Part shown: in pieces, positions 1 through 53,205 of the stretch
Position numbering within the stretch: position 1 is the stretch's first letter
Layout: the number at the start of each line of letters is the position of its first letter
DNA from: an uncultured Cytophagales bacterium
GTDB lineage: Bacteria > Bacteroidota > Bacteroidia > Cytophagales > Thermonemataceae
Direction: 5' to 3'
NCBI GenBank assembly: GCA_938002655.1
Contig: CALLAC010000015.1
Span: forward strand, 1-53,205
Length of the DNA: 53,205 nt
Notes under the pieces: generated by a model
The model's database searches: none
Told to the model about the DNA's origin: nothing
What the model saw: only the letters and a program-made list of their open reading frames with translations
Program-made: the position numbers and the translations under genes

Positions 1-262
1 CTGTTACTGAATAGCCTATCTTTTCAATAGCTTTTTTAATTTCGTCAATGTCAGTTTGTGTTTTGTCAAATTCAATGATTGCGTTTCCGTTTTCATAAGA
101 AACAGTCGTCTTAACTATTCCTGTCAATTTATTTACTTCACGATTAACGTGTTTTTCACAACCCGAACAAGTCATTCAGTCAATCATAAATTTTACTGCT
201 TGAATGTTTGCTTGGTCTGTTGCAATTGTTTTATTCTTTGTTTTTGGAAAGAAAATATTTGC
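1..262 (-). pseudogene. Mercuric transport protein (MerTP-type) C-terminal remnant with HMA domain
   Basis: Read on the minus strand, an open frame runs from about 262 to the window edge and is interrupted once by TGA at 178-176. Before the stop it reads like the periplasmic linker of Bacteroidota MerT-MerP fusions (FFPKTKNKT..., then ..QAVKFMID). After it comes MTCSGCEKHVNREVNKL and the rest of a heavy-metal-associated domain ending ..KKAIEKIGYSVT at the window edge. The stop sits exactly where HMA domains carry Gly before MTCxxC, so a single GGA to TGA change explains it. The MerT membrane part is missing: the homology stops at 262, where a palindromic repeat begins. The ATG at 175 could still start a free MerP-like metal-binding protein. 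The HMA domain is certain; the MerTP assignment rests on remembered family sequence. Confidence 0.72.
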
Positions 263-316
263 ATTAAAAACCTATGCATTAAAAACCTATGAGGTTTCTT
301 AAACCTCATAGGTTTG
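261..316. repeat. Palindromic repeat, copy 1, with 15-bp duplication
   Basis: The 15-base arms at 283-297 and 301-315 are perfect inverted repeats around a 3-base loop. Just before them a 15-bp unit (GCATTAAAAACCTAT) occurs twice in direct tandem at 261-275 and 276-290; the second copy runs into the left arm. The same palindrome lies at 11465-11497 and in a tandem array at 52898-53104. Here it marks the break point of the mercury-transport remnant. It may also act as a bidirectional terminator. Confidence 0.85.
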
Positions 317-534
317 GTGTATGCAAAACTGTATTTTTCTATATTAGTACATCTTTGCTTGTCAAAGCACTCACGTGAAGTTAAATGGTCATATCCATAA
401 TGGCAAACCAAACCATCAATATAAAGATTGCGGTGGGCAGTTTGTTTTACACCCCTACTCATACAGACGCCGCAGGTCCTGCCATCGCAGCCTTGACCTT
501 TCAAACCGCCGTGCTAAATCCGTTTATACCTAAA
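317..534. other. GC-richer stretch without a supportable gene
   Basis: Between the palindrome and the OmpA fragment nothing recognisable as a gene was found. From about 400 to 510 the base composition is visibly richer in G and C than the surroundings. A reverse-strand open frame crosses it (start near 504), but it runs on through the palindrome into the mercury-transport remnant in another frame and resembles no family I know. The stretch is best read as debris of transferred DNA. Confidence 0.4.
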
Positions 535-717
535 TATCAACAAGCGGGGTATCCTCTCAGACGTATGATTTGGAAAGGTATTAGTGAAAGCAAGCCCATT
601 GCTACCAACAACACCAAAGAAGGCAGAGCCAAAAACAGACGTGTAGAGTTTGAGATGCCTAAAATAAACGAAGAAGGCATAGAAATCAAAGACCAATGCG
701 ACCTCAACCTCCAATGA
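535..717 (+). pseudogene. 3' fragment of an OmpA-family gene
   Basis: The last third of an open frame that could begin at 385 encodes the end of an OmpA-type peptidoglycan-binding domain: RRMIWKG, then [24 protein letters not shown] at about 577-660, followed by a short acidic tail. The Asn-x-x-x-Glu-Gly-Arg-x-x-Asn-Arg-Arg-Val-Glu pattern is the family signature closing the fold. The preceding strands and helices that should carry the NxSxL and GHTD motifs are absent, and the upstream sequence is the GC-richer debris, so the gene has lost its 5' part. Two intact OmpA-domain genes lie elsewhere in the window (40458 and 51114). Confidence 0.7.
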
Positions 718-815
718 GAAATTTAATAAGAAAAAAGCTATGGAAGAAGAAAAAACAAACAAAAGCCAAAACAAAATAAACCCTAATAAATCTGAAAAAC
801 CTGTTCGCCCTGTGT

Positions 816-1577
816 TCAGTTTTTTTTATTCACAATTGTTGCAGAAGCCTGTGCCGTTGGGAAAATTACCATATCCGCAATTTGTACATGAGCAGGTGCC
901 GAAACGGCATACCAAATGGCATCAGCAATGTCTTCGGCTTTGAGAGGCTCGTAACCTTCATATACTTTTTGAGCTCTTTCAGCATCTCCTTTGAAACGAA
1001 CCAATGAGAATTCAGTTTCTACAAGCCCTGGAGCTATTTGTGTAACTCTTATACCAAAAGGATTTAAATCTATACGCATGCCTTTGGTAAGGCTATCCAC
1101 AGCCGCTTTTGAAGCACAATATACATTTCCGTTTGGATACACCTCTTTGCCTGCAATAGAACCAATATTGATAATATGGCCTTTCTCTCGCTCTATCATT
1201 TGTGGCAACACAGACTGCGTTACGTAGAGCAACCCTTTGAAATTGATATCAATCATTGCTTCCCAATCGCTCAATCTGCCCAACTGAATAGGCTCTAATC
1301 CGTGAGCATTCCCTGCATTATTTACTAAAATATCTATATTTTTCCATTCGTCAGGCAAGGAATTAAGGCTTTGAGCAACTTCTTTTTGCTGGCTTACATC
1401 AAAAGAAAGTGTGTAAACTTTCGTAATTTTTGAAAGTTCGGCTTCCAATTCTTTCAATCGTTCTTTTCTTCTACCACAAACAATCAATTTCAAACCTTTT
1501 TGAGCAAAAAGCTGAGCCGTAGCTTTACCAATACCCGAAGTTGCTCCTGTAATGAGTGCAATTTTTTCATTTGTCAT
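816..1577 (-). CDS. SDR-family NADP-dependent oxidoreductase, YdfG-like
   Basis: A 253-residue short-chain dehydrogenase. The cofactor motif TGATSGIG is at residues 10-17, NNAG at 86-89, and the catalytic Ser140, Tyr153 and Lys157 are all present (NIGSIAG, then YCASK). Arg37 and Arg38 in CGRR after the second beta strand favour NADP. Length and motif context match the E. coli YdfG group (3-hydroxy acid / L-allo-threonine dehydrogenase); the substrate here is inferred from family only. It is transcribed divergently from the GH3 gene. Its downstream neighbour is the degraded OmpA fragment, with no terminator seen between them. Confidence 0.88.
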   Translation of the reverse strand: MTNEKIALITGATSGIGKATAQLFAQKGLKLIVCGRRKERLKELEAELSKITKVYTLSFDVSQQKEVAQSLNSLPDEWKNIDILVNNAGNAHGLEPIQLGRLSDWEAMIDINFKGLLYVTQSVLPQMIEREKGHIINIGSIAGKEVYPNGNVYCASKAAVDSLTKGMRIDLNPFGIRVTQIAPGLVETEFSLVRFKGDAERAQKVYEGYEPLKAEDIADAIWYAVSAPAHVQIADMVIFPTAQASATIVNKKN

Positions 1578-1629
1578 ACTACGAAATCTTTTTTAGAGTA
1601 AGGAATTTTTTAATCGCAATTAAGTAAAA

Positions 1630-1661
1630 TTTGATTTTCCAAGCAAAAAACTATAATTTTG
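1630..1661 (+). promoter_or_regulatory. Bacteroidota-type promoter for the GH3 gene
   Basis: TTTG at 1630-1633, 20 bases, then TAATTTTG at 1654-1661 fits the Bacteroidota consensus TTTG-N17..23-TAnnTTTG. Transcription would start near 1668, upstream of the ATG at 1725 and so close to an alternative TTG at 1686 that the ATG is the better start. Confidence 0.6.
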
Positions 1662-1724
1662 CGATAATATTACAGCAAATCATTCTTGCTTTGTAAATCT
1701 TATTTTCTGACTGATATTTGGGTT

Positions 1725-3248
1725 ATGAATGGATTAGTACGTTTTGCTTTACCACTGATAAAAAAATATTTGCATCTACCCTATCGTCGTATTCATCACT
1801 TTATGCAAAACGCCGCCGAAGTGCAAGAAAGGCAATTTTTTTATCTCATCAACAAAGCTAAATCTACCGAATGGGGGAAAAAATACGAGTATGCTTCTAT
1901 CCGCAATATCGAACAATTTACCAAAAGAGTACCTGTATCAGCTTATGAAGAGATTGCTCCCTACATTATGCGAATGATGAAAGGCGAGCAAAATATTCTT
2001 TGGAGTACACCTATTCATTGGTTTGCCAAATCCTCAGGCACTACAAATGCTCGTAGCAAATTTATTCCTGTTTCAAGGGAGTCGCTTGTAAAATGTCATT
2101 TTCGAGGAGGTAAAGATTTAATTGCTTTATACATAGAAAACAACCCTCAAACCAACTTTCTATTAGGTAAAGGTTTGGGCATAGGAGGCACTTTTCAGGA
2201 AAGTTCTGAAAACAGAGGTATTTTTTATGGTGATGTTTCGGCAGTGGTTACACAACAATTGCCTGCCTGGGCTCAAAAACTGCGTGCTCCCAGCCTTGAA
2301 GTAGCTATGCTTGCCAAGTGGGAAGAAAAAATTGAAAAAGTAGCCCAAGAAACCATTGGGCAGAATATTACAAGCCTTTTGGGCGTACCTACATGGATGG
2401 TAGTATTACTGCAGCGAATTCTTGAAATTACAGGTAAAAAAACAATTCACGAAGTTTGGGAAAATATAGAAACCTTTTTCCACGGAGCAGTAGCCTTTCA
2501 ACCTTACAGACCGCTTTTCAATCAGATTGCCCCTAATCTCAAATATATGGAGGTTTATAATGCTTCAGAAGGCTTTTTCGGTATACAAGACGATTTGAGC
2601 CGCGATGATATGCTACTAATGCTGGATTACGGTATTTTTTATGAATTTGTACCTATTGATGAATGGGATAAGCCCTTCCCTAAAACATTTACCATTTCAG
2701 AAGTAGAAGCAGATACCAACTACGCTATGGTTATTTCTACAAATGGCGGTCTTTGGCGTTATAGAATTGGTGATACTGTAAAATTCACTTCGCTCAATCC
2801 TTACCGTATCAAGATTACAGGCAGAACCAAGCACTTTATCAATGCTTTTGGCGAAGAGCTAATGGTAGAAAATGCAGATGTAGCCATTGCCAAAGCCTGT
2901 GAATACACACACGCTACTATTGTAGATTTCACTGCTTGTCCTATCTACATAGGCGATGGCACAAAAGGAGGGCACGAATGGCTCATAGAGTTTGAACAAC
3001 AACCTACCGATTTGAATTTTTTTATAGAAATTTTAGACAAAACCCTCCGAGAAGTCAATTCCGATTACGATGCCAAACGCTATCAAGATATAGCTCTGCA
3101 AAAGCCCATTGTACATTGTTTGCCTGCGGGTACTTTTTACGAGTGGCTCAAACGTAAAGGCAGATTAGGCGGGCAATACAAAGTTCCACGCCTTTCTAAT
3201 AGCAGAGAAATTGTTGAGGATATTCTCAAAATTGTAGCTACTGCTTAA
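1725..3248 (+). CDS. GH3-family protein (acyl-acid-amido synthetase fold)
   Basis: A 507-residue protein of the GH3 superfamily, named for plant auxin-responsive enzymes that adenylate carboxylic acids and join them to amino acids. Visible hallmarks are the phosphate-binding loop SSGTTNARSKFIP near residue 105, the YNASEGFF motif near 290, and the WRYRIGDTVKF and ITGRTKHFINAFGEE motifs near 345 and 370 in the C-terminal lid. Bacterial members are common in Bacteroidota but their substrate is not established. The ATG at 1725 was chosen over a TTG at 1686 because it lies well downstream of the predicted promoter and gives the usual family N-terminus. The stop codon is shared with the convergent epimerase gene (3-base overlap). 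Confidence 0.88.
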   Translation: MNGLVRFALPLIKKYLHLPYRRIHHFMQNAAEVQERQFFYLINKAKSTEWGKKYEYASIRNIEQFTKRVPVSAYEEIAPYIMRMMKGEQNILWSTPIHWFAKSSGTTNARSKFIPVSRESLVKCHFRGGKDLIALYIENNPQTNFLLGKGLGIGGTFQESSENRGIFYGDVSAVVTQQLPAWAQKLRAPSLEVAMLAKWEEKIEKVAQETIGQNITSLLGVPTWMVVLLQRILEITGKKTIHEVWENIETFFHGAVAFQPYRPLFNQIAPNLKYMEVYNASEGFFGIQDDLSRDDMLLMLDYGIFYEFVPIDEWDKPFPKTFTISEVEADTNYAMVISTNGGLWRYRIGDTVKFTSLNPYRIKITGRTKHFINAFGEELMVENADVAIAKACEYTHATIVDFTACPIYIGDGTKGGHEWLIEFEQQPTDLNFFIEILDKTLREVNSDYDAKRYQDIALQKPIVHCLPAGTFYEWLKRKGRLGGQYKVPRLSNSREIVEDILKIVATA

Positions 3249-4222
3249 AAATTTTCTCTAAACCATTCTACTGTGAGTTTTAAGCCTTCTTTGGCAAAAA
3301 TAGTAGGCTGGTAGCCCAAAAGATTTTGAGCATCAGAAATATCTGCAAGACTATTGCGAATATCTCCTTTACGAGGTTCGGTAAATTGAGGTTTTACTTG
3401 AAGAGCAAAAATTTCTCTTAGCATCTCAAAAATTTCCAGCACCGATAGTTGCTCTCCACAAGCAATATTATACACCCGATTCACCGCCTCTGGGTTTTCT
3501 ACAAACATTGCCCTGATATTGGCTTGTACAGCATTTTCTACAAAAGTAAAGTCGCGTGTTTGCTTGCCATCACCGTGTATGATAGGCGATTTTTGTGATA
3601 GCATGGCTTTTATAAAAAGTGGTATCACTGCCGCATAAGCCCCTTCGGGGCTTTGGTTGTAACCAAAAACATTGAAATAACGCAAGCCTATGCTTTCCGT
3701 GCCATACACACGTGCAAATACTTCTGCATATTGCTCGTTGATCAATTTGGTAAGAGCATAAGGCGAAAGTGGCTTGCCTATTTGGGGTTCTTTTTTGGGT
3801 AAAATGGGGCTATCACCATATACAGAAGAAGAAGAGGCATATACTAAGCGTTTTACTTTGTTTTCTTTACAAGCCCAAAGAATATTTAAAAATCCAGTAA
3901 CATTGGCTTCGTGGCTTGCTAGTGGATTCTGAATACTACGAGGCACCGAACCCAAAGCGGCTTGATGAAATACATAATCCATCCCTTCGCAAGCACGCAA
4001 ACACACTTCTGACGAGGCTATATCTCCTTGAATAAACTCAACATTCGGAAGGCTCAGAAAGGGTTCTATATTTTTCAGGTAGCCCGTGGATAGATTATCT
4101 AAAATTCTAATTTTTTTCGCTTGATTATCAAGCAGATAAGCAACAATATTAGAGCCTATAAAGCCTGCCCCACCTGTAATTAAAAAACTATAACGACTTA
4201 TATCTTGACTTTGATACTGCAT
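3245..4222 (-). CDS. UDP-sugar 4-epimerase, WbpP/TviC-like extended SDR
   Basis: A 325-residue NAD-dependent sugar epimerase. From the ATG at 4222 the Rossmann motif TGGAGFIG is at 16-23, the catalytic Ser cluster (SSSS) at 130-133 and Tyr155-x3-Lys159. The stretch HQAALGSVPRSIQNP is typical of the WbpP/TviC group that interconverts UDP-GlcNAc(A) and UDP-GalNAc(A), so a role in surface polysaccharide precursor supply is likely. Exact substrate preference cannot be read from sequence. A TTG 15 bases upstream is at the predicted transcription start and is disfavoured. It converges on the GH3 gene and has its own promoter. Confidence 0.87.
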   Translation of the reverse strand: MQYQSQDISRYSFLITGGAGFIGSNIVAYLLDNQAKKIRILDNLSTGYLKNIEPFLSLPNVEFIQGDIASSEVCLRACEGMDYVFHQAALGSVPRSIQNPLASHEANVTGFLNILWACKENKVKRLVYASSSSVYGDSPILPKKEPQIGKPLSPYALTKLINEQYAEVFARVYGTESIGLRYFNVFGYNQSPEGAYAAVIPLFIKAMLSQKSPIIHGDGKQTRDFTFVENAVQANIRAMFVENPEAVNRVYNIACGEQLSVLEIFEMLREIFALQVKPQFTEPRKGDIRNSLADISDAQNLLGYQPTIFAKEGLKLTVEWFRENF

Positions 4223-4244
4223 AAAATTTAGCTTCAAGGTCTTG

Positions 4245-4276
4245 CAAAGGTATGTTTTTGTAATATGCTGTGCAAA
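4245..4276 (-). promoter_or_regulatory. Promoter for the UDP-sugar epimerase
   Basis: On the minus strand TTTG (4276-4273), 20 bases, then TACCTTTG (4252-4245) match the Bacteroidota consensus. The predicted start of transcription, near 4238, precedes the ATG at 4222 by about 16 bases. Confidence 0.6.
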
Positions 4277-4300
4277 AAAATAAAATTTTTTGCAAAAAAA

Positions 4301-4331
4301 TTTGCAAAGTAAATTTTTATTCGTAGCTTTG
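4301..4331 (+). promoter_or_regulatory. Promoter for tRNA-fMet
   Basis: TTTG at 4301-4304, 19 bases, then TAGCTTTG at 4324-4331 match the Bacteroidota consensus. The predicted transcript start lies about 10 bases before the mature 5' end of the tRNA at 4348. It is back to back with the epimerase promoter. Confidence 0.65.
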
Positions 4332-4347
4332 CATCCGCAAATTACAT

Positions 4348-4420
<73 letters not shown>

Positions 4421-4429
4421 CAAACATAA

Positions 4430-4465
4430 AAAAGACGAAGCCTCTCTCATGAAGGTTCGTCTTTT
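4430..4465. terminator. Bidirectional terminator between tRNA-fMet and thiolase
   Basis: AAAAGACGAAGCC and GGTTCGTCTTTT form a hairpin with A and T runs on its two sides, so it can serve the tRNA on the plus strand and the thiolase gene ending at 4481 on the minus strand. Confidence 0.75.
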
Positions 4466-4480
4466 CTATGTTTATCGAGT

Positions 4481-5689
4481 TTATACACGCTCAATAATGG
4501 TAGCTATACCCATCCCTCCACCAATACAAAGTGTTGCCAATCCTGTTTGAAGATTTCGGCGTTCAAGCTCATCTAAAAGCGTACCTAAAATGATAGAACC
4601 TGTTGCTCCGAGAGGATGCCCCATTGCAATAGCACCACCATTCACATTTACTTTATCGTGAGCTACTCCAATCATGTCCATAAAATACAAAGGTACTACC
4701 GCAAAGGCTTCATTTACTTCATACAAATCAATATCATTGGGTTGCATACCTTGTTTTTTAAGGAGTTTCTGTACGGCAGGCACAGGACCCGTAAGCATAA
4801 TGGTAGGTTCGGAGCCAATAATAGTAAAAGCTTTCACTTTTGCTCTTGGCTTCAAACTTGTTTTTTCACCAAATTCTTTGCTACCCAAAAGCGTAACAGA
4901 AGCCCCATCTACAATACCTGAGCTATTGCCTGCATGGTGCAAATGCTCAATACGCTCTACTTCAGGATAACGCAACTGAGCCAAGCCGTCCAAACCGCCC
5001 ATTTGTCCCATCATAGCAAAAGAAGGTGGCAATTTGGCAAGAGTTTCCAAAGTAGTATCCGGACGAATGGTTTCGTCTTTATCCAAAATCACAAAGCCTG
5101 CTTGGTCTTTTACAGGAACCATAGATTTCTTGAAATACCCTTCGGTTTGTGCCTTGTAGGCTCTTTGATGAGAATGTACAGCATAAGTATCTAAATCGGT
5201 ACGAGAGTAGCCATATTTGGTGGCAATCAAATCTGCTGAAATGCCTTGTGGTACAATTTTATGCTTGGCAATAATAGCAGGACTGGTAAATAACGCCCCT
5301 CCGTCTGAACCCATAGGTATTCTTGACATGGACTCTACGCCTCCTGCAACAATTGCTTCCATTTGCCCCGACATGATGTATGCCGCCGCCATATTGATAG
5401 CTTCTAAGCCCGAAGAGCAAAACCGATTGATTTGCACACCTGCCGTAGTTTGAGCATATCCGGCTACTAGAGCCGCCGTACGAGCAATGTTTGCCCCTTG
5501 CTCCCCGATAGGTGTAACACAACCCAAAATTATATCCTCAATCAGGCTGGTGTCCAACTGATTTTTTTCTTGTAATGTTTTCAGTAAAGTACTCACCAAT
5601 TCCACAGGTTGAATGGTATGCAAAGCACCTTCGGCTTTGCCTTTGCCACGTGGTGTACGAAGTGCATCATAAATATAAGCATCTGCCAT
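4481..5689 (-). CDS. Thiolase (acetyl-CoA C-acyltransferase)
   Basis: A 402-residue thiolase that cleaves or condenses acyl-CoA with CoA or acetyl-CoA. From the ATG at 5689 the nucleophilic Cys91 lies in [12 protein letters not shown], the catalytic His358 in [10 protein letters not shown] and the second Cys388 in CIGGGMG; VNEAF is also present. The [12 protein letters not shown] context is closer to degradative FadA/FadI-type thiolases than to biosynthetic PhaA. A non-ATG extension to 5728 exists but adds residues not seen in the family. No other fatty-acid oxidation gene adjoins it; the 3-hydroxybutyrate dehydrogenase at 35379 could use a connected product. Confidence 0.9.
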
Positions 5690-5786
5690 AGAAGTAAATT
5701 TTAGGGTTGAAACATTTTTTGCTTGCAAAATACAACTTTATCTGTAAAAAAATGTTTTCCTTGTGCAAAATCTTTTAGACAAATTC

Positions 5787-5818
5787 TTGATTGTTTGGAA
5801 CGATATTTGCTAACTTTG
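5787..5818 (+). promoter_or_regulatory. Promoter for coaX
   Basis: TTG at 5787-5789, 21 bases, then TAACTTTG at 5811-5818 match the Bacteroidota consensus. The element lies downstream of a possible TTG start at 5791, which therefore cannot be the real start; the ATG at 5848 fits. Confidence 0.6.
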
Positions 5819-5847
5819 AGCCAAAACTAAACACTGAAAATCGTACA

Positions 5848-6579
5848 ATGAAAAACGTAGCCATAGATTTAGGAAATACACGCTCTAAAACAGCTCTTTT
5901 TCAAGACAACCGTTTGGTAGAAGGATTAGAAACTACCGACACCGACTTGCTCCTGCAAACTATTGAAAGCTACAATGCCGATAATTTTATTGTAAGTTCC
6001 GTAAGAAAAGATACTGATTTGCTTGCAGGAAAGCTACCCAAAAAACCGCTCATTTTTGATAATAGCATACCTGTTCCTATTGAAAACTGCTACAAAAATC
6101 CACAAACCTTAGGAACAGATAGATTAGCGGCGGCAATTGGAGCAAAAGCCCTTTTCCCAGACAAGCCCTGCCTTGTCATTGATTTGGGAACTTGCATAAC
6201 CTACGACTTCGTAACGGCTGATAACAAATTTATCGGCGGGATGATTGCCCCAGGCATAAGAATGAGGCTCAAAGCTATGCATGAATTTACTCAAAAATTA
6301 CCTCTTGTAGAGTGGAAACCCGAGCAAGAAGTGCCTATTACTGCTACTACTACCGAAGAAGCTATCCTAAGTGGTGCCGTAAATGGCGTGAAAGGTGAAA
6401 TTCATAGCTTGCGTGAATATTATCAAATCTTGTACCCCGACCTACAAACGATTTTGTGCGGTGGAGATAGTATTTATTTTGAAAATATCAAAAAAACAGG
6501 TACTTTTGCAATCCCAAGACTTGTACTCTACGGATTAAACCAAATTCTGATGTATAATCTGCCTTTGGCAAGCAATTAG
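5848..6579 (+). CDS. coaX: Type III pantothenate kinase
   Basis: A 243-residue cytoplasmic kinase that phosphorylates pantothenate, the first step of coenzyme A synthesis. The phosphate-binding motif DLGNTRSK is at residues 6-13. GTDRLAAAIGAK near 90 holds the type III signature with the catalytic Asp, and VIDLGTCITYD near 111 is the second nucleotide loop. Length is normal for CoaX. In Bacteroidota coaX is often followed by an outer-membrane barrel gene, as here (6698). It is transcribed from its own promoter, divergent from the thiolase gene. Confidence 0.93.
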   Translation: MKNVAIDLGNTRSKTALFQDNRLVEGLETTDTDLLLQTIESYNADNFIVSSVRKDTDLLAGKLPKKPLIFDNSIPVPIENCYKNPQTLGTDRLAAAIGAKALFPDKPCLVIDLGTCITYDFVTADNKFIGGMIAPGIRMRLKAMHEFTQKLPLVEWKPEQEVPITATTTEEAILSGAVNGVKGEIHSLREYYQILYPDLQTILCGGDSIYFENIKKTGTFAIPRLVLYGLNQILMYNLPLASN

Positions 6580-6697
6580 TCCGTTTCGGTTCGAAGTTTT
6601 AAACTGTACAAAACTCTTTCTGAACAAAACTTGCAGATTTTTCAGATGCAGAAAGAAAAAATTTCAAAAATAACTTTTGTGAGTATAAAATTTATCT

Positions 6698-7978
6698 ATG
6701 AAAAATTTTTCAACAAATTTACTTTTTTTCATTATTTGTTCTTTATTTACGCAAAAACTTTTTTCTCAAAATTCCCCTTTTTCTGGATTTGGTTTGGGTA
6801 TACTCGCTCCCCAAGGCAATATAGCCCAACAATCTATGGGCAGTGTAGGCGTAAGTACTAGCAACTCTTTTTGGGTAAATACCCTCAACCCTGCTCTACT
6901 TGTTCGCAATGGAAGTGTAATTTTTGATGCAGGATATAATTTCAAGTTGCAACAACTACGTTCGGAGAGAGCTGAACAAGGCTTTACTACGGGCAATTTC
7001 AATTATGCTATACTAGCTTTACCCATAACCAAAAAATGGACAAGTGCCATTGGTTTACAACCTTACAGTTATTTGGAATATCTTACTGAAACTTCGGCAA
7101 AAGTAGAAAACTCTGATTTTTTTGCCTATTATACGTTCAAAGGCGAAGGTGGCTTAAACAACCTTTTCTGGGCTAATGGCTTCACCCCTATCAAGCATCT
7201 GAATGTAGGCGTAAAAATGTCTTATCTTTTTGGAAACCTCACACGCGAATCGGTTACAGAACTGATTGCCTCGGGGCAAAATAGCCGAATAGCCTTTTTA
7301 CAAAGAGATAATTTCAATCAAGTTGTTTGGGCTTTTGGAGTAGTTTATCGCTATCCATTAGAAAAAGACCGCAAGTTTTTGAATTTTGGGCTTACTTACG
7401 ACCTTTCAGCACAAATGAAAACCAAGCGTTTTGAGGCTTTTGAAAAACGTGATTTCTTTGGCAATAATCTTATCGCTCCCTCTTTTGTAGATACACTTAC
7501 TATCATAAAAGGTAAAACTGCTTTCCCTTCACGCCTGCGAATAGGTGCTTCTTACGAAAAATTGAACCACTACACCCTTCATGCAGAAATTATTTCTCAA
7601 AATTGGTCTACATTCAAAAAGTTTGATGTGCCTGATAATCAACTCACCAATCGCCTAACTATCGCCATAGGTGGCGAATGGACACCCGAGTTTAGCTCTA
7701 ATAAATTTTGGAATAGAAGTACCTATCGCATAGGCTTCAATCATACACCTCAAATCTTTCAAATAGAAGGTAAAACGCTTGCAGAAACCAACCTTTCAAT
7801 GGGAGTTTCCTTGGCATTTTCGGGTGGGCAAGGCAAACTCACTTACCTGCATTTGGGCATTATAGCGGGGCAAAGGGGCAATCTTGCTCATAACGGCTTA
7901 CAAGAACGTTTTGTAGAAACACGTTTAGGCATTTCTTTGAGCGATGTACTTTGGTTTTATCGTCCTAAAATTGATTGA
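6698..7978 (+). CDS. Outer-membrane barrel protein, FadL-like
   Basis: A 426-residue secreted protein. An N-terminal signal peptide (MKNFSTNLLFFIICSLFTQKLFSQ) precedes a chain rich in alternating aromatic/polar segments (for example ILALPITKKWTSAIGLQPYSYLEY) and ends in an aromatic-rich strand, as expected of an outer-membrane beta barrel. Bacteroidota genes in this position after coaX are usually annotated as FadL/TodX-like transporters of hydrophobic compounds; the early asparagine-proline segment VNTLNPALL agrees with that. The transported substrate is unknown. The 118-base gap to coaX shows no terminator, so the two may be cotranscribed. Confidence 0.72.
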   Translation: MKNFSTNLLFFIICSLFTQKLFSQNSPFSGFGLGILAPQGNIAQQSMGSVGVSTSNSFWVNTLNPALLVRNGSVIFDAGYNFKLQQLRSERAEQGFTTGNFNYAILALPITKKWTSAIGLQPYSYLEYLTETSAKVENSDFFAYYTFKGEGGLNNLFWANGFTPIKHLNVGVKMSYLFGNLTRESVTELIASGQNSRIAFLQRDNFNQVVWAFGVVYRYPLEKDRKFLNFGLTYDLSAQMKTKRFEAFEKRDFFGNNLIAPSFVDTLTIIKGKTAFPSRLRIGASYEKLNHYTLHAEIISQNWSTFKKFDVPDNQLTNRLTIAIGGEWTPEFSSNKFWNRSTYRIGFNHTPQIFQIEGKTLAETNLSMGVSLAFSGGQGKLTYLHLGIIAGQRGNLAHNGLQERFVETRLGISLSDVLWFYRPKID

Positions 7979-8000
7979 AACCAATTTTTTCTTGCAAACT

Positions 8001-8032
8001 TTTGCAATTTTTATTTTTGCCTTGTAAGTTTG
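8001..8032 (+). promoter_or_regulatory. Promoter directly abutting the ppx start codon
   Basis: TTTG at 8001-8004, 20 bases, then TAAGTTTG at 8025-8032. Only four bases separate the -7 element from the ATG at 8037, so the predicted transcript starts at or within a few bases of the start codon, giving a leaderless mRNA. Confidence 0.55.
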
Positions 8033-8036
8033 CACA

Positions 8037-8948
8037 ATGAAATTTGCCGCAATAGATATTGGCTCTAATGCCGCTCGTATGCAAATCAGTAGCGTACTAC
8101 GCCACGCTGAAAGCATTTCTTTCAAAAAAGTAGAGTATGTCCGTTTCCCATTACGTTTGGGCTTAGAGGTCTTCAGAAACAAAGCAATTAGTACAAGCAA
8201 AGAAAAAGAGATTCTCAAACTTTTACAAGCTTATAAAATTTTAATGGAACTACACCAAGTTGATGATTACTTAGCACTGGCTACTTCGGCCATGCGTGAG
8301 GCTCGTAATGGTCCTGAAATTACCGAAAAAGTCAGGAAAGAACTTGATTTGCAGTTGCAAATTATTTCAGGAGACCAAGAAAGTGAAATTGTCAATAAGG
8401 GACTTTTGCGAATTTTAGATGATAAGAACTATTTACACATAGACGTAGGAGGCGGCAGTACAGAAATTACACTCTTTTCTCAGAAAAAAGTCATTGCAAG
8501 CAAATCTTTCCCCATAGGTTCGGTAAGGCTTTTAGAAAATGCCGTTTGGGAAAAAGATTGGCAGGAAATGCAAAATTGGGTAGAAAAAAATATCCGTGAT
8601 GCAGTACCCAAAATTATTGCCGTAGGCATTGGTGGCAATATCAATAAAATTTGGGAGCTTGCCCGAAAAAAATCTAAATCACTCACTATCAAAGAAATTG
8701 AGGAAGTTATACAAAGACTTTCTAAATATACTTTGGAAGAACTCATCAATGAATGGGAGCTCAACCCCGACCGTGCCGATGTAATTACACCTGCTTCTAA
8801 TGTGTATCTTTCTGTAATGAAATGGGCAAAAATTAAAGAAATTTTAGTGCCTGGTCTAGGCTTAAAAGATGGGATTATGGAAATGCTTGCCGAAAAACAT
8901 AAACTCGGCATCACCACTTATCAAAACATCCGTGTTGGCGAATGGTAA
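8037..8948 (+). CDS. Ppx/GppA-family phosphatase (exopolyphosphatase-like)
   Basis: A 303-residue member of the ASKHA-fold Ppx/GppA family, which removes phosphate from polyphosphate ends or converts pppGpp to ppGpp. Visible motifs are DIGSNAARM (residues 7-15), ATSAMREARNG (82-92), SGDQESEIVNKG (111-122, holding the catalytic acidic residues), DVGGGSTEI (136-144) and PGLGLKDGI near the end. It corresponds to the short two-domain form without the C-terminal HD extension, so Ppx versus GppA activity cannot be told apart. It precedes rfbB by 33 bases on the same strand. Confidence 0.88.
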   Translation: MKFAAIDIGSNAARMQISSVLRHAESISFKKVEYVRFPLRLGLEVFRNKAISTSKEKEILKLLQAYKILMELHQVDDYLALATSAMREARNGPEITEKVRKELDLQLQIISGDQESEIVNKGLLRILDDKNYLHIDVGGGSTEITLFSQKKVIASKSFPIGSVRLLENAVWEKDWQEMQNWVEKNIRDAVPKIIAVGIGGNINKIWELARKKSKSLTIKEIEEVIQRLSKYTLEELINEWELNPDRADVITPASNVYLSVMKWAKIKEILVPGLGLKDGIMEMLAEKHKLGITTYQNIRVGEW

Positions 8949-8981
8949 ATAAGATTTGAATTTTGAAACCTAAAACTCTTT

Positions 8982-10043
8982 ATGTCGCAAACCAACATTC
9001 TAATTACTGGCGGTGCCGGTTTTATTGGCTCTCATGTGGTACGCCTTTTTGTAAAAAAGTATCCCAATTACCACGTCTTCAATCTTGATGCTCTCACATA
9101 TGCAGGCAATTTGATGAATCTGCAAGATATTGAAAATGAACCTAATTACACTTTCATAAAAGGCGATATCTGTGATATTGATTTTTTAGAAAAACTCTTT
9201 GCCCTATACGATTTCAAAGGCATTATACATTTGGCAGCAGAATCGCACGTAGATAGGTCTATACTTAACCCTATTCAGTTCGTAATGACCAACGTTGTCG
9301 GGACGGTCAATTTGCTGAATGTTGCCAAGAACGCTTGGAAAAGAAATTTAGACGAACATATTTTTTACCACGTTTCTACCGATGAAGTATATGGTTCACT
9401 TCATAACCCCGATGAATTTTTTACAGAAAATACGCCCTACGCCCCCAAATCACCTTATTCAGCTTCCAAAGCTAGCTCCGACCACTTCGTACGAGCCTAC
9501 TACAATACTTACAAAATTCCTATTCTCATTTCTAATTGCTCCAACAACTACGGACCCAATCAGTTCCCTGAAAAACTTATTCCTTTGTGTATCAATAATA
9601 TTCGCCAATACAAACCCTTACCTATCTACGGAAAAGGTGAAAATGTACGCGACTGGCTCTATGTCATCGACCATGCCCAAGCCATAGATTTGCTTTTTCA
9701 TAAAGGTAAAATCGGAGAAACTTATAACATTGGTGGCTTTAATGAATGGAAAAATATCGATGTAGTACGTTTGCTTTGTAAAATAATGGATAAAAAACTC
9801 GGTAGAGCCGAAGGTGAAAGTGAAAAACTCATTACTTTCGTAACCGACCGTGCAGGCCATGACCTTCGTTACGCTATTGATGCCTCTAAAATTATGAATG
9901 AACTTGGCTGGAAACCCACTTTACAATTTCAAGAAGGTTTAGAAAAGACCGTAGATTGGTACCTAGCAAATGAGGCTTGGCTCCATCAAGTAACTTCGGG
10001 TCAGTACCAAAAATACTATGCCGAGCAATATGCTCACAGATAA
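8982..10043 (+). CDS. rfbB: dTDP-glucose 4,6-dehydratase
   Basis: A 353-residue extended SDR that makes dTDP-4-keto-6-deoxyglucose, the branch point for rhamnose and other deoxysugars of O-antigen. TGGAGFIGSH is at residues 9-18, the family-specific STDEVYG at 132-138 with the catalytic Thr-Asp-Glu triad, Tyr159-x3-Lys163 in YSASK, and NYGPNQFPEKLIP further on. The pattern is diagnostic for RfbB. RfbA, RfbC and RfbD are not in the window, so the dTDP-sugar genes are not clustered here. Confidence 0.95.
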   Translation: MSQTNILITGGAGFIGSHVVRLFVKKYPNYHVFNLDALTYAGNLMNLQDIENEPNYTFIKGDICDIDFLEKLFALYDFKGIIHLAAESHVDRSILNPIQFVMTNVVGTVNLLNVAKNAWKRNLDEHIFYHVSTDEVYGSLHNPDEFFTENTPYAPKSPYSASKASSDHFVRAYYNTYKIPILISNCSNNYGPNQFPEKLIPLCINNIRQYKPLPIYGKGENVRDWLYVIDHAQAIDLLFHKGKIGETYNIGGFNEWKNIDVVRLLCKIMDKKLGRAEGESEKLITFVTDRAGHDLRYAIDASKIMNELGWKPTLQFQEGLEKTVDWYLANEAWLHQVTSGQYQKYYAEQYAHR

Positions 10044-10114
10044 GATTTTTGCTAAAAAACTGGTGATTCGTCATATATTTTCAAAAAGAATTGTAAGTTT
10101 GCAAAAAAATCTCT

Positions 10115-11065
10115 ATGGCTAACTCAGCATTTGTAAAACTTTTTTCAGGTACAGCCTCACGCTATCTAGCAGAAAAAATTGCTTTCGAATACGGAAAAGA
10201 TTTGGGCGAAATGATTGTACAGCGATTTAGCGATGGCGAAATGAGCCCAAGTTTCACTGAATCGGTGCGTGGTTGTAATGTATTTCTGATACAATCTACT
10301 TTTCCTCCTGCCGATAACTTGATGGAACTGCTCTTAATGATAGATGCGGCAAGACGTGCTTCGGCTCAATATGTAACCGTCGTAATGCCCTATTTTGGCT
10401 ATGCTCGCCAAGATAGAAAAGATAAACCCCGTGTAGCCATTGCCGCCAAATTGGTTGCCAATCTGCTCTCTGCCGCTGGTGCCGATAGGCTTATCACCTG
10501 CGATTTACATGCCGGACAAATTCAAGGTTTTTTTGATTTTCCTGTGGATCATCTTGATGGACAAGTGATTTTTGCTCCTTATTTGCAAAGTCTGAACTTA
10601 TCCAAACTTGTTTTTGCTGCTCCCGATGTAGGCGGAGTTGGTAGAGCTAGAGCTTTTGCTACTATTTTCGCTGCCGATATGGTAGTATGCGATAAGCATC
10701 GCAGGCGTGCCAACGAAATTGCCTCTATGCAAGTCATTGGTGATGTAGAAGGTGCTGATGTAGTGATTATTGATGATATCATTGATACAGGCGGTACAAT
10801 TATCAAAGCCGCACAAATCATCAAAGAAAAAGGTGCCCGAACCGTAAGAGCTGTCTGTACGCATCCAGTTCTTTCTGGAAAAGCCTACGAAAATATTGAA
10901 AATTCGGTATTAGAAGAAGTAATTGTTTCCGATACCATTCCGCTCAAACGCGAGTGTGCCAAAATTACGGTGTTGAGTGTTGCTCCACTTTTTGCCAAAG
11001 CTATCCGTAGCGTACACGAGTATGAATCTATCAGTTCGCTGTTTATTGTTCCACAAAAAATATAA
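10115..11065 (+). CDS. prs: Ribose-phosphate pyrophosphokinase (PRPP synthetase)
   Basis: A 316-residue cytoplasmic enzyme that transfers pyrophosphate from ATP to ribose 5-phosphate, feeding purine, pyrimidine, NAD, His and Trp synthesis. DLHAGQIQGFF (130-140), the flexible-loop CDKHRRR around Lys194 and the PRPP-binding loop DDIIDTGGT (220-228) are intact. FGYARQDRK (94-102) gives the ATP-site residues. Length is standard for class I. A -7-like TAAGTTTG lies at 10094-10101 but without a clear upstream partner. It precedes gcvH by 10 bases and is probably cotranscribed. Confidence 0.96.
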   Translation: MANSAFVKLFSGTASRYLAEKIAFEYGKDLGEMIVQRFSDGEMSPSFTESVRGCNVFLIQSTFPPADNLMELLLMIDAARRASAQYVTVVMPYFGYARQDRKDKPRVAIAAKLVANLLSAAGADRLITCDLHAGQIQGFFDFPVDHLDGQVIFAPYLQSLNLSKLVFAAPDVGGVGRARAFATIFAADMVVCDKHRRRANEIASMQVIGDVEGADVVIIDDIIDTGGTIIKAAQIIKEKGARTVRAVCTHPVLSGKAYENIENSVLEEVIVSDTIPLKRECAKITVLSVAPLFAKAIRSVHEYESISSLFIVPQKI

Positions 11066-11075
11066 ATGAAACCTT

Positions 11076-11456
11076 ATGAACTTTCCCGATAACCTCAAAT
11101 ACTCCAAAGAACACGAATGGGTACGTCTTGAAGGTGAGTTTGCCTATGTTGGTATCAGCGACCATGCCCAAAAAGAACTCGGTGATATTGTGTATGTAGA
11201 TATTACTAGTGTAGGGCAGATTCTAGAAGCCAACGCTGTTTTTGGTACCGTTGAAGCAGTAAAAACCGTTTCTGACCTTTTTATGCCCATAAGCGGTGAA
11301 ATTATAGAGTTTAATGATGCTCTCTCTTCAAGCCCCGAACTTGTCAATTCAGACCCTTACGGCAAAGGCTGGATGATAAAAATTAAACCCAAAGACCTTT
11401 CTGAACTCAATAACCTAATGGATGCTCAAGCCTATAAGGCAATGCTAGGAATGTGA
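11076..11456 (+). CDS. gcvH: Glycine cleavage system H protein
   Basis: A 126-residue lipoyl carrier that shuttles the aminomethyl group between the P, T and L proteins of glycine cleavage. The lipoylated Lys63 is in [15 protein letters not shown], and the KEHEW start and the C-terminal GKGWMIKI are typical. It is complete and normal in length. It follows prs closely; P and T proteins are not in the window. A perfect palindrome (11465-11497) begins eight bases after the stop. Confidence 0.96.
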
Positions 11457-11464
11457 AAAACAAA

Positions 11465-11497
11465 AAACCTATGAGGTTTTTTAAACCTCATAGGTTT
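11465..11497. repeat. Palindromic repeat, copy 2, between convergent genes
   Basis: Perfect 15-base inverted arms (11465-11479 and 11483-11497) with a TTT loop, identical in arm sequence to the copy at 283-315. It lies between the converging ends of gcvH and the TonB receptor, where a strong hairpin flanked by A and T runs would stop transcription from both sides. Confidence 0.85.
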
Positions 11498-11509
11498 GTA
11501 TCCATTTTA

Positions 11510-13669
11510 CTACAATCTTATTGCTATATTCAACAGAAAATTTGTGCCCGCTTGTGGATAATAATAGTTTTCCCAAGCTCTTTCCCCTCTTGTAATATAG
11601 CTGAACGTATAACCATTGGGTTCGTAGAGTTCGTTGAAGATATTATTCACCAAAAGCCCAACTTGCAGTTGTTTGAGCCCTTTTACAGGTAAGATATAAG
11701 CCAAACGCAAATCGTTCACAAAAAAGGCGTTGAGTTTTCGTTGTTCGTTTTGTGTATTATCCAGGTACTGCTTGCCAACATATTTGGAAAGAAACCCTAT
11801 TTCAAACTCATTGATAGGCTTAAATGTAAGTTGAGAAGCGGCAATCAGACGAGGAGAAAATGAAATATCTACGTTCTGATATGTTATAGCAACTTGGGTA
11901 TTATTATCGTAATCATCTACGTATTCAGTAAATTCAGGAATTTTATTCTGACTTACAGTTAAATTTGCTTGCCAAAGTAGCTTTTTCGTAAGTTGCCAAT
12001 TACCTTCTAGCTCTACTCCCATTCGCCGACTGCGAGGTACATTGGTACGAATATATGCCCCAACATCATTCACTTGCCCTGTTAGTACAAGCTCATTCGT
12101 ATAATCCATTAAGAATGTATTTACTTTGAAATTTGCTTTGCTCCAAGCAACCGAATACCCAAGTTCTAGATTGTTAAGTCTTTCTGCTTTAGGACGACTT
12201 GCCGGCGTAGAATTTACAAAATCTTTGCGATTAGGCTCACGATGAGCAATGCCCCACAAAGCATACACTCTGTTTTTTCCCCAAGAAAAATCTGCTCCCG
12301 CTTTGGGATTGAAAAAGTGTAACTCAATTTCTTGTTGTGTATTTTGCAAGTTTTGGTCAAAACCTAAAAAGTTGTAGCCGATGTAGCGGTACTGTGCGTC
12401 GGCAAAGGCAGAAAGTTTTCCTGTACCTATATTCCATTCATTTGCTACTTTTAGAAACTGATTAAAATCTACTTTAATGCCATCATTATCGTAGTATCGG
12501 TAGCGAATGGGGATATTTTTAGAAATTTCTGCCCAAATAATTTCGCCAAAATGCTTACCAAAATAACGGTTCCAACCGCCGCCCAATGTAAAATTCCAAG
12601 ATTTTTGTGTATAGTCTATGGAATATATTCCGCCGTAGAAGTCGTTATCTAACCAACGCCTGCGAATAAGGTCGGTTCGCTGGATAACAGTATTTCCGAT
12701 AACTACATCAGGCAAACCATAGCGAGAGAATCGGTCTTTCTCTCTAAATTCTTCATAATATCCGAAACCTTTTACATAGAAAAGCGAAACATTCGCTTTA
12801 AGTTTTTCATTAAACTGATGGTCTAGAATAGCTTGATAATGATTTTGGTTGTAGTTATCTACTTGGTTATCGTAGGTATAGAAATTGAAGCGTCTATTTT
12901 CTTTGAGGATATCTTCACGTATGCCATACCAAGCCTGATAGGTACGTTCTCTGCCTTGCAAAGTAAGCAAGCGAAGTGTAGTTTTTTTACCATAATAGCC
13001 AGCTGAAAGATACACTCCCAAAAGGTCGGAAAAGGCTCTTTCGATAAATCCGTCAGAAGTAATTTTGGAAAGGCGAGCATCTACCACAAAGCCATTTTTC
13101 ATTTTGCCTGTGGAGGCTTGCAAGGTATGTTTCCAGGTGTTAAAACTTCCCCACGAATGGTTGAGTTCGGCAAAAGGCTCGTTGGTAGGTTCGGCAAAAG
13201 TCTGTACATTCAGACTTGCTCCAAATGCACCTGCTCCATTAGTTGAAGTACCTACGCCTCTTTGCAAGGAAATGGTTTGTGCCGAAGAGGCAAGGTCAGG
13301 CAAATCAACCCAGAACACTCCATGCGATTCGGGGTCATTGAGCGGAATACCATTGATAGTAGTATTGATACGCGTAGCATCAGAGCCACGAACGCGTATA
13401 CCTGTGTAGCCAATTCCTGCTCCGGCGTCAGAATATACGACTACCGAAGGGGTGAAATTGAGCAAGAAAGGTAAATCTTGCCCATAGTTGCGTTTTTCAA
13501 GGTCTGCTTTTTTGAGTGTAGAACGGGTCAGCTCTGTGATGTAAGGAATACCCGTAACAGTTACAGCTTCAATTTCTTTTTCTTGAAGCAAAGAATCTAC
13601 GCTTCCTTGTGCCAAAGCTAGGCAAGGCACCAGCAAGCCCGCTGAAAGGCTTAAAACATGGCGTTTCAT
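11510..13669 (-). CDS. TonB-dependent outer-membrane receptor, predicted thiamine/TPP uptake
   Basis: A 719-residue receptor from the ATG at 13669. A signal peptide (MKRHVLSLSAGLLVPCLALAQ) is followed by a TonB-box-like segment (EIEAVTVTG), a plug domain with GIRVRGSDATRINTTINGIP and LQRGVGTSTNGAGAFGASLN, then a long 22-strand-type barrel region ending in LLNIAIRL. The substrate is predicted from regulation: a TPP riboswitch with its own promoter and terminator directly precedes the gene. TPP-riboswitch-linked receptors of Bacteroidota are known candidates for thiamine import. An alternative in-frame start at 13711 would lie inside the terminator hairpin and is rejected. No other thiamine genes are near. 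Confidence 0.9.
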   Translation of the reverse strand: MKRHVLSLSAGLLVPCLALAQGSVDSLLQEKEIEAVTVTGIPYITELTRSTLKKADLEKRNYGQDLPFLLNFTPSVVVYSDAGAGIGYTGIRVRGSDATRINTTINGIPLNDPESHGVFWVDLPDLASSAQTISLQRGVGTSTNGAGAFGASLNVQTFAEPTNEPFAELNHSWGSFNTWKHTLQASTGKMKNGFVVDARLSKITSDGFIERAFSDLLGVYLSAGYYGKKTTLRLLTLQGRERTYQAWYGIREDILKENRRFNFYTYDNQVDNYNQNHYQAILDHQFNEKLKANVSLFYVKGFGYYEEFREKDRFSRYGLPDVVIGNTVIQRTDLIRRRWLDNDFYGGIYSIDYTQKSWNFTLGGGWNRYFGKHFGEIIWAEISKNIPIRYRYYDNDGIKVDFNQFLKVANEWNIGTGKLSAFADAQYRYIGYNFLGFDQNLQNTQQEIELHFFNPKAGADFSWGKNRVYALWGIAHREPNRKDFVNSTPASRPKAERLNNLELGYSVAWSKANFKVNTFLMDYTNELVLTGQVNDVGAYIRTNVPRSRRMGVELEGNWQLTKKLLWQANLTVSQNKIPEFTEYVDDYDNNTQVAITYQNVDISFSPRLIAASQLTFKPINEFEIGFLSKYVGKQYLDNTQNEQRKLNAFFVNDLRLAYILPVKGLKQLQVGLLVNNIFNELYEPNGYTFSYITRGERAWENYYYPQAGTNFLLNIAIRL

Positions 13670-13691
13670 TGATAAATTGTGATTTGAAAAG

Positions 13692-13723
13692 TGAAACAAA
13701 AGGAGCTTCAAGGGGGTAGCTCC
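13692..13723 (-). terminator. Riboswitch expression-platform terminator
   Basis: On the minus strand GGAGCT (13723-13718) and AGCTCC (13707-13702) form a six-pair stem with a ten-base loop, followed by TTTTGTTT. It lies just downstream of the TPP aptamer and upstream of the receptor start, as expected for ligand-dependent premature termination. Confidence 0.65.
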
Positions 13724-13734
13724 ACCTGCTTCTT

Positions 13735-13820
13735 ACCTTAACTCCCTGCGGCAGCATTACCTGCATCAGGTTCAAAGGGTATGTTCTCAGCCCGTTGTAT
13801 TAAGGCACCCCTGTTTCGGA
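13735..13820 (-). promoter_or_regulatory. TPP riboswitch (THI element)
   Basis: The minus strand carries the conserved TPP aptamer blocks in order: GGGGTGCC, GGGCTGAGA (13793-13785), ACCC, GAACCTGAT (13773-13765), GGTAATGC (13761-13754) and CAGGGA (13748-13743). The outer stem can close with AAC/GTT and CC/GG. In this class CTGAGA binds the pyrimidine ring and the GAACC..GGTAATG arm binds the pyrophosphate with magnesium. Bound TPP should favour the terminator downstream and turn off the TonB receptor. Confidence 0.95.
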
Positions 13821-13830
13821 AAATTTTGTG

Positions 13831-13860
13831 CAAAATTACAATTTTTTCAATTGCTTCAAA
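13831..13860 (-). promoter_or_regulatory. Promoter for the riboswitch/TonB receptor transcript
   Basis: On the minus strand TTTG (13860-13857), 18 bases, then TAATTTTG (13838-13831). Transcription is predicted to begin a few bases before the first conserved block of the TPP aptamer, which independently supports both calls. Confidence 0.65.
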
Positions 13861-13931
13861 AACAAACAGAAAAATTTTTCTTGAATACTTTCTTTTTCGC
13901 AGTTGAAAGCATCAAGCCTTGGAACTTATAC

Positions 13932-14804
13932 TTATTCTTGTTGCAGAAATTTGATAGTTTCATCAATTACTTCTTCGGTATGAATAGGCAACAGAGCTTC
14001 GGTATAGGGCTCTTTTCCGCCGAAGGTGTGGTCTGCATTTTCAAGAATAATAAGTTCGGCATTTTTTGCCCAAGATTTGAGCTTATAGGCACTTTCTACG
14101 GGCACGGAAAGGTCTTTCTTACCATGAATGAAAAGCAATGGCACTTGTATTTTAGGTACTTGTATTTCTAGGTTGTAGTGCACAGCATTTTTCAGAAGAT
14201 CTTCGTACACTTCTCGATAGATAGGCATTTGTTGCTTGGTACGAGCATTTTCAATATAAATTACGCCATTTTTTTCAATTTCAGCGATGCGTTCAGGAGT
14301 AAAAAGAAATTTCGTATCAGCAACAGATGCCCAGGTAACAACCTTTTTTACACGACTATCTTCTGCGGCTTTCAGCAAAGCCAAAGCCCCACCCCGACTG
14401 TGCCCAATAAGAAAGAGTTTGTCTGAAAGCGTAATATTTTTGAAAAGATAATCATCGGAGAAAAAAAAATCAAGTACTGCCTCAATATCGTTCAAATCTT
14501 TGGTGTAAGTTTCTCTGCCGAAAGCATCTAGATCTACAAATTCTCTTTTATGTGTGGGGGTAGTTCCATTGTGCGAAAGATTGATTTTAGCAAAGATAAA
14601 GCCTTTTTGGGCAAAATGCTCGGCAATCATATTGAAATGCCCCCAATCTTTAAAGCCTTTAAAGCCATGAATAAACAAAATGATCGGCTTGGGGATATCG
14701 TCAAAAATCAACCGAATATCCAAACCAATAGGGCGAGCATGCTTGATAGAAGTAATCTGAATTTCTTGCTTAAATAGAGGTTCTTGTAAGTTCTCGGAAT
14801 ACAT
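13932..14804 (-). CDS. Alpha/beta hydrolase
   Basis: A 290-residue alpha/beta-hydrolase-fold protein. From the ATG at 14804 the oxyanion HGF is at 46-48, the nucleophile Ser136 sits in GHSRGG, an Asp in HGKKDLSVP and the His in NADHTFGG complete the triad. No signal peptide is seen, so it is probably cytoplasmic. Members of this group act as esterases or acyl-peptidases; the substrate is not evident. The ATG start overlaps the 3' end of gldA by 35 bases, which suggests translational coupling in a lutB-gldA-hydrolase operon. Confidence 0.82.
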   Translation of the reverse strand: MYSENLQEPLFKQEIQITSIKHARPIGLDIRLIFDDIPKPIILFIHGFKGFKDWGHFNMIAEHFAQKGFIFAKINLSHNGTTPTHKREFVDLDAFGRETYTKDLNDIEAVLDFFFSDDYLFKNITLSDKLFLIGHSRGGALALLKAAEDSRVKKVVTWASVADTKFLFTPERIAEIEKNGVIYIENARTKQQMPIYREVYEDLLKNAVHYNLEIQVPKIQVPLLFIHGKKDLSVPVESAYKLKSWAKNAELIILENADHTFGGKEPYTEALLPIHTEEVIDETIKFLQQE

Positions 14805-15684
14805 TTTCAATGGTTTTTTCCTCATGTTTGATTTCCAGAATTGTCCAGTTCTGCACTTTTGCTAGTTGGAACAAATCTGCTCGCAGGTCTATATCGCTGG
14901 GTGTTCGGATTTCCCACAAATTGCCTGCAATATGCTGAATTTGCAAAATTTTTTCAAAGTTTTTTGTGATAATATTTTCATCAATCTTTTCTGCAAATTC
15001 TACTTTCAGAATTCGCTCTGTTTGAGCAAGTTTAGTAATTTCGTTCACAGGAGTATTGGCTACAATTTTTCCTAAATGAATAATAACCACCTGATCGCAA
15101 ATCGCCTGCACTTCTTGCATAATATGTGTAGAAAGCAGAATGGTTTTTTCTTGGGCTATTTGCTTGATAAGATTTCGAATTTCGATGATTTGGTTGGGGT
15201 CTAAACCTGTGGTGGGTTCATCAAGAATCATCACCGAAGGATTGTGTATCAAGGCTTGTGCCAAACCTACTCTTTGCCGATAGCCTTTGGAAAGCATACC
15301 TACTTTTTTATGAGCCTCACGTTCTAAGCCACACATTTCAATCACTTCTTTGATACGATTTTCTAAATGAGCCACTTTATAGATTTTCCCCATAAAGCTC
15401 AAGTATTCACGCACATACATATCTAAGTAAAGTGGGTTATTTTCAGGTAAATAGCCCAAAGATTTTTGAGCTTCTTGGGTTTGGGTAGCAATATTAAAGC
15501 CTGCTATCTCGATGGTGCCTGCGGTAGCTTTCAGGTAGCCTGTAGCAATTTTCATTGTAGTAGATTTTCCTGCACCGTTGGGTCCTAAAAAACCTGTAAT
15601 TTTTCCAGTCTCGGCTACAAAGCTAATGTTATCTACTGCTTTTTGCACACCATATATTTTAGTAAGGTTACTGACCTTAATCAT
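14770..15684 (-). CDS. gldA: ABC transporter ATP-binding protein, GldA-type
   Basis: A 304-residue ABC ATPase from the ATG at 15684. Walker A GPNGAGKST is at 34-42, the signature LSKGYRQRVGLAQAL and Walker B VMILDEPTTGLDP follow, and a C-terminal domain of about 90 residues is typical of the DrrA/NatA branch. The segment YLPENNPLYLDMYVREYL is characteristic of GldA, the ATPase that works with GldF and GldG in Bacteroidota gliding and envelope function. GldF and GldG are not adjacent. It starts 30 bases after the LutB-like gene, on the same strand. Confidence 0.8.
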   Translation of the reverse strand: MIKVSNLTKIYGVQKAVDNISFVAETGKITGFLGPNGAGKSTTMKIATGYLKATAGTIEIAGFNIATQTQEAQKSLGYLPENNPLYLDMYVREYLSFMGKIYKVAHLENRIKEVIEMCGLEREAHKKVGMLSKGYRQRVGLAQALIHNPSVMILDEPTTGLDPNQIIEIRNLIKQIAQEKTILLSTHIMQEVQAICDQVVIIHLGKIVANTPVNEITKLAQTERILKVEFAEKIDENIITKNFEKILQIQHIAGNLWEIRTPSDIDLRADLFQLAKVQNWTILEIKHEEKTIENVFRELTRTSI

Positions 15685-15714
15685 CGTATTTGCATTTAAT
15701 ACCAAACGATTTCT

Positions 15715-17097
15715 CTAATCTGATTTCATTTGTTCTTCCCACTGTTGAGCAAACGATTTTTCTGCGATTTCAGGCATAAACCGATGTTTGCCCCAAGTTT
15801 TTGCAAAGAATTTTTTAAGCCACATCTTTTTGGTTTTAGCTGAAAAAAAGTCCATCAGTTTTCGGCTAAGCATAGCTATTTTCCACAAACGAAAGCCGCA
15901 TCGTTCCCAAAAATTATTTTGCTTTTCTTCTACACTTTGCTTTCTGTTTAATAAAAGCAAGTGATGAATAGGAACTTTTACAGGGCATACCGAGCTACAC
16001 GCTCCACAAAGCGAGCTAGCATAGCTTAGATGTTGGTATTCTTTCAATCCTGCAAGATGCGGCGTAATCACCGAACCAATAGGACCGCTATAAGTAGTAT
16101 TATAGGTATGCCCTCCAATATTCTTATACACAGGGCAAGCATTCAGACAGGCCCCACAGCGAATACAATTCAGAGCCTGACGCTTCTCGGCATCGGCAAG
16201 CAAATGGGTTCTGCCATTATCCAAGAGTATTACATACATTTCATCGGGTCCGTCTAATTCTTCAGCCTGTCGGGGTCCAAAAAATATGGAATTGTAGACT
16301 GTAATTTTTTGTCCAGTGCCACTTGTAGCCAGTAAATGCCAAAACAAATCCAAATGTTCTAGTTTAGGGATAACTTTTTCAATGCCTACAATAGCAATAT
16401 GTACTTTCGGAAAAGTAGTTACCATGCGGGCATTACCTTCGTTTTCGGTAATTGCCACAGCCCCTACGTCAGCTATCAAAAAATTTCCTCCTGTAATACC
16501 AATTTCAGCCTCCAAATATTTTTCTCGCAAAATACGGCGAGCCGTGAGTGTGAGCTCTTGGGCGTCATCAGTAGGCTTGATACGTAATTTTTCAACAAAA
16601 ATATCAGCAATATCTTTTTTAGAAAGGTGCATAGCAGGTGTTACGATATGATAAGGCTTTTGCCCTGCCAGTTGCACAATAAATTCTCCTAAATCAGTTT
16701 CAATGGGTTCAATGGTCTTTTTTTCTAAAAATTCGTTCAGATGAATTTCTTCCGTAGCCATCGATTTAGATTTTACTACGGATTTGGCTTGATATTTTCT
16801 ACAAATTTTTTCGATGCTTGCCAACGCCGATTTAGAATTTTCTGCCCAAATCACTTTACCACCACGTTTGGTAAAATGCTCTTCAAAATCCAAGAGCAAT
16901 TCGCCCAAATGATTGATAGTTTCTGTTTTCAGATAAAAAGCACGTTCGCAAGCCAAATCGTGATTATGGTATTGCTCCAAACCTTGCCGAACTGCACTGT
17001 CGTACTTGCTGATGTTATGATTGATGGTTTGCCTGTGTTTCAAATCAAAGGCTTTTTGTTCAGCATCCTTTAAAAACTTTTCTGCCGTAGGATTCAT
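15715..17097 (-). CDS. lutB: LutB-like iron-sulfur protein (LUD domain plus two 4Fe-4S sites)
   Basis: A 460-residue protein of the LutB/YkgF family, part of the LutABC complex that oxidises L-lactate. An N-terminal LUD domain (residues about 70-300, with GITGGNFLIADVGA) is followed by ferredoxin-type clusters at Cys311-314-317-321 and Cys364-367-371. The order and length match LutB. LutA and LutC are not next to it; instead gldA follows by 30 bases. Either the partners are elsewhere or this copy has another electron-transfer role. It is divergent from the YceI operon. Confidence 0.88.
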   Translation of the reverse strand: MNPTAEKFLKDAEQKAFDLKHRQTINHNISKYDSAVRQGLEQYHNHDLACERAFYLKTETINHLGELLLDFEEHFTKRGGKVIWAENSKSALASIEKICRKYQAKSVVKSKSMATEEIHLNEFLEKKTIEPIETDLGEFIVQLAGQKPYHIVTPAMHLSKKDIADIFVEKLRIKPTDDAQELTLTARRILREKYLEAEIGITGGNFLIADVGAVAITENEGNARMVTTFPKVHIAIVGIEKVIPKLEHLDLFWHLLATSGTGQKITVYNSIFFGPRQAEELDGPDEMYVILLDNGRTHLLADAEKRQALNCIRCGACLNACPVYKNIGGHTYNTTYSGPIGSVITPHLAGLKEYQHLSYASSLCGACSSVCPVKVPIHHLLLLNRKQSVEEKQNNFWERCGFRLWKIAMLSRKLMDFFSAKTKKMWLKKFFAKTWGKHRFMPEIAEKSFAQQWEEQMKSD

Positions 17098-17186
17098 TGC
17101 TTTTATGCTTTCGCAAAAATTTCACAAAGAAAATAAAAATTTGATTTGATTGTTTAGAATTGGCGGTAAGATTTTTTTAGAAAATG

Positions 17187-17217
17187 TTGTAACGTTAAAA
17201 GTTATCACATATATTTG
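17187..17217 (+). promoter_or_regulatory. Promoter of the YceI-YceI-MarR operon
   Basis: TTG at 17187-17189, 20 bases, then TATATTTG at 17210-17217 match the Bacteroidota consensus. The spacer contains the short palindrome TAACGTTA and a nearby GTTA half site, a plausible place for the MarR regulator encoded at the end of the operon to bind; that part is inference. Confidence 0.6.
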
Positions 17218-17255
17218 CAGGAAAATTTTAGTTTTTCACTAAACCTTTTACAACC

Positions 17256-17951
17256 ATGAAAAGTTTAAAAATCTTTGGAATTTTCTTGTCAGGAGCTATT
17301 CTTTTTGCTTCTTGTGAATCTGCTCCTAAAAGCGATGAAGCCAAAACAGGCGAAGCCCAAAAAGTAGATAGCACCCAATCTGCTGATGCTCAAGTATTGA
17401 AAGTAGATTTGGCTAATAGCGTAATTACTTGGGTAGGTACAAAACCCACCGATAAGCACAATGGTACTTTTAACCTTTCAGAAGGTTCAGTATCAGTAAA
17501 AGAGGGTAAAATTGTAGCTGGAAAATTTACGATTGACATAAACTCCTTGAAAGTACTAGATATTCCTGCCGAAGACAAAGACAATGCCAAACTCACCAAA
17601 CACCTAAAAAGTGCCGATTTCTTAGATGCCGAAAAGTTCCCTACTGCAAGTTTTGAAATAGTTTCCGTAGAGCCTTACAAAGCCGATACTACTCAAAAAA
17701 TGAAAGAAAAAGATAAAGAGTATACCCTAGCAAACCCTACACATAGTATTACAGGCAACCTGACTATGAAAGGTGTGACCAAATCTATTACTTTCCCTGC
17801 AGTAGTGAAATTAGAGGCTAATAAATTGGAAGCAGAAGCTAAATTCAATATCAATCGCAAAGATTGGGGTATGGAATGGGGCATTACCGATAAACTTATC
17901 AGTAATACCGTGCACATGGGCTTTAAAATCTTAGCAAATGTAGCCCAATAG
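17256..17951 (+). CDS. YceI-family lipoprotein
   Basis: A 231-residue lipoprotein. The lipobox LFAS-Cys20 ends the signal peptide, a low-complexity linker rich in Lys, Ala and Asp follows (about 21-45), and residues about 47-231 form a YceI lipocalin-like barrel (STITW-type start as NSVITWVGTKP, HLKSADFLDAEKFP, FNINRKDWGMEW). The family binds isoprenoid-like or other amphipathic molecules in a hydrophobic pocket. A second, signal-less YceI gene and a MarR regulator follow in the same direction, which suggests response to a small ligand. Confidence 0.88.
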   Translation: MKSLKIFGIFLSGAILFASCESAPKSDEAKTGEAQKVDSTQSADAQVLKVDLANSVITWVGTKPTDKHNGTFNLSEGSVSVKEGKIVAGKFTIDINSLKVLDIPAEDKDNAKLTKHLKSADFLDAEKFPTASFEIVSVEPYKADTTQKMKEKDKEYTLANPTHSITGNLTMKGVTKSITFPAVVKLEANKLEAEAKFNINRKDWGMEWGITDKLISNTVHMGFKILANVAQ

Positions 17952-17977
17952 CAAAATTGATAAAATGAAAGTAAAAC

Positions 17978-18017
17978 AAGAGCAATAACAAGCACCAACA
18001 GTGCTTTTATTGTTCTT
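17978..18017 (+). terminator. Long hairpin between the two YceI genes
   Basis: AAGAGCAATAACAAGCAC and GTGCTTTTATTGTTCTT pair over about 17 positions with one G-T wobble and one bulge. It may stop or attenuate transcription after the first YceI gene; the T run is interrupted, so full termination is uncertain. Confidence 0.5.
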
Positions 18018-18103
18018 GCTTAAATTTTCAGAAGTTTTTGTAAGATACTTGTCAACGGCAATTTAGTTGTTCTTTGAATTTCACTAAAAAATTTGATATA
18101 CTT

Positions 18104-18634
18104 ATGGAATACATATGGAAATCTGACCCAATACATTCCAACCTTACTTTCGCTGTACCTCATATGATTATCGCAGAGATAGTAGGTTTTATGAAGGATT
18201 TCGACATTACCATTCGCACTACACAATTAGATTTTTCTGATGCAAAAATCGTTGCCGAAATCAAGGCTAATTCGGTTTATACCAACAACGAACAACGCGA
18301 CCAACATCTCATTTCACCCGATTTTTTAGATGCCGAAAAATTTCCAAGTATCAAATTCATCAGTAATGGTTTCAACAAAGTAGCCGATCGTAAATTTCAA
18401 GTTACAGGTAATTTAACTATCAAAGGAAGAACTTTGCCTGTTATTTTAGAAGCAGAATACACAGGACAAGCCCGCGACCCTTGGGGCAATGTAAAAGCTG
18501 GCTTCAAAGTAAAAACACTTATTCGCCGCACCTCTTTTGGTCTTACTTGGAACCAATTGCTCGATAATGGTGCTTGGCTCGTAGGCAACGAAATTAAAAT
18601 AAATTTCTCAGGAGAGTTTATCAGAAGTAATTAG
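18104..18634 (+). CDS. YceI-family protein, cytoplasmic-type
   Basis: A 176-residue YceI domain without signal peptide. It opens directly with the barrel (WKSDPIHSNLTFAVPHM) and carries the family segments HLISPDFLDAEKFP, VTGNLTIKGRTLPV and FKVKTLIRRTSFGLTW. The closing strand is present. A TTG 30 bases upstream is possible but adds nothing recognisable. The shared segments FLDAEKFP and TGNLT-K-G show that it is a diverged relative of the lipoprotein at 17256. It ends eight bases before the MarR gene. Confidence 0.87.
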   Translation: MEYIWKSDPIHSNLTFAVPHMIIAEIVGFMKDFDITIRTTQLDFSDAKIVAEIKANSVYTNNEQRDQHLISPDFLDAEKFPSIKFISNGFNKVADRKFQVTGNLTIKGRTLPVILEAEYTGQARDPWGNVKAGFKVKTLIRRTSFGLTWNQLLDNGAWLVGNEIKINFSGEFIRSN

Positions 18635-18642
18635 TTGTTAAA

Positions 18643-19095
18643 ATGAAAACCATCGAAGAAGCTATCCAAAGCCGCTTTCGCAACGAACAACACAAGGCTT
18701 TGGTAAATATTCTTTACACTGCTAAATTCATAGAAAGCAAAGTACAAAAATATATCAAGCCTTACCAAATCACTATGCAACAATATAACATTTTGCGTAT
18801 TATCAGGGGAGCAGGTGGAAAGCCTGTTTCTCTGAAATACATCAAAGAACGTATGCTCGATAAAATGCCTGATGCTTCACGAATTGTAGATAAACTCTAC
18901 AAAAAAGACTTGCTCAAACGCAAAGAATGCCCTCAAGACCGCCGCAGCGTAGATATTACTATTACTCAAAAAGGCATAGAACTACTCGAAGCAATAGATA
19001 AGCACGCCTCTGAAATCGATAATATTTGTAAGGCACTGAACGAAACAGAACTTCAAAAGCTCAACTATCTGCTTAACCTTTTGCGAAATGAGTAA
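18643..19095 (+). CDS. MarR-family transcriptional regulator
   Basis: A 150-residue winged-helix regulator. The recognition helix region (KYIKERMLDKMPDASRIVDKLYKKDLL) and the wing with the family signature CPQDRRSVDITITQKG are clear; helical ends form the dimerisation domain. MarR proteins are released from DNA by small aromatic or lipophilic ligands or oxidation. As the last gene of the YceI operon it probably regulates that operon. Confidence 0.9.
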   Translation: MKTIEEAIQSRFRNEQHKALVNILYTAKFIESKVQKYIKPYQITMQQYNILRIIRGAGGKPVSLKYIKERMLDKMPDASRIVDKLYKKDLLKRKECPQDRRSVDITITQKGIELLEAIDKHASEIDNICKALNETELQKLNYLLNLLRNE

Positions 19096-19098
19096 GTT

Positions 19099-19737
19099 TT
19101 ACACTTTTACTTTTTGAGCAGGGTTACCAAACACTGTTTCTCCTGCTTCTACATTTTGCACAACCACCGAACCTGCTCCTATACGTGCATTTTTTCCTAC
19201 TTTCACTCCTGAAACAATTGTAGCTCCTGCTCCAATGAAAACTCCTTCTTCTATGCTTACACTATCGCCTACAACGCTTGCTGTACCAATCTGTACAAAG
19301 TCGGCAATTTTGGCATTATAGTCAAGAATTGCCCCTGCACGAATAATATTGTGGTTTCCTAGTTGCACGCCTGCATTCAGTACGGCTTTGGCATCAATGA
19401 GGTTACCATGTCCCATAGCTAAATTGCTAGAAAGAAAAGCCGTTGCATGAATAGCATTGACTGGCATTACTTTTCGCCGCTCAATGAGCATTTCTACGAG
19501 TTTTTTGCGGAGTTTGTTGTCATCGGTGGCTACAAAGGCTTCACATTTTTTGCCAATCAGTTTCAAAAAGCCTTCATCATCAGTGCTTCCCAATACGCTT
19601 ACAAAGTTAATTTCAGTGCCATGTAGTTTTTCGTCGTCATCAAGAAAACAATACACATCAATTTTGTGGCTCTGAAAAATCTCCAAAGCAACGATTCCTA
19701 AGTTTTTTGCTCCTAAAATAATTACAGGATTATCCAT
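19099..19737 (-). CDS. NeuD/PglD-like sugar acyltransferase
   Basis: A 212-residue protein with an N-terminal Rossmann-like PglD domain (VIILGAKNLGIVALEIF, then YCFLDDD) and a C-terminal left-handed beta helix built of hexapeptide repeats (for example IGTASVVGDSVSIEEGVFIG, IVSGVKVGKNARIGAGSVV). The family transfers acetyl groups to amino or hydroxyl groups of nucleotide sugars or sialic acids. The catalytic His is likely in NAIHATAFLSSN. It is divergent from the KdnA-like aminotransferase with about 118 bases between the chosen starts, which supports a shared surface-sugar role. Confidence 0.83.
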   Translation of the reverse strand: MDNPVIILGAKNLGIVALEIFQSHKIDVYCFLDDDEKLHGTEINFVSVLGSTDDEGFLKLIGKKCEAFVATDDNKLRKKLVEMLIERRKVMPVNAIHATAFLSSNLAMGHGNLIDAKAVLNAGVQLGNHNIIRAGAILDYNAKIADFVQIGTASVVGDSVSIEEGVFIGAGATIVSGVKVGKNARIGAGSVVVQNVEAGETVFGNPAQKVKV

Positions 19738-19855
19738 AGCTTTCGAACAATAATTCAAGTGCAAAAGTATGAAATTTCAGTACTTGCTAAAAAATATTTT
19801 CAAAACTTATCAAAAATCCTTTTATTTGCACTATAATTCACCAAACAATAATCTT

Positions 19856-21076
19856 ATGCCCGGAACCGAACTATTTGGAGCAGAAGAACGCAAAGAAATC
19901 AATGATGTATTAGAAACAGGGATTTTGTTTCGCTACAATCATGATAATCTTCGCAATGGACACTGGAAAGCCAAAGAATTTGAAGCTGAAATTGCTAAAT
20001 TCACGGGAGCTCGCTATGCTCACTGCGTTTCGAGCGGCTCTACTGCAGTGGCTACCGCAATGGCAGCTTGCGGTATTGGAGCAGGCGATGAAGTAATTGT
20101 ACCACCTTTTACTTATGTAGCCACTGTTGAAGGAGCTTTACTAGGGGGAGCTTTGCCCGTATTTGCCGAAATTGATGAAACCCTCTGTCTTTCTCCCGAA
20201 GGCATTCGTAAAGCCATTACTCCCAAAACCAAGGCGGTCATAGTAGTACATATGTGCGGCAGTATGGCTAAAATTGAGGAAATCATGCAAATCTGCAAAG
20301 AGCATAATCTTTTGCTTATTGAGGATAGCGCCCAAGCCCTTGGAGCAAGCTATAAAGGCAAAGCCGCAGGCACTTTCGGAAAAATGGGCTGTTTTTCGTT
20401 TGATTTCTTCAAAATTATTACTTGTGGCGAAGGTGGTGCTGTTATTACCGATGATGAAAACTTATACCACCTAGCTGAACAATTCTCCGATCACGGCCAC
20501 GACCACATCGGCGATAATCGTGGTATGGAAAAACACCCTATCGTAGGCTTCAACTATCGTATCGGTGAAATCAATGCCGCTATCGGACTGGCTCAAATAC
20601 GCAAAATCAATTATATTTTAAGCCAACAACGCAAGCATAAAAAAGCTCTGCAAGAAACACTTGCCAAATTCGATGTAGTTAGCTTCCGCCATATCCCCGA
20701 CCCCGAAGGCGATGCCGCTACTTTTATGGATTTCTTATTACCTGACGAAAACACAGCTCGTACCATCGTACAAGCTTTACGCAACGAAGGCGTAGGCGAG
20801 CTTACAGGTATTCAGTATTGGTGGGATAATCAATACCATTACATTCGCAATTGGGAGCACATCAGATTTCTGAAAACCCCTATGAAAACCGTAGCACACC
20901 TTTTAGGTACACCACAAGACTATGCAAACCTACATCTGCCTCAATCTGATAATCTCATTAGCCGTTTAATTTCATTAGTAGTAAAAGTAACCTGGACCGA
21001 AGAACAACTACATACTTTATGCCAACGCATTGAAAAAGCCATGCAAAAAGCTATGACGCAATCAAAGTATATTTAA
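19856..21076 (+). CDS. kdnA: DegT-family PLP aminotransferase, KdnA-like (8-amino-Kdo synthesis)
   Basis: A 406-residue PLP-dependent sugar aminotransferase. From the ATG at 19856 the PLP-binding Asp157 is in EDSAQALG and the Schiff-base Lys186 in SFDFFKIITCGEGG. The start MPGTELFGAEERKEI, the phrases VHMCGSMAKIEEI and FSDHGHDHIG, and IPDPEGDAATF agree with what I remember of KdnA of Shewanella. KdnA makes 8-amino-3,8-dideoxy-manno-octulosonate (Kdo8N) for lipid A-linked core. Its partner KdnB, an iron-dependent alcohol dehydrogenase, is not in the window. An in-frame ATG at 19769 would add 29 residues unlike the family. Confidence 0.82.
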   Translation: MPGTELFGAEERKEINDVLETGILFRYNHDNLRNGHWKAKEFEAEIAKFTGARYAHCVSSGSTAVATAMAACGIGAGDEVIVPPFTYVATVEGALLGGALPVFAEIDETLCLSPEGIRKAITPKTKAVIVVHMCGSMAKIEEIMQICKEHNLLLIEDSAQALGASYKGKAAGTFGKMGCFSFDFFKIITCGEGGAVITDDENLYHLAEQFSDHGHDHIGDNRGMEKHPIVGFNYRIGEINAAIGLAQIRKINYILSQQRKHKKALQETLAKFDVVSFRHIPDPEGDAATFMDFLLPDENTARTIVQALRNEGVGELTGIQYWWDNQYHYIRNWEHIRFLKTPMKTVAHLLGTPQDYANLHLPQSDNLISRLISLVVKVTWTEEQLHTLCQRIEKAMQKAMTQSKYI

Positions 21077-21081
21077 AAGCA

Positions 21082-21291
21082 ATGAAGCCAATTGTACACA
21101 TTTTGATAAGTAGTTTTCTTATTTTTGGATTTGCCTCCAACAAAACAACAGAAAACACCCAGCAAGTAAACCATGACGACAAAGCTAACTCCAACGTTAT
21201 AGAGCAAAGAGGAGATTCTATCTTGTTTGATGCCGAAAAAGAAGTGAGTGAACCCAAACACACAGAAAAAACTATCATAGAAAAACCTTAG
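21082..21291 (+). CDS. Small secreted protein, unknown function
   Basis: A 69-residue reading frame with a signal-peptide-like start ([19 protein letters not shown]) and a polar, acidic/lysine-rich remainder without cysteines or known motif. The ATG lies five bases after the kdnA-like stop, and acr3 follows 52 bases later on the same strand, so cotranscription is likely. I recognise no family. It could be an exported peptide or a chance frame. Confidence 0.45.
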
Positions 21292-21343
21292 AAAAAGTAT
21301 AATCTGCAATTTTTTCAAACTCAACCAAATCCTTCAAGCGACT

Positions 21344-22399
21344 ATGAAAAAAGTAGAAACAATCGCTGAAAAACGCAAAAAACTTTCTTTTTTAGACCGC
21401 TATCTTACACTTTGGATATTTCTAGCAATGGCAATAGGTGTAGGAATAGGCTATTTTGTGCCAGGCGTAGAAACCTTTATGGAGCAGTTTCAAAAAGGTA
21501 CTACCAACATTCCCATTGCTATTGGTTTGATTTTAATGATGTTTCCGCCTCTGGCAAAAGTAAAGTACGAAGAACTGCCCAAAGTATTTCGCAATAAAAA
21601 AGTTTTACTGCTTTCGCTTGTTCAAAATTGGCTGATAGGTCCGATTCTGATGTTTCTGCTATCGGTAATTTTTCTACCTGATAAGCCCGATTACATGATA
21701 GGCTTGATTATGATTGGCATTGCCCGATGCATTGCAATGGTAATTGTATGGAACGATTTAGCCAAAGGCGACAACGAATACGTAGCGGGTTTGGTGGCAT
21801 TTAATAGTATTTTTCAGGTGCTATTTTACAGTGTCTATGCCTACGTATTTGTTACGTACTTGCCACCACTATTTGGTTTGAAAGGAGCTTTGGTAGAAGT
21901 CAGCATCGCCCAACTTGCCGAAAGTGTGCTTATTTATTTAGGAATTCCGTTCGTGGCAGGTGTATTTGTCCGCTATCTTCTCATTAAAGCCAAAGGTGCC
22001 AAGTGGTATAATCAAGTATTTATTCCAAAGATAAGCCCTATTACGCTTATTGCCTTACTTTTTACCATTGTTGTAATGTTTAGTTTGAAAGGCAACTTAA
22101 TTGTAAGCATTCCGTTTGATGTACTCAGAATTGCTCTCCCTCTTGTCTTTTATTTTACGATTATGTTTTTTACAGCCTTCTTTTTGAGCAGAAAAGCAGG
22201 TACCGATTATGCCAAAGCTACTTCTTTAGCTTTTACTGCCGCAGGCAATAATTTTGAATTGGGTATAGCAGTTTCTATTGCGGTGTTTGGTATCAATTCG
22301 GGGCAAGCCTTCGCTTGCATCGTCGGGCCGCTTATTGAAGTACCAGTACTTATTCTTCTTGTGAATGCGGCTTTGAGACTTCGTCATAAGTTCAACTAA
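21344..22399 (+). CDS. acr3: ACR3-type arsenite efflux permease
   Basis: A 351-residue inner-membrane protein with about ten hydrophobic segments. The ACR3 hallmark [19 protein letters not shown] contains the essential Cys129, and the second signature near the end ([22 protein letters not shown]) is intact. The family exports arsenite (sometimes antimonite) using the proton gradient. Usually arsR and arsC adjoin acr3; neither is seen here, so regulation is unclear. It ends before a strong bidirectional terminator. Confidence 0.93.
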
Positions 22400-22457
22400 A
22401 CAAAAAGTCAGAAGGCTTTTTCAAGTTTATCAGAAAAATACCTGACAGTTGCTTCTT

Positions 22458-22503
22458 AAAAAAGTGAACCTCATACATTTACTTGTATTGGTTCACTTTT
22501 TTG
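22458..22503. terminator. Bidirectional terminator between acr3 and purL
   Basis: AAAAAAGTGAACC (22458-22470) and GGTTCACTTTTTT (22490-22502) pair perfectly over 13 positions; the loop can pair further (ATACA/TGTAT). A and T runs on both sides let it serve both converging genes. Confidence 0.88.
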
Positions 22504-22528
22504 TTATTTCCAAAATCCGTAGAAGTAT

Positions 22529-24769
22529 CTATTCATTCATTTTTTTTGACAGACTTTCTTCGTAGATGCGTTTAGCCTCTTTTACTGAAAGAATTTTTTT
22601 GCCGTCAATTTCAAAATCGCCTGCTGTTACTCTACCCAAAAACATAAACGGCACACCTTTTTTTTCCAAAAATTTTTCAAACTTCATTGTATTGCGAGGT
22701 TTACCTTTTACCGAAACTACTACTCTGCCCTGCCCTTCGCCAAAAAGAAAAGCATCTTTACGATAAAGTGGATGCGTAGCAATACTAAATCCCCAACCTC
22801 TTGGTAAAGCCGCTTCTACCAAAGCAACCCATAAACCTCCGTCTGAAACATCGTGAGCAGAACGAATGAGTTTATTGTGAATTAGCCCTTTAATAAGCTC
22901 TTGTAGCTGATACTCTTCTTCTAAACTAAATTCAGGTGGAGGTGAACCTTTTATGCCCAGATAAGAATACAAATATTCTGACGAAGAAATACAATTTTTT
23001 ACATAGCCTAAAAGATAAATCCAATCTCCTTCCTCTTTGAAATCCAAAGTAGTTTGCCATTCTCTTTTTTCTAAAATTCCAAGCATTCCAATAGTAGGCG
23101 TAGGGAATACAGGTATTTCTTTGCCGTCTATGTTAGATTGATTATAAAAACTCACATTTCCTCCTGTTACAGGTGTATTGAACTTACGGCAGGCTTTTCC
23201 CATTCCTTTAATAGCACCTACAAATTGCCAATATACTTCGGGATTGTACGGATTGCCAAAGTTCAAGCAATTTGTAATTGCTACGGGCTCACCACCACTG
23301 CATACGATATTTCGTGCCGCTTCAGCAACGGCTATCATAGTACCTATTTCTGGGTCGGCTTGTACATATCTTGAATTGCAATCTACGGTGAGAGCAATCG
23401 ATTTACTTGTACCTTTTACAAGTAGAATTGCGGCATCGGAAGGAGCATTTGTACTCTGATTGGCTGTTCCTACCATTGAGTCATATTGTTCATAAACCCA
23501 TTTTTTAGAGCAAATATTAGGGTGAGCAAGTAAAAATTTGGCGATTTTAGGAATATCTTTATCTGTAATATCAGGAATGTTGTTGATGTTGAATTTTTGA
23601 TATTCGGCATAATATTTAGGTTCTTTGTACTCACGTACATACACAGGAGCACCGCCCCCCAAAACCAAACTAATCGCAGGCATTTTGGCAACCGTATCGC
23701 CCAGTACCATAAAACGCAACATACCTGTATCGGTAACCTCACCAATACAACTACAATGCAAATCCCATTTTTCGAAAATGGCTTCAATTTCTTTTTCTTT
23801 TCCCTTTTCAACAACCATCAGCATACGCTCCTGCGATTCGGAAATCAGTATTTCAAAGGGTTGCATGTTTTCTTGCCTCAAAGGCACTTTATCCAAGTAA
23901 ATATCCATACCTACTCCACCTTTGGCACTCATTTCTGAGGTAGAGCAGATAATACCTGCCGCTCCCATATCTTGTATGCCTACTACGTAGCCTGTAGCGA
24001 TAGCTTCAAGGGTGGCTTCTAAAAGCAACTTTTCCTGAAAAGGGTCGCCTACTTGTACGGCAGGTAAGTCTTTTATACTTTCGCCTGTAATATCTCTAGA
24101 AGCAAAAGCCGCCCCTCCTACGCCGTCTTTACCTGTAGCCGAACCTACAATATACACGGGGTTACCTATGCCTTTGGCAACGGCTCGGGCAATTTTATCT
24201 GTCTTCACAACTCCTGCCGAAAAAGCATTGACAAGCGGATTTATCGTAAAAGAGTCATCAAAGAATACTTCGCCTCCTACGGTAGGCACGCCGAAAGCAT
24301 TACCATAGTCGCCAATGCCTTTTACTACGCCTTTAAGCAGAAAACGTACTTGCTCGTTATCCAAATTACCAAAGCGAAGCGAATTGAGCTGAGCGATAGG
24401 TCTTGCTCCCATTGTAAAAATATCACGATTGATGCCCCCCACACCTGTTGCCGCTCCTTGATAAGGCTCAATTGCCGAAGGATGATTGTGCGACTCAATC
24501 TTAAAACTTATCGCATAGCCATCTCCAATATCTACCAAACCTGCATTTTCTTCGCCTGCCTTGGCAAGCATGCGGGGTGAATCTTTGGGCAAAGTTTTCA
24601 GCCAAAGAATAGAATTTTTGTAAGAACAATGCTCCGACCACATTGCCGAATAACAACATAGCTCGGTAAAATTGGGCTTTCTGCCAAGAATTTCAACGAT
24701 TTTATAATATTCCTCCTCTAAAAGTCCAAGTTTGAGGGCAGTTTCTAGTAGATCAGGACGAGTTGCCAT
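22529..24769 (-). CDS. purL: Phosphoribosylformylglycinamidine synthase subunit PurL (small type)
   Basis: A 746-residue enzyme of de novo purine synthesis that converts FGAR to FGAM with ATP. It is the small PurL form that requires separate PurS and PurQ, as judged by its length and lack of an N-terminal or glutaminase domain. Motifs include WSEHCSYKNS (about residue 44), ESHNHPSAIEPYQGAATGVGGINRDIFTMGARP (near 92-124, metal and ATP site), IQDMGAAGI and AHDVSDGGL of the two AIRS-like halves. PurS and PurQ are not in the window. It is monocistronic here, ending at the terminator near 22500. Confidence 0.97.
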   Translation of the reverse strand: MATRPDLLETALKLGLLEEEYYKIVEILGRKPNFTELCCYSAMWSEHCSYKNSILWLKTLPKDSPRMLAKAGEENAGLVDIGDGYAISFKIESHNHPSAIEPYQGAATGVGGINRDIFTMGARPIAQLNSLRFGNLDNEQVRFLLKGVVKGIGDYGNAFGVPTVGGEVFFDDSFTINPLVNAFSAGVVKTDKIARAVAKGIGNPVYIVGSATGKDGVGGAAFASRDITGESIKDLPAVQVGDPFQEKLLLEATLEAIATGYVVGIQDMGAAGIICSTSEMSAKGGVGMDIYLDKVPLRQENMQPFEILISESQERMLMVVEKGKEKEIEAIFEKWDLHCSCIGEVTDTGMLRFMVLGDTVAKMPAISLVLGGGAPVYVREYKEPKYYAEYQKFNINNIPDITDKDIPKIAKFLLAHPNICSKKWVYEQYDSMVGTANQSTNAPSDAAILLVKGTSKSIALTVDCNSRYVQADPEIGTMIAVAEAARNIVCSGGEPVAITNCLNFGNPYNPEVYWQFVGAIKGMGKACRKFNTPVTGGNVSFYNQSNIDGKEIPVFPTPTIGMLGILEKREWQTTLDFKEEGDWIYLLGYVKNCISSSEYLYSYLGIKGSPPPEFSLEEEYQLQELIKGLIHNKLIRSAHDVSDGGLWVALVEAALPRGWGFSIATHPLYRKDAFLFGEGQGRVVVSVKGKPRNTMKFEKFLEKKGVPFMFLGRVTAGDFEIDGKKILSVKEAKRIYEESLSKKMNE

Positions 24770-24918
24770 TGAAAATTTTTTTTAGATTTATGAAAAACCC
24801 TTTTTCAAGCCTCAAATTTCTAAAAAATTTTGAAGCCTGCAAATAATTACCGAAACTTGTAAGATTTTTCCGCCGAACAAAGACCCTACAAGTTTTGTTT
24901 GCTTTAAAAAAAGAAATC

Positions 24919-25647
24919 ATGGAAACAATACTTCCCTACAAATCCAGTCAGAAAAATAAAAAAGAGCAAGTCGCAGAAATGTTCGATAAAATTTCACCTA
25001 CCTACGATTTGCTCAACCATTTGCTTAGTGCAGGTATTGATAAAATTTGGCGAAGAAAAGCCCTCGCAATGCTCAAAGGCAATCAGCCACAATTTATTTT
25101 AGATGTAGCCACTGGCACTGCCGATCTAGCAATTTTGGCACAAAAAATGCTTAATCCTAAACAAATCATAGGAATTGATATTTCGGAAGGTATGCTAGCT
25201 TTGGGCAGAGAAAAAATTCAGAAACTTGGTTTATCTGAAAAAATATTGCTTCAAACCGCCGATTCCGAAAATTTGCCATTTGCCGATAATCACTTCGATA
25301 CCGTCATGGTATCTTTTGGCGTTCGAAATTTTGCTCATTTAGAGCAAGGTTTATCAGAAATTTACCGGGTAATTCAGCCCAAAGGGAAAGTAATGATTTT
25401 AGAGTTTTCTAAACCTTCGGTCTTTCCGATTAAGCAACTGTATCAGTTTTATTCCAAAACTTTTTTGCCTTGGCTCGGAAAACTTATTTCCAAAGACAAA
25501 GCCGCTTACCAGTACCTACCCGAATCGGTAGAGGCTTTCCCCGAAGGTAAAAATTTTGTACAAATTCTTGAAAAAATTGGCTTCAAAAATGTAATTTGCA
25601 AGCGGCTTTCTTTCGGAATTTGCTCGGTGTATATGGGGGAAAAGTGA
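24919..25647 (+). CDS. menG: Demethylmenaquinone methyltransferase
   Basis: A 242-residue SAM-dependent methyltransferase (MenG/UbiE) for the last step of menaquinone synthesis. The opening EQVAEMFDKISPTYDLLNHLLSAGID, the SAM motif LDVATGTADLA, and the signature regions MVSFGVRNF and LEFSKPSVFPIKQLYQFYSKTFLPWLG are typical. Bacteroidota respire with menaquinone, so MenG is the likely role. The ATG at 24919 was chosen; upstream in-frame codons are not conserved. A PorT-family gene follows 71 bases downstream, an arrangement I recall from other Bacteroidota. Confidence 0.94.
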   Translation: METILPYKSSQKNKKEQVAEMFDKISPTYDLLNHLLSAGIDKIWRRKALAMLKGNQPQFILDVATGTADLAILAQKMLNPKQIIGIDISEGMLALGREKIQKLGLSEKILLQTADSENLPFADNHFDTVMVSFGVRNFAHLEQGLSEIYRVIQPKGKVMILEFSKPSVFPIKQLYQFYSKTFLPWLGKLISKDKAAYQYLPESVEAFPEGKNFVQILEKIGFKNVICKRLSFGICSVYMGEK

Positions 25648-25718
25648 TGTTGGGAGATAAGAGACAATTTTGAACTTTTACACGCTCAAATGCAAAATAA
25701 TTACCAAATCCCTACTAT

Positions 25719-26396
25719 ATGACAAAAACTTGCATTGCATTTTGCTTGCATCTTTTGAGCCTAAATCTAGTTTGTGCACAAGGATATGTTACCCATTTAG
25801 ACGACTACGACGAACAACCCATGCACTATGGGTTTGTACTAGGGCTGAATCATAGCTGGTTTTCTATCAAAACCTCCGATTTGAATACCTCCTCCCATTG
25901 GCTTGTTAATAACAAACCTGCTTGGGGCTTTTCGGTGGGGCTTGCGGCAACTTTTCAGCCTGCCGAACTCTTGGCAATTCGTCTTTCACCTACGGCTGTT
26001 TTCGGGCAACGTATCATTCAATTTCAAGATGCAACTACTAGACAAATTACTGAAAAAATTGTAGAAAACACCACTGCCGAGTTTCCCTTTATGCTGAAAA
26101 TCAAATCTTTACGCAGGCATAATGCCCGTATGTTTATGATAGCAGGCATAAAGCCTTACTTTTCGCTTGGCACAAAAGCCTCGCAAGAGCCCGAACGCAT
26201 ACGCATACGCAATACAGGTTTTGCTATTGAATACGGCTTCGGAATAGAACGCTTTTACGAAATGTTCAAATTTGCTCCCGAAATTCGTTTTACCCATACA
26301 TTGGGCAATTTACTTATTCCCGACAACAACCAATTTACCAATCAAATACGCAGTTTGGTTTCGCATAGCGTTTCGGTGTATTTGTTTTTTGAATAA
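25719..26396 (+). CDS. porT: PorT-family outer-membrane barrel (type IX secretion/gliding)
   Basis: A 225-residue protein with a signal peptide (MTKTCIAFCLHLLSLNLVCAQ) and a small beta-barrel chain. It starts its mature part with HYGFVLGLNHSWFSIKTS and ends SVSVYLFFE, with a terminal aromatic residue pair as in outer-membrane barrels. PorT/SprT is a component needed for secretion through the type IX system; the mature-region start and the position after menG fit it. Generic PorT-fold barrels are numerous (another is at 45699), so the symbol is a proposal. It ends 34 bases before the MCE gene. Confidence 0.68.
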   Translation: MTKTCIAFCLHLLSLNLVCAQGYVTHLDDYDEQPMHYGFVLGLNHSWFSIKTSDLNTSSHWLVNNKPAWGFSVGLAATFQPAELLAIRLSPTAVFGQRIIQFQDATTRQITEKIVENTTAEFPFMLKIKSLRRHNARMFMIAGIKPYFSLGTKASQEPERIRIRNTGFAIEYGFGIERFYEMFKFAPEIRFTHTLGNLLIPDNNQFTNQIRSLVSHSVSVYLFFE

Positions 26397-26430
26397 AATT
26401 TACTTTTCTTTGAGAAATTTTTTTTCGGCT

Positions 26431-27357
26431 ATGAAACTAAAAATCAGTAATGAGTTCAAAGTAGGCGTATTAGGACTTACCTCCCTTGCCTTGCTGTATT
26501 TAGGATTTAATTTTTTGAAAGGAAAAGATTTTTTTGCCGCAAGCCATTACTATTACGCCCTTTATGATGATGTACAAGGGCTTGCTCCTGCCAGTCTGGT
26601 AAAAGTGAACGGCGTAGCTATTGGCAGAGTGCTTGATGTAAAACTTTTACAAAACACTCAAAATCCTCGTCTGAATGGTAAAGTGCTGGTTACTATTGAT
26701 TTGAACGAAAAAATCAACATGGGCAAAAATACTCTTGCCCTCATAGACAAAGACCTTTTGGGAGGAGTAAGCATTGATTTGCAGTTAGATTACAAAGAAC
26801 CTTTCTTGCATTACGACGATACGCTCAAAACGGGTATCAAAAAAAGTTTACTAAGTAGCGTGCAAGACCAAACCAGCCCTGTGCTTGTCAAAGTAGACAG
26901 TATCCTGATAAAAGTCAATGGTATTTTAGCTGATTTTGAAGGAATTGGCAAAAATGTAAAAAGTACGCTCCAAACTTTTGAAAAAACTGCTCAAACTTTG
27001 GAAGGAACTATTACTGAAAATAGAAACAACCTTTTGCATATTACAGGCAACTTCAAACAACTCTCGCAAGACCTTACCCAAACCAGCAAACAATTGCCCG
27101 ACATTCTGAAAAAAGTAGATGCTTTTGCCGATTCTTTACAAAAAATTCATTTCAACAAAACATTAGACAAGGCAGAAAAAACTCTTGCCGAATTGCAAAC
27201 CTTACTTGCTAAACTCAACAAAGGGGAAGGTAGTTTAGGGCTCTTACTTAAAGATCAAACTTTATACGAAAACCTTACTAAAACTTCGGCAGAACTCACC
27301 AAATTGCTTATTGACTTACGTCAAAAGCCGCAAAGATATATTCGTTTGCGGTTTTAG
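26431..27357 (+). CDS. MCE/MlaD-family lipid-transport protein
   Basis: A 308-residue protein with one N-terminal membrane anchor (residues about 10-27) followed by an MCE domain (YYALYDDVQGLAPASLVKVNGVAIGRVLDV) and a long helical tail with heptad-like spacing (about 150-290, many Leu/Lys/Gln). MlaD-type proteins form hexameric rings that pass phospholipid across the periplasm with an MlaE permease and MlaF ATPase. A permease gene occurs far away at 48139. The ATG at 26431 is chosen because earlier in-frame codons belong to the porT region. It overlaps the convergent DUF4159 gene by four bases. Confidence 0.87.
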   Translation: MKLKISNEFKVGVLGLTSLALLYLGFNFLKGKDFFAASHYYYALYDDVQGLAPASLVKVNGVAIGRVLDVKLLQNTQNPRLNGKVLVTIDLNEKINMGKNTLALIDKDLLGGVSIDLQLDYKEPFLHYDDTLKTGIKKSLLSSVQDQTSPVLVKVDSILIKVNGILADFEGIGKNVKSTLQTFEKTAQTLEGTITENRNNLLHITGNFKQLSQDLTQTSKQLPDILKKVDAFADSLQKIHFNKTLDKAEKTLAELQTLLAKLNKGEGSLGLLLKDQTLYENLTKTSAELTKLLIDLRQKPQRYIRLRF

Positions 27358-28028
27358 TAATTGGTAAAAGCATAAAAAAGGATATTTGCCCCCATTTTGA
27401 GAGCCTGCTGACGCAACTCTTCGGGATTGTTGTAAATAGATTGGTCTTCCCAGCCATTTCCCAAATCACATTCGTAAGAGTAAAAACAGACTAATCTGCC
27501 TTCGTAAATCAAACCAAAACCTTGTGGGGGCTTGCCGTCGTGTTCGTGTATTTTGGGCAAACCATTCGGAAAACTATATTTAATATGATAAATGGGGTGA
27601 TTGAACGGCAGTTCTACAAAATCCAGCTCGGGGAATACCTTTTTCATTTCTGTTCGGATATATTTATCCAAGCCATAGTTGTCGTCAATGTGTAAAAAAC
27701 CACCTGCAATCAGATAACGGCGAAGGTTTTGGGCTTCTTGGGGTGAAAAAGTAACATTGCCATGCCCTGTCATATACACATACGGATACGAAAAAATTTC
27801 AGGGCTTCCCACCTCCACTACTTCATCTTGGGGATGCAGATTCATACGCAAATTTTTACGGCAAAAATCAATCAGATTCGGCAGAGCCGTTTTGTTGGCA
27901 TACCAATCACCACCGCCATTGTATTTGAGTTTGGCAATTTTGATAGTAGCTGTACGCTGGGCTAATACAAAGTTTGTAGCTATCAGTAAGCTAAGCAAAC
28001 AAAGCAAACGTTCAACAGACTTTTGCAT
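27354..28028 (-). CDS. DUF4159 domain protein, secreted
   Basis: A 224-residue protein from the ATG at 28028. A signal peptide (MQKSVERLLCLLSLLIATNFVLAQ) precedes a DUF4159 domain with KLKYNGGGDWYANKTALPNL, YVYMTGHGN, LIAGGFLHIDDNYG, LPFNHPIYH and NPEELRQQALKMG. The fold is of the ThuA/class I glutamine-amidotransferase-like type, but no function is established. The start overlaps the end of the HD-domain gene by 17 bases, so the two are probably translated from one transcript. Confidence 0.85.
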   Translation of the reverse strand: MQKSVERLLCLLSLLIATNFVLAQRTATIKIAKLKYNGGGDWYANKTALPNLIDFCRKNLRMNLHPQDEVVEVGSPEIFSYPYVYMTGHGNVTFSPQEAQNLRRYLIAGGFLHIDDNYGLDKYIRTEMKKVFPELDFVELPFNHPIYHIKYSFPNGLPKIHEHDGKPPQGFGLIYEGRLVCFYSYECDLGNGWEDQSIYNNPEELRQQALKMGANILFYAFTNY

Positions 28029-28611
28029 CAATTCTTTTAATACCTGTTTTTTGTTCAAACCAACGAAGCGATTCTTGGTTTTTATCGCCTGTTTGTGTAT
28101 CACAAACGAAAAAAAGATAAAAAAGTTGTAGATTTTCGTTCAAACGGAACAAAAGTTTTTCTAAACGTTCGTTAGCTTTTTGTGGATTTTTGCAAAAATA
28201 TTCTTCTCGCCAAGCATGATAGGCTTCGTCGTGCACTTCGATGATATCCAAAGTAGCTGTATCGACGATGTATTTTTCTGCAAACTGACGAGCGATAAAA
28301 CCATGATGATTGGCTCCGATGCGGGGCTGGCTTTCATCAACTTTGTGTTTAAAGGTATCGTGAATGAGTGTAATTAAGCGTAATTTTTGGTAATCGGTTT
28401 CAGCGATTTTCCAACGCAAATTATCCACATTCGCCAGTACCTCGTAGATATGAGCTATGATTTTACCTTCGGGATGTCCGTAGCGAGGTTTTCCAAAAAA
28501 TAGCCCCTCTTGCCATTCTACATCTTCCACAATGGCTCGTTCCAAATCGGAATGTATATCCAACTCAAAATAGCCCCAAGGCGTTTGAATATATTGTAAA
28601 GTTTTTATCAT
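28012..28611 (-). CDS. HD-domain protein
   Basis: A 199-residue soluble protein with the spaced His/Asp pattern of HD metallophosphohydrolases: AHIYEVL near 52, LIHDTFKHK near 82, GANHHGFIARQF near 98 and EVHDEAYHAW near 124. The substrate is not predictable; related proteins act on nucleotides. It overlaps the downstream DUF4159 gene by 17 bases. No signal peptide or membrane segment is present. Confidence 0.75.
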   Translation of the reverse strand: MIKTLQYIQTPWGYFELDIHSDLERAIVEDVEWQEGLFFGKPRYGHPEGKIIAHIYEVLANVDNLRWKIAETDYQKLRLITLIHDTFKHKVDESQPRIGANHHGFIARQFAEKYIVDTATLDIIEVHDEAYHAWREEYFCKNPQKANERLEKLLFRLNENLQLFYLFFVCDTQTGDKNQESLRWFEQKTGIKRIDAKVC

Positions 28612-28755
28612 AGGCTACCAAAATGCATTTTTAAGAAAACACTTACAAAAATACTGCCAAAAATGCAGTTTCAGAAAGTAAAAATTATTTTTTTTCACTT
28701 TTTGAAGTAAATCTGCGATATTTTGTATCTATCAAAGAGCGGTTTTGTATTTTTC

Positions 28756-30009
28756 TTATTTGTAAAATTCAGCTACTTTTTGGGCTGTCTGATAAACCTC
28801 TGTAAAAGTATTGTAAAGTGGCACAGGAGCCATACGTACAACATTGGGTTCTCGCCAATCGGTAACGATACCATTTTTCAGCAAAAAATTATGCAATTCT
28901 TTTCCTCTGCTTTTGGCAAAAATAGAAAGTTGGGCGGCTCGATGCGGTAGATTTTTAGGCGTAATAATTTCAATATGCTTTCCTGCAAGCTCTATAAGCC
29001 ATTCGTAAAGATAATGCGTAAGCCAATTGCTTTTGGCTACTAGTTTTTCCATAGTAGCCTCGTGAAATATTTGCAATGAAGCCTGATGTAGTGCCATCGG
29101 CAAAATGGGTTCGTTAGAAAGTTGCCAACCATCGGCATCAGCAATAGGCTTGAACCCCTTTTTCATCAAAAAACGTTCGTTTTCTATTTGCCCCCACCAG
29201 CCTCCAAAGCGAGGTAAATCAGCATGATGATGCTTTTCATGGATAAAAATACCCGAAACCCCACCAGGACCCGAGTTGAGATATTTGTACGAACACCAAG
29301 TTGCAAAATCTACTTGCCAAGCGTTGAGCTCAAGTTTTACATTGCCAACAGCGTGGGCGAGGTCAAAGCCAACTTTTGCTCCTACTTCGTGGGCTTTTTG
29401 CGTGATTTTCTGCATTTCGAACACTTGTCCCGTATAATAATTCACCCCGCCAAACATCACCAAAGCCAGCTCATCGCCTATTTGCTCAATAGCTTGCAAA
29501 ATGCTTTCGGTTCGTAATGTATGCTCGCCTGCAAGTGGAGCTACTTCAATGATGTTTTCATCGGGCAAAATGCCTCTTGCGTGCAAATGCGTTTCCAAAG
29601 CGTATTGGTCCGAAGGGAATGCCCCCGCTTCCATAAGCACTTTGGTACGCTTGCCCACAGGATTGTAGAAACTTACCAAAAGCAAATGCAAATTGGTAGT
29701 AAGGCTATTCATTATAGCTATTTCGGAAACTTTTGCCCCCAAAATTCCAGCAAGCAAAGGCTTGATAGGCTTACGAAACTGCCACCAGGGTTGCTCTCCT
29801 ACAAAATGCCCCTCAACACCATATTGAGCCCACTTGTCTAATTCTTTTTGTATAGCTTCGCTTGCGGCTTTCGGCTGAAGCCCCAAGGAGTTTCCACACA
29901 AATAAATTACTTCTTTTCCTTCGCGTTTAGGAATAAAAAAACGATGGCGAAAGTGCTTCAACTCATCTTGGGCATCTAAATTTTGTGCCAAAGCAAGTTT
30001 TTCAGACAT
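28756..30009 (-). CDS. kynU: Kynureninase
   Basis: A 417-residue PLP enzyme that cleaves kynurenine or 3-hydroxykynurenine to anthranilate or 3-hydroxyanthranilate and alanine. YLCGNSLGLQPK opens the fold, FPSDQYALETH binds phosphate, the PLP Asp is in DLAHAVGN (216-223) and the Schiff-base Lys242 is in SYKYLNSGPGG. The length is usual. Kynurenine 3-monooxygenase is encoded at 33809 on the other strand, so the pathway is likely aimed at 3-hydroxyanthranilate (NAD synthesis or tryptophan breakdown). Confidence 0.96.
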   Translation of the reverse strand: MSEKLALAQNLDAQDELKHFRHRFFIPKREGKEVIYLCGNSLGLQPKAASEAIQKELDKWAQYGVEGHFVGEQPWWQFRKPIKPLLAGILGAKVSEIAIMNSLTTNLHLLLVSFYNPVGKRTKVLMEAGAFPSDQYALETHLHARGILPDENIIEVAPLAGEHTLRTESILQAIEQIGDELALVMFGGVNYYTGQVFEMQKITQKAHEVGAKVGFDLAHAVGNVKLELNAWQVDFATWCSYKYLNSGPGGVSGIFIHEKHHHADLPRFGGWWGQIENERFLMKKGFKPIADADGWQLSNEPILPMALHQASLQIFHEATMEKLVAKSNWLTHYLYEWLIELAGKHIEIITPKNLPHRAAQLSIFAKSRGKELHNFLLKNGIVTDWREPNVVRMAPVPLYNTFTEVYQTAQKVAEFYK

Positions 30010-30103
30010 AAATGCTTGTTTGAGTTAATTTACACGTTTTCAGTCTGTGTAAATTTCTGATTTTCAAATTTTTAAAATGGAACTTGTCTAAAAATTTTCT
30101 TTT

Positions 30104-30514
30104 TTATTTTCTGTTTTTAGCCATTTCAAGGCTTTTTTTCATTTTTTCGCTGACTTTCGCAATTTTTTCTTTTTCTCTTTCTAAATAGGCTTTTTGCTCG
30201 TCGGGAGATTTTTTATCCCAGTTTTCATCAAACTCTCTCATCCACAAATCCATTGCTTTGTAGGCATAGTCTAGTTCTTGCTGAATTTGTTTGAATTTGC
30301 CTATTTTAGTCGTATCTTTTTGCTTTTCAAGCTCTTGCAATTCCATTGCGAGCGTATCTCGGTATTTGGCAATGATGTGATGCGAAGGCATTACTTCATC
30401 GTGAATAGCCATTACCTCTTCAAATAATTTTTGGTGTGGCGAGCTATTTTCTTTTTTAGTTTCACTTACCTGACAAGCAGAGAGTAAAGTGGAAAGCAAA
30501 ATTATCTTTTTCAT
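30104..30514 (-). CDS. Putative lipoprotein, helical, unknown function
   Basis: A 136-residue protein whose signal peptide ends in LLSA-Cys14, a lipobox. The remainder is highly charged and almost wholly helical (KLFEEVMAIHDEVMPSHH, then ELEKQKDTTKIGKFKQIQQELD and a Lys/Glu-rich tail), suggesting a coiled coil on the periplasmic face of a membrane. Similar small lipoproteins are common in Bacteroidota but have no assigned role. It sits between hutI and kynU on the same strand. Confidence 0.7.
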   Translation of the reverse strand: MKKIILLSTLLSACQVSETKKENSSPHQKLFEEVMAIHDEVMPSHHIIAKYRDTLAMELQELEKQKDTTKIGKFKQIQQELDYAYKAMDLWMREFDENWDKKSPDEQKAYLEREKEKIAKVSEKMKKSLEMAKNRK

Positions 30515-30607
30515 TGACTTTTAGTGTTTAAGTTAGCAAATTAAGCAGGCGATATGTAAAACGAAGAAGTTGCTCTATTGTTGTTCAAGCCGAGCCTTAT
30601 AAAATTT

Positions 30608-31876
30608 TTAGGCAAGCGATTTATTCATTGCCGACGCAAACTCTATGAATTTATCATCTTTCCAAACTATAATAGGCTTCATTTGTCCTTGCCAATAGAG
30701 AATTTCTCGGTAATCTTTGGTAGGGAAAATAGCAATATCAGCTGAAAACCCATTTTGTAACCTTCCCTTACTATGATGCAAATTTAAGGCTTTTGCGGCA
30801 CGAAAGGTAATGCCTGCCAAAGTTTCAGCAGAAGAGAGCTTCTCACTGGCGGCAAGCACCGAAGCCTGCAAAAGCAAGTCGCCCATAGGAGCAGAACCTG
30901 GGTTCCAATCGGTAGAAATGGCTACACAAGCCCCTGCATCAAGCAACTGACGAGCAGGGGCAAAATTCATTCCCAAGCCCAAAGAAGCACCGGGCAAAAC
31001 AACTGCCGTTGTTTCACTATCTGCAATCATTTTTATTTCAATCTCTGAACTTGCCTCCAAGTGGTCGGCACTTAGGGCTTTCATTTCCACTGCCAAACGG
31101 CTTCCACCCGTAGTGAATTGATCGGCATGAATGGTAAGTTCAAAACCCGCTTTTTGGGCTTTTTGTAAGTATATTTTTGCTATTTGATACGAAAAAGCCA
31201 TTTCTTCTACAAAGATATCTATTCGCTTGCAAAGATTTTCTTGTCGTAAAATAGGGAATAAATCATTTGCCAAATATTCTAAATAAGCATTTTTATCTGA
31301 AAATTCGGGTGGCAAAGTATGAGCGGCAAGGCAAGTTGGCACAAGGTCGGCAGTAGTTTGTAAAGAAGCTCGCCGAATTGCACGTAAAATTTTCACTTCT
31401 TCTTCTACCGAAAGCCCATAGCCCGATTTTACTTCTATGGTAGTAATGCCTTGTTTAAGTAAAAAATTAGCTCTCAGACGAGTGTTTTCGATGAGCTCAT
31501 TTTCGGAGGCTTTGCGAGTTTTACGTACCGAATCTAAAATTCCGCCACCTGCTTTGGCAATATTTAAGTAGGTTTCTCCTGCTATTCGTAAGGCATAGTC
31601 TTTTGCTCTGTTGCCTGCAAAAGCCATATGCGTATGGCAGTCCACTAAACCAGGCAAAGCTACCAAATCGGTATAAGGAAATTCGATAATTTCAACGTTC
31701 TGCTTTTGGGCTTCTTTGGCAAGTTTTTCAAAGTGAGCTACCTGTTTTATTCGCCTGTTTTCAATCCAAATGCCTGCATTTTCAACAATTTCAAGTTGTT
31801 CGTCTTTCAAAGCTCCTTTGAAAGGCAATCCTTGAAAGGTAAGCACTTGTGTAAATTTACCTAATAGTACCTGCAT
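30608..31876 (-). CDS. hutI: Imidazolonepropionase
   Basis: A 422-residue amidohydrolase of the histidine-utilisation pathway that opens 4-imidazolone-5-propionate to formiminoglutamate. The metal-binding His81 and His83 are in PGLVDCHTHMAFAGNR, with the family-specific RAKDYALRIAGETY after it, EVKSGYGL in the middle, IHADQFTTGG with the further His, and STDWNPGSAP holding the catalytic Asp. HutH, HutU and HutG are not in the window. Confidence 0.94.
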   Translation of the reverse strand: MQVLLGKFTQVLTFQGLPFKGALKDEQLEIVENAGIWIENRRIKQVAHFEKLAKEAQKQNVEIIEFPYTDLVALPGLVDCHTHMAFAGNRAKDYALRIAGETYLNIAKAGGGILDSVRKTRKASENELIENTRLRANFLLKQGITTIEVKSGYGLSVEEEVKILRAIRRASLQTTADLVPTCLAAHTLPPEFSDKNAYLEYLANDLFPILRQENLCKRIDIFVEEMAFSYQIAKIYLQKAQKAGFELTIHADQFTTGGSRLAVEMKALSADHLEASSEIEIKMIADSETTAVVLPGASLGLGMNFAPARQLLDAGACVAISTDWNPGSAPMGDLLLQASVLAASEKLSSAETLAGITFRAAKALNLHHSKGRLQNGFSADIAIFPTKDYREILYWQGQMKPIIVWKDDKFIEFASAMNKSLA

Positions 31877-31943
31877 TGGTTTTAGTCTTTTTTTCAGAGT
31901 GTTCTATTTAAGTTTTTGATTTAGATAGACATGGGAACAAGCT

Positions 31944-33287
31944 TTATTTTTCAAACAACCTTTCTTTAAAGGAAATATTCATTTCCGAAAGTTCTTGCAG
32001 AATTGGCACATAGATTTCTTTATGCAAGGGCAATAAAACACCTCTTGAAGTAATTTTTTTCTCTAAAACGAGTTTACACGCTATTCCCAAAGGTAAACCC
32101 ACGGTTTTAGCCATTGCCGTATGCAGGCTATTTTCACCTATTACTACGAGTTCAGAAACAATCTGTTTTTGTTTTTCTTCTTGCTCAAAATCGAAGATGT
32201 GCTGCATAACAATCATATCTTTGTCTTGTGGCTCTAAGTGCCATTTCTGTTCTAGAATAAACTGCAAGATTTGAGCAGGCGTAGCTTCTTTTTGCGGATA
32301 GTTGAGCGGTTTTTGTTCAAACATTTCTAGATATTCAAATTTTTCTAAAATTTCTTGCTCGTCGGTTTCAGCAATTTGCAGTGTTTCTAAAAAATTAGTT
32401 TGCAAGGAAGCATTACGAGAAGGCAAAAAGGTGGCAAGAAATTGAGCGTAAGTCAGGTTTTGGGTGGGCAGAAGGATTTGGTTGTCCGTCATTCCAAGCT
32501 GTACGAAGCAATCCCAGGCCTTGCAAAAACCTTGTTTGCGAAGGGTACCACGCAGTAGCGTCTGCACTTTCTGCAAGCCATAGACTTCCCGATAGCTCAA
32601 AGAATCGCGGTTGGCATAGCCTTCAAAAATACCATATCCTTCCAGTTTGCAAATTTCAACACGCTTGAATAACTGCTGATAAGGAATATACTTGATTTGC
32701 CCATTTTCAAGGTATTTGGCTACGCCCTGCCCTGCCAACACTACATTCTGTGGATTCCAAGTAAATTTATAGTGCCAAGGGTTGGTATCGTATTCAGGAG
32801 CAATCAGACCGCCTGTAAAAGATTTGAAACCTATAATTTTCCCTTTCTTTGCTCTGATACTATCTAAGATTTGCATTGCCGAAAGGTGGTCAATGCCAGG
32901 GTCTAGGCCTATTTCATTCAAAAAAATTAAATCTCTTTCTTGTGCCTCTTGGTGTAAAGAAAGCATTTCGGCAGAAATATAAGAAGCTGTAAGCAAATGT
33001 TTTCGTTCTTTCAGACAAATGCGGGCTGCCGATATGTGCAAAGCAGGTGGCAACAGAGAAATCACGACATCATTTGCCGCTATGAGCTTTTCAGCCGCTT
33101 GTGTGTTCTCAATATCAAAAGCAAAAGCTTTCAGATGTGAATAAGGTTTAATTTTCTCTTGTACCAATGCTTTCTGCATATCGGCTACACTTACTTGCCA
33201 TTTGTATTTTTGAGCATTTTCAGCCAAATATCTGATAAGTGTAGAAGCCGAACGCCCTGCTCCAAGAAGTAAAATTTTATGGTTCAT
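31944..33287 (-). CDS. Saccharopine dehydrogenase-like (saccharopine reductase type)
   Basis: A 447-residue NAD(P)-dependent enzyme. From the ATG at 33287 the Rossmann motif is LLGAGRSAST, then VVISLLPPALH, NEIGLDPGIDHLSAM and the substrate-domain phrase SFTGGLIAPEYDTNPWHYKFTWNP. This set matches the Lys9-type saccharopine reductase that links 2-aminoadipate semialdehyde and glutamate. The separate LKR half is not seen. It may act in lysine breakdown. A GTG/TTG extension to 33329 lacks family support. Confidence 0.87.
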   Translation of the reverse strand: MNHKILLLGAGRSASTLIRYLAENAQKYKWQVSVADMQKALVQEKIKPYSHLKAFAFDIENTQAAEKLIAANDVVISLLPPALHISAARICLKERKHLLTASYISAEMLSLHQEAQERDLIFLNEIGLDPGIDHLSAMQILDSIRAKKGKIIGFKSFTGGLIAPEYDTNPWHYKFTWNPQNVVLAGQGVAKYLENGQIKYIPYQQLFKRVEICKLEGYGIFEGYANRDSLSYREVYGLQKVQTLLRGTLRKQGFCKAWDCFVQLGMTDNQILLPTQNLTYAQFLATFLPSRNASLQTNFLETLQIAETDEQEILEKFEYLEMFEQKPLNYPQKEATPAQILQFILEQKWHLEPQDKDMIVMQHIFDFEQEEKQKQIVSELVVIGENSLHTAMAKTVGLPLGIACKLVLEKKITSRGVLLPLHKEIYVPILQELSEMNISFKERLFEK

Positions 33288-33394
33288 AAACTTGCGTTGT
33301 TTGCTTTGCAAAGTAGCACAAAGTTTCAAATTTTTCAGAAAAAAAAGTATTTTGGTAAGAAATTTTATATTTTTGAAGCATAAATTAGTGTAGA

Positions 33395-33790
33395 ATGCTC
33401 GAAAAATTTGTTTTGAAAGTTGCTGTACCTTTTTTTCTGCTTATTTATTCAAGTTGTGCGATTGGTTTTCGTTCGGGAATGATGAATGCCAAATATCCCA
33501 CAGATATTTTTTGGGACAAAGAAGAGCCGAAACGCCCTTACGAAATATTGGGTGATGTGAAAATGCAAAAAGAAAGCTATTATACCTCCGAAAAAAGACG
33601 CAAGAAACAATACTATGGCGATTTGCCCAAAGGGTATAGCTACGACGAGAAAGAAATTATGATTTTTCATCTTTCCAAAAAAGCTAAAGAAATGGGTGCT
33701 GATGCAATTATGCGTATCAACTATCAAGTATTTGTAAGCCAAGACAAATACGGCTACGATTTGAGTGCCTTAGCCATAAAATACAAATAA
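33395..33790 (+). CDS. Putative lipoprotein, unknown function
   Basis: A 131-residue protein with a lipobox (LIYSS-Cys21). The mature part holds RPYEILGDVKMQKESYY and a C-terminal stretch KKAKEMGADAIMRINYQ, resembling small heavy-metal-binding/YbjQ-like or DUF4156-type lipoproteins; the relation is weak. It lies 18 bases upstream of the kynurenine monooxygenase gene on the same strand and is probably cotranscribed with it. Confidence 0.66.
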   Translation: MLEKFVLKVAVPFFLLIYSSCAIGFRSGMMNAKYPTDIFWDKEEPKRPYEILGDVKMQKESYYTSEKRRKKQYYGDLPKGYSYDEKEIMIFHLSKKAKEMGADAIMRINYQVFVSQDKYGYDLSALAIKYK

Positions 33791-33808
33791 TCTTCAAAAT
33801 CTTCTCAA

Positions 33809-35137
33809 ATGAAAATTGCTATTATTGGTGGTGGATTGGCAGGCAGTTTGCTTGCTATCTATATGGCTCGCCGAAACTACGAAGTTCATATTTTTGAGAA
33901 ACGCCCCGATAGCCGTAAAATAGGTTATAAGGGTGGGCGTTCTATCAATTTAGCCCTTTCGCACCGAGGCATCAGAGCTTTGCAAGATTTGAATATTGCC
34001 GAAGAAATTTTGCCGCTTGCCATACGTATGCGTGGGCGTATGATACACGATTTGCAAGGCAATCTGACCTTCCTGCCTTATGGTAAAAATGAAAACGAGT
34101 ACATCAATTCTATTTCTCGTGGTGGCTTAAACGAAGCCTTGATGAATATCGCTGAAAGATACCCAACAGTAAAGTTTCATTTTGAGTGTCCTTGTTTAGA
34201 TGTTGATTTTGAGCAAAGCATTGCTTATTTCAAAGATTTCAACTTTCAGGCTGATGCTATTTTCGCTACTGATGGAGCAGGCTCCATCGTAAGGCAGAAA
34301 ATGGTGGAAAAAGGATTTTGCAAAGATAAAACTGATTTTTTAGCTCACGGCTACAAAGAACTAGAAATTCCTGCGGGTTCTAATGGCGAATTTCTCTTGG
34401 ATAAACATTCTTTACACATTTGGGCAAGAGATTCGTTTATGCTTATTGCACTACCCAACCTGAATGGCAGTTTTACGGTTACGTTATTTCTACAAAATGA
34501 AGGCGAAGAAAGTTTTGCTTCGCTTGATACGCCCTATGAGGCTCGTCAATTTTTCCAAAAATATTTCCCTGATGCTCTGGCACTTATGCCCGATTTTGAG
34601 GAAGATTTTTTCCGAAACCCTGTGGGTTTGCTCGGTACACTGAAAAGCTATCCTTGGAAAGCTCACAAAACATTACTTTTGGGAGATGCCGCTCATGCTA
34701 TTGTTCCTTTTTACGGACAAGGCATGAACGCCTCTTTTGAAGATTGCTATCTGTTGGATAAACTCATTGATGAGCACAACCAAGATTGGGAACAAATCTT
34801 TGAAGTATATCAACAAAACCGTAAGAAAGATACCGATGCCATTGCAGATTTGGCTTTGGAAAATTTCATAGAAATGCGTGATAAAGTCAATGACGAAGAT
34901 TTCCAAAAAATGCGAAAATTGGAGTATTTTCTAGAAAACAATTACCCCGATTACCATTCCAAATATTCAATGGTTACCTTTCACCCCGAAATTCCTTATT
35001 CAGTAGCTCAAAAACTGGGAAATAGGCAAAATGAGTATCTTTTAGAGCTCTGTCAGAAATACGAAAACATTCAAGAAATTTCTTTGCAAGAAATTTATCA
35101 AAATCTTAAAAATTTGCAAAAGCAAGTTTTAGTTTAA
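33809..35137 (+). CDS. kmo: Kynurenine 3-monooxygenase
   Basis: A 442-residue FAD monooxygenase that hydroxylates kynurenine with NADPH and oxygen. The dinucleotide motif GGGLAGS is at 7-13, FEKRPDSR follows at the end of the second strand, GRSINLALSHRGIRAL and DGAGSIVR are family motifs, and LLGDAAHAIVPFYGQGMNASFEDC near residue 290 is the strongest KMO marker. The C-terminal NNYPDYHSKYSMVTFH also matches. Together with kynU at 28756 it supplies 3-hydroxyanthranilate. The tryptophan dioxygenase and 3-HAA dioxygenase are not in the window. Confidence 0.95.
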   Translation: MKIAIIGGGLAGSLLAIYMARRNYEVHIFEKRPDSRKIGYKGGRSINLALSHRGIRALQDLNIAEEILPLAIRMRGRMIHDLQGNLTFLPYGKNENEYINSISRGGLNEALMNIAERYPTVKFHFECPCLDVDFEQSIAYFKDFNFQADAIFATDGAGSIVRQKMVEKGFCKDKTDFLAHGYKELEIPAGSNGEFLLDKHSLHIWARDSFMLIALPNLNGSFTVTLFLQNEGEESFASLDTPYEARQFFQKYFPDALALMPDFEEDFFRNPVGLLGTLKSYPWKAHKTLLLGDAAHAIVPFYGQGMNASFEDCYLLDKLIDEHNQDWEQIFEVYQQNRKKDTDAIADLALENFIEMRDKVNDEDFQKMRKLEYFLENNYPDYHSKYSMVTFHPEIPYSVAQKLGNRQNEYLLELCQKYENIQEISLQEIYQNLKNLQKQVLV

Positions 35138-35378
35138 TTTTTTAAAAATTTCAGAGAAAATACTTGTTTCCACGTAAAAAAATTGTAGTTTGCGGCAGTA
35201 TGCGAGGTTCGCATTTTTCTCTTGAATTTTAATGTATAAAATTTGCAGATGAAATCTTCTGATACAAGCTTTTTCGTGTAGCCAAAAATGAAATTTTATC
35301 TTTTCAAACCTTTGAACCCTCAATTTCTCCCTTGTACTTTTATGTAAATAGTTTTTTAACCTTAAAAATTCTCAATTT

Positions 35379-36173
35379 ATGGCAAATGGAAAAAATGCAC
35401 TCGTAACAGGAAGCACCAGTGGTATTGGTTTAGGCATTGCCAAAGCCCTTGCACAAGCAGGCTATAATGTGATGTTTAATGGATTGGTACGGAATGACGA
35501 AGAACGCAATGCCGCCGAAAAAATTACCCAAGAGGTAGCCCAAGAATATGGCGTACAAACGCTCTTCAGCCCTGCCAATATGCTGAAAGGCGAAGAAATA
35601 CGAGCCATGATAGCCCAAGCCGAACAAACTTGGGGCAGTGTAGATGTGCTAGTGAATAATGCAGGTATTCAGTTTGTTTCACCTATTGAAGATTTTCCCG
35701 AAGATAAATGGGATGCCATCATAGCCATTAACCTTACTGCCGCCTTTCATACTAGCAAAGCCGTATGGAAAGGAATGAAAGCTCGTGGCTGGGGCAGAAT
35801 TATCAATATTACTTCGGCTCACGCTTTGCAAGCATCAGAGTTTAAATCGGCTTATGTAGCTTCCAAACACGGCGTAACAGGACTTACCAAAACCCTCGCA
35901 CTCGAAGGAGCTACCTGCGGAATTACCTGCAATGCTATCTGTCCAGGCTATGTACTTACCCCACTCGTAGAAGGGCAAATTCCCGACCAAATGAAAGCCC
36001 ATAATATGACACGAGAAGAGGTTATCCAAAAAGTAATGCTCTACAAACATGCTATCAAAGATTTCGTTACCGTAGAGCAAATCGGTGCTTTGGTGGTGTT
36101 TCTCGCCTCCGATGCCGCTAAACTCATTACTGGTGCTTCTATTCCAATTGATGGAGGCTGGTCAGCTCAATAA
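35379..36173 (+). CDS. bdhA: D-3-hydroxybutyrate dehydrogenase (SDR)
   Basis: A 264-residue short-chain dehydrogenase. TGSTSGIG is at 10-17, NNAG at 93-96, Ser146, Tyr159 and Lys163 are present. The phrases GIQFVSPIEDFPEDKWD, SAHALQASEFKSAYVASKHGV and ICPGYVLTPLVEGQIPDQ are typical of 3-hydroxybutyrate dehydrogenases, which interconvert 3-hydroxybutyrate and acetoacetate. The 241 bases before it show no clear feature. A terminator follows at 36191. Confidence 0.9.
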   Translation: MANGKNALVTGSTSGIGLGIAKALAQAGYNVMFNGLVRNDEERNAAEKITQEVAQEYGVQTLFSPANMLKGEEIRAMIAQAEQTWGSVDVLVNNAGIQFVSPIEDFPEDKWDAIIAINLTAAFHTSKAVWKGMKARGWGRIINITSAHALQASEFKSAYVASKHGVTGLTKTLALEGATCGITCNAICPGYVLTPLVEGQIPDQMKAHNMTREEVIQKVMLYKHAIKDFVTVEQIGALVVFLASDAAKLITGASIPIDGGWSAQ

Positions 36174-36190
36174 AATTTTTCGCAATTTCC

Positions 36191-36219
36191 AAAGGACAAA
36201 CCCCGTTTTGTCCTTTTTT
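36191..36219 (+). terminator. Terminator after 3-hydroxybutyrate dehydrogenase
   Basis: AAAGGACAAA and TTTGTCCTTT form a ten-pair stem with a short C-rich loop and a following T run. Confidence 0.88.
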
Positions 36220-36229
36220 CTATTCTTGC

Positions 36230-36261
36230 TTGAAGGTTTTCTCTAAAAATTTGTATCTTTG
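36230..36261 (+). promoter_or_regulatory. Promoter for the AsmA gene
   Basis: TTG at 36230-36232, 21 bases, then TATCTTTG at 36254-36261 match the Bacteroidota consensus. The predicted transcript start near 36268 precedes the ATG at 36311. Confidence 0.55.
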
Positions 36262-36310
36262 CTCATAAAAGACAGACCTTGTTATTTCATTGCTCAAAAC
36301 TTGCTTCAAT

Positions 36311-39300
36311 ATGAAAAAAATTCTCAAAAAAATACTTATCGGAACAAGTATCTTTTTGATATTCTTGTTAGTAGTAGCCATAGCCGTGCCTTTTCTTTTC
36401 AAAGATAAAATCAAGGCAGAAATAGACAAGCAAATTGCTTTGTATGTAGATGCTCAAGTTAATTTCAAAACCGAAGATTTTAGCTTGAACATTTTTAGGA
36501 ACTTTCCGCATATTACAGCCTCTTTGGATAATTTCAGTATTGTCAATAATGCTCCTTTCAAGGGGGATACCCTGCTTTCAGTTGGTTCTTTTCGGATTAC
36601 GGTGGATTTATGGAGTTTGTTTGGTCAGAAAATGAAAATCAATCGCATTTCGCTTATCAAGCCACGTATTTTTGCCAAAGTCAATAAAGAGGGCAAAGCC
36701 AATTGGGATATTGTTCGCCCCCAACCCATCGATACCACACAAAAAATTCAAGATACTACTTCCAAATTCAGTTTAGCTATTCAAAAATGGGAAATCAAAG
36801 AAGGTACTATCCTCTATGATGACCGCACCCTGCCCATGAAAACCAAAATTGTAAATCTAAACCACATAGGCAGTGGCAATTTGCAAGCCAATGTATTCGA
36901 TTTAGGCTCTGAAACCGAAATTCAAAAACTTTCTTTTGAATACGCAGGCACAGAATACCTCACCGAAAAGAAGCTCACCGCCGATATTACTCTCGGAATG
37001 GATTTGAAACAAATGAAATTCACTTTCAAAGAAAACACTCTCCAACTCAACGATTTCGGTTTGCACTTTGATGGCTATGTGGCTATGCCCGACACCAATA
37101 TCAACATGGATATCAAATTCGCTACTACCAACAAAGATTTCAAGGCTTTGCTTTCGTTAGTGCCAGGAATTTATACCGAAAACTTTACAAACATCAAAGC
37201 TGATGGCAAAATCAGCTTCAATGGAGAAGTAAAAGGCACTTACAATACTGGCCAAATGCCCGCCTTTTCTTTGGGCTTGGTGGTAGAAAATGGCTCTTTC
37301 CAATACCCGGCTGTCCCCTCTCCTATCAATAATATTCAGATTGACTTAAAAATAGGCACTGCCGATGGCAACATGGAAAACCTAATTGTAGATTTGAAAA
37401 AGTTTCATATTGATTTTGGGCAAAACCCTGTTGATGCTACCGCTTACCTCAAAGGTCTGAACCCAACGGATATCAAAGCCAATGCCAAAGCCAAGCTCAA
37501 CCTTGCTGAGCTCAACAAAATGTTTCCTATGCCTGGGCTTACGATGTCGGGAATTTTCAGTTTAGACGGCCATGCACAAGGAATCTACGACAGCAAACGT
37601 ATGCCTACACTCAATGCCGTAATGAGCTTACAAAACGGCTACATCAAATCCTCTGCTTTTCCCGAACCTCTGGAAAAGCTAAATTTGCAGGCAACAGCCC
37701 GTAGCGATGGCTCCATGAAAAATACAGAATTTGCCGTGCAAAGCTTCACCATGAGCCTGCAAAATGAGCCTTTTAGTGCTTCGGCAGTTTTCAAAGATTT
37801 TGAGGATATCAATTTTGATATTAAAGCCAAAGGGGTGGTAGATTTAACTAAAATCACTAAAATCTACCCACTGGAAGGTATGAAACTACAAGGACGTTTG
37901 GTGGGAGATATTGCTTCACAAGGGAAAATGTCTTACATTGAAAAAAGCCAATATGATAAAATTACCAATAGCGGCGATGTGCGAATGTCGGGTTTTGTGT
38001 ATGAAACTGCCGATATGCCTCTTGTCAAAATCAATGAGGCTCATTTGCAGTTCAATCCCAAAGAAATGGTTTTAGAGAAATTGGAAGGCTCGGCAGGCAG
38101 AAGCGATTTAAGCTTGCAAGGTATACTTACAAACTACCTGGGCTATGCATTCAAAGATGAAACTATCAAAGGTAAATTTACTTTCAAATCACAAAAATTT
38201 GATGTAAATGAATGGCTCACCGATAGCCCCACTCCTACCCAACCCAAACCCGAAGACGATGTGCCTCTTACCGCCATTCCAATTCCTAAAAACATCGATT
38301 TTTTGCTCCATAGTACTATCAATGAGGTAATCTATGATAATCTGAATATCAAAAATTTACAAGGTGATATTATTATCAAAGATGGTAAATTGAGCCTGAA
38401 AGATGCCTCTTGCCAAACACTTGGTGGCGACTTTGTACTCAATGGCACCTACGATACCCAAGACGAACAAAAACCCAAATTTGATTTTGATTTTGGTATC
38501 AAAAACTTGGAAATTGGCGATGCCGCAAAGGCTTTTGCTACGCTCAAATATTTAGCACCTGTGGTGCAAAACATCTCGGGCAAATTTTCTACAAAATTCA
38601 ACCTATCAGGCGATTTGGGTAAAGATATGATGCCCATTTTCGGCAGTTTGAATGGCAATGGCTTGCTGACCATCGTAGAAGGAGCCATCAAAGATATTCC
38701 ATTGATGAACCGCATTGCCGACGAAATTAAAATGCCCGAACTGAAAAGTGCCAAGTTTCAAGATTTACTCACTACTGCCAAAATTAAAAACGGACGCTTT
38801 ATCGTAGATCCTTACAATGTAACTATTGATAAATATGTGGTAAATGTTTCGGGCAGTAATGGTATTGCTGATGGTTCTTTGGAATATACACTTAAAATGG
38901 AAGTTCCTGCCAAACAAGCAGGGCAAGCCTTGAACCAACTCGTGAGCAGTCAGCTTGGAGCAAATGTAAGTTTTGATAAAGTGCCTCTCATTATTTCCAT
39001 AGGTGGTACTTATACCAAACCACAAATCAAGATTACCGTAGATAAAAATAACCTGAAAGGAAATGTTCAAAATCTGGTTGATACCAAAAAAGACGAGCTG
39101 AAAAATCAGTTACAAAACGAAATTGATAAGAAAAAGCAAGAAGCCGAACAAAAAGCCAAAGAAGAAGCCGACCGCTTGCGTAAAGAAGCCGAAGAAAAAG
39201 CCCGTGCCGAAGCCGAACGCTTGAAAAAAGAGGCAGAAGAAAAAGCCAAAGCCGAACTCGAAAAAATCAAAAACGAACAAATAAAACGACAAGCCGATAG

Positions 39301-39376
39301 CCTAAAAAAACTTGCCGAAGAGAAAGCTAAAAAAGGCTTGAAAGATAATTTACCTCCTATCCGTATCCCGAGATAG
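36311..39376 (+). CDS. AsmA-family envelope protein with C-terminal coiled coil
   Basis: A 1021-residue protein anchored by one N-terminal membrane helix (residues about 8-30), followed by a long repeating beta-groove region with AsmA segments (FPHITASLDNFSIVN, KINRISLIKPRI, GNWDI-type GKANWDIVRP) and an AsmA_2-type C-terminal part (LSGDLGKDMMPIFGSLNGNG, LKMEVPAKQAG). The last 90 residues are a Lys/Glu/Ala coiled coil with near-repeats of EEADRLRKEAEEKARAEAE. AsmA proteins form bridge-like grooves that carry phospholipid to the outer membrane. The coiled coil is an addition relative to enterobacterial AsmA. It has its own promoter. Confidence 0.87.
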   Translation: MKKILKKILIGTSIFLIFLLVVAIAVPFLFKDKIKAEIDKQIALYVDAQVNFKTEDFSLNIFRNFPHITASLDNFSIVNNAPFKGDTLLSVGSFRITVDLWSLFGQKMKINRISLIKPRIFAKVNKEGKANWDIVRPQPIDTTQKIQDTTSKFSLAIQKWEIKEGTILYDDRTLPMKTKIVNLNHIGSGNLQANVFDLGSETEIQKLSFEYAGTEYLTEKKLTADITLGMDLKQMKFTFKENTLQLNDFGLHFDGYVAMPDTNINMDIKFATTNKDFKALLSLVPGIYTENFTNIKADGKISFNGEVKGTYNTGQMPAFSLGLVVENGSFQYPAVPSPINNIQIDLKIGTADGNMENLIVDLKKFHIDFGQNPVDATAYLKGLNPTDIKANAKAKLNLAELNKMFPMPGLTMSGIFSLDGHAQGIYDSKRMPTLNAVMSLQNGYIKSSAFPEPLEKLNLQATARSDGSMKNTEFAVQSFTMSLQNEPFSASAVFKDFEDINFDIKAKGVVDLTKITKIYPLEGMKLQGRLVGDIASQGKMSYIEKSQYDKITNSGDVRMSGFVYETADMPLVKINEAHLQFNPKEMVLEKLEGSAGRSDLSLQGILTNYLGYAFKDETIKGKFTFKSQKFDVNEWLTDSPTPTQPKPEDDVPLTAIPIPKNIDFLLHSTINEVIYDNLNIKNLQGDIIIKDGKLSLKDASCQTLGGDFVLNGTYDTQDEQKPKFDFDFGIKNLEIGDAAKAFATLKYLAPVVQNISGKFSTKFNLSGDLGKDMMPIFGSLNGNGLLTIVEGAIKDIPLMNRIADEIKMPELKSAKFQDLLTTAKIKNGRFIVDPYNVTIDKYVVNVSGSNGIADGSLEYTLKMEVPAKQAGQALNQLVSSQLGANVSFDKVPLIISIGGTYTKPQIKITVDKNNLKGNVQNLVDTKKDELKNQLQNEIDKKKQEAEQKAKEEADRLRKEAEEKARAEAERLKKEAEEKAKAELEKIKNEQIKRQADSLKKLAEEKAKKGLKDNLPPIRIPR

Positions 39377-39472
39377 GGCAAAATTGAAAAAAATAGAAAA
39401 TTTCAGACTGCAAAAGCAATGTAAATTTGAAGGAAATTTTATTACTTTTGCAAAACTAAAAATTACCTTACC

Positions 39473-40441
39473 ATGATAGTTGTTACAGGAGCCGCAGGCT
39501 TTATTGGTAGTTGTTTGATACGCAAACTGAATGACGAAAATTTTAATGCTATTGTAGCCGTTGATGATTTTTCCAAAGCCGAAAAACTCAAAAATTTAGA
39601 AGGCAAACATCTGAAAGAAAAAATAGAGAGAAATCATTTTTTTGAATGGCTTGCTGATAATCAAAAAGAAGTTGAATTTATTTTTCATTTGGGAGCTCGC
39701 ACCGATACTACTGAGTTCGATGTAAATATCCTCAACGAACTAAACGTAGAATATTCTAAAAAAGTTTGGCAGGCTTGTGTAGAGTATAACATTCCTTTGG
39801 TCTATGCTTCTTCTGCCGCAACCTACGGATTGGGTGAATTTGGTTATGATGACGACGAAAACAAAATCAAACTACTCAAACCACTTAATCCTTACGGACA
39901 ATCTAAACAAGATTTTGACCTATGGGCTTTGGCACAGCCTCAAAAGCCATTTTTTTGGATAGGTTTGAAGTTTTTTAACGTTTACGGACCCAACGAATAC
40001 CACAAGGGCAGAATGGCTTCGGTAGTATTTCACGCTTTCAAGCAAATTCAAGAAACAAATACCGTAACACTTTTCCGCTCTCATAACCCTGATTTTCTAG
40101 ACGGGCAACAAAAACGTGATTTCATTTACATCAAAGATGTAACAGAAGTCTGTATGTTTCTGATGAAAAATCGCAAAAACTCGGGCATTTACAATCTGGG
40201 AACAGGCAAGGCTCGTACTTTCTTAGACCTTGCCAAAAATACTTTCAAAGCTATGGGCAAAGAGCCACAAATCAAATTCATTGATACTCCCCTAGATATA
40301 CGTGATAAATATCAGTATTTTACAGAAGCCACTATGCGAAAACTCAAATCTATTGGCTATCTCAAACCTTTCACCACTTTGGAAGAAGGCATTAAAGACT
40401 ATGTCCAAAATTTTTTAATGCAAGATTTCAAACATTTCTAA
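39473..40441 (+). CDS. hldD: ADP-L-glycero-D-manno-heptose 6-epimerase
   Basis: A 322-residue extended SDR. VTGAAGFIGS is at 4-13, HLGARTDTTE at 72-81 is HldD-specific, YASSAATYG is at 111-119, and Tyr141-x3-Lys145 is in YGQSK; FFNVYGPNEYHKGRMASV-type sequence follows. It converts ADP-D-glycero- to ADP-L-glycero-manno-heptose for LPS core. The other heptose genes are not in the window. A -7-like TACTTTTG is at 39443-39450. It begins an apparent operon with OmpA, RND and two more genes. Confidence 0.95.
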   Translation: MIVVTGAAGFIGSCLIRKLNDENFNAIVAVDDFSKAEKLKNLEGKHLKEKIERNHFFEWLADNQKEVEFIFHLGARTDTTEFDVNILNELNVEYSKKVWQACVEYNIPLVYASSAATYGLGEFGYDDDENKIKLLKPLNPYGQSKQDFDLWALAQPQKPFFWIGLKFFNVYGPNEYHKGRMASVVFHAFKQIQETNTVTLFRSHNPDFLDGQQKRDFIYIKDVTEVCMFLMKNRKNSGIYNLGTGKARTFLDLAKNTFKAMGKEPQIKFIDTPLDIRDKYQYFTEATMRKLKSIGYLKPFTTLEEGIKDYVQNFLMQDFKHF

Positions 40442-40457
40442 AACAAGTCCCAATATT

Positions 40458-41438
40458 ATGCGACTTTCCGTAATGATTCTTTTGCTCTCGCTGATTTCAC
40501 AACCAATCTGGGGGCAAGTAAAAAAAAACAGTGGTACGATAGAAGATGAAAGCGAAATCTACAATCTTGATATATTGAGCATTCGCTTCAAAGTAAATAT
40601 TATCGATGCCGACGAAAAGCAACCGATGAAAGCTTTTGCAGAAGTAAAAGATGTTCAGAAATCAGATATTATTTTTACAAACCCTTCGGTGCAAAACTTT
40701 GAAGTCGTTTTCTTGAAAAATAGGATTTATACAATGCGTTTTTCTGCACCCAAATACACCGATACCCTAATTACTCTGAACTTTTTCAAAGATACGCTTA
40801 CTACTCTTACCGTAGCACTACAAGCCAAACGTGTACCTTTTAGTATAGAACTTATCGATATAGAAACAGGTGAAGACTTACCTTTTGGTATAACTCTCAT
40901 GAATAAAAACAGAAACGAGGTTATCAACCTTGAGCCCAAAGATAGCAACAAAGGCAAATACAAAGTTCGCCTACGTGAAGATGACGAATACGAAGTAGAA
41001 GTAAAAAATCCCAAAGAATACATCTTTTATGCCAATACCATCAACCCTAAAAAACAGCAAAAGCTACAAGCCAAACTCCATACACTCAAACTCGGGGCTA
41101 AAATTCCTCTCTACAACATTTCTTTTGAATACAACAGTGCAGAACTCAATGCCAATTCTAAACGCGAACTTGACCGCATTACCAAAATGCTCAACGATAA
41201 CCCCACGGTACGTATTGAAATTGCCGCTCATACCGATAACAAAGGAACACTCCAATACAATATGGAACTTTCTAAAAGACGAGCCAAAGCTGTTCACAAT
41301 TATTTAATAGCCAAAAAAATCCCTGCTAAACGATTCATTACCAAAGGCTATGGACCTACTCGCCCCATTGCTCCGAACGATACCGAAGAAGGACGAGCTA
41401 TGAACCGCCGTTTTGAACTTATTGTAATAGGCATCTAA
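40458..41438 (+). CDS. OmpA-family outer-membrane/peptidoglycan-binding protein
   Basis: A 326-residue secreted protein: a signal peptide (MRLSVMILLLSLISQPIWGQ), two Ig- or carboxypeptidase-regulatory-like segments (about 30-200), then a C-terminal OmpA domain. FEYNSAELNANSKRELDRI, IAAHTDNKG with the peptidoglycan-binding Asp, SKRRAKAVHNYL with Arg and GRAMNRRFELIV are intact. It should tether the envelope to the cell wall. It starts 16 bases after hldD and 19 bases before the RND exporter. Confidence 0.9.
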   Translation: MRLSVMILLLSLISQPIWGQVKKNSGTIEDESEIYNLDILSIRFKVNIIDADEKQPMKAFAEVKDVQKSDIIFTNPSVQNFEVVFLKNRIYTMRFSAPKYTDTLITLNFFKDTLTTLTVALQAKRVPFSIELIDIETGEDLPFGITLMNKNRNEVINLEPKDSNKGKYKVRLREDDEYEVEVKNPKEYIFYANTINPKKQQKLQAKLHTLKLGAKIPLYNISFEYNSAELNANSKRELDRITKMLNDNPTVRIEIAAHTDNKGTLQYNMELSKRRAKAVHNYLIAKKIPAKRFITKGYGPTRPIAPNDTEEGRAMNRRFELIVIGI

Positions 41439-41457
41439 ACTATACCAATACAATATA

Positions 41458-43848
41458 ATGCAAGCATTTTTCAAGCGTCTGATTCGTCTGCGTACCTATT
41501 GGGAAAGAATTGTTGAGCATATCTTACGATTTCGTCTGCCTATTCTTATCTCGATTATTTTGCTTACCAGCCTGATGGGCTATTGGGGCAGTAAGGTAAC
41601 TATGAAATATGAATTCGTACCTGTTATCCCCCAAAATGACCCCGATATGGTTAATTTTAGAAATTTCAAGAAAACCTTTGGCGAAGACGGTAACGTATTT
41701 ATTCTTGGATTTAACGACAAAAGAATTTATCAATTAGCTTATTTTCAGAAATACTATCAACTTTGCGAAAAGTTGAGTAAAATCGAAGGTGTCAGGCAAG
41801 TACTTTCAATGGCAGTGTTGAAAGAAATTCTTAAAGATGATTCCATCAAAACATTTTACTCTCGTCCTATTTTTGCTCATTTACCCCAAACTCAAACCGA
41901 GTTAGATAGCGGACTTGCCAAAATTAGAAGCATTAAACTATACGAAGGACAAATCTTTAACCAACACAACGATGCTACTATTATCGGTATTACTATCGAA
42001 AAAGCCTATCTCAACTCAGCGAAAAGGCTTAAACTTACTCCACAAATTATTGCTCTTGCCAAAGAGTTTGAAAAAGAAACGGGCATTAAAGTTCATTTTG
42101 GGGGCTTACCCTATGTACGAAGTATCACCACAGGCAAAGTAAAAGATGAACTACAACTATTCTTAGCGGCGTCAGTGTTAGTTACTTCGCTAGTGATATT
42201 ATTCTTTTTCCGTTCTTGGCAACCACTTGTCGTTACGCTTAGTGTCATAGCTTCGGCAGTACTTTGGGCATTGGGAATAATGTATCTCTTTGGCTATCAA
42301 ATTACCGGGCTTACAGGCTTGCTTCCTCCTTTGCTGGTTGTCATTGCAGTACCAAATTGCATTTATTTAATAAACAAATATCAGCAAGAGTATCTTAAAA
42401 TCCAAAAGCAAAGAGAGACTATCTTGCAAACGCTCAAAAAGTTAGGGCTAGTAACAATTATTGCCAATCTTACTACCGCCGCTGGTTTTGTAGTATTTGC
42501 CTTTGGCAATGTAGATTTACTTTCCGAGTTTGGTTTGGTAATGAGTTTGAGCATTTTAGCAACATTTGTGCTTAGCATTACACTGGTACCAATTATCTAT
42601 TCATTTTTACCTGCACCTTCTACAAAAACTACAAAATATTTAGACATTCGCTATATCAAAAACTTTTTGAATTTTTTGGTGAAAGTAGCTCTCAAACACA
42701 AAAAGTGGGTGTATGCTATCAATGTTTTGATTGTAGTTTTGGGTTTGTGGGGTATGAGTATGCTACGCCCTCTTGCCTATTTGGTAGACGATTTGCCTGA
42801 AAGTAGCGGTGTACGCAGCGATTTACGATTTTTTGAACAAAATTTCAAAGGAATAATGCCATTAGAGGTAGTTATTGATACCAAAAAGCCCAAAGGTCTA
42901 CGAAAAAGAGGTGTTTTAGAAAAAGCCGACTCGCTGGAAACTCAACTCAGCAAGCTCAAAGAAATTGGCAAACCTCTTTCTATCGTTTCGTATCTGAAAA
43001 GTGCCAACCAAGTCTATTTCAATGGTGATACAAATTTTTATGCCCTGCCCGATAGCCGCAACTGGATATTTTTTCAGCAATACATACGCCGACGCCCTGA
43101 CGGAGCAGATAACCTTTCGCAATTCTTTGTAGATTCCTTAGAGCAAAAAATGCGAATTTCTTTCAAAACCGCTGATATGGGCTCTATACGTGTACGACAA
43201 CTGTTAGAAACAGAAATTTACCCAACTATCAACAAAATTTTTGGTAAAACAAACATAGAAGTACAAGTTACAGGTTCGGTGCCAATTTTTGCCAAAAGCA
43301 ATCGCTATCTTATCGATAACCTCATCAATAGTATCATAATTGCTGTAATTTTAGTAGCCATAGCTAACTCTTTGATTTTCAACAGAATTAGCCTCATTAT
43401 CATTTCGCTTATTCCCAACATTATCCCAATGATTGCTACTGCGGGGCTTATGGGCTTTTTGGGCATACCACTCAAACCTAGTACAATGATTTTATTCAGT
43501 ATCGTTTTAGGAATTGCTATTGATGATACTATTCATTTTCTTGCACATTATCGTATGCAGTTGGATAAAGACCCCGACCACATTCATGCTATCATAACCA
43601 CCCTGAAAGAAACAGGTTTCAGTATGATTTACACTTCTATTATACTTATTGCCGGTTTTAGTATCTTTACTTTTTCAGAGTTTCAAGGAACAGTATCGCT
43701 AGGATTATTGAGCAGTTGCACGTTTTTGGTAGCAATGCTAACTAACCTCACTATTTTACCTGCACTCTTGTTAAATTTTGACCAACAAAAGCAGAAAAAA
43801 ACAGATGAAGACTATATCCAAGAAAGCGAACAGGAAAATGGCATTTAA
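41458..43848 (+). CDS. RND/MMPL-superfamily exporter
   Basis: A 796-residue inner-membrane protein with the RND two-repeat layout: one helix (about 27-47), a periplasmic loop, five helices (about 235-385) with sterol-sensing-like GLLPPLLVVIAVPNCIYLINKY, another single helix (about 415), a second loop, and five helices with the matching GIAIDDTIHFLAHYR. This layout is that of MMPL-type predicted exporters of lipids or hopanoids, not of AcrB, which is longer and has no adaptor-free form. The gene overlaps the next one by 11 bases. The lipid substrate is unknown. Confidence 0.88.
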   Translation: MQAFFKRLIRLRTYWERIVEHILRFRLPILISIILLTSLMGYWGSKVTMKYEFVPVIPQNDPDMVNFRNFKKTFGEDGNVFILGFNDKRIYQLAYFQKYYQLCEKLSKIEGVRQVLSMAVLKEILKDDSIKTFYSRPIFAHLPQTQTELDSGLAKIRSIKLYEGQIFNQHNDATIIGITIEKAYLNSAKRLKLTPQIIALAKEFEKETGIKVHFGGLPYVRSITTGKVKDELQLFLAASVLVTSLVILFFFRSWQPLVVTLSVIASAVLWALGIMYLFGYQITGLTGLLPPLLVVIAVPNCIYLINKYQQEYLKIQKQRETILQTLKKLGLVTIIANLTTAAGFVVFAFGNVDLLSEFGLVMSLSILATFVLSITLVPIIYSFLPAPSTKTTKYLDIRYIKNFLNFLVKVALKHKKWVYAINVLIVVLGLWGMSMLRPLAYLVDDLPESSGVRSDLRFFEQNFKGIMPLEVVIDTKKPKGLRKRGVLEKADSLETQLSKLKEIGKPLSIVSYLKSANQVYFNGDTNFYALPDSRNWIFFQQYIRRRPDGADNLSQFFVDSLEQKMRISFKTADMGSIRVRQLLETEIYPTINKIFGKTNIEVQVTGSVPIFAKSNRYLIDNLINSIIIAVILVAIANSLIFNRISLIIISLIPNIIPMIATAGLMGFLGIPLKPSTMILFSIVLGIAIDDTIHFLAHYRMQLDKDPDHIHAIITTLKETGFSMIYTSIILIAGFSIFTFSEFQGTVSLGLLSSCTFLVAMLTNLTILPALLLNFDQQKQKKTDEDYIQESEQENGI

Positions 43849-44467
43849 GCCCTTTTTAGGATTTTTCCTACTTTTTTTCTGCAATGCTTACAGTATCTTG
43901 TACAAAACCGCCAAAGAACAACTTATTGATGATTTTTACAAACAAAAAATCAATCGAAAATCGCAAAAGGTTTATATCAATGTGCAAGACGATACACTTT
44001 ATGTATACAAGGCACAAAAACAAAATCGTAAATGGCAAGTAGATACATCTATGCAAATTGATACGGCTTTTCCCAAATTCATAGAAGTAGAAAAAAGTTT
44101 ATCCTTGCATTTCAATAAAAACTCCTTTGGTATTGATTTTCTGACTACCCCACTCAAATCACGACCTTCACAAGCAGACCTTCCACTCCAACCCAATACC
44201 AATCTGAACGAGAGTTTGTACATAGGTTATCGTCTTGATAGCTACATCGTAGGCTACAAGCAAAATCCACTTCACGAATGGGAACGGCATATTCACCATT
44301 TCAGATTTTCAGTAGGTATTTTCAATGGATTGGGAAACACGTTCATTTTCCCTAATACAACACAAAATCTCATACAACAAGAATACGATGGTGTTATTTG
44401 GAACAAAGGAGTTGCTTTTATTTTTGCTATCAATCGCCTAACTTGCAGAGTAGCCATAGGGGCATAG
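43838..44467 (+). CDS. Envelope protein of unknown function, frameshifted at its 3' end
   Basis: A 209-residue chain, starting at an ATG inside the end of the RND gene with CAGGAAA just upstream. It has a signal-peptide-like start (MAFKPFLGFFLLFFCNAYS) and a body with LYIGYRLDSYIVGYKQNPLH and NKGVAFIFAINRL. The frame ends abruptly at 44467 right after RVAIG. A second frame continues in register with IDYLLDSNRSFWIYQNKIWYG to a stop at 44544, one base before the next gene, so the true protein is about 235 residues and the reading frame is broken at the G run 44459-44462. No function is known to me. Confidence 0.75.
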   Translation: MAFKPFLGFFLLFFCNAYSILYKTAKEQLIDDFYKQKINRKSQKVYINVQDDTLYVYKAQKQNRKWQVDTSMQIDTAFPKFIEVEKSLSLHFNKNSFGIDFLTTPLKSRPSQADLPLQPNTNLNESLYIGYRLDSYIVGYKQNPLHEWERHIHHFRFSVGIFNGLGNTFIFPNTTQNLIQQEYDGVIWNKGVAFIFAINRLTCRVAIGA

Positions 44468-44544
44468 ATTACTTATTGGATAGCAATCGTAGTTTTTGGA
44501 TTTATCAAAATAAAATTTGGTATGGTTTACTGAATTTAAACTAA
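44461..44544 (+). other. Displaced 3' end of the 43838 gene after a frameshift
   Basis: Twenty-seven sense codons then TAA at 44542-44544, encoding GIDYLLDSNRSFWIYQ and NKIWYGLLNLN. The aromatic, barrel-like text continues the body of the preceding frame, and the stop abuts the next ATG at 44545, the spacing expected of an operon. One added base or two lost bases in the run of four Gs at 44459-44462 would join the frames. Confidence 0.8.
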
Positions 44545-45240
44545 ATGTTGTATCTTATTCCCAATCTTTTAGCTCCTGAAACACACAAGCAAGTGCTTAC
44601 ACCGCAAGTGTATGAGGTGGTGCAATCAATACAATACTTCATTGTTGAAGATATTCGCAATGCTCGGCGTTTTTTGAGTAGCCTGAAAATAGGACTTGAT
44701 CTTGATAAACTTGTTTTCTTTGAAATTGGCAAGCACCACGATTTTGCTCATCTGCAAAATGCTTTGGATTTGCTCAAAAAGAATGTTGCCGTCGGGTTGC
44801 TTTCGGAAGCGGGTTGCCCTGCCATCGCCGACCCTGGTAATTTGGTAGTTGCTTGGTGTCATGAAAATAATATTCAAGTAGTGCCACTTGTAGGGGCTTC
44901 TTCCATTTTCCTTGCTCTAATAGCTTCGGGCTTCAACGGGCAAAACTTTTGCTTTCATGGATATTTGCCTATTGAAAAAAATCAACAAATACAAAAAATC
45001 AAGCTTTTAGAAAAAGCTATCTACCAGAATAATCAAACGCAAATCTTCATAGAAACGCCTTTTCGTAACCATAAACTTCTTGAAAGCCTTCTGCAAAGTT
45101 GCCAAGCACAAACCAAACTTTGCCTTGCTGTAAATCTTACTGCCCCCGATGAATTCATACAAACACAATCTATAAGTTTTTGGATAAAACACACACCCAA
45201 CCTGCATAAAAAACCATGTGTTTTTTTACTTTACAAATGA
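44545..45240 (+). CDS. Tetrapyrrole-methylase-fold SAM methyltransferase, RsmI-like
   Basis: A 231-residue enzyme related to RsmI, which methylates the 2'-OH of C1402 in 16S rRNA. It holds LIPNLLAPE at the start, FIVEDIRNARRFLSS, the SAM loop LLSEAGCPAIADPGNLVV and VPLVGASSIFLALIASGF, then IFIETPFRN. It lacks the N-terminal Gly-rich start and C-terminal part of true RsmI, so it belongs to the shorter Bacteroidota branch whose target is not certain. Its ATG directly follows the stop of the restored upstream frame. Confidence 0.82.
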   Translation: MLYLIPNLLAPETHKQVLTPQVYEVVQSIQYFIVEDIRNARRFLSSLKIGLDLDKLVFFEIGKHHDFAHLQNALDLLKKNVAVGLLSEAGCPAIADPGNLVVAWCHENNIQVVPLVGASSIFLALIASGFNGQNFCFHGYLPIEKNQQIQKIKLLEKAIYQNNQTQIFIETPFRNHKLLESLLQSCQAQTKLCLAVNLTAPDEFIQTQSISFWIKHTPNLHKKPCVFLLYK

Positions 45241-45295
45241 GGTTGGTAAACTAAAAAAACTCTAAAATCGTTTCTTAAACAAACCAAAATCTGCT

Positions 45296-45643
45296 ATGAA
45301 TTGGATACAAATAGAAAATTCTTCACAGATAAATGAAATCAAGCAAAAGCCTTTGGCACTTATTTTCAAGCACAGCACACGTTGCTCTATTAGTAGTGTG
45401 GCTTTAGATAGGTTGGAAAAAAACTGGAAAGATGAGGAAATGCAATTGCTTTCGCCGTATTTTCTAGATTTATTACGCTTCCGAGAGCTTTCTAACCAAA
45501 TTGCTCGAGAGTTTAATATAGAGCATCAGTCGCCACAAGTAATTGTTTTACAAAATGGTAAAGTTCTCTATCATAATTCTCATTTTGGAATTAGCTACGA
45601 AGAAATAAAGCGTAGCATTCAACAGCACAAGGTTACATGCTAA
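45296..45643 (+). CDS. brxC: Bacilliredoxin BrxC (YtxJ family)
   Basis: A 115-residue thioredoxin-fold monothiol bacilliredoxin. The active-site Cys30 is in IFKHSTRCSISSVALDRLE, and HQSPQVIVLQNGKVLYHNSHFGIS is the family C-terminal part with the cis-Pro. The family removes bacillithiol from mixed disulfides, so the organism probably makes bacillithiol. A second Cys is the last residue. It lies 55 bases after the methylase gene and ends in a strong terminator. Confidence 0.92.
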   Translation: MNWIQIENSSQINEIKQKPLALIFKHSTRCSISSVALDRLEKNWKDEEMQLLSPYFLDLLRFRELSNQIAREFNIEHQSPQVIVLQNGKVLYHNSHFGISYEEIKRSIQQHKVTC

Positions 45644-45675
45644 AAAAAAGCCTTCGGCAAGCGAAGGCTTCTTTT
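45643..45675. terminator. Bidirectional terminator after brxC
   Basis: AAGCCTTCG (45649-45657) and CGAAGGCTT (45662-45670) form a nine-pair stem with a five-base loop, with an A run before and TCTTTT after, serving brxC and the convergent barrel gene ending at 45699. Confidence 0.9.
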
Positions 45676-45698
45676 AGTAGTTACAATTTCGGCAAACG

Positions 45699-46526
45699 TT
45701 ATTTTCCTAAGGAAAGGAAATGATGAACACCAAGTTGGATACCTATTTGCAGGTTGGCTCGCCTACCGAATAAATCTCCGGTAGTACCATTTTGTACAGC
45801 ATCAAACAAATCTTGCCCACGTGTATCCATAATACTGTAATTGGCACGAATAAGTGAAGATGCGTACCATTTGTCATTGATTTTAATATCTACGCCCATA
45901 CCACCTGCAAGTTGCAATTCGGCATCACGGAAGCGTTTGAGGGGGTCTAAACTACCTTTTTCGGCAATTACTACTTTGGGCTGTTCGGGTAGGTTCCAAG
46001 TGCCATCAGGGTTTTGAGTAGCATCGGGTACTTGTGAAAGCGGCACACCAGTAGGCAATTCATTTACATTTTGGGGAATTCTGAATGTACTTGCCGCATA
46101 CTGAATGGTTTCTCTACCCATTGTAAGCAAAGAAAGTTGCGGACCAAACATAAAATTGAAACGTACAGGGGCTTCTACGTTTCCTACAAAACGCAAGAGC
46201 AAAGGCAAATTGATATAGCTCAAATCTATGCGTCTTTCGCCTACTACTTGTTGGGCAACATTGACAATTTGGTAAATCTGACCATATTTTGCCCAAATCC
46301 CTTCTAATTGCAATGAAAAACCTCTACTAAAATCTGCTCCAAACGAAACACCAACGGGCGAAAGCGTATAAGTCATTTTAGAGTTGTAACGAGGATCTTC
46401 TTTCAAGCCCTTATCTAGTACAAAAGACGAATTAACCCCCGTATTAGCCCCAATGTGCAAACGCAACTGAGCAAAAAGCGTTGCCTGAACCAAGAATGCA
46501 AGAAGCAGCAGTACACTTTTTTTCAT
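45699..46526 (-). CDS. Outer-membrane beta-barrel protein, PorT-fold
   Basis: A 275-residue protein with a signal peptide (MKKSVLLLLAFLVQATLFAQ) and a small barrel: LRLHIGANTGVNSSFV, FSLQLEGIWAKYGQ, DLSYINLPLLLRFVG, FNFMFGPQLSLLTMG and a C-terminal LQIGIQLGVHHFLSL. The pattern DLSYINLPLLL..FGPQLS is common to the outer_membrane_beta-barrel (PorT-like) domain. A polar loop near 155-190 is longer than usual. The function is unknown. Confidence 0.82.
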   Translation of the reverse strand: MKKSVLLLLAFLVQATLFAQLRLHIGANTGVNSSFVLDKGLKEDPRYNSKMTYTLSPVGVSFGADFSRGFSLQLEGIWAKYGQIYQIVNVAQQVVGERRIDLSYINLPLLLRFVGNVEAPVRFNFMFGPQLSLLTMGRETIQYAASTFRIPQNVNELPTGVPLSQVPDATQNPDGTWNLPEQPKVVIAEKGSLDPLKRFRDAELQLAGGMGVDIKINDKWYASSLIRANYSIMDTRGQDLFDAVQNGTTGDLFGRRANLQIGIQLGVHHFLSLGK

Positions 46527-46638
46527 AAGAGTAATGGTTTGGTTTGTAACAAAAATCGCATCAAAAATTAAGCCAAAATACAGCCGATTTGTAAAATAGT
46601 AATTTCCATAATTTTGAAAAAAGCTATTTTCGAAAAAT

Positions 46639-47994
46639 TCACTTCAAGAAAATATCTGCAAAAAGTACAAAAGCCATCAAAGCCAGCAGCAGAATCATAC
46701 CGATTTGTTGAGCAGTTTCCAAGACTTTTTCAGGGGCAGGCTTACGAGCAACAATTTCATAGAGTAAAAACAGCACATGCCCACCATCTAGGGCAGGAAT
46801 CGGCAAAAAGTTCATAAATGCCAGCACCATCGAGAGCATGCCTGTAAGGGTCCAGAAACGTGTCCAATCCCAATGCGATCCATACATTTCTGCAATTTTC
46901 ACGGGTCCTCCTACCGATTTTGCAAACGAGACTTCTCCTCTGAAAATTTTTCCAAAGGCTCTCATATTGTCAAAAATCACCCCAAAAGCTCGTGTAGTTC
47001 CTATACCCACAGCCTGCAATAGGGTATAATCTTGCTTTTTGTAGAGTTTTTCAAGTTCAGGGAAAGCTGGTACAAAGCCAATCCGTCCTTCATCTGTAAC
47101 CTGACAAGCTAACTTATATACTTGTTCGCCACGTACTACGGTAAGTTGAACGGTTTTGAGTTTATTTTCAGCAAGTTTACTTTGCAATTCATCGAAAAAA
47201 GTAATTTTTTCACCATTGAGGGCAACAATTTTATCTCCTTTCTGCAAACCTGCTTTTTCAGCAAAAGATTTTTTCTGCACTTCTCCTACAATAAAATTTC
47301 GTTGTCTTGGAATAAGGCTGATAAAACTCTGATTTTTACGAAAATCGCTCAAATGTTCTAGCAAATCGTTTGGCAAATGTATACGAATTTGCTGGCCGTT
47401 TCGTTCGACGGTATAATAAGCATTTGAGCTCAAAAGCACATTAGGGCTGATAAGGTCTAAAAATTTTTCATAGGGTTTTCCGTTGATGTTAATAATTTTA
47501 TCACCTGTTTGCAATCCTATTTTTTGAGCTACTTCATTGGCCACGATACCATCTTTGGCCGCTTCGGCAGGTAAGTAGTAATCTCCATTCACAAACGTAA
47601 GCACAATAAAGATGAGAATGCCCAAAATTAAATTGACAATAATGCCTCCCATCATTACAATAAGGCGTTGCCAGGCAGGTTTAGCACGAAATTCCCAGGG
47701 CTTTGGAGGCTGAGCGAGGGCTTCTTTATCCATCGATTCGTCTATCATACCTGCAATTTTCACATACCCTCCCAAAGGGAACCAACCTATCCCAAATTCG
47801 GTATCTCCTTTTTGTTTTTTCCAAAGAGCAAAATTCATTACTTTGGGCAAAGGAAAGAGAAAGTCAAAAAATATGTAAAACTTTTCTACACGTATGCCAA
47901 ACATACGAGCCGTAATATAATGACCCCATTCGTGCAAACCAACTAAAATAGAAAGTCCGAAAAGTACCTGAACAATCATGATGAGTGTATCCAT
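46639..47994 (-). CDS. rseP: Site-2 protease RseP (zinc metalloprotease)
   Basis: A 451-residue inner-membrane protease that cuts anti-sigma factors and signal peptides within the membrane. The zinc motif HEWGH is at 21-25 in the first helix, the second zinc ligand lies in FLPIPALDGGHVLF near 405, and two PDZ domains lie between (GLQTGDKIININGKPY and GLQKGDKIVALNGEKI). The length is usual. In many Bacteroidota it follows dxr; dxr is not adjacent here. Confidence 0.95.
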   Translation of the reverse strand: MDTLIMIVQVLFGLSILVGLHEWGHYITARMFGIRVEKFYIFFDFLFPLPKVMNFALWKKQKGDTEFGIGWFPLGGYVKIAGMIDESMDKEALAQPPKPWEFRAKPAWQRLIVMMGGIIVNLILGILIFIVLTFVNGDYYLPAEAAKDGIVANEVAQKIGLQTGDKIININGKPYEKFLDLISPNVLLSSNAYYTVERNGQQIRIHLPNDLLEHLSDFRKNQSFISLIPRQRNFIVGEVQKKSFAEKAGLQKGDKIVALNGEKITFFDELQSKLAENKLKTVQLTVVRGEQVYKLACQVTDEGRIGFVPAFPELEKLYKKQDYTLLQAVGIGTTRAFGVIFDNMRAFGKIFRGEVSFAKSVGGPVKIAEMYGSHWDWTRFWTLTGMLSMVLAFMNFLPIPALDGGHVLFLLYEIVARKPAPEKVLETAQQIGMILLLALMAFVLFADIFLK

Positions 47995-48138
47995 AAATGT
48001 ACAAACTATAAGTGAGTTGTTATTAAAAAATTGAGCTTTTGTTTAAATTTCGTATACCAAAATCTGAATTTTAATTTGTTACTAAAATTTGCAGTTCAAG
48101 CAGAGAACGTCTTTACGATAAATCTTGTAAATCTTTTC

Positions 48139-48867
48139 TTACAACAACAACTGAGCAAGTACATAATCTGCAAATAAAATGGCAATAGCACTTGCTGTAA
48201 CAGCTTTGGTACTGGATTGCCCCACTTCCAAAGCTCCCCCACGCGTATAATATCCTTTGAAAGCCGAAATAGAGGTTATCAAAAATGCAAATACTACCGA
48301 TTTTATCAGAGCAAAAGTAATATTGTAAGGCACAAAATTCTGACGCACCCCTACAATATACTCTTGTGCCGAAACTACGCCTGTAAGCGTTCCTGCTACA
48401 TATCCGCCCAAGATAGAAAGAAAGCCCGCAATAATCACAAGCATCGGAAAAGTTATCATGGAAGCAATAATTTTGGGAAGTACCAAATACGAAACCGAAT
48501 TGATGCCCATTACTTCCAAAGCATCAATTTGCTCGGTAATACGCATTGTGCCCAAATTGCCTGCAATATTCGAACCTACTTTGCCTGCTAATACAATACT
48601 GGTAATGGTTGGGGCAAGTTCCAGCAGCGTGGTATCCCTGACAAGCAAGCCTATTACGGTCAGCGGAATAAGTGGACTTATCAAGTTGTAAGCCGTCTGA
48701 ATAGCTGTTACTGCTCCTATAAAAGTGGAAATAATCGTTACAAGCAATATTGAATCCGTACCAATATACACACATTCTTCAATGGTGAGCTTGACATATA
48801 CTCTGAATTTTTCTCGGTGAATAAATAACTGACGTAAAAATAAAAAATATCTACCAACTTGTTCCAT
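48139..48867 (-). CDS. mlaE: MlaE-family ABC transporter permease
   Basis: A 242-residue membrane protein with five to six hydrophobic segments and the MlaE motifs FIGAVTAIQTAYNL, LAPTITSIVLAGKVGSNIAGNLGTMRITEQIDALEVMG and TRGGALEVGQSSTKAVTAS. MlaE works with an MlaF ATPase and MlaD-type MCE rings in phospholipid transport. The MCE protein is at 26431, over 20 kb away, and no MlaF lies next to this gene, which is followed by rseP about 150 bases on. It is divergent from the DUF3078 gene. Confidence 0.92.
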   Translation of the reverse strand: MEQVGRYFLFLRQLFIHREKFRVYVKLTIEECVYIGTDSILLVTIISTFIGAVTAIQTAYNLISPLIPLTVIGLLVRDTTLLELAPTITSIVLAGKVGSNIAGNLGTMRITEQIDALEVMGINSVSYLVLPKIIASMITFPMLVIIAGFLSILGGYVAGTLTGVVSAQEYIVGVRQNFVPYNITFALIKSVVFAFLITSISAFKGYYTRGGALEVGQSSTKAVTASAIAILFADYVLAQLLL

Positions 48868-48962
48868 AAACTAAACCAATGTAAAAAATTGAAAGCAAAA
48901 GTATAAAAATTTACTCAAAATCCTTTTCTTTTCGATTAAAATGTTTTTGCTTTGCAAAAATT

Positions 48963-49931
48963 ATGAAAAAGTTTGCATATTCTCTCATTTCAATTCTAAT
49001 TTGGCAAACAAGTTTTTGCCAAAACGAAGGAACTATCATTGATACAAGTTATTGGAGAAAGTCAGCTCAATTAGGTTTAGGCTTCAACCAAGCTTCTTTT
49101 TCAGATAACTGGAAAGCAGGGGGAGTAAGTTCGATAGCTCTGGCAACATTTTTCTATGCCGATGCTAATTATCTCAAAAATAAAATTTCTTGGGATAACT
49201 CCCTACGACTTAACTACGGAATTGTAAAAAATAAAGGGCAAAGTTTACGCAAAAACCAAGACCGAATTCTGCTCGATTCAAAATTCGGCTACAAACTTTC
49301 TACAAGTTGGAACCTATTTGCCTCCCTAAATTTTCTCACCCAATTTGATGCAGGTTTTGAATATGAACGTGTCTACAAAGATAATGCAGGCAACATCGTA
49401 GCAGTACGCGACAATCTGATTTCCAAATTTTTTGCCCCTGCGTTTCTTACAGAAGCCATAGGTCTTGAATACAAGCCTGTTAATTATTTTTGGCTACGCT
49501 TTGGTGCGGCAAGCATGCGTCAAACTTTTGTACTCGAACCCGCATTTAACAACAACCGAGCCATAGATGCCAATGGCAACGGAATTGTCGGAGAACCTGC
49601 CGACACTTTTGACCCCAAAGTAAATTACGGTGTTGCCGAAGGAAAAAGCATACGTAACGAAATAGGACTTTTAACATTAGAAGCAAACTTCAATAAAGAA
49701 ATACTTAAAAATGTAGTTTTTCAAGCCAGCTTTTGGTCATTTACTACCTATGAAAATCCCAGTGCTACCGATATCCGTTCAGAACTTGCACTTATTGCTA
49801 AAATCAATAAATATGTAGATGTAAAAGTAGGTGCTATTCTATTTTACGACCAAGACCAAGACCTCAAAACACAATATGCTCAAAACTTTACACTCAATTT
49901 TGCTATGAATTGGGACAATAAGAAAAAGTAA
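48963..49931 (+). CDS. DUF3078 domain protein, secreted
   Basis: A 322-residue protein with a signal peptide (MKKFAYSLISILIWQTSFCQ) and the DUF3078 body: WRKSAQLGLGFNQASFSDNWKAGGVSSIAL, KISWDNSLRLNYGIVKNKGQSLRKNQDRI and a C-terminal TQYAQNFTLNFAMNWDNKKK. Its alternating hydrophobic strands suggest an outer-membrane barrel. The family is confined mainly to Bacteroidota and has no assigned role. The start is only a few bases after a TTTG-rich stretch, but I cannot define a full promoter. Confidence 0.87.
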   Translation: MKKFAYSLISILIWQTSFCQNEGTIIDTSYWRKSAQLGLGFNQASFSDNWKAGGVSSIALATFFYADANYLKNKISWDNSLRLNYGIVKNKGQSLRKNQDRILLDSKFGYKLSTSWNLFASLNFLTQFDAGFEYERVYKDNAGNIVAVRDNLISKFFAPAFLTEAIGLEYKPVNYFWLRFGAASMRQTFVLEPAFNNNRAIDANGNGIVGEPADTFDPKVNYGVAEGKSIRNEIGLLTLEANFNKEILKNVVFQASFWSFTTYENPSATDIRSELALIAKINKYVDVKVGAILFYDQDQDLKTQYAQNFTLNFAMNWDNKKK

Positions 49932-49942
49932 AAACGACGACA

Positions 49943-50009
49943 GTGTTCAATAAATAACATACAGCCTATGAAGTCTTCAAAATCTTATAGGTTTTTAGAT
50001 GTTGAACAC
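49943..50009. repeat. Degenerate palindrome, possible bidirectional terminator
   Basis: An outer pair GTGTTCAA (49943-49950) and TTGAACAC (50002-50009) encloses an inner pair CCTATGAAG (49965-49973) and CTTATAGG (49984-49991) with one bulge. The inner arms resemble the CCTATGAAG variant of the palindromic repeat family. It lies between converging genes. Confidence 0.55.
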
Positions 50010-50021
50010 CTATCTAAATAA

Positions 50022-50801
50022 CTAATTATGCACAAAATCGATGCTAAAAAGACGTGCACAGTTATCAGCGTATTTAGCAGAGATAGGTGCAAACATTACC
50101 TCAGAATTATCTGCAATTTTCAAAGAATGTGGTTGGTAAAAAAGTTTTGCCAGATTACAATTCATGTGTATCATAGCTGAATGATGTGATTGCACTTTCA
50201 AAGGTGTATTCTCAAAAGAAAGTACAACAGAACGAATATTATTCAATGTTCGTTCGGAATATCCTCCGTAGCCTCCTATATGGTAACGAAACCTACCCTC
50301 GGCATTTACAGGAGAATTTCCTTCCAACTTAAAGAAAATATACCCTGTATTCCAATTCCAGTACATACCCTCAGCAGCACCGCCCACGTCTAAACTTCCT
50401 GTTCGCTCACGGGGGCTCATTGTATTACGAAGGCTATCGATACCTATCAGAAAAGAAATTCCCTTGTATTCGCCCAAAGGAACATCTGAAAAGAATAATT
50501 TATGACTACTGGGCTTATCCAATTCTACTAAAAAATAGCATTTTTCTTGAGGTACTACGTATTCCGAACCATCGGAGCGTTGCAAACGAAAATTACTTAC
50601 ATAATACCTTAGCAAACTCACCGAAAGTTGCTCGCCAAAGCTATTGGTATAGGTATTTTCCAGCTGTAAAGGTTCATTTTCAAAAAAATGAGCAATTTCT
50701 ATCACAATACCTTTACTTTGTGTATTATCTTTATTTTTGCAAGAAATTAAAAACAACACAGTCCCTAAAACTGCCAACCAAATGTTTTTTTTTCTAAACA
50801 T
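50022..50801 (-). CDS. MbnP-family lipoprotein
   Basis: A 259-residue lipoprotein (lipobox FLIS-Cys21). The mature part fits the MbnP family: an early FFENEPLQLENTYTN, SVSLLRYYVSNFRLQRSDG, YKGISFLIGIDSLRN, the marker GMYWNWNTGYIFFKLEG, and a His-rich YHIGGYG and HHSAMIHMNCNL region that may bind metal. MbnP usually partners a di-haem MbnH/MauG-like peroxidase; none is in the window. A copper-related role is suggested by the family only. Confidence 0.85.
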   Translation of the reverse strand: MFRKKNIWLAVLGTVLFLISCKNKDNTQSKGIVIEIAHFFENEPLQLENTYTNSFGEQLSVSLLRYYVSNFRLQRSDGSEYVVPQEKCYFLVELDKPSSHKLFFSDVPLGEYKGISFLIGIDSLRNTMSPRERTGSLDVGGAAEGMYWNWNTGYIFFKLEGNSPVNAEGRFRYHIGGYGGYSERTLNNIRSVVLSFENTPLKVQSHHSAMIHMNCNLAKLFYQPHSLKIADNSEVMFAPISAKYADNCARLFSIDFVHN

Positions 50802-50885
50802 AGACAGTTTTTTTTAGAATTCAACCAAAAAATCTGTTGAAAAATTGACTTTTTTCGTAATTTTACTTGCAAAACAACTCTATCT

Positions 50886-51092
50886 ATGAAAAAGTTTGTT
50901 TGGGGATTTTTTTGCTTGTATTGGGCAGTGGGGGCAAGCAATTGCTCCAAACCCAAATGCCCTACATACATGACACCCCAAGAGTTTGCTAAATTTGAAG
51001 CCGAACGAATGCAAAAAGGTAGCAGGCTCAAAAGAGATAGCAAAGGACACATCAAAAAGTCTAAAAAGCGAGTAGATAAGTTCATCTATTAG
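50886..51092 (+). CDS. Small exported cysteine-containing protein
   Basis: A 68-residue protein with an N-terminal hydrophobic segment (MKKFVWGFFCLYWAVGAS), a short Cys-containing stretch NCSKPKCPTY and a very basic C-terminus. The ASNC stretch is a poor lipobox. Short proteins of this kind precede OmpA genes in some Bacteroidota, but no function is known to me. It lies 21 bases before the OmpA gene and is probably cotranscribed with it. Confidence 0.6.
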   Translation: MKKFVWGFFCLYWAVGASNCSKPKCPTYMTPQEFAKFEAERMQKGSRLKRDSKGHIKKSKKRVDKFIY

Positions 51093-51113
51093 TTTGTAAA
51101 TTCCTTGACACGT

Positions 51114-52301
51114 ATGCTTTACTACTTTGCCAGTATTTTGTTCTTTTTATGGAGTACATTTTTCGTTTTGGCACAAAAAAAAGAAAACCTCATTCCCAAT
51201 GGCAGTTTTGAAGCATATCAAGATTGCCCTGATGAATTTGGCTGGGTACGTATCGGAGGCGTAGCCCACTGGAAAGCTACCCCACCCGACTGCACACCCG
51301 ACTATTTTCACGAGTGTAGTAGCCAATTTTCACCTCACAACAATTCCTGTGGCAAAATTAGTCCTCAAGAAGGGAAAGCCATGATAGGCTTAATTGTACG
51401 TGTAGGACATTCGCCTGCTAAAAGCACCGATGAACTCTTTTATCGCGAACACGTACAGGTACGTCTCAAAGAGCCACTCAAACATCGTAATCGCTATGTT
51501 TTCACAATGTATGTTTCTTTGGCTGAATATTCTTCTTACGCCCTAAGTAAAATTGCTGTGCTTTTTACCAGAAATCCTATCTTGGTAAATGATAAGTTTT
51601 CTGCCAAAGCACAAATTGAAACAGGCTTCATTGAAACCAAAGGTTCTTGGGTAAAAATTACTGATACGCTCATAGCCGAAGGTGGTGAAGAATATCTCAC
51701 TTTAGGCGAATTTTCAAGTTTTTCTAAAAAAGATATTCGTAAAATAGACGAAAACCCAGCTTACGAGAAAATGTTTAGCTATCATCGAGCATATTATTTC
51801 TTTGATAATCTTTCTCTGTATTGGTTAGATGCATTACCCGAACCACTTTTGGGCGAACCTCCCATACCCCCCTTCAAACTTACTGCTCCCGCTTTTACAG
51901 GAATAGAAAAACCCTGGCAACTAGAACCCACCGAATTCGGATATCTAGAACCCAATAAGCCTGTTGTCTTGAACAATGTACTCTTTGAATTTGGCAAAGC
52001 AGTAATTTTAGAAGAATCAAAATACGAATTGGATAAGCTTATCCGTATAATGAATGAATACAAAGATATTCATATTGTTATTTCAGGACATACCGACGAA
52101 ATCGGCGATCCAATCAAAAATCTTAAACTTTCGGAAGATAGAGCCAAAGCTGTATATGATTATTTAGTTTCGCAGGGCATCTCTGAAAAAAGATTATATC
52201 ACACAGGTATGGGCTCATCTAAACCACTTTCATCTAACAAAACCGCCGAAGGTAGAAGAAAAAACCGACGCGTCGAATTTTATATAACAGGCCAAGAGTA
52301 A
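51114..52301 (+). CDS. OmpA-family protein with N-terminal jelly-roll-like domain
   Basis: A 395-residue secreted protein. After a signal peptide (MLYYFASILFFLWSTFFVLAQ), residues about 25-240 resemble a carbohydrate-binding jelly roll (LIPNGSFEAYQDCPDEFG, VRLKEPLKHRNRYVFTMYVSL, YYFFDNLSLYWLD) with several cysteines. A Pro-rich linker leads to a C-terminal OmpA domain with FEFGKAVILEESKYELDKL, ISGHTDEIGD, LSEDRAKAVYDYLV and GRRKNRRVEFYI. The ligand of the N-terminal part is unknown. ATG 51114 is chosen over a TTG three codons earlier. Confidence 0.88.
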   Translation: MLYYFASILFFLWSTFFVLAQKKENLIPNGSFEAYQDCPDEFGWVRIGGVAHWKATPPDCTPDYFHECSSQFSPHNNSCGKISPQEGKAMIGLIVRVGHSPAKSTDELFYREHVQVRLKEPLKHRNRYVFTMYVSLAEYSSYALSKIAVLFTRNPILVNDKFSAKAQIETGFIETKGSWVKITDTLIAEGGEEYLTLGEFSSFSKKDIRKIDENPAYEKMFSYHRAYYFFDNLSLYWLDALPEPLLGEPPIPPFKLTAPAFTGIEKPWQLEPTEFGYLEPNKPVVLNNVLFEFGKAVILEESKYELDKLIRIMNEYKDIHIVISGHTDEIGDPIKNLKLSEDRAKAVYDYLVSQGISEKRLYHTGMGSSKPLSSNKTAEGRRKNRRVEFYITGQE

Positions 52302-52341
52302 GAATTTCAATGAAAGATTTGATATTCTTACCAAAATTTTT

Positions 52342-52373
52342 CAACTTTGAAAGTTGTTTTTATCAACTTTCAA
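52342..52373. promoter_or_regulatory. Candidate MarR operator
   Basis: CAACTTTGAAAGTTG (52342-52356) is a palindrome around a central G, and CAACTTTCAA (52364-52373) repeats the half site 22 bases downstream, about two helical turns. It ends ten bases before the start of the MarR gene, the position expected for an autoregulatory operator. Confidence 0.45.
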
Positions 52374-52382
52374 TCTTATCTT

Positions 52383-52862
52383 ATGAATTTACACTGGGAA
52401 GCTATCGGCTTATATTTCCACCTGCTTGATAAAAGCTATCATAAACTTTTGAGCTACGACCTGTGTTTTACCGGCTTGGAACGCTACTTCTTTATTCTTT
52501 GGGCAATTAGCAAAGCCGAAAAACCGCTTTCTCAACAAAATTTAGCCGATTTACTCAAAGTAGATAAAGCTGCAATAGTTCGCATTATCGATGATTTAGA
52601 ACAAAAGGGGTATATCAAACGATGCTACAACGAAGAAGATAAACGAGCCTACGTCTTGACACTTGATAAAAAAGGACAACGCTACATCAAAGATATTCAA
52701 GAAGGTATCCGAAACCTCAACGAAGAACTACTTTTTAACTTTTCGCCTCGTGAAAAGGAAATTTTTTTAGAACTTTTACGCAAAGCCTATCAAAACCTTT
52801 CCCAAAAACCTCAAAGCGATTTTTTCTTGAAATTTTTAGAAAAAGATAAAATTATCGATTAA
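52383..52862 (+). CDS. MarR-family transcriptional regulator
   Basis: A 160-residue winged-helix regulator from the ATG at 52383. It holds LERYFFILWAISKAEKPLSQQNLADLLKVDKAAIVRIIDDLEQKGYIKR for the helix-turn-helix and CYNEEDKRAYVLTLDKKGQ for the wing. Its targets are unknown. The gene is monocistronic as far as seen, with a likely self-operator upstream and the tandem palindromes downstream. A longer start at 52347 would run through the operator and is disfavoured. Confidence 0.88.
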   Translation: MNLHWEAIGLYFHLLDKSYHKLLSYDLCFTGLERYFFILWAISKAEKPLSQQNLADLLKVDKAAIVRIIDDLEQKGYIKRCYNEEDKRAYVLTLDKKGQRYIKDIQEGIRNLNEELLFNFSPREKEIFLELLRKAYQNLSQKPQSDFFLKFLEKDKIID

Positions 52863-52897
52863 AATTTCGGTACCCGTTTAGGTATACTTCAGTTACA

Positions 52898-53104
52898 AAA
52901 AACCTATGAGGTTTCTTAAACCTCACAGGTTTGATGCAAATTAAAAAACCTATGAAGTTTCTTAAACCTCATAGGTTTGATGCAAATTAAAAAACCTATG
53001 AAGTTTCTTAAACCTCACAGGTTTGATGCAAATTAAAAAACCTATGAGGTTTCTTAAACCTCACAGGTTTGATGCAAATTAAAAAACCTATCAGGTTTCT
53101 TAAA
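52898..53104. repeat. Tandem array of the palindromic repeat (five units, 46-nt period)
   Basis: The start AACCTAT recurs at 52901, 52947, 52993, 53039 and 53085, an exact 46-base period. Each unit is a 33-base palindrome plus the constant linker GATGCAAATTAAA. The arms vary at two positions (GAGG/GAAG on the left, CATAGG/CACAGG on the right); the fifth copy reads CCTATCAGG and is cut off after its left arm. The linker is constant, so this is not a CRISPR array. It lies between the MarR gene and a convergent partial gene. Confidence 0.93.
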
Positions 53105-53205
53105 TGAACATAACCTGAATTGAACCTGTTTTTAAGCCTTCTTTGGCACTATTGATTTCAATACTGTAAGTTTTAGGATTACCACGCAAAATCCAACGAA
53201 CTTTC
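53100..53205 (-). CDS. C-terminal end of an unidentified protein (partial)
   Basis: On the minus strand an open frame enters from the window edge and reads KVRWILRGNPKTYSIEINSAKEG then LKTGSIQVMFI to a TAA at 53102-53100. The alternating hydrophobic pattern suggests the last strands of a beta domain, but 34 residues are too few to name a family. The stop codon is supplied by the outermost copy of the palindromic repeat (TTTCTTAAA read in reverse), so the repeat borders or has replaced the native 3' end. Confidence 0.6.
   Translation of the reverse strand, partial: KVRWILRGNPKTYSIEINSAKEGLKTGSIQVMFI

Follow-up and report, generated by a model that had tools for sequence, protein, structure and literature searches.

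A lone TonB-dependent receptor gene under a TPP riboswitch and its probable role in thiamine uptake by a Raineya-like member of the Cytophagales

Introduction

TPP riboswitches in front of TonB-dependent receptor genes of Bacteroidetes have reportedly been predicted in an earlier study, and the omr1 prediction is said to originate with Rodionov et al. 2002, which PMC5613172 and PMC2258182 cite. Among described receptors, OMthi (BT2390) of Bacteroides thetaiotaomicron resembles the one analysed here in being a TonB-dependent receptor of the outer membrane whose gene follows a TPP riboswitch, and its role in growth at low thiamine has been shown genetically: deletion of OMthi in a biosynthesis mutant shifted the thiamine EC50 from 2.8 to 15.8 nM, and the deletion alone had no effect on growth (PMC5613172). 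The same source places OMthi, pnuT, and tnr3 of most gut Bacteroidetes in one operon, with thiamine biosynthesis present (PMC5613172). The omr receptor gene was found under a TPP riboswitch (THI-element) in metagenomes (PMC2211319), and omr1 was counted as a vitamin B1 uptake gene in a Baltic Sea survey, which marks its specificity as unclear (PMC12442306); these are survey data, and the likeness of both to the present receptor is one of riboswitch, not of sequence.

The window, by which we mean the whole stretch of 53,205 nt that was analysed, is contig 15 of a 2.64-Mb genome in 44 contigs (97.5% complete). Its receptor shares 80% identity with the receptor of Raineya orbicola, a slightly thermophilic species of Bacteroidetes described from a hot spring in Portugal (PMC5982127). 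This species requires yeast extract or a vitamin mix. With a probability of roughly 0.85, we conclude that this thiamine-auxotrophic, Raineya-like member of the Cytophagales takes up thiamine or a thiamine phosphate via a TonB-dependent receptor controlled by a TPP riboswitch.

Results

The receptor and its neighbourhood

The features of the locus are collected in Table 1. The receptor gene starts with ATG at 13669 and its stop codon ends at 11510. Both the plug and the barrel family scored over their cut-offs, and an AlphaFold model (pLDDT 84, from a 28-sequence alignment) and its fold match agree with the TonB receptor assigned in the preliminary description. The plug and barrel together with the TPP riboswitch directly upstream make the protein very probably a receptor of the OMthi/Omr1 kind, likened by architecture and riboswitch and not by the BT2390 sequence. 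At the N-terminus, it is shorter than most of the receptors with which it was compared. The plug pattern was found in 41 of 81 receptors, including that of the window, and 32 of the remaining 40 carry some 70 or more additional residues ahead of this pattern, with mechanically assigned ORF starts.

Table 1. Features of the receptor locus (positions in the window)
Feature	Position	Strand	Details	Basis
Terminator-like inverted repeat	11465..11497	.	Where the receptor gene and gcvH converge	Inverted-repeat scan
TonB-dependent outer-membrane receptor, very probably OMthi/Omr1 type	11510..13669	-	719 aa	PF07715, PF14905
T-rich tail TTTTGTTTCA	13692..13701	-	Suggests a terminator	The other three genomes of the genus also have T-rich tails here, but with interruptions
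Hairpin GGAGCT-ACCCCCTTGA-AGCTCC	13723-13702	-	Stem 13723-13718 / 13707-13702, loop ACCCCCTTGA	
Expression-platform block GGTGGAGCTACCCCCTTGAAGCTCC	13702..13726	-		Identical at 25/25 positions in 4/4 genomes of the genus
TPP riboswitch aptamer	13726..13822	-	Full length, no P3a	RF00059 match and covariation
Aptamer segment GGGGTGCCTT	13802..13811	-	5' strands of P2/P3, possible switching strand	Inferred from pairing potential
Promoter (predicted)	13831..13860	-	-33 TTTG (13860-13857), -7 TAATTTTG (13838-13831), spacer 18	Pattern match

The closest solved folds among the matches listed for the receptor model were PqqU/YncD, FecA, FoxA, and BtuB. PqqU (YncD) of Escherichia coli was the best of those listed (Foldseek E 1.9e-35; VIA Z 35.6, rmsd 3.0, 624 aligned residues; 14–15% identity). 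No thiamine receptor was among the matches listed in either fold comparison, which excludes nothing, and a sequence search of the PDB gave weak C-terminal barrel matches only (CntO/FoxA, E 4e-4 to 6e-4).

An alpha/beta hydrolase gene and gldA flank the receptor gene on one side, and gcvH and a ribose-phosphate diphosphokinase gene on the other. These neighbours include no thiamine transporter and no thiamine kinase, as the preliminary description had stated for an inner-membrane thiamine transporter or kinase; its further suggestion that the partners lie elsewhere agrees with the genes for a PnuC-family protein (C7:166249), ThiL (C1:117322, 311 bits), and a stand-alone AAA_28 (NadR-kinase-like) protein (C5:29255), each the only one of its kind found in the genome and each on another contig. 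Their immediate neighbours, judged by eye, are unrelated to thiamine.

Aptamer, promoter, and their conservation

The TPP riboswitch is real. In the covariance-model search that the preliminary description had proposed as a check, the aptamer scored 67.8 bits against RF00059 (gathering score 54.3, E 2.9e-11, model positions 1–105), and a search of the whole genome (97.5% complete) found no second TPP riboswitch. An alignment of 11 aptamers was made with MAFFT, comprising that of the window, five from three genomes of the genus, and five from other loci, with the pairing taken from RF00059. Twelve of the 23 pairs had changed on both sides and 84.9% of the cells were paired, and all slid controls were far lower. 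Aptamer sequence and pairing thus resemble the RF00059 family over the full length, whereas the expression platform differs in being a hairpin with a C-rich loop. A limited literature search, in the partial texts that it covered, returned no description of this platform with a TPP riboswitch, and one may nevertheless have been published. From its family likeness, the aptamer is predicted to bind TPP, and the direction of control proposed below is likewise predicted.

The promoter, aptamer, hairpin, and receptor start follow one another on the minus strand in the order given by the preliminary description. TTTG-N18-TAATTTTG fits the -33/-7 promoter form of Bacteroidota. Because 13 copies of the two-part pattern are present in the window (4.15 ± 1.80 in shuffles), a lone match is weak proof. 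Stronger indication came from 75 leaders, namely those of the window, of G002 (another genome of the genus), and of 73 aptamer-bearing loci; the other four of the 77 such loci described below were dropped for having fewer than 60 upstream bases. A TAnnTTTG box ending at most 30 nt 5' of the aptamer was found in 49 of these leaders, compared to a mean of 2.7 and a maximum of 7 in dinucleotide shuffles. The box is also present at L018, with a gene just upstream. Its recurrence suggests that the riboswitch mostly begins its own transcript, in line with the promoter named in the preliminary description.

Of 129 confirmed relatives of the receptor, the best 80 were retained as orthologous loci. A search with a model derived from the 11 aligned aptamers detected a TPP aptamer ahead of the receptor gene in 77 of these. 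Seven of the 77 (L002, L005, L006, L010, L023, L034, and L043) are also part of the model. At the three loci without an aptamer (L033, L055, and L074), the contig starts at or near the receptor gene. The Rfam cut-off was reached in 6 and missed in 4 of the 10 loci scanned with it; with the 11-aptamer model, the weakest leaders (L008, L014, and L063) scored 30–31 bits. Two aptamer matches in tandem were observed in L008, L009, and L014. Many locus flanks are cut off by contig ends.

The hairpin between aptamer and receptor

Within the genus, represented by this genome and three others, the 25-nt block that carries the hairpin is unchanged, although G002 shares only 75 of 92 aligned aptamer positions with the window and has a receptor of 72% identity. 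The preliminary description had called the hairpin a terminator. The hairpin itself is borne out by this conservation; the terminator role is plausible and unproven, the T-run being interrupted in the three other genomes (TATTGTTTCA, TATGGTTTTA, and GGTGTTTCAT, all T-rich), so that an uninterrupted TTTT belongs to the window alone. A simple terminator scan with loops of up to 8 nt did not list the hairpin; with loops of up to 12 nt, it gave a terminator-like score in all four genomes of the genus. The fold of a 46-nt segment has an energy of -13.2 kcal/mol (z -2.18; 5 of 200 shuffles as stable).

We then compared 79 leaders (the window, G002, and 77 loci) with 60 rounds of dinucleotide shuffling, applying equal loop limits to both hairpin tests. 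CCCC-loop hairpins were found in 21 leaders (0.1 ± 0.4 in shuffles) and terminator-like hairpins with loops of 3–12 nt in 16 (2.4 ± 1.6 in shuffles); 12 of the 21 CCCC-loop leaders, including those of all four genomes of the genus, displayed both. Under unequal limits, the counts were 23 of 78 for CCCC-loop hairpins (loops 4–12; 0.7 in shuffles) and 9 of 78 for terminators (loops 3–8; 1.9 in shuffles). CCCC was absent within the 100 nt examined in 44 of 78 leaders, which indicates that the C-loop platform is recurrent and not universal. The CCCC-loop hairpin of L025 may be unrelated.

The result with equal limits led us to retain, at only slightly less than an even chance, the explanation of transcription attenuation, with the hairpin as a genuine intrinsic terminator. 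Its terminator-like score throughout the genus and in over half of the CCCC-loop leaders, a stability above that of most shuffles, and a tail in the window with 7 T per 8 bases (TTTTGTTT) are consistent with termination, whereas the uninterrupted TTTT is lost elsewhere in the genus and 63 of the 79 leaders carry no such signal. The literature also argues against it: Costliow and Degnan found no significant change of transport operons with thiamine, the OMthi operon transcript of B. thetaiotaomicron included, and called the mechanism in Bacteroidetes uncertain (PMC5613172), and TaRTLEt detected transcriptional activity in six of 57 TPP riboswitches, none of the six from Bacteroides (PMC12121620). 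We consider the choice between termination and translational control by the hairpin to be near even.

As judged from base complementarity, the C-rich loop can pair with the GGGG of the aptamer. The segment GGGGTGCCTT matches GAGCTACCCC (13722-13713) at nine of ten positions, with one C-C mismatch, and a helix between the two would disrupt P2/P3 as well as the hairpin, raising the possibility of a simple switch. Folding energies, computed without the binding energy of TPP and without co-transcriptional order, were -44.4 kcal/mol for the free optimum, -38.5 kcal/mol with the native aptamer enforced, and -34.6 kcal/mol with the switching helix enforced. These values do not favour the switching helix, and equilibrium folding was therefore discarded as proof of switching.

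Thiamine genes in the genome

Searched for ThiC, ThiE/TenI, and TPK, the genome (97.5% complete) showed no match to any of the three; the ThiC search was confined to this genome. The absence of these matches, with ThiL, the PnuC-family protein, and the AAA_28 protein present, suggests that the organism is probably a thiamine auxotroph. A ThiK-like kinase of the APH family was considered and rejected, because the single strong APH match was identified as fructosamine kinase (PF03881, 260.9 bits). Two weak APH matches lie in frames of 448 and 592 aa.

Retention of ThiL in the absence of a ThiE or TPK match would also suit a receptor that imports TMP or TPP and not free thiamine, because ThiL would then add the last phosphate and no thiamine kinase would be needed. 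The best fold match among those listed, PqqU, was solved with the small cofactor PQQ, which could be taken in the same sense, but a fold likeness at this level of identity tells little about the substrate, and the PnuT transporter carries thiamine (PMC5613172). We regard import of TMP or TPP as unlikely, and we infer that the substrate is thiamine.

A candidate thiamine kinase

ThiL requires TMP. It was over the cut-off in 37 of 39 Cytophagales genomes, and TPK had no match in 36 of the 39, the present one included; 24 of the 39 retain ThiL without a strong TMP synthase match or TPK, which raises the question of how they produce TPP from the imported vitamin. AAA_28 (at least 84 bits) was present in all 24 ThiL genomes without strong ThiE (at least 160 bits) and TPK, compared to 6 of the 13 others (Fisher 1.7e-4, a value that ignores kinship, with thresholds chosen after the scores had been seen). 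The comparison comprised 37 genomes including the present one; G009 and G029, in which ThiL fell below the cut-off, were set aside, and neither has a strong AAA_28 match. Laxer definitions of ThiE gave 22/22 versus 8/15 and 20/20 versus 10/17.

The gene order of the best 80 of the 129 receptor relatives provided a second line of evidence. In 20 of the 80 loci, the receptor gene has an AAA_28 gene ahead of it on its own strand, a count that leaves out a 20-bit match on the opposite strand in L058, and a PnuC-family gene precedes AAA_28 in 17 of the 20. These are not 20 independent events, since close relatives are among them (six in one Lutibacter-type cluster, four of Flammeovirgaceae type, and three from Pedobacter). 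TPK was found downstream of the receptor in three of the 80 loci and never together with AAA_28. In L060, L064, and L074, whose receptors are 43–45% identical to that of the window, the order is receptor, PnuC family, TPK. The protein downstream in L008 and L014 is 34–36% identical (BLAST) to the TPK of L100 (G017), and that of L014 has no Pfam match.

The AAA_28 protein of the genome is a stand-alone ORF of 190 aa that consists mostly of AAA_28 and, unlike NadR, is not fused to an NMN adenylyltransferase domain. In a tree of 47 domains, it falls into a clade of 27 (support 99/98) apart from the NadR fusions of L125 and L133; this clade holds 15 of the 24 receptor-linked AAA_28 rows, and nine fall outside. 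By eye, many stand-alone AAA_28 proteins display D-P-L/Q-R-E-H/N/Q-P or D-x-L-R-D-R-P, compared to D-G-L-R-S-L in NadR of H. influenzae. The AAA_28 of L011, where the receptor frame is split in two, groups with the NadR fusions (85/80) and has a NadR-like lid motif. An AlphaFold model of the AAA_28 protein alone was unusable (pLDDT 39). From the genome comparison and gene order, we infer that the AAA_28 protein may make TMP from thiamine in these bacteria and may represent the missing thiamine kinase; a search of a limited collection of partly available texts returned no link of a stand-alone AAA_28 or NadR-like kinase to thiamine.

PnuC and AAA_28 may instead serve nicotinamide riboside salvage, with their nearness to the receptor being incidental, an explanation to which we give an appreciable chance, if a smaller one than to its being wrong. 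NCBIfam labels the PnuC protein of this genome a nicotinamide riboside transporter (74.3 bits, cut-off 42.45), and the closest PDB relative of the AAA_28 protein is NadR (1lw7, E 1.1e-15). Moreover, most of the riboswitches come with a separate promoter box, so the upstream PnuC/AAA_28 pair is possibly outside TPP control. Incidental nearness accords poorly, however, with the same-strand position of AAA_28 upstream of the receptor in a quarter of the loci, never combined with one of the three downstream TPK genes, or with its occurrence in 24/24 versus 6/13 ThiL genomes, a comparison that ignores kinship, uses a ThiE threshold set post hoc, and covers ThiL, ThiE, and TPK besides AAA_28.

Discussion

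The import of thiamine, TPP, or a thiamine-containing complex predicted by the preliminary description is supported by the aptamer at 77 of 80 loci, the single TPP riboswitch of the genome, the lack of a ThiC, ThiE, or TPK match, and the precedent of OMthi (PMC5613172). Compared to OMthi, the receptor gene stands alone, ThiC, ThiE, and TPK are without a match, and ThiL is kept. What sets the locus apart, namely a lone gene without pnuT and tnr3, a background with ThiL only, and the C-loop platform, concerns the setting of the receptor and does not make it a new kind.

Starting from the aptamer, promoter form, and hairpin observed here, their conservation, and the lack of a match to key synthesis genes, we propose the following course of events. 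The promoter in front of the aptamer would yield a short leader, and the receptor would be made when TPP is scarce. Binding of TPP would lock P2/P3, the C-loop hairpin some 30 nt ahead of the start codon would then be free to form, and expression would fall. After entry through the outer membrane, thiamine would pass the PnuC-family permease, the stand-alone AAA_28 protein would convert it to TMP, and ThiL would convert TMP to TPP.

The full combination, in which Bacteroidota without thiamine synthesis and TPK join a receptor under a TPP riboswitch, a PnuC-family permease, an AAA_28 thiamine kinase that supplies TMP, and a retained ThiL that converts TMP to TPP, with the C-loop hairpin competing with the GGGG of the aptamer and either ending transcription or blocking translation, is tentative, and we expect it to fail in some part sooner than to hold throughout. 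Uptake of thiamine or a thiamine phosphate through the riboswitch-controlled receptor, which we hold with far greater confidence, would add hot-spring Cytophagales to the bacteria with this known route of vitamin B1 uptake. Present in all 24 genomes that have ThiL but no TPK and no strong match to TMP synthase, and often located beside the receptor, AAA_28 offers a testable candidate family for the kinase.

Elements and gene sets around the receptor and its riboswitch

Between the receptor and gcvH, which converge in the window, lies an inverted repeat that is likely to serve both genes as a terminator. Apart from the TPP riboswitch, a tRNA gene gave the only Rfam match above the gathering score in the window.

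Three related genomes carry another TPP riboswitch, which stands in front of a set of genes for a SAM methyltransferase, an AIRS protein resembling ThiL/SelD, a ThiE-like protein, and a Trm112-like zinc ribbon, the last of which was scanned in G017 only and recognised by eye in G001 and G003. No AIRS gene was seen in G003, where the set is divided between two contig ends, and a search of the window's own genome (97.5% complete) did not find the set.

Upstream of the receptor, two TPP aptamer matches in tandem, each low-scoring (28–35 bits), were observed in three records, two of which are from Daejeonella. A Bacteroidota-type receptor with a TPP aptamer was also found in L069, a record titled as a Streptomyces griseus MAG; this label is probably wrong.

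A ThiE-like gene immediately follows the receptor in two records, and in L060, L064, and L074 the receptor is followed by a PnuC-family gene and then a TPK gene, an order resembling the OMthi-pnuT-tnr3 operon of Bacteroides.

Positions of the features in the window and in related records
Feature	Record	Position	Strand	Remark
Inverted repeat	window	11465-11497		15 pairs, with T-runs
tRNA gene	window	4348-4420	plus	
Second riboswitch set, G017	L116	9260-6382	minus	complete on one contig
Second riboswitch set, G001	L088 + L114	4006-5972 + 81-1031		divided between two contig ends
Second riboswitch set, G003	L089 + L115	6795-7703 + 229-1131		divided
Tandem aptamer matches	L008	2269-2464		
Tandem aptamer matches	L009	343-538		
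Tandem aptamer matches	L014	5507-5681		
ThiE-like gene	L018	8175-8810		PF02581, 134 bits
ThiE-like gene	L014	8104-8739		by sequence likeness
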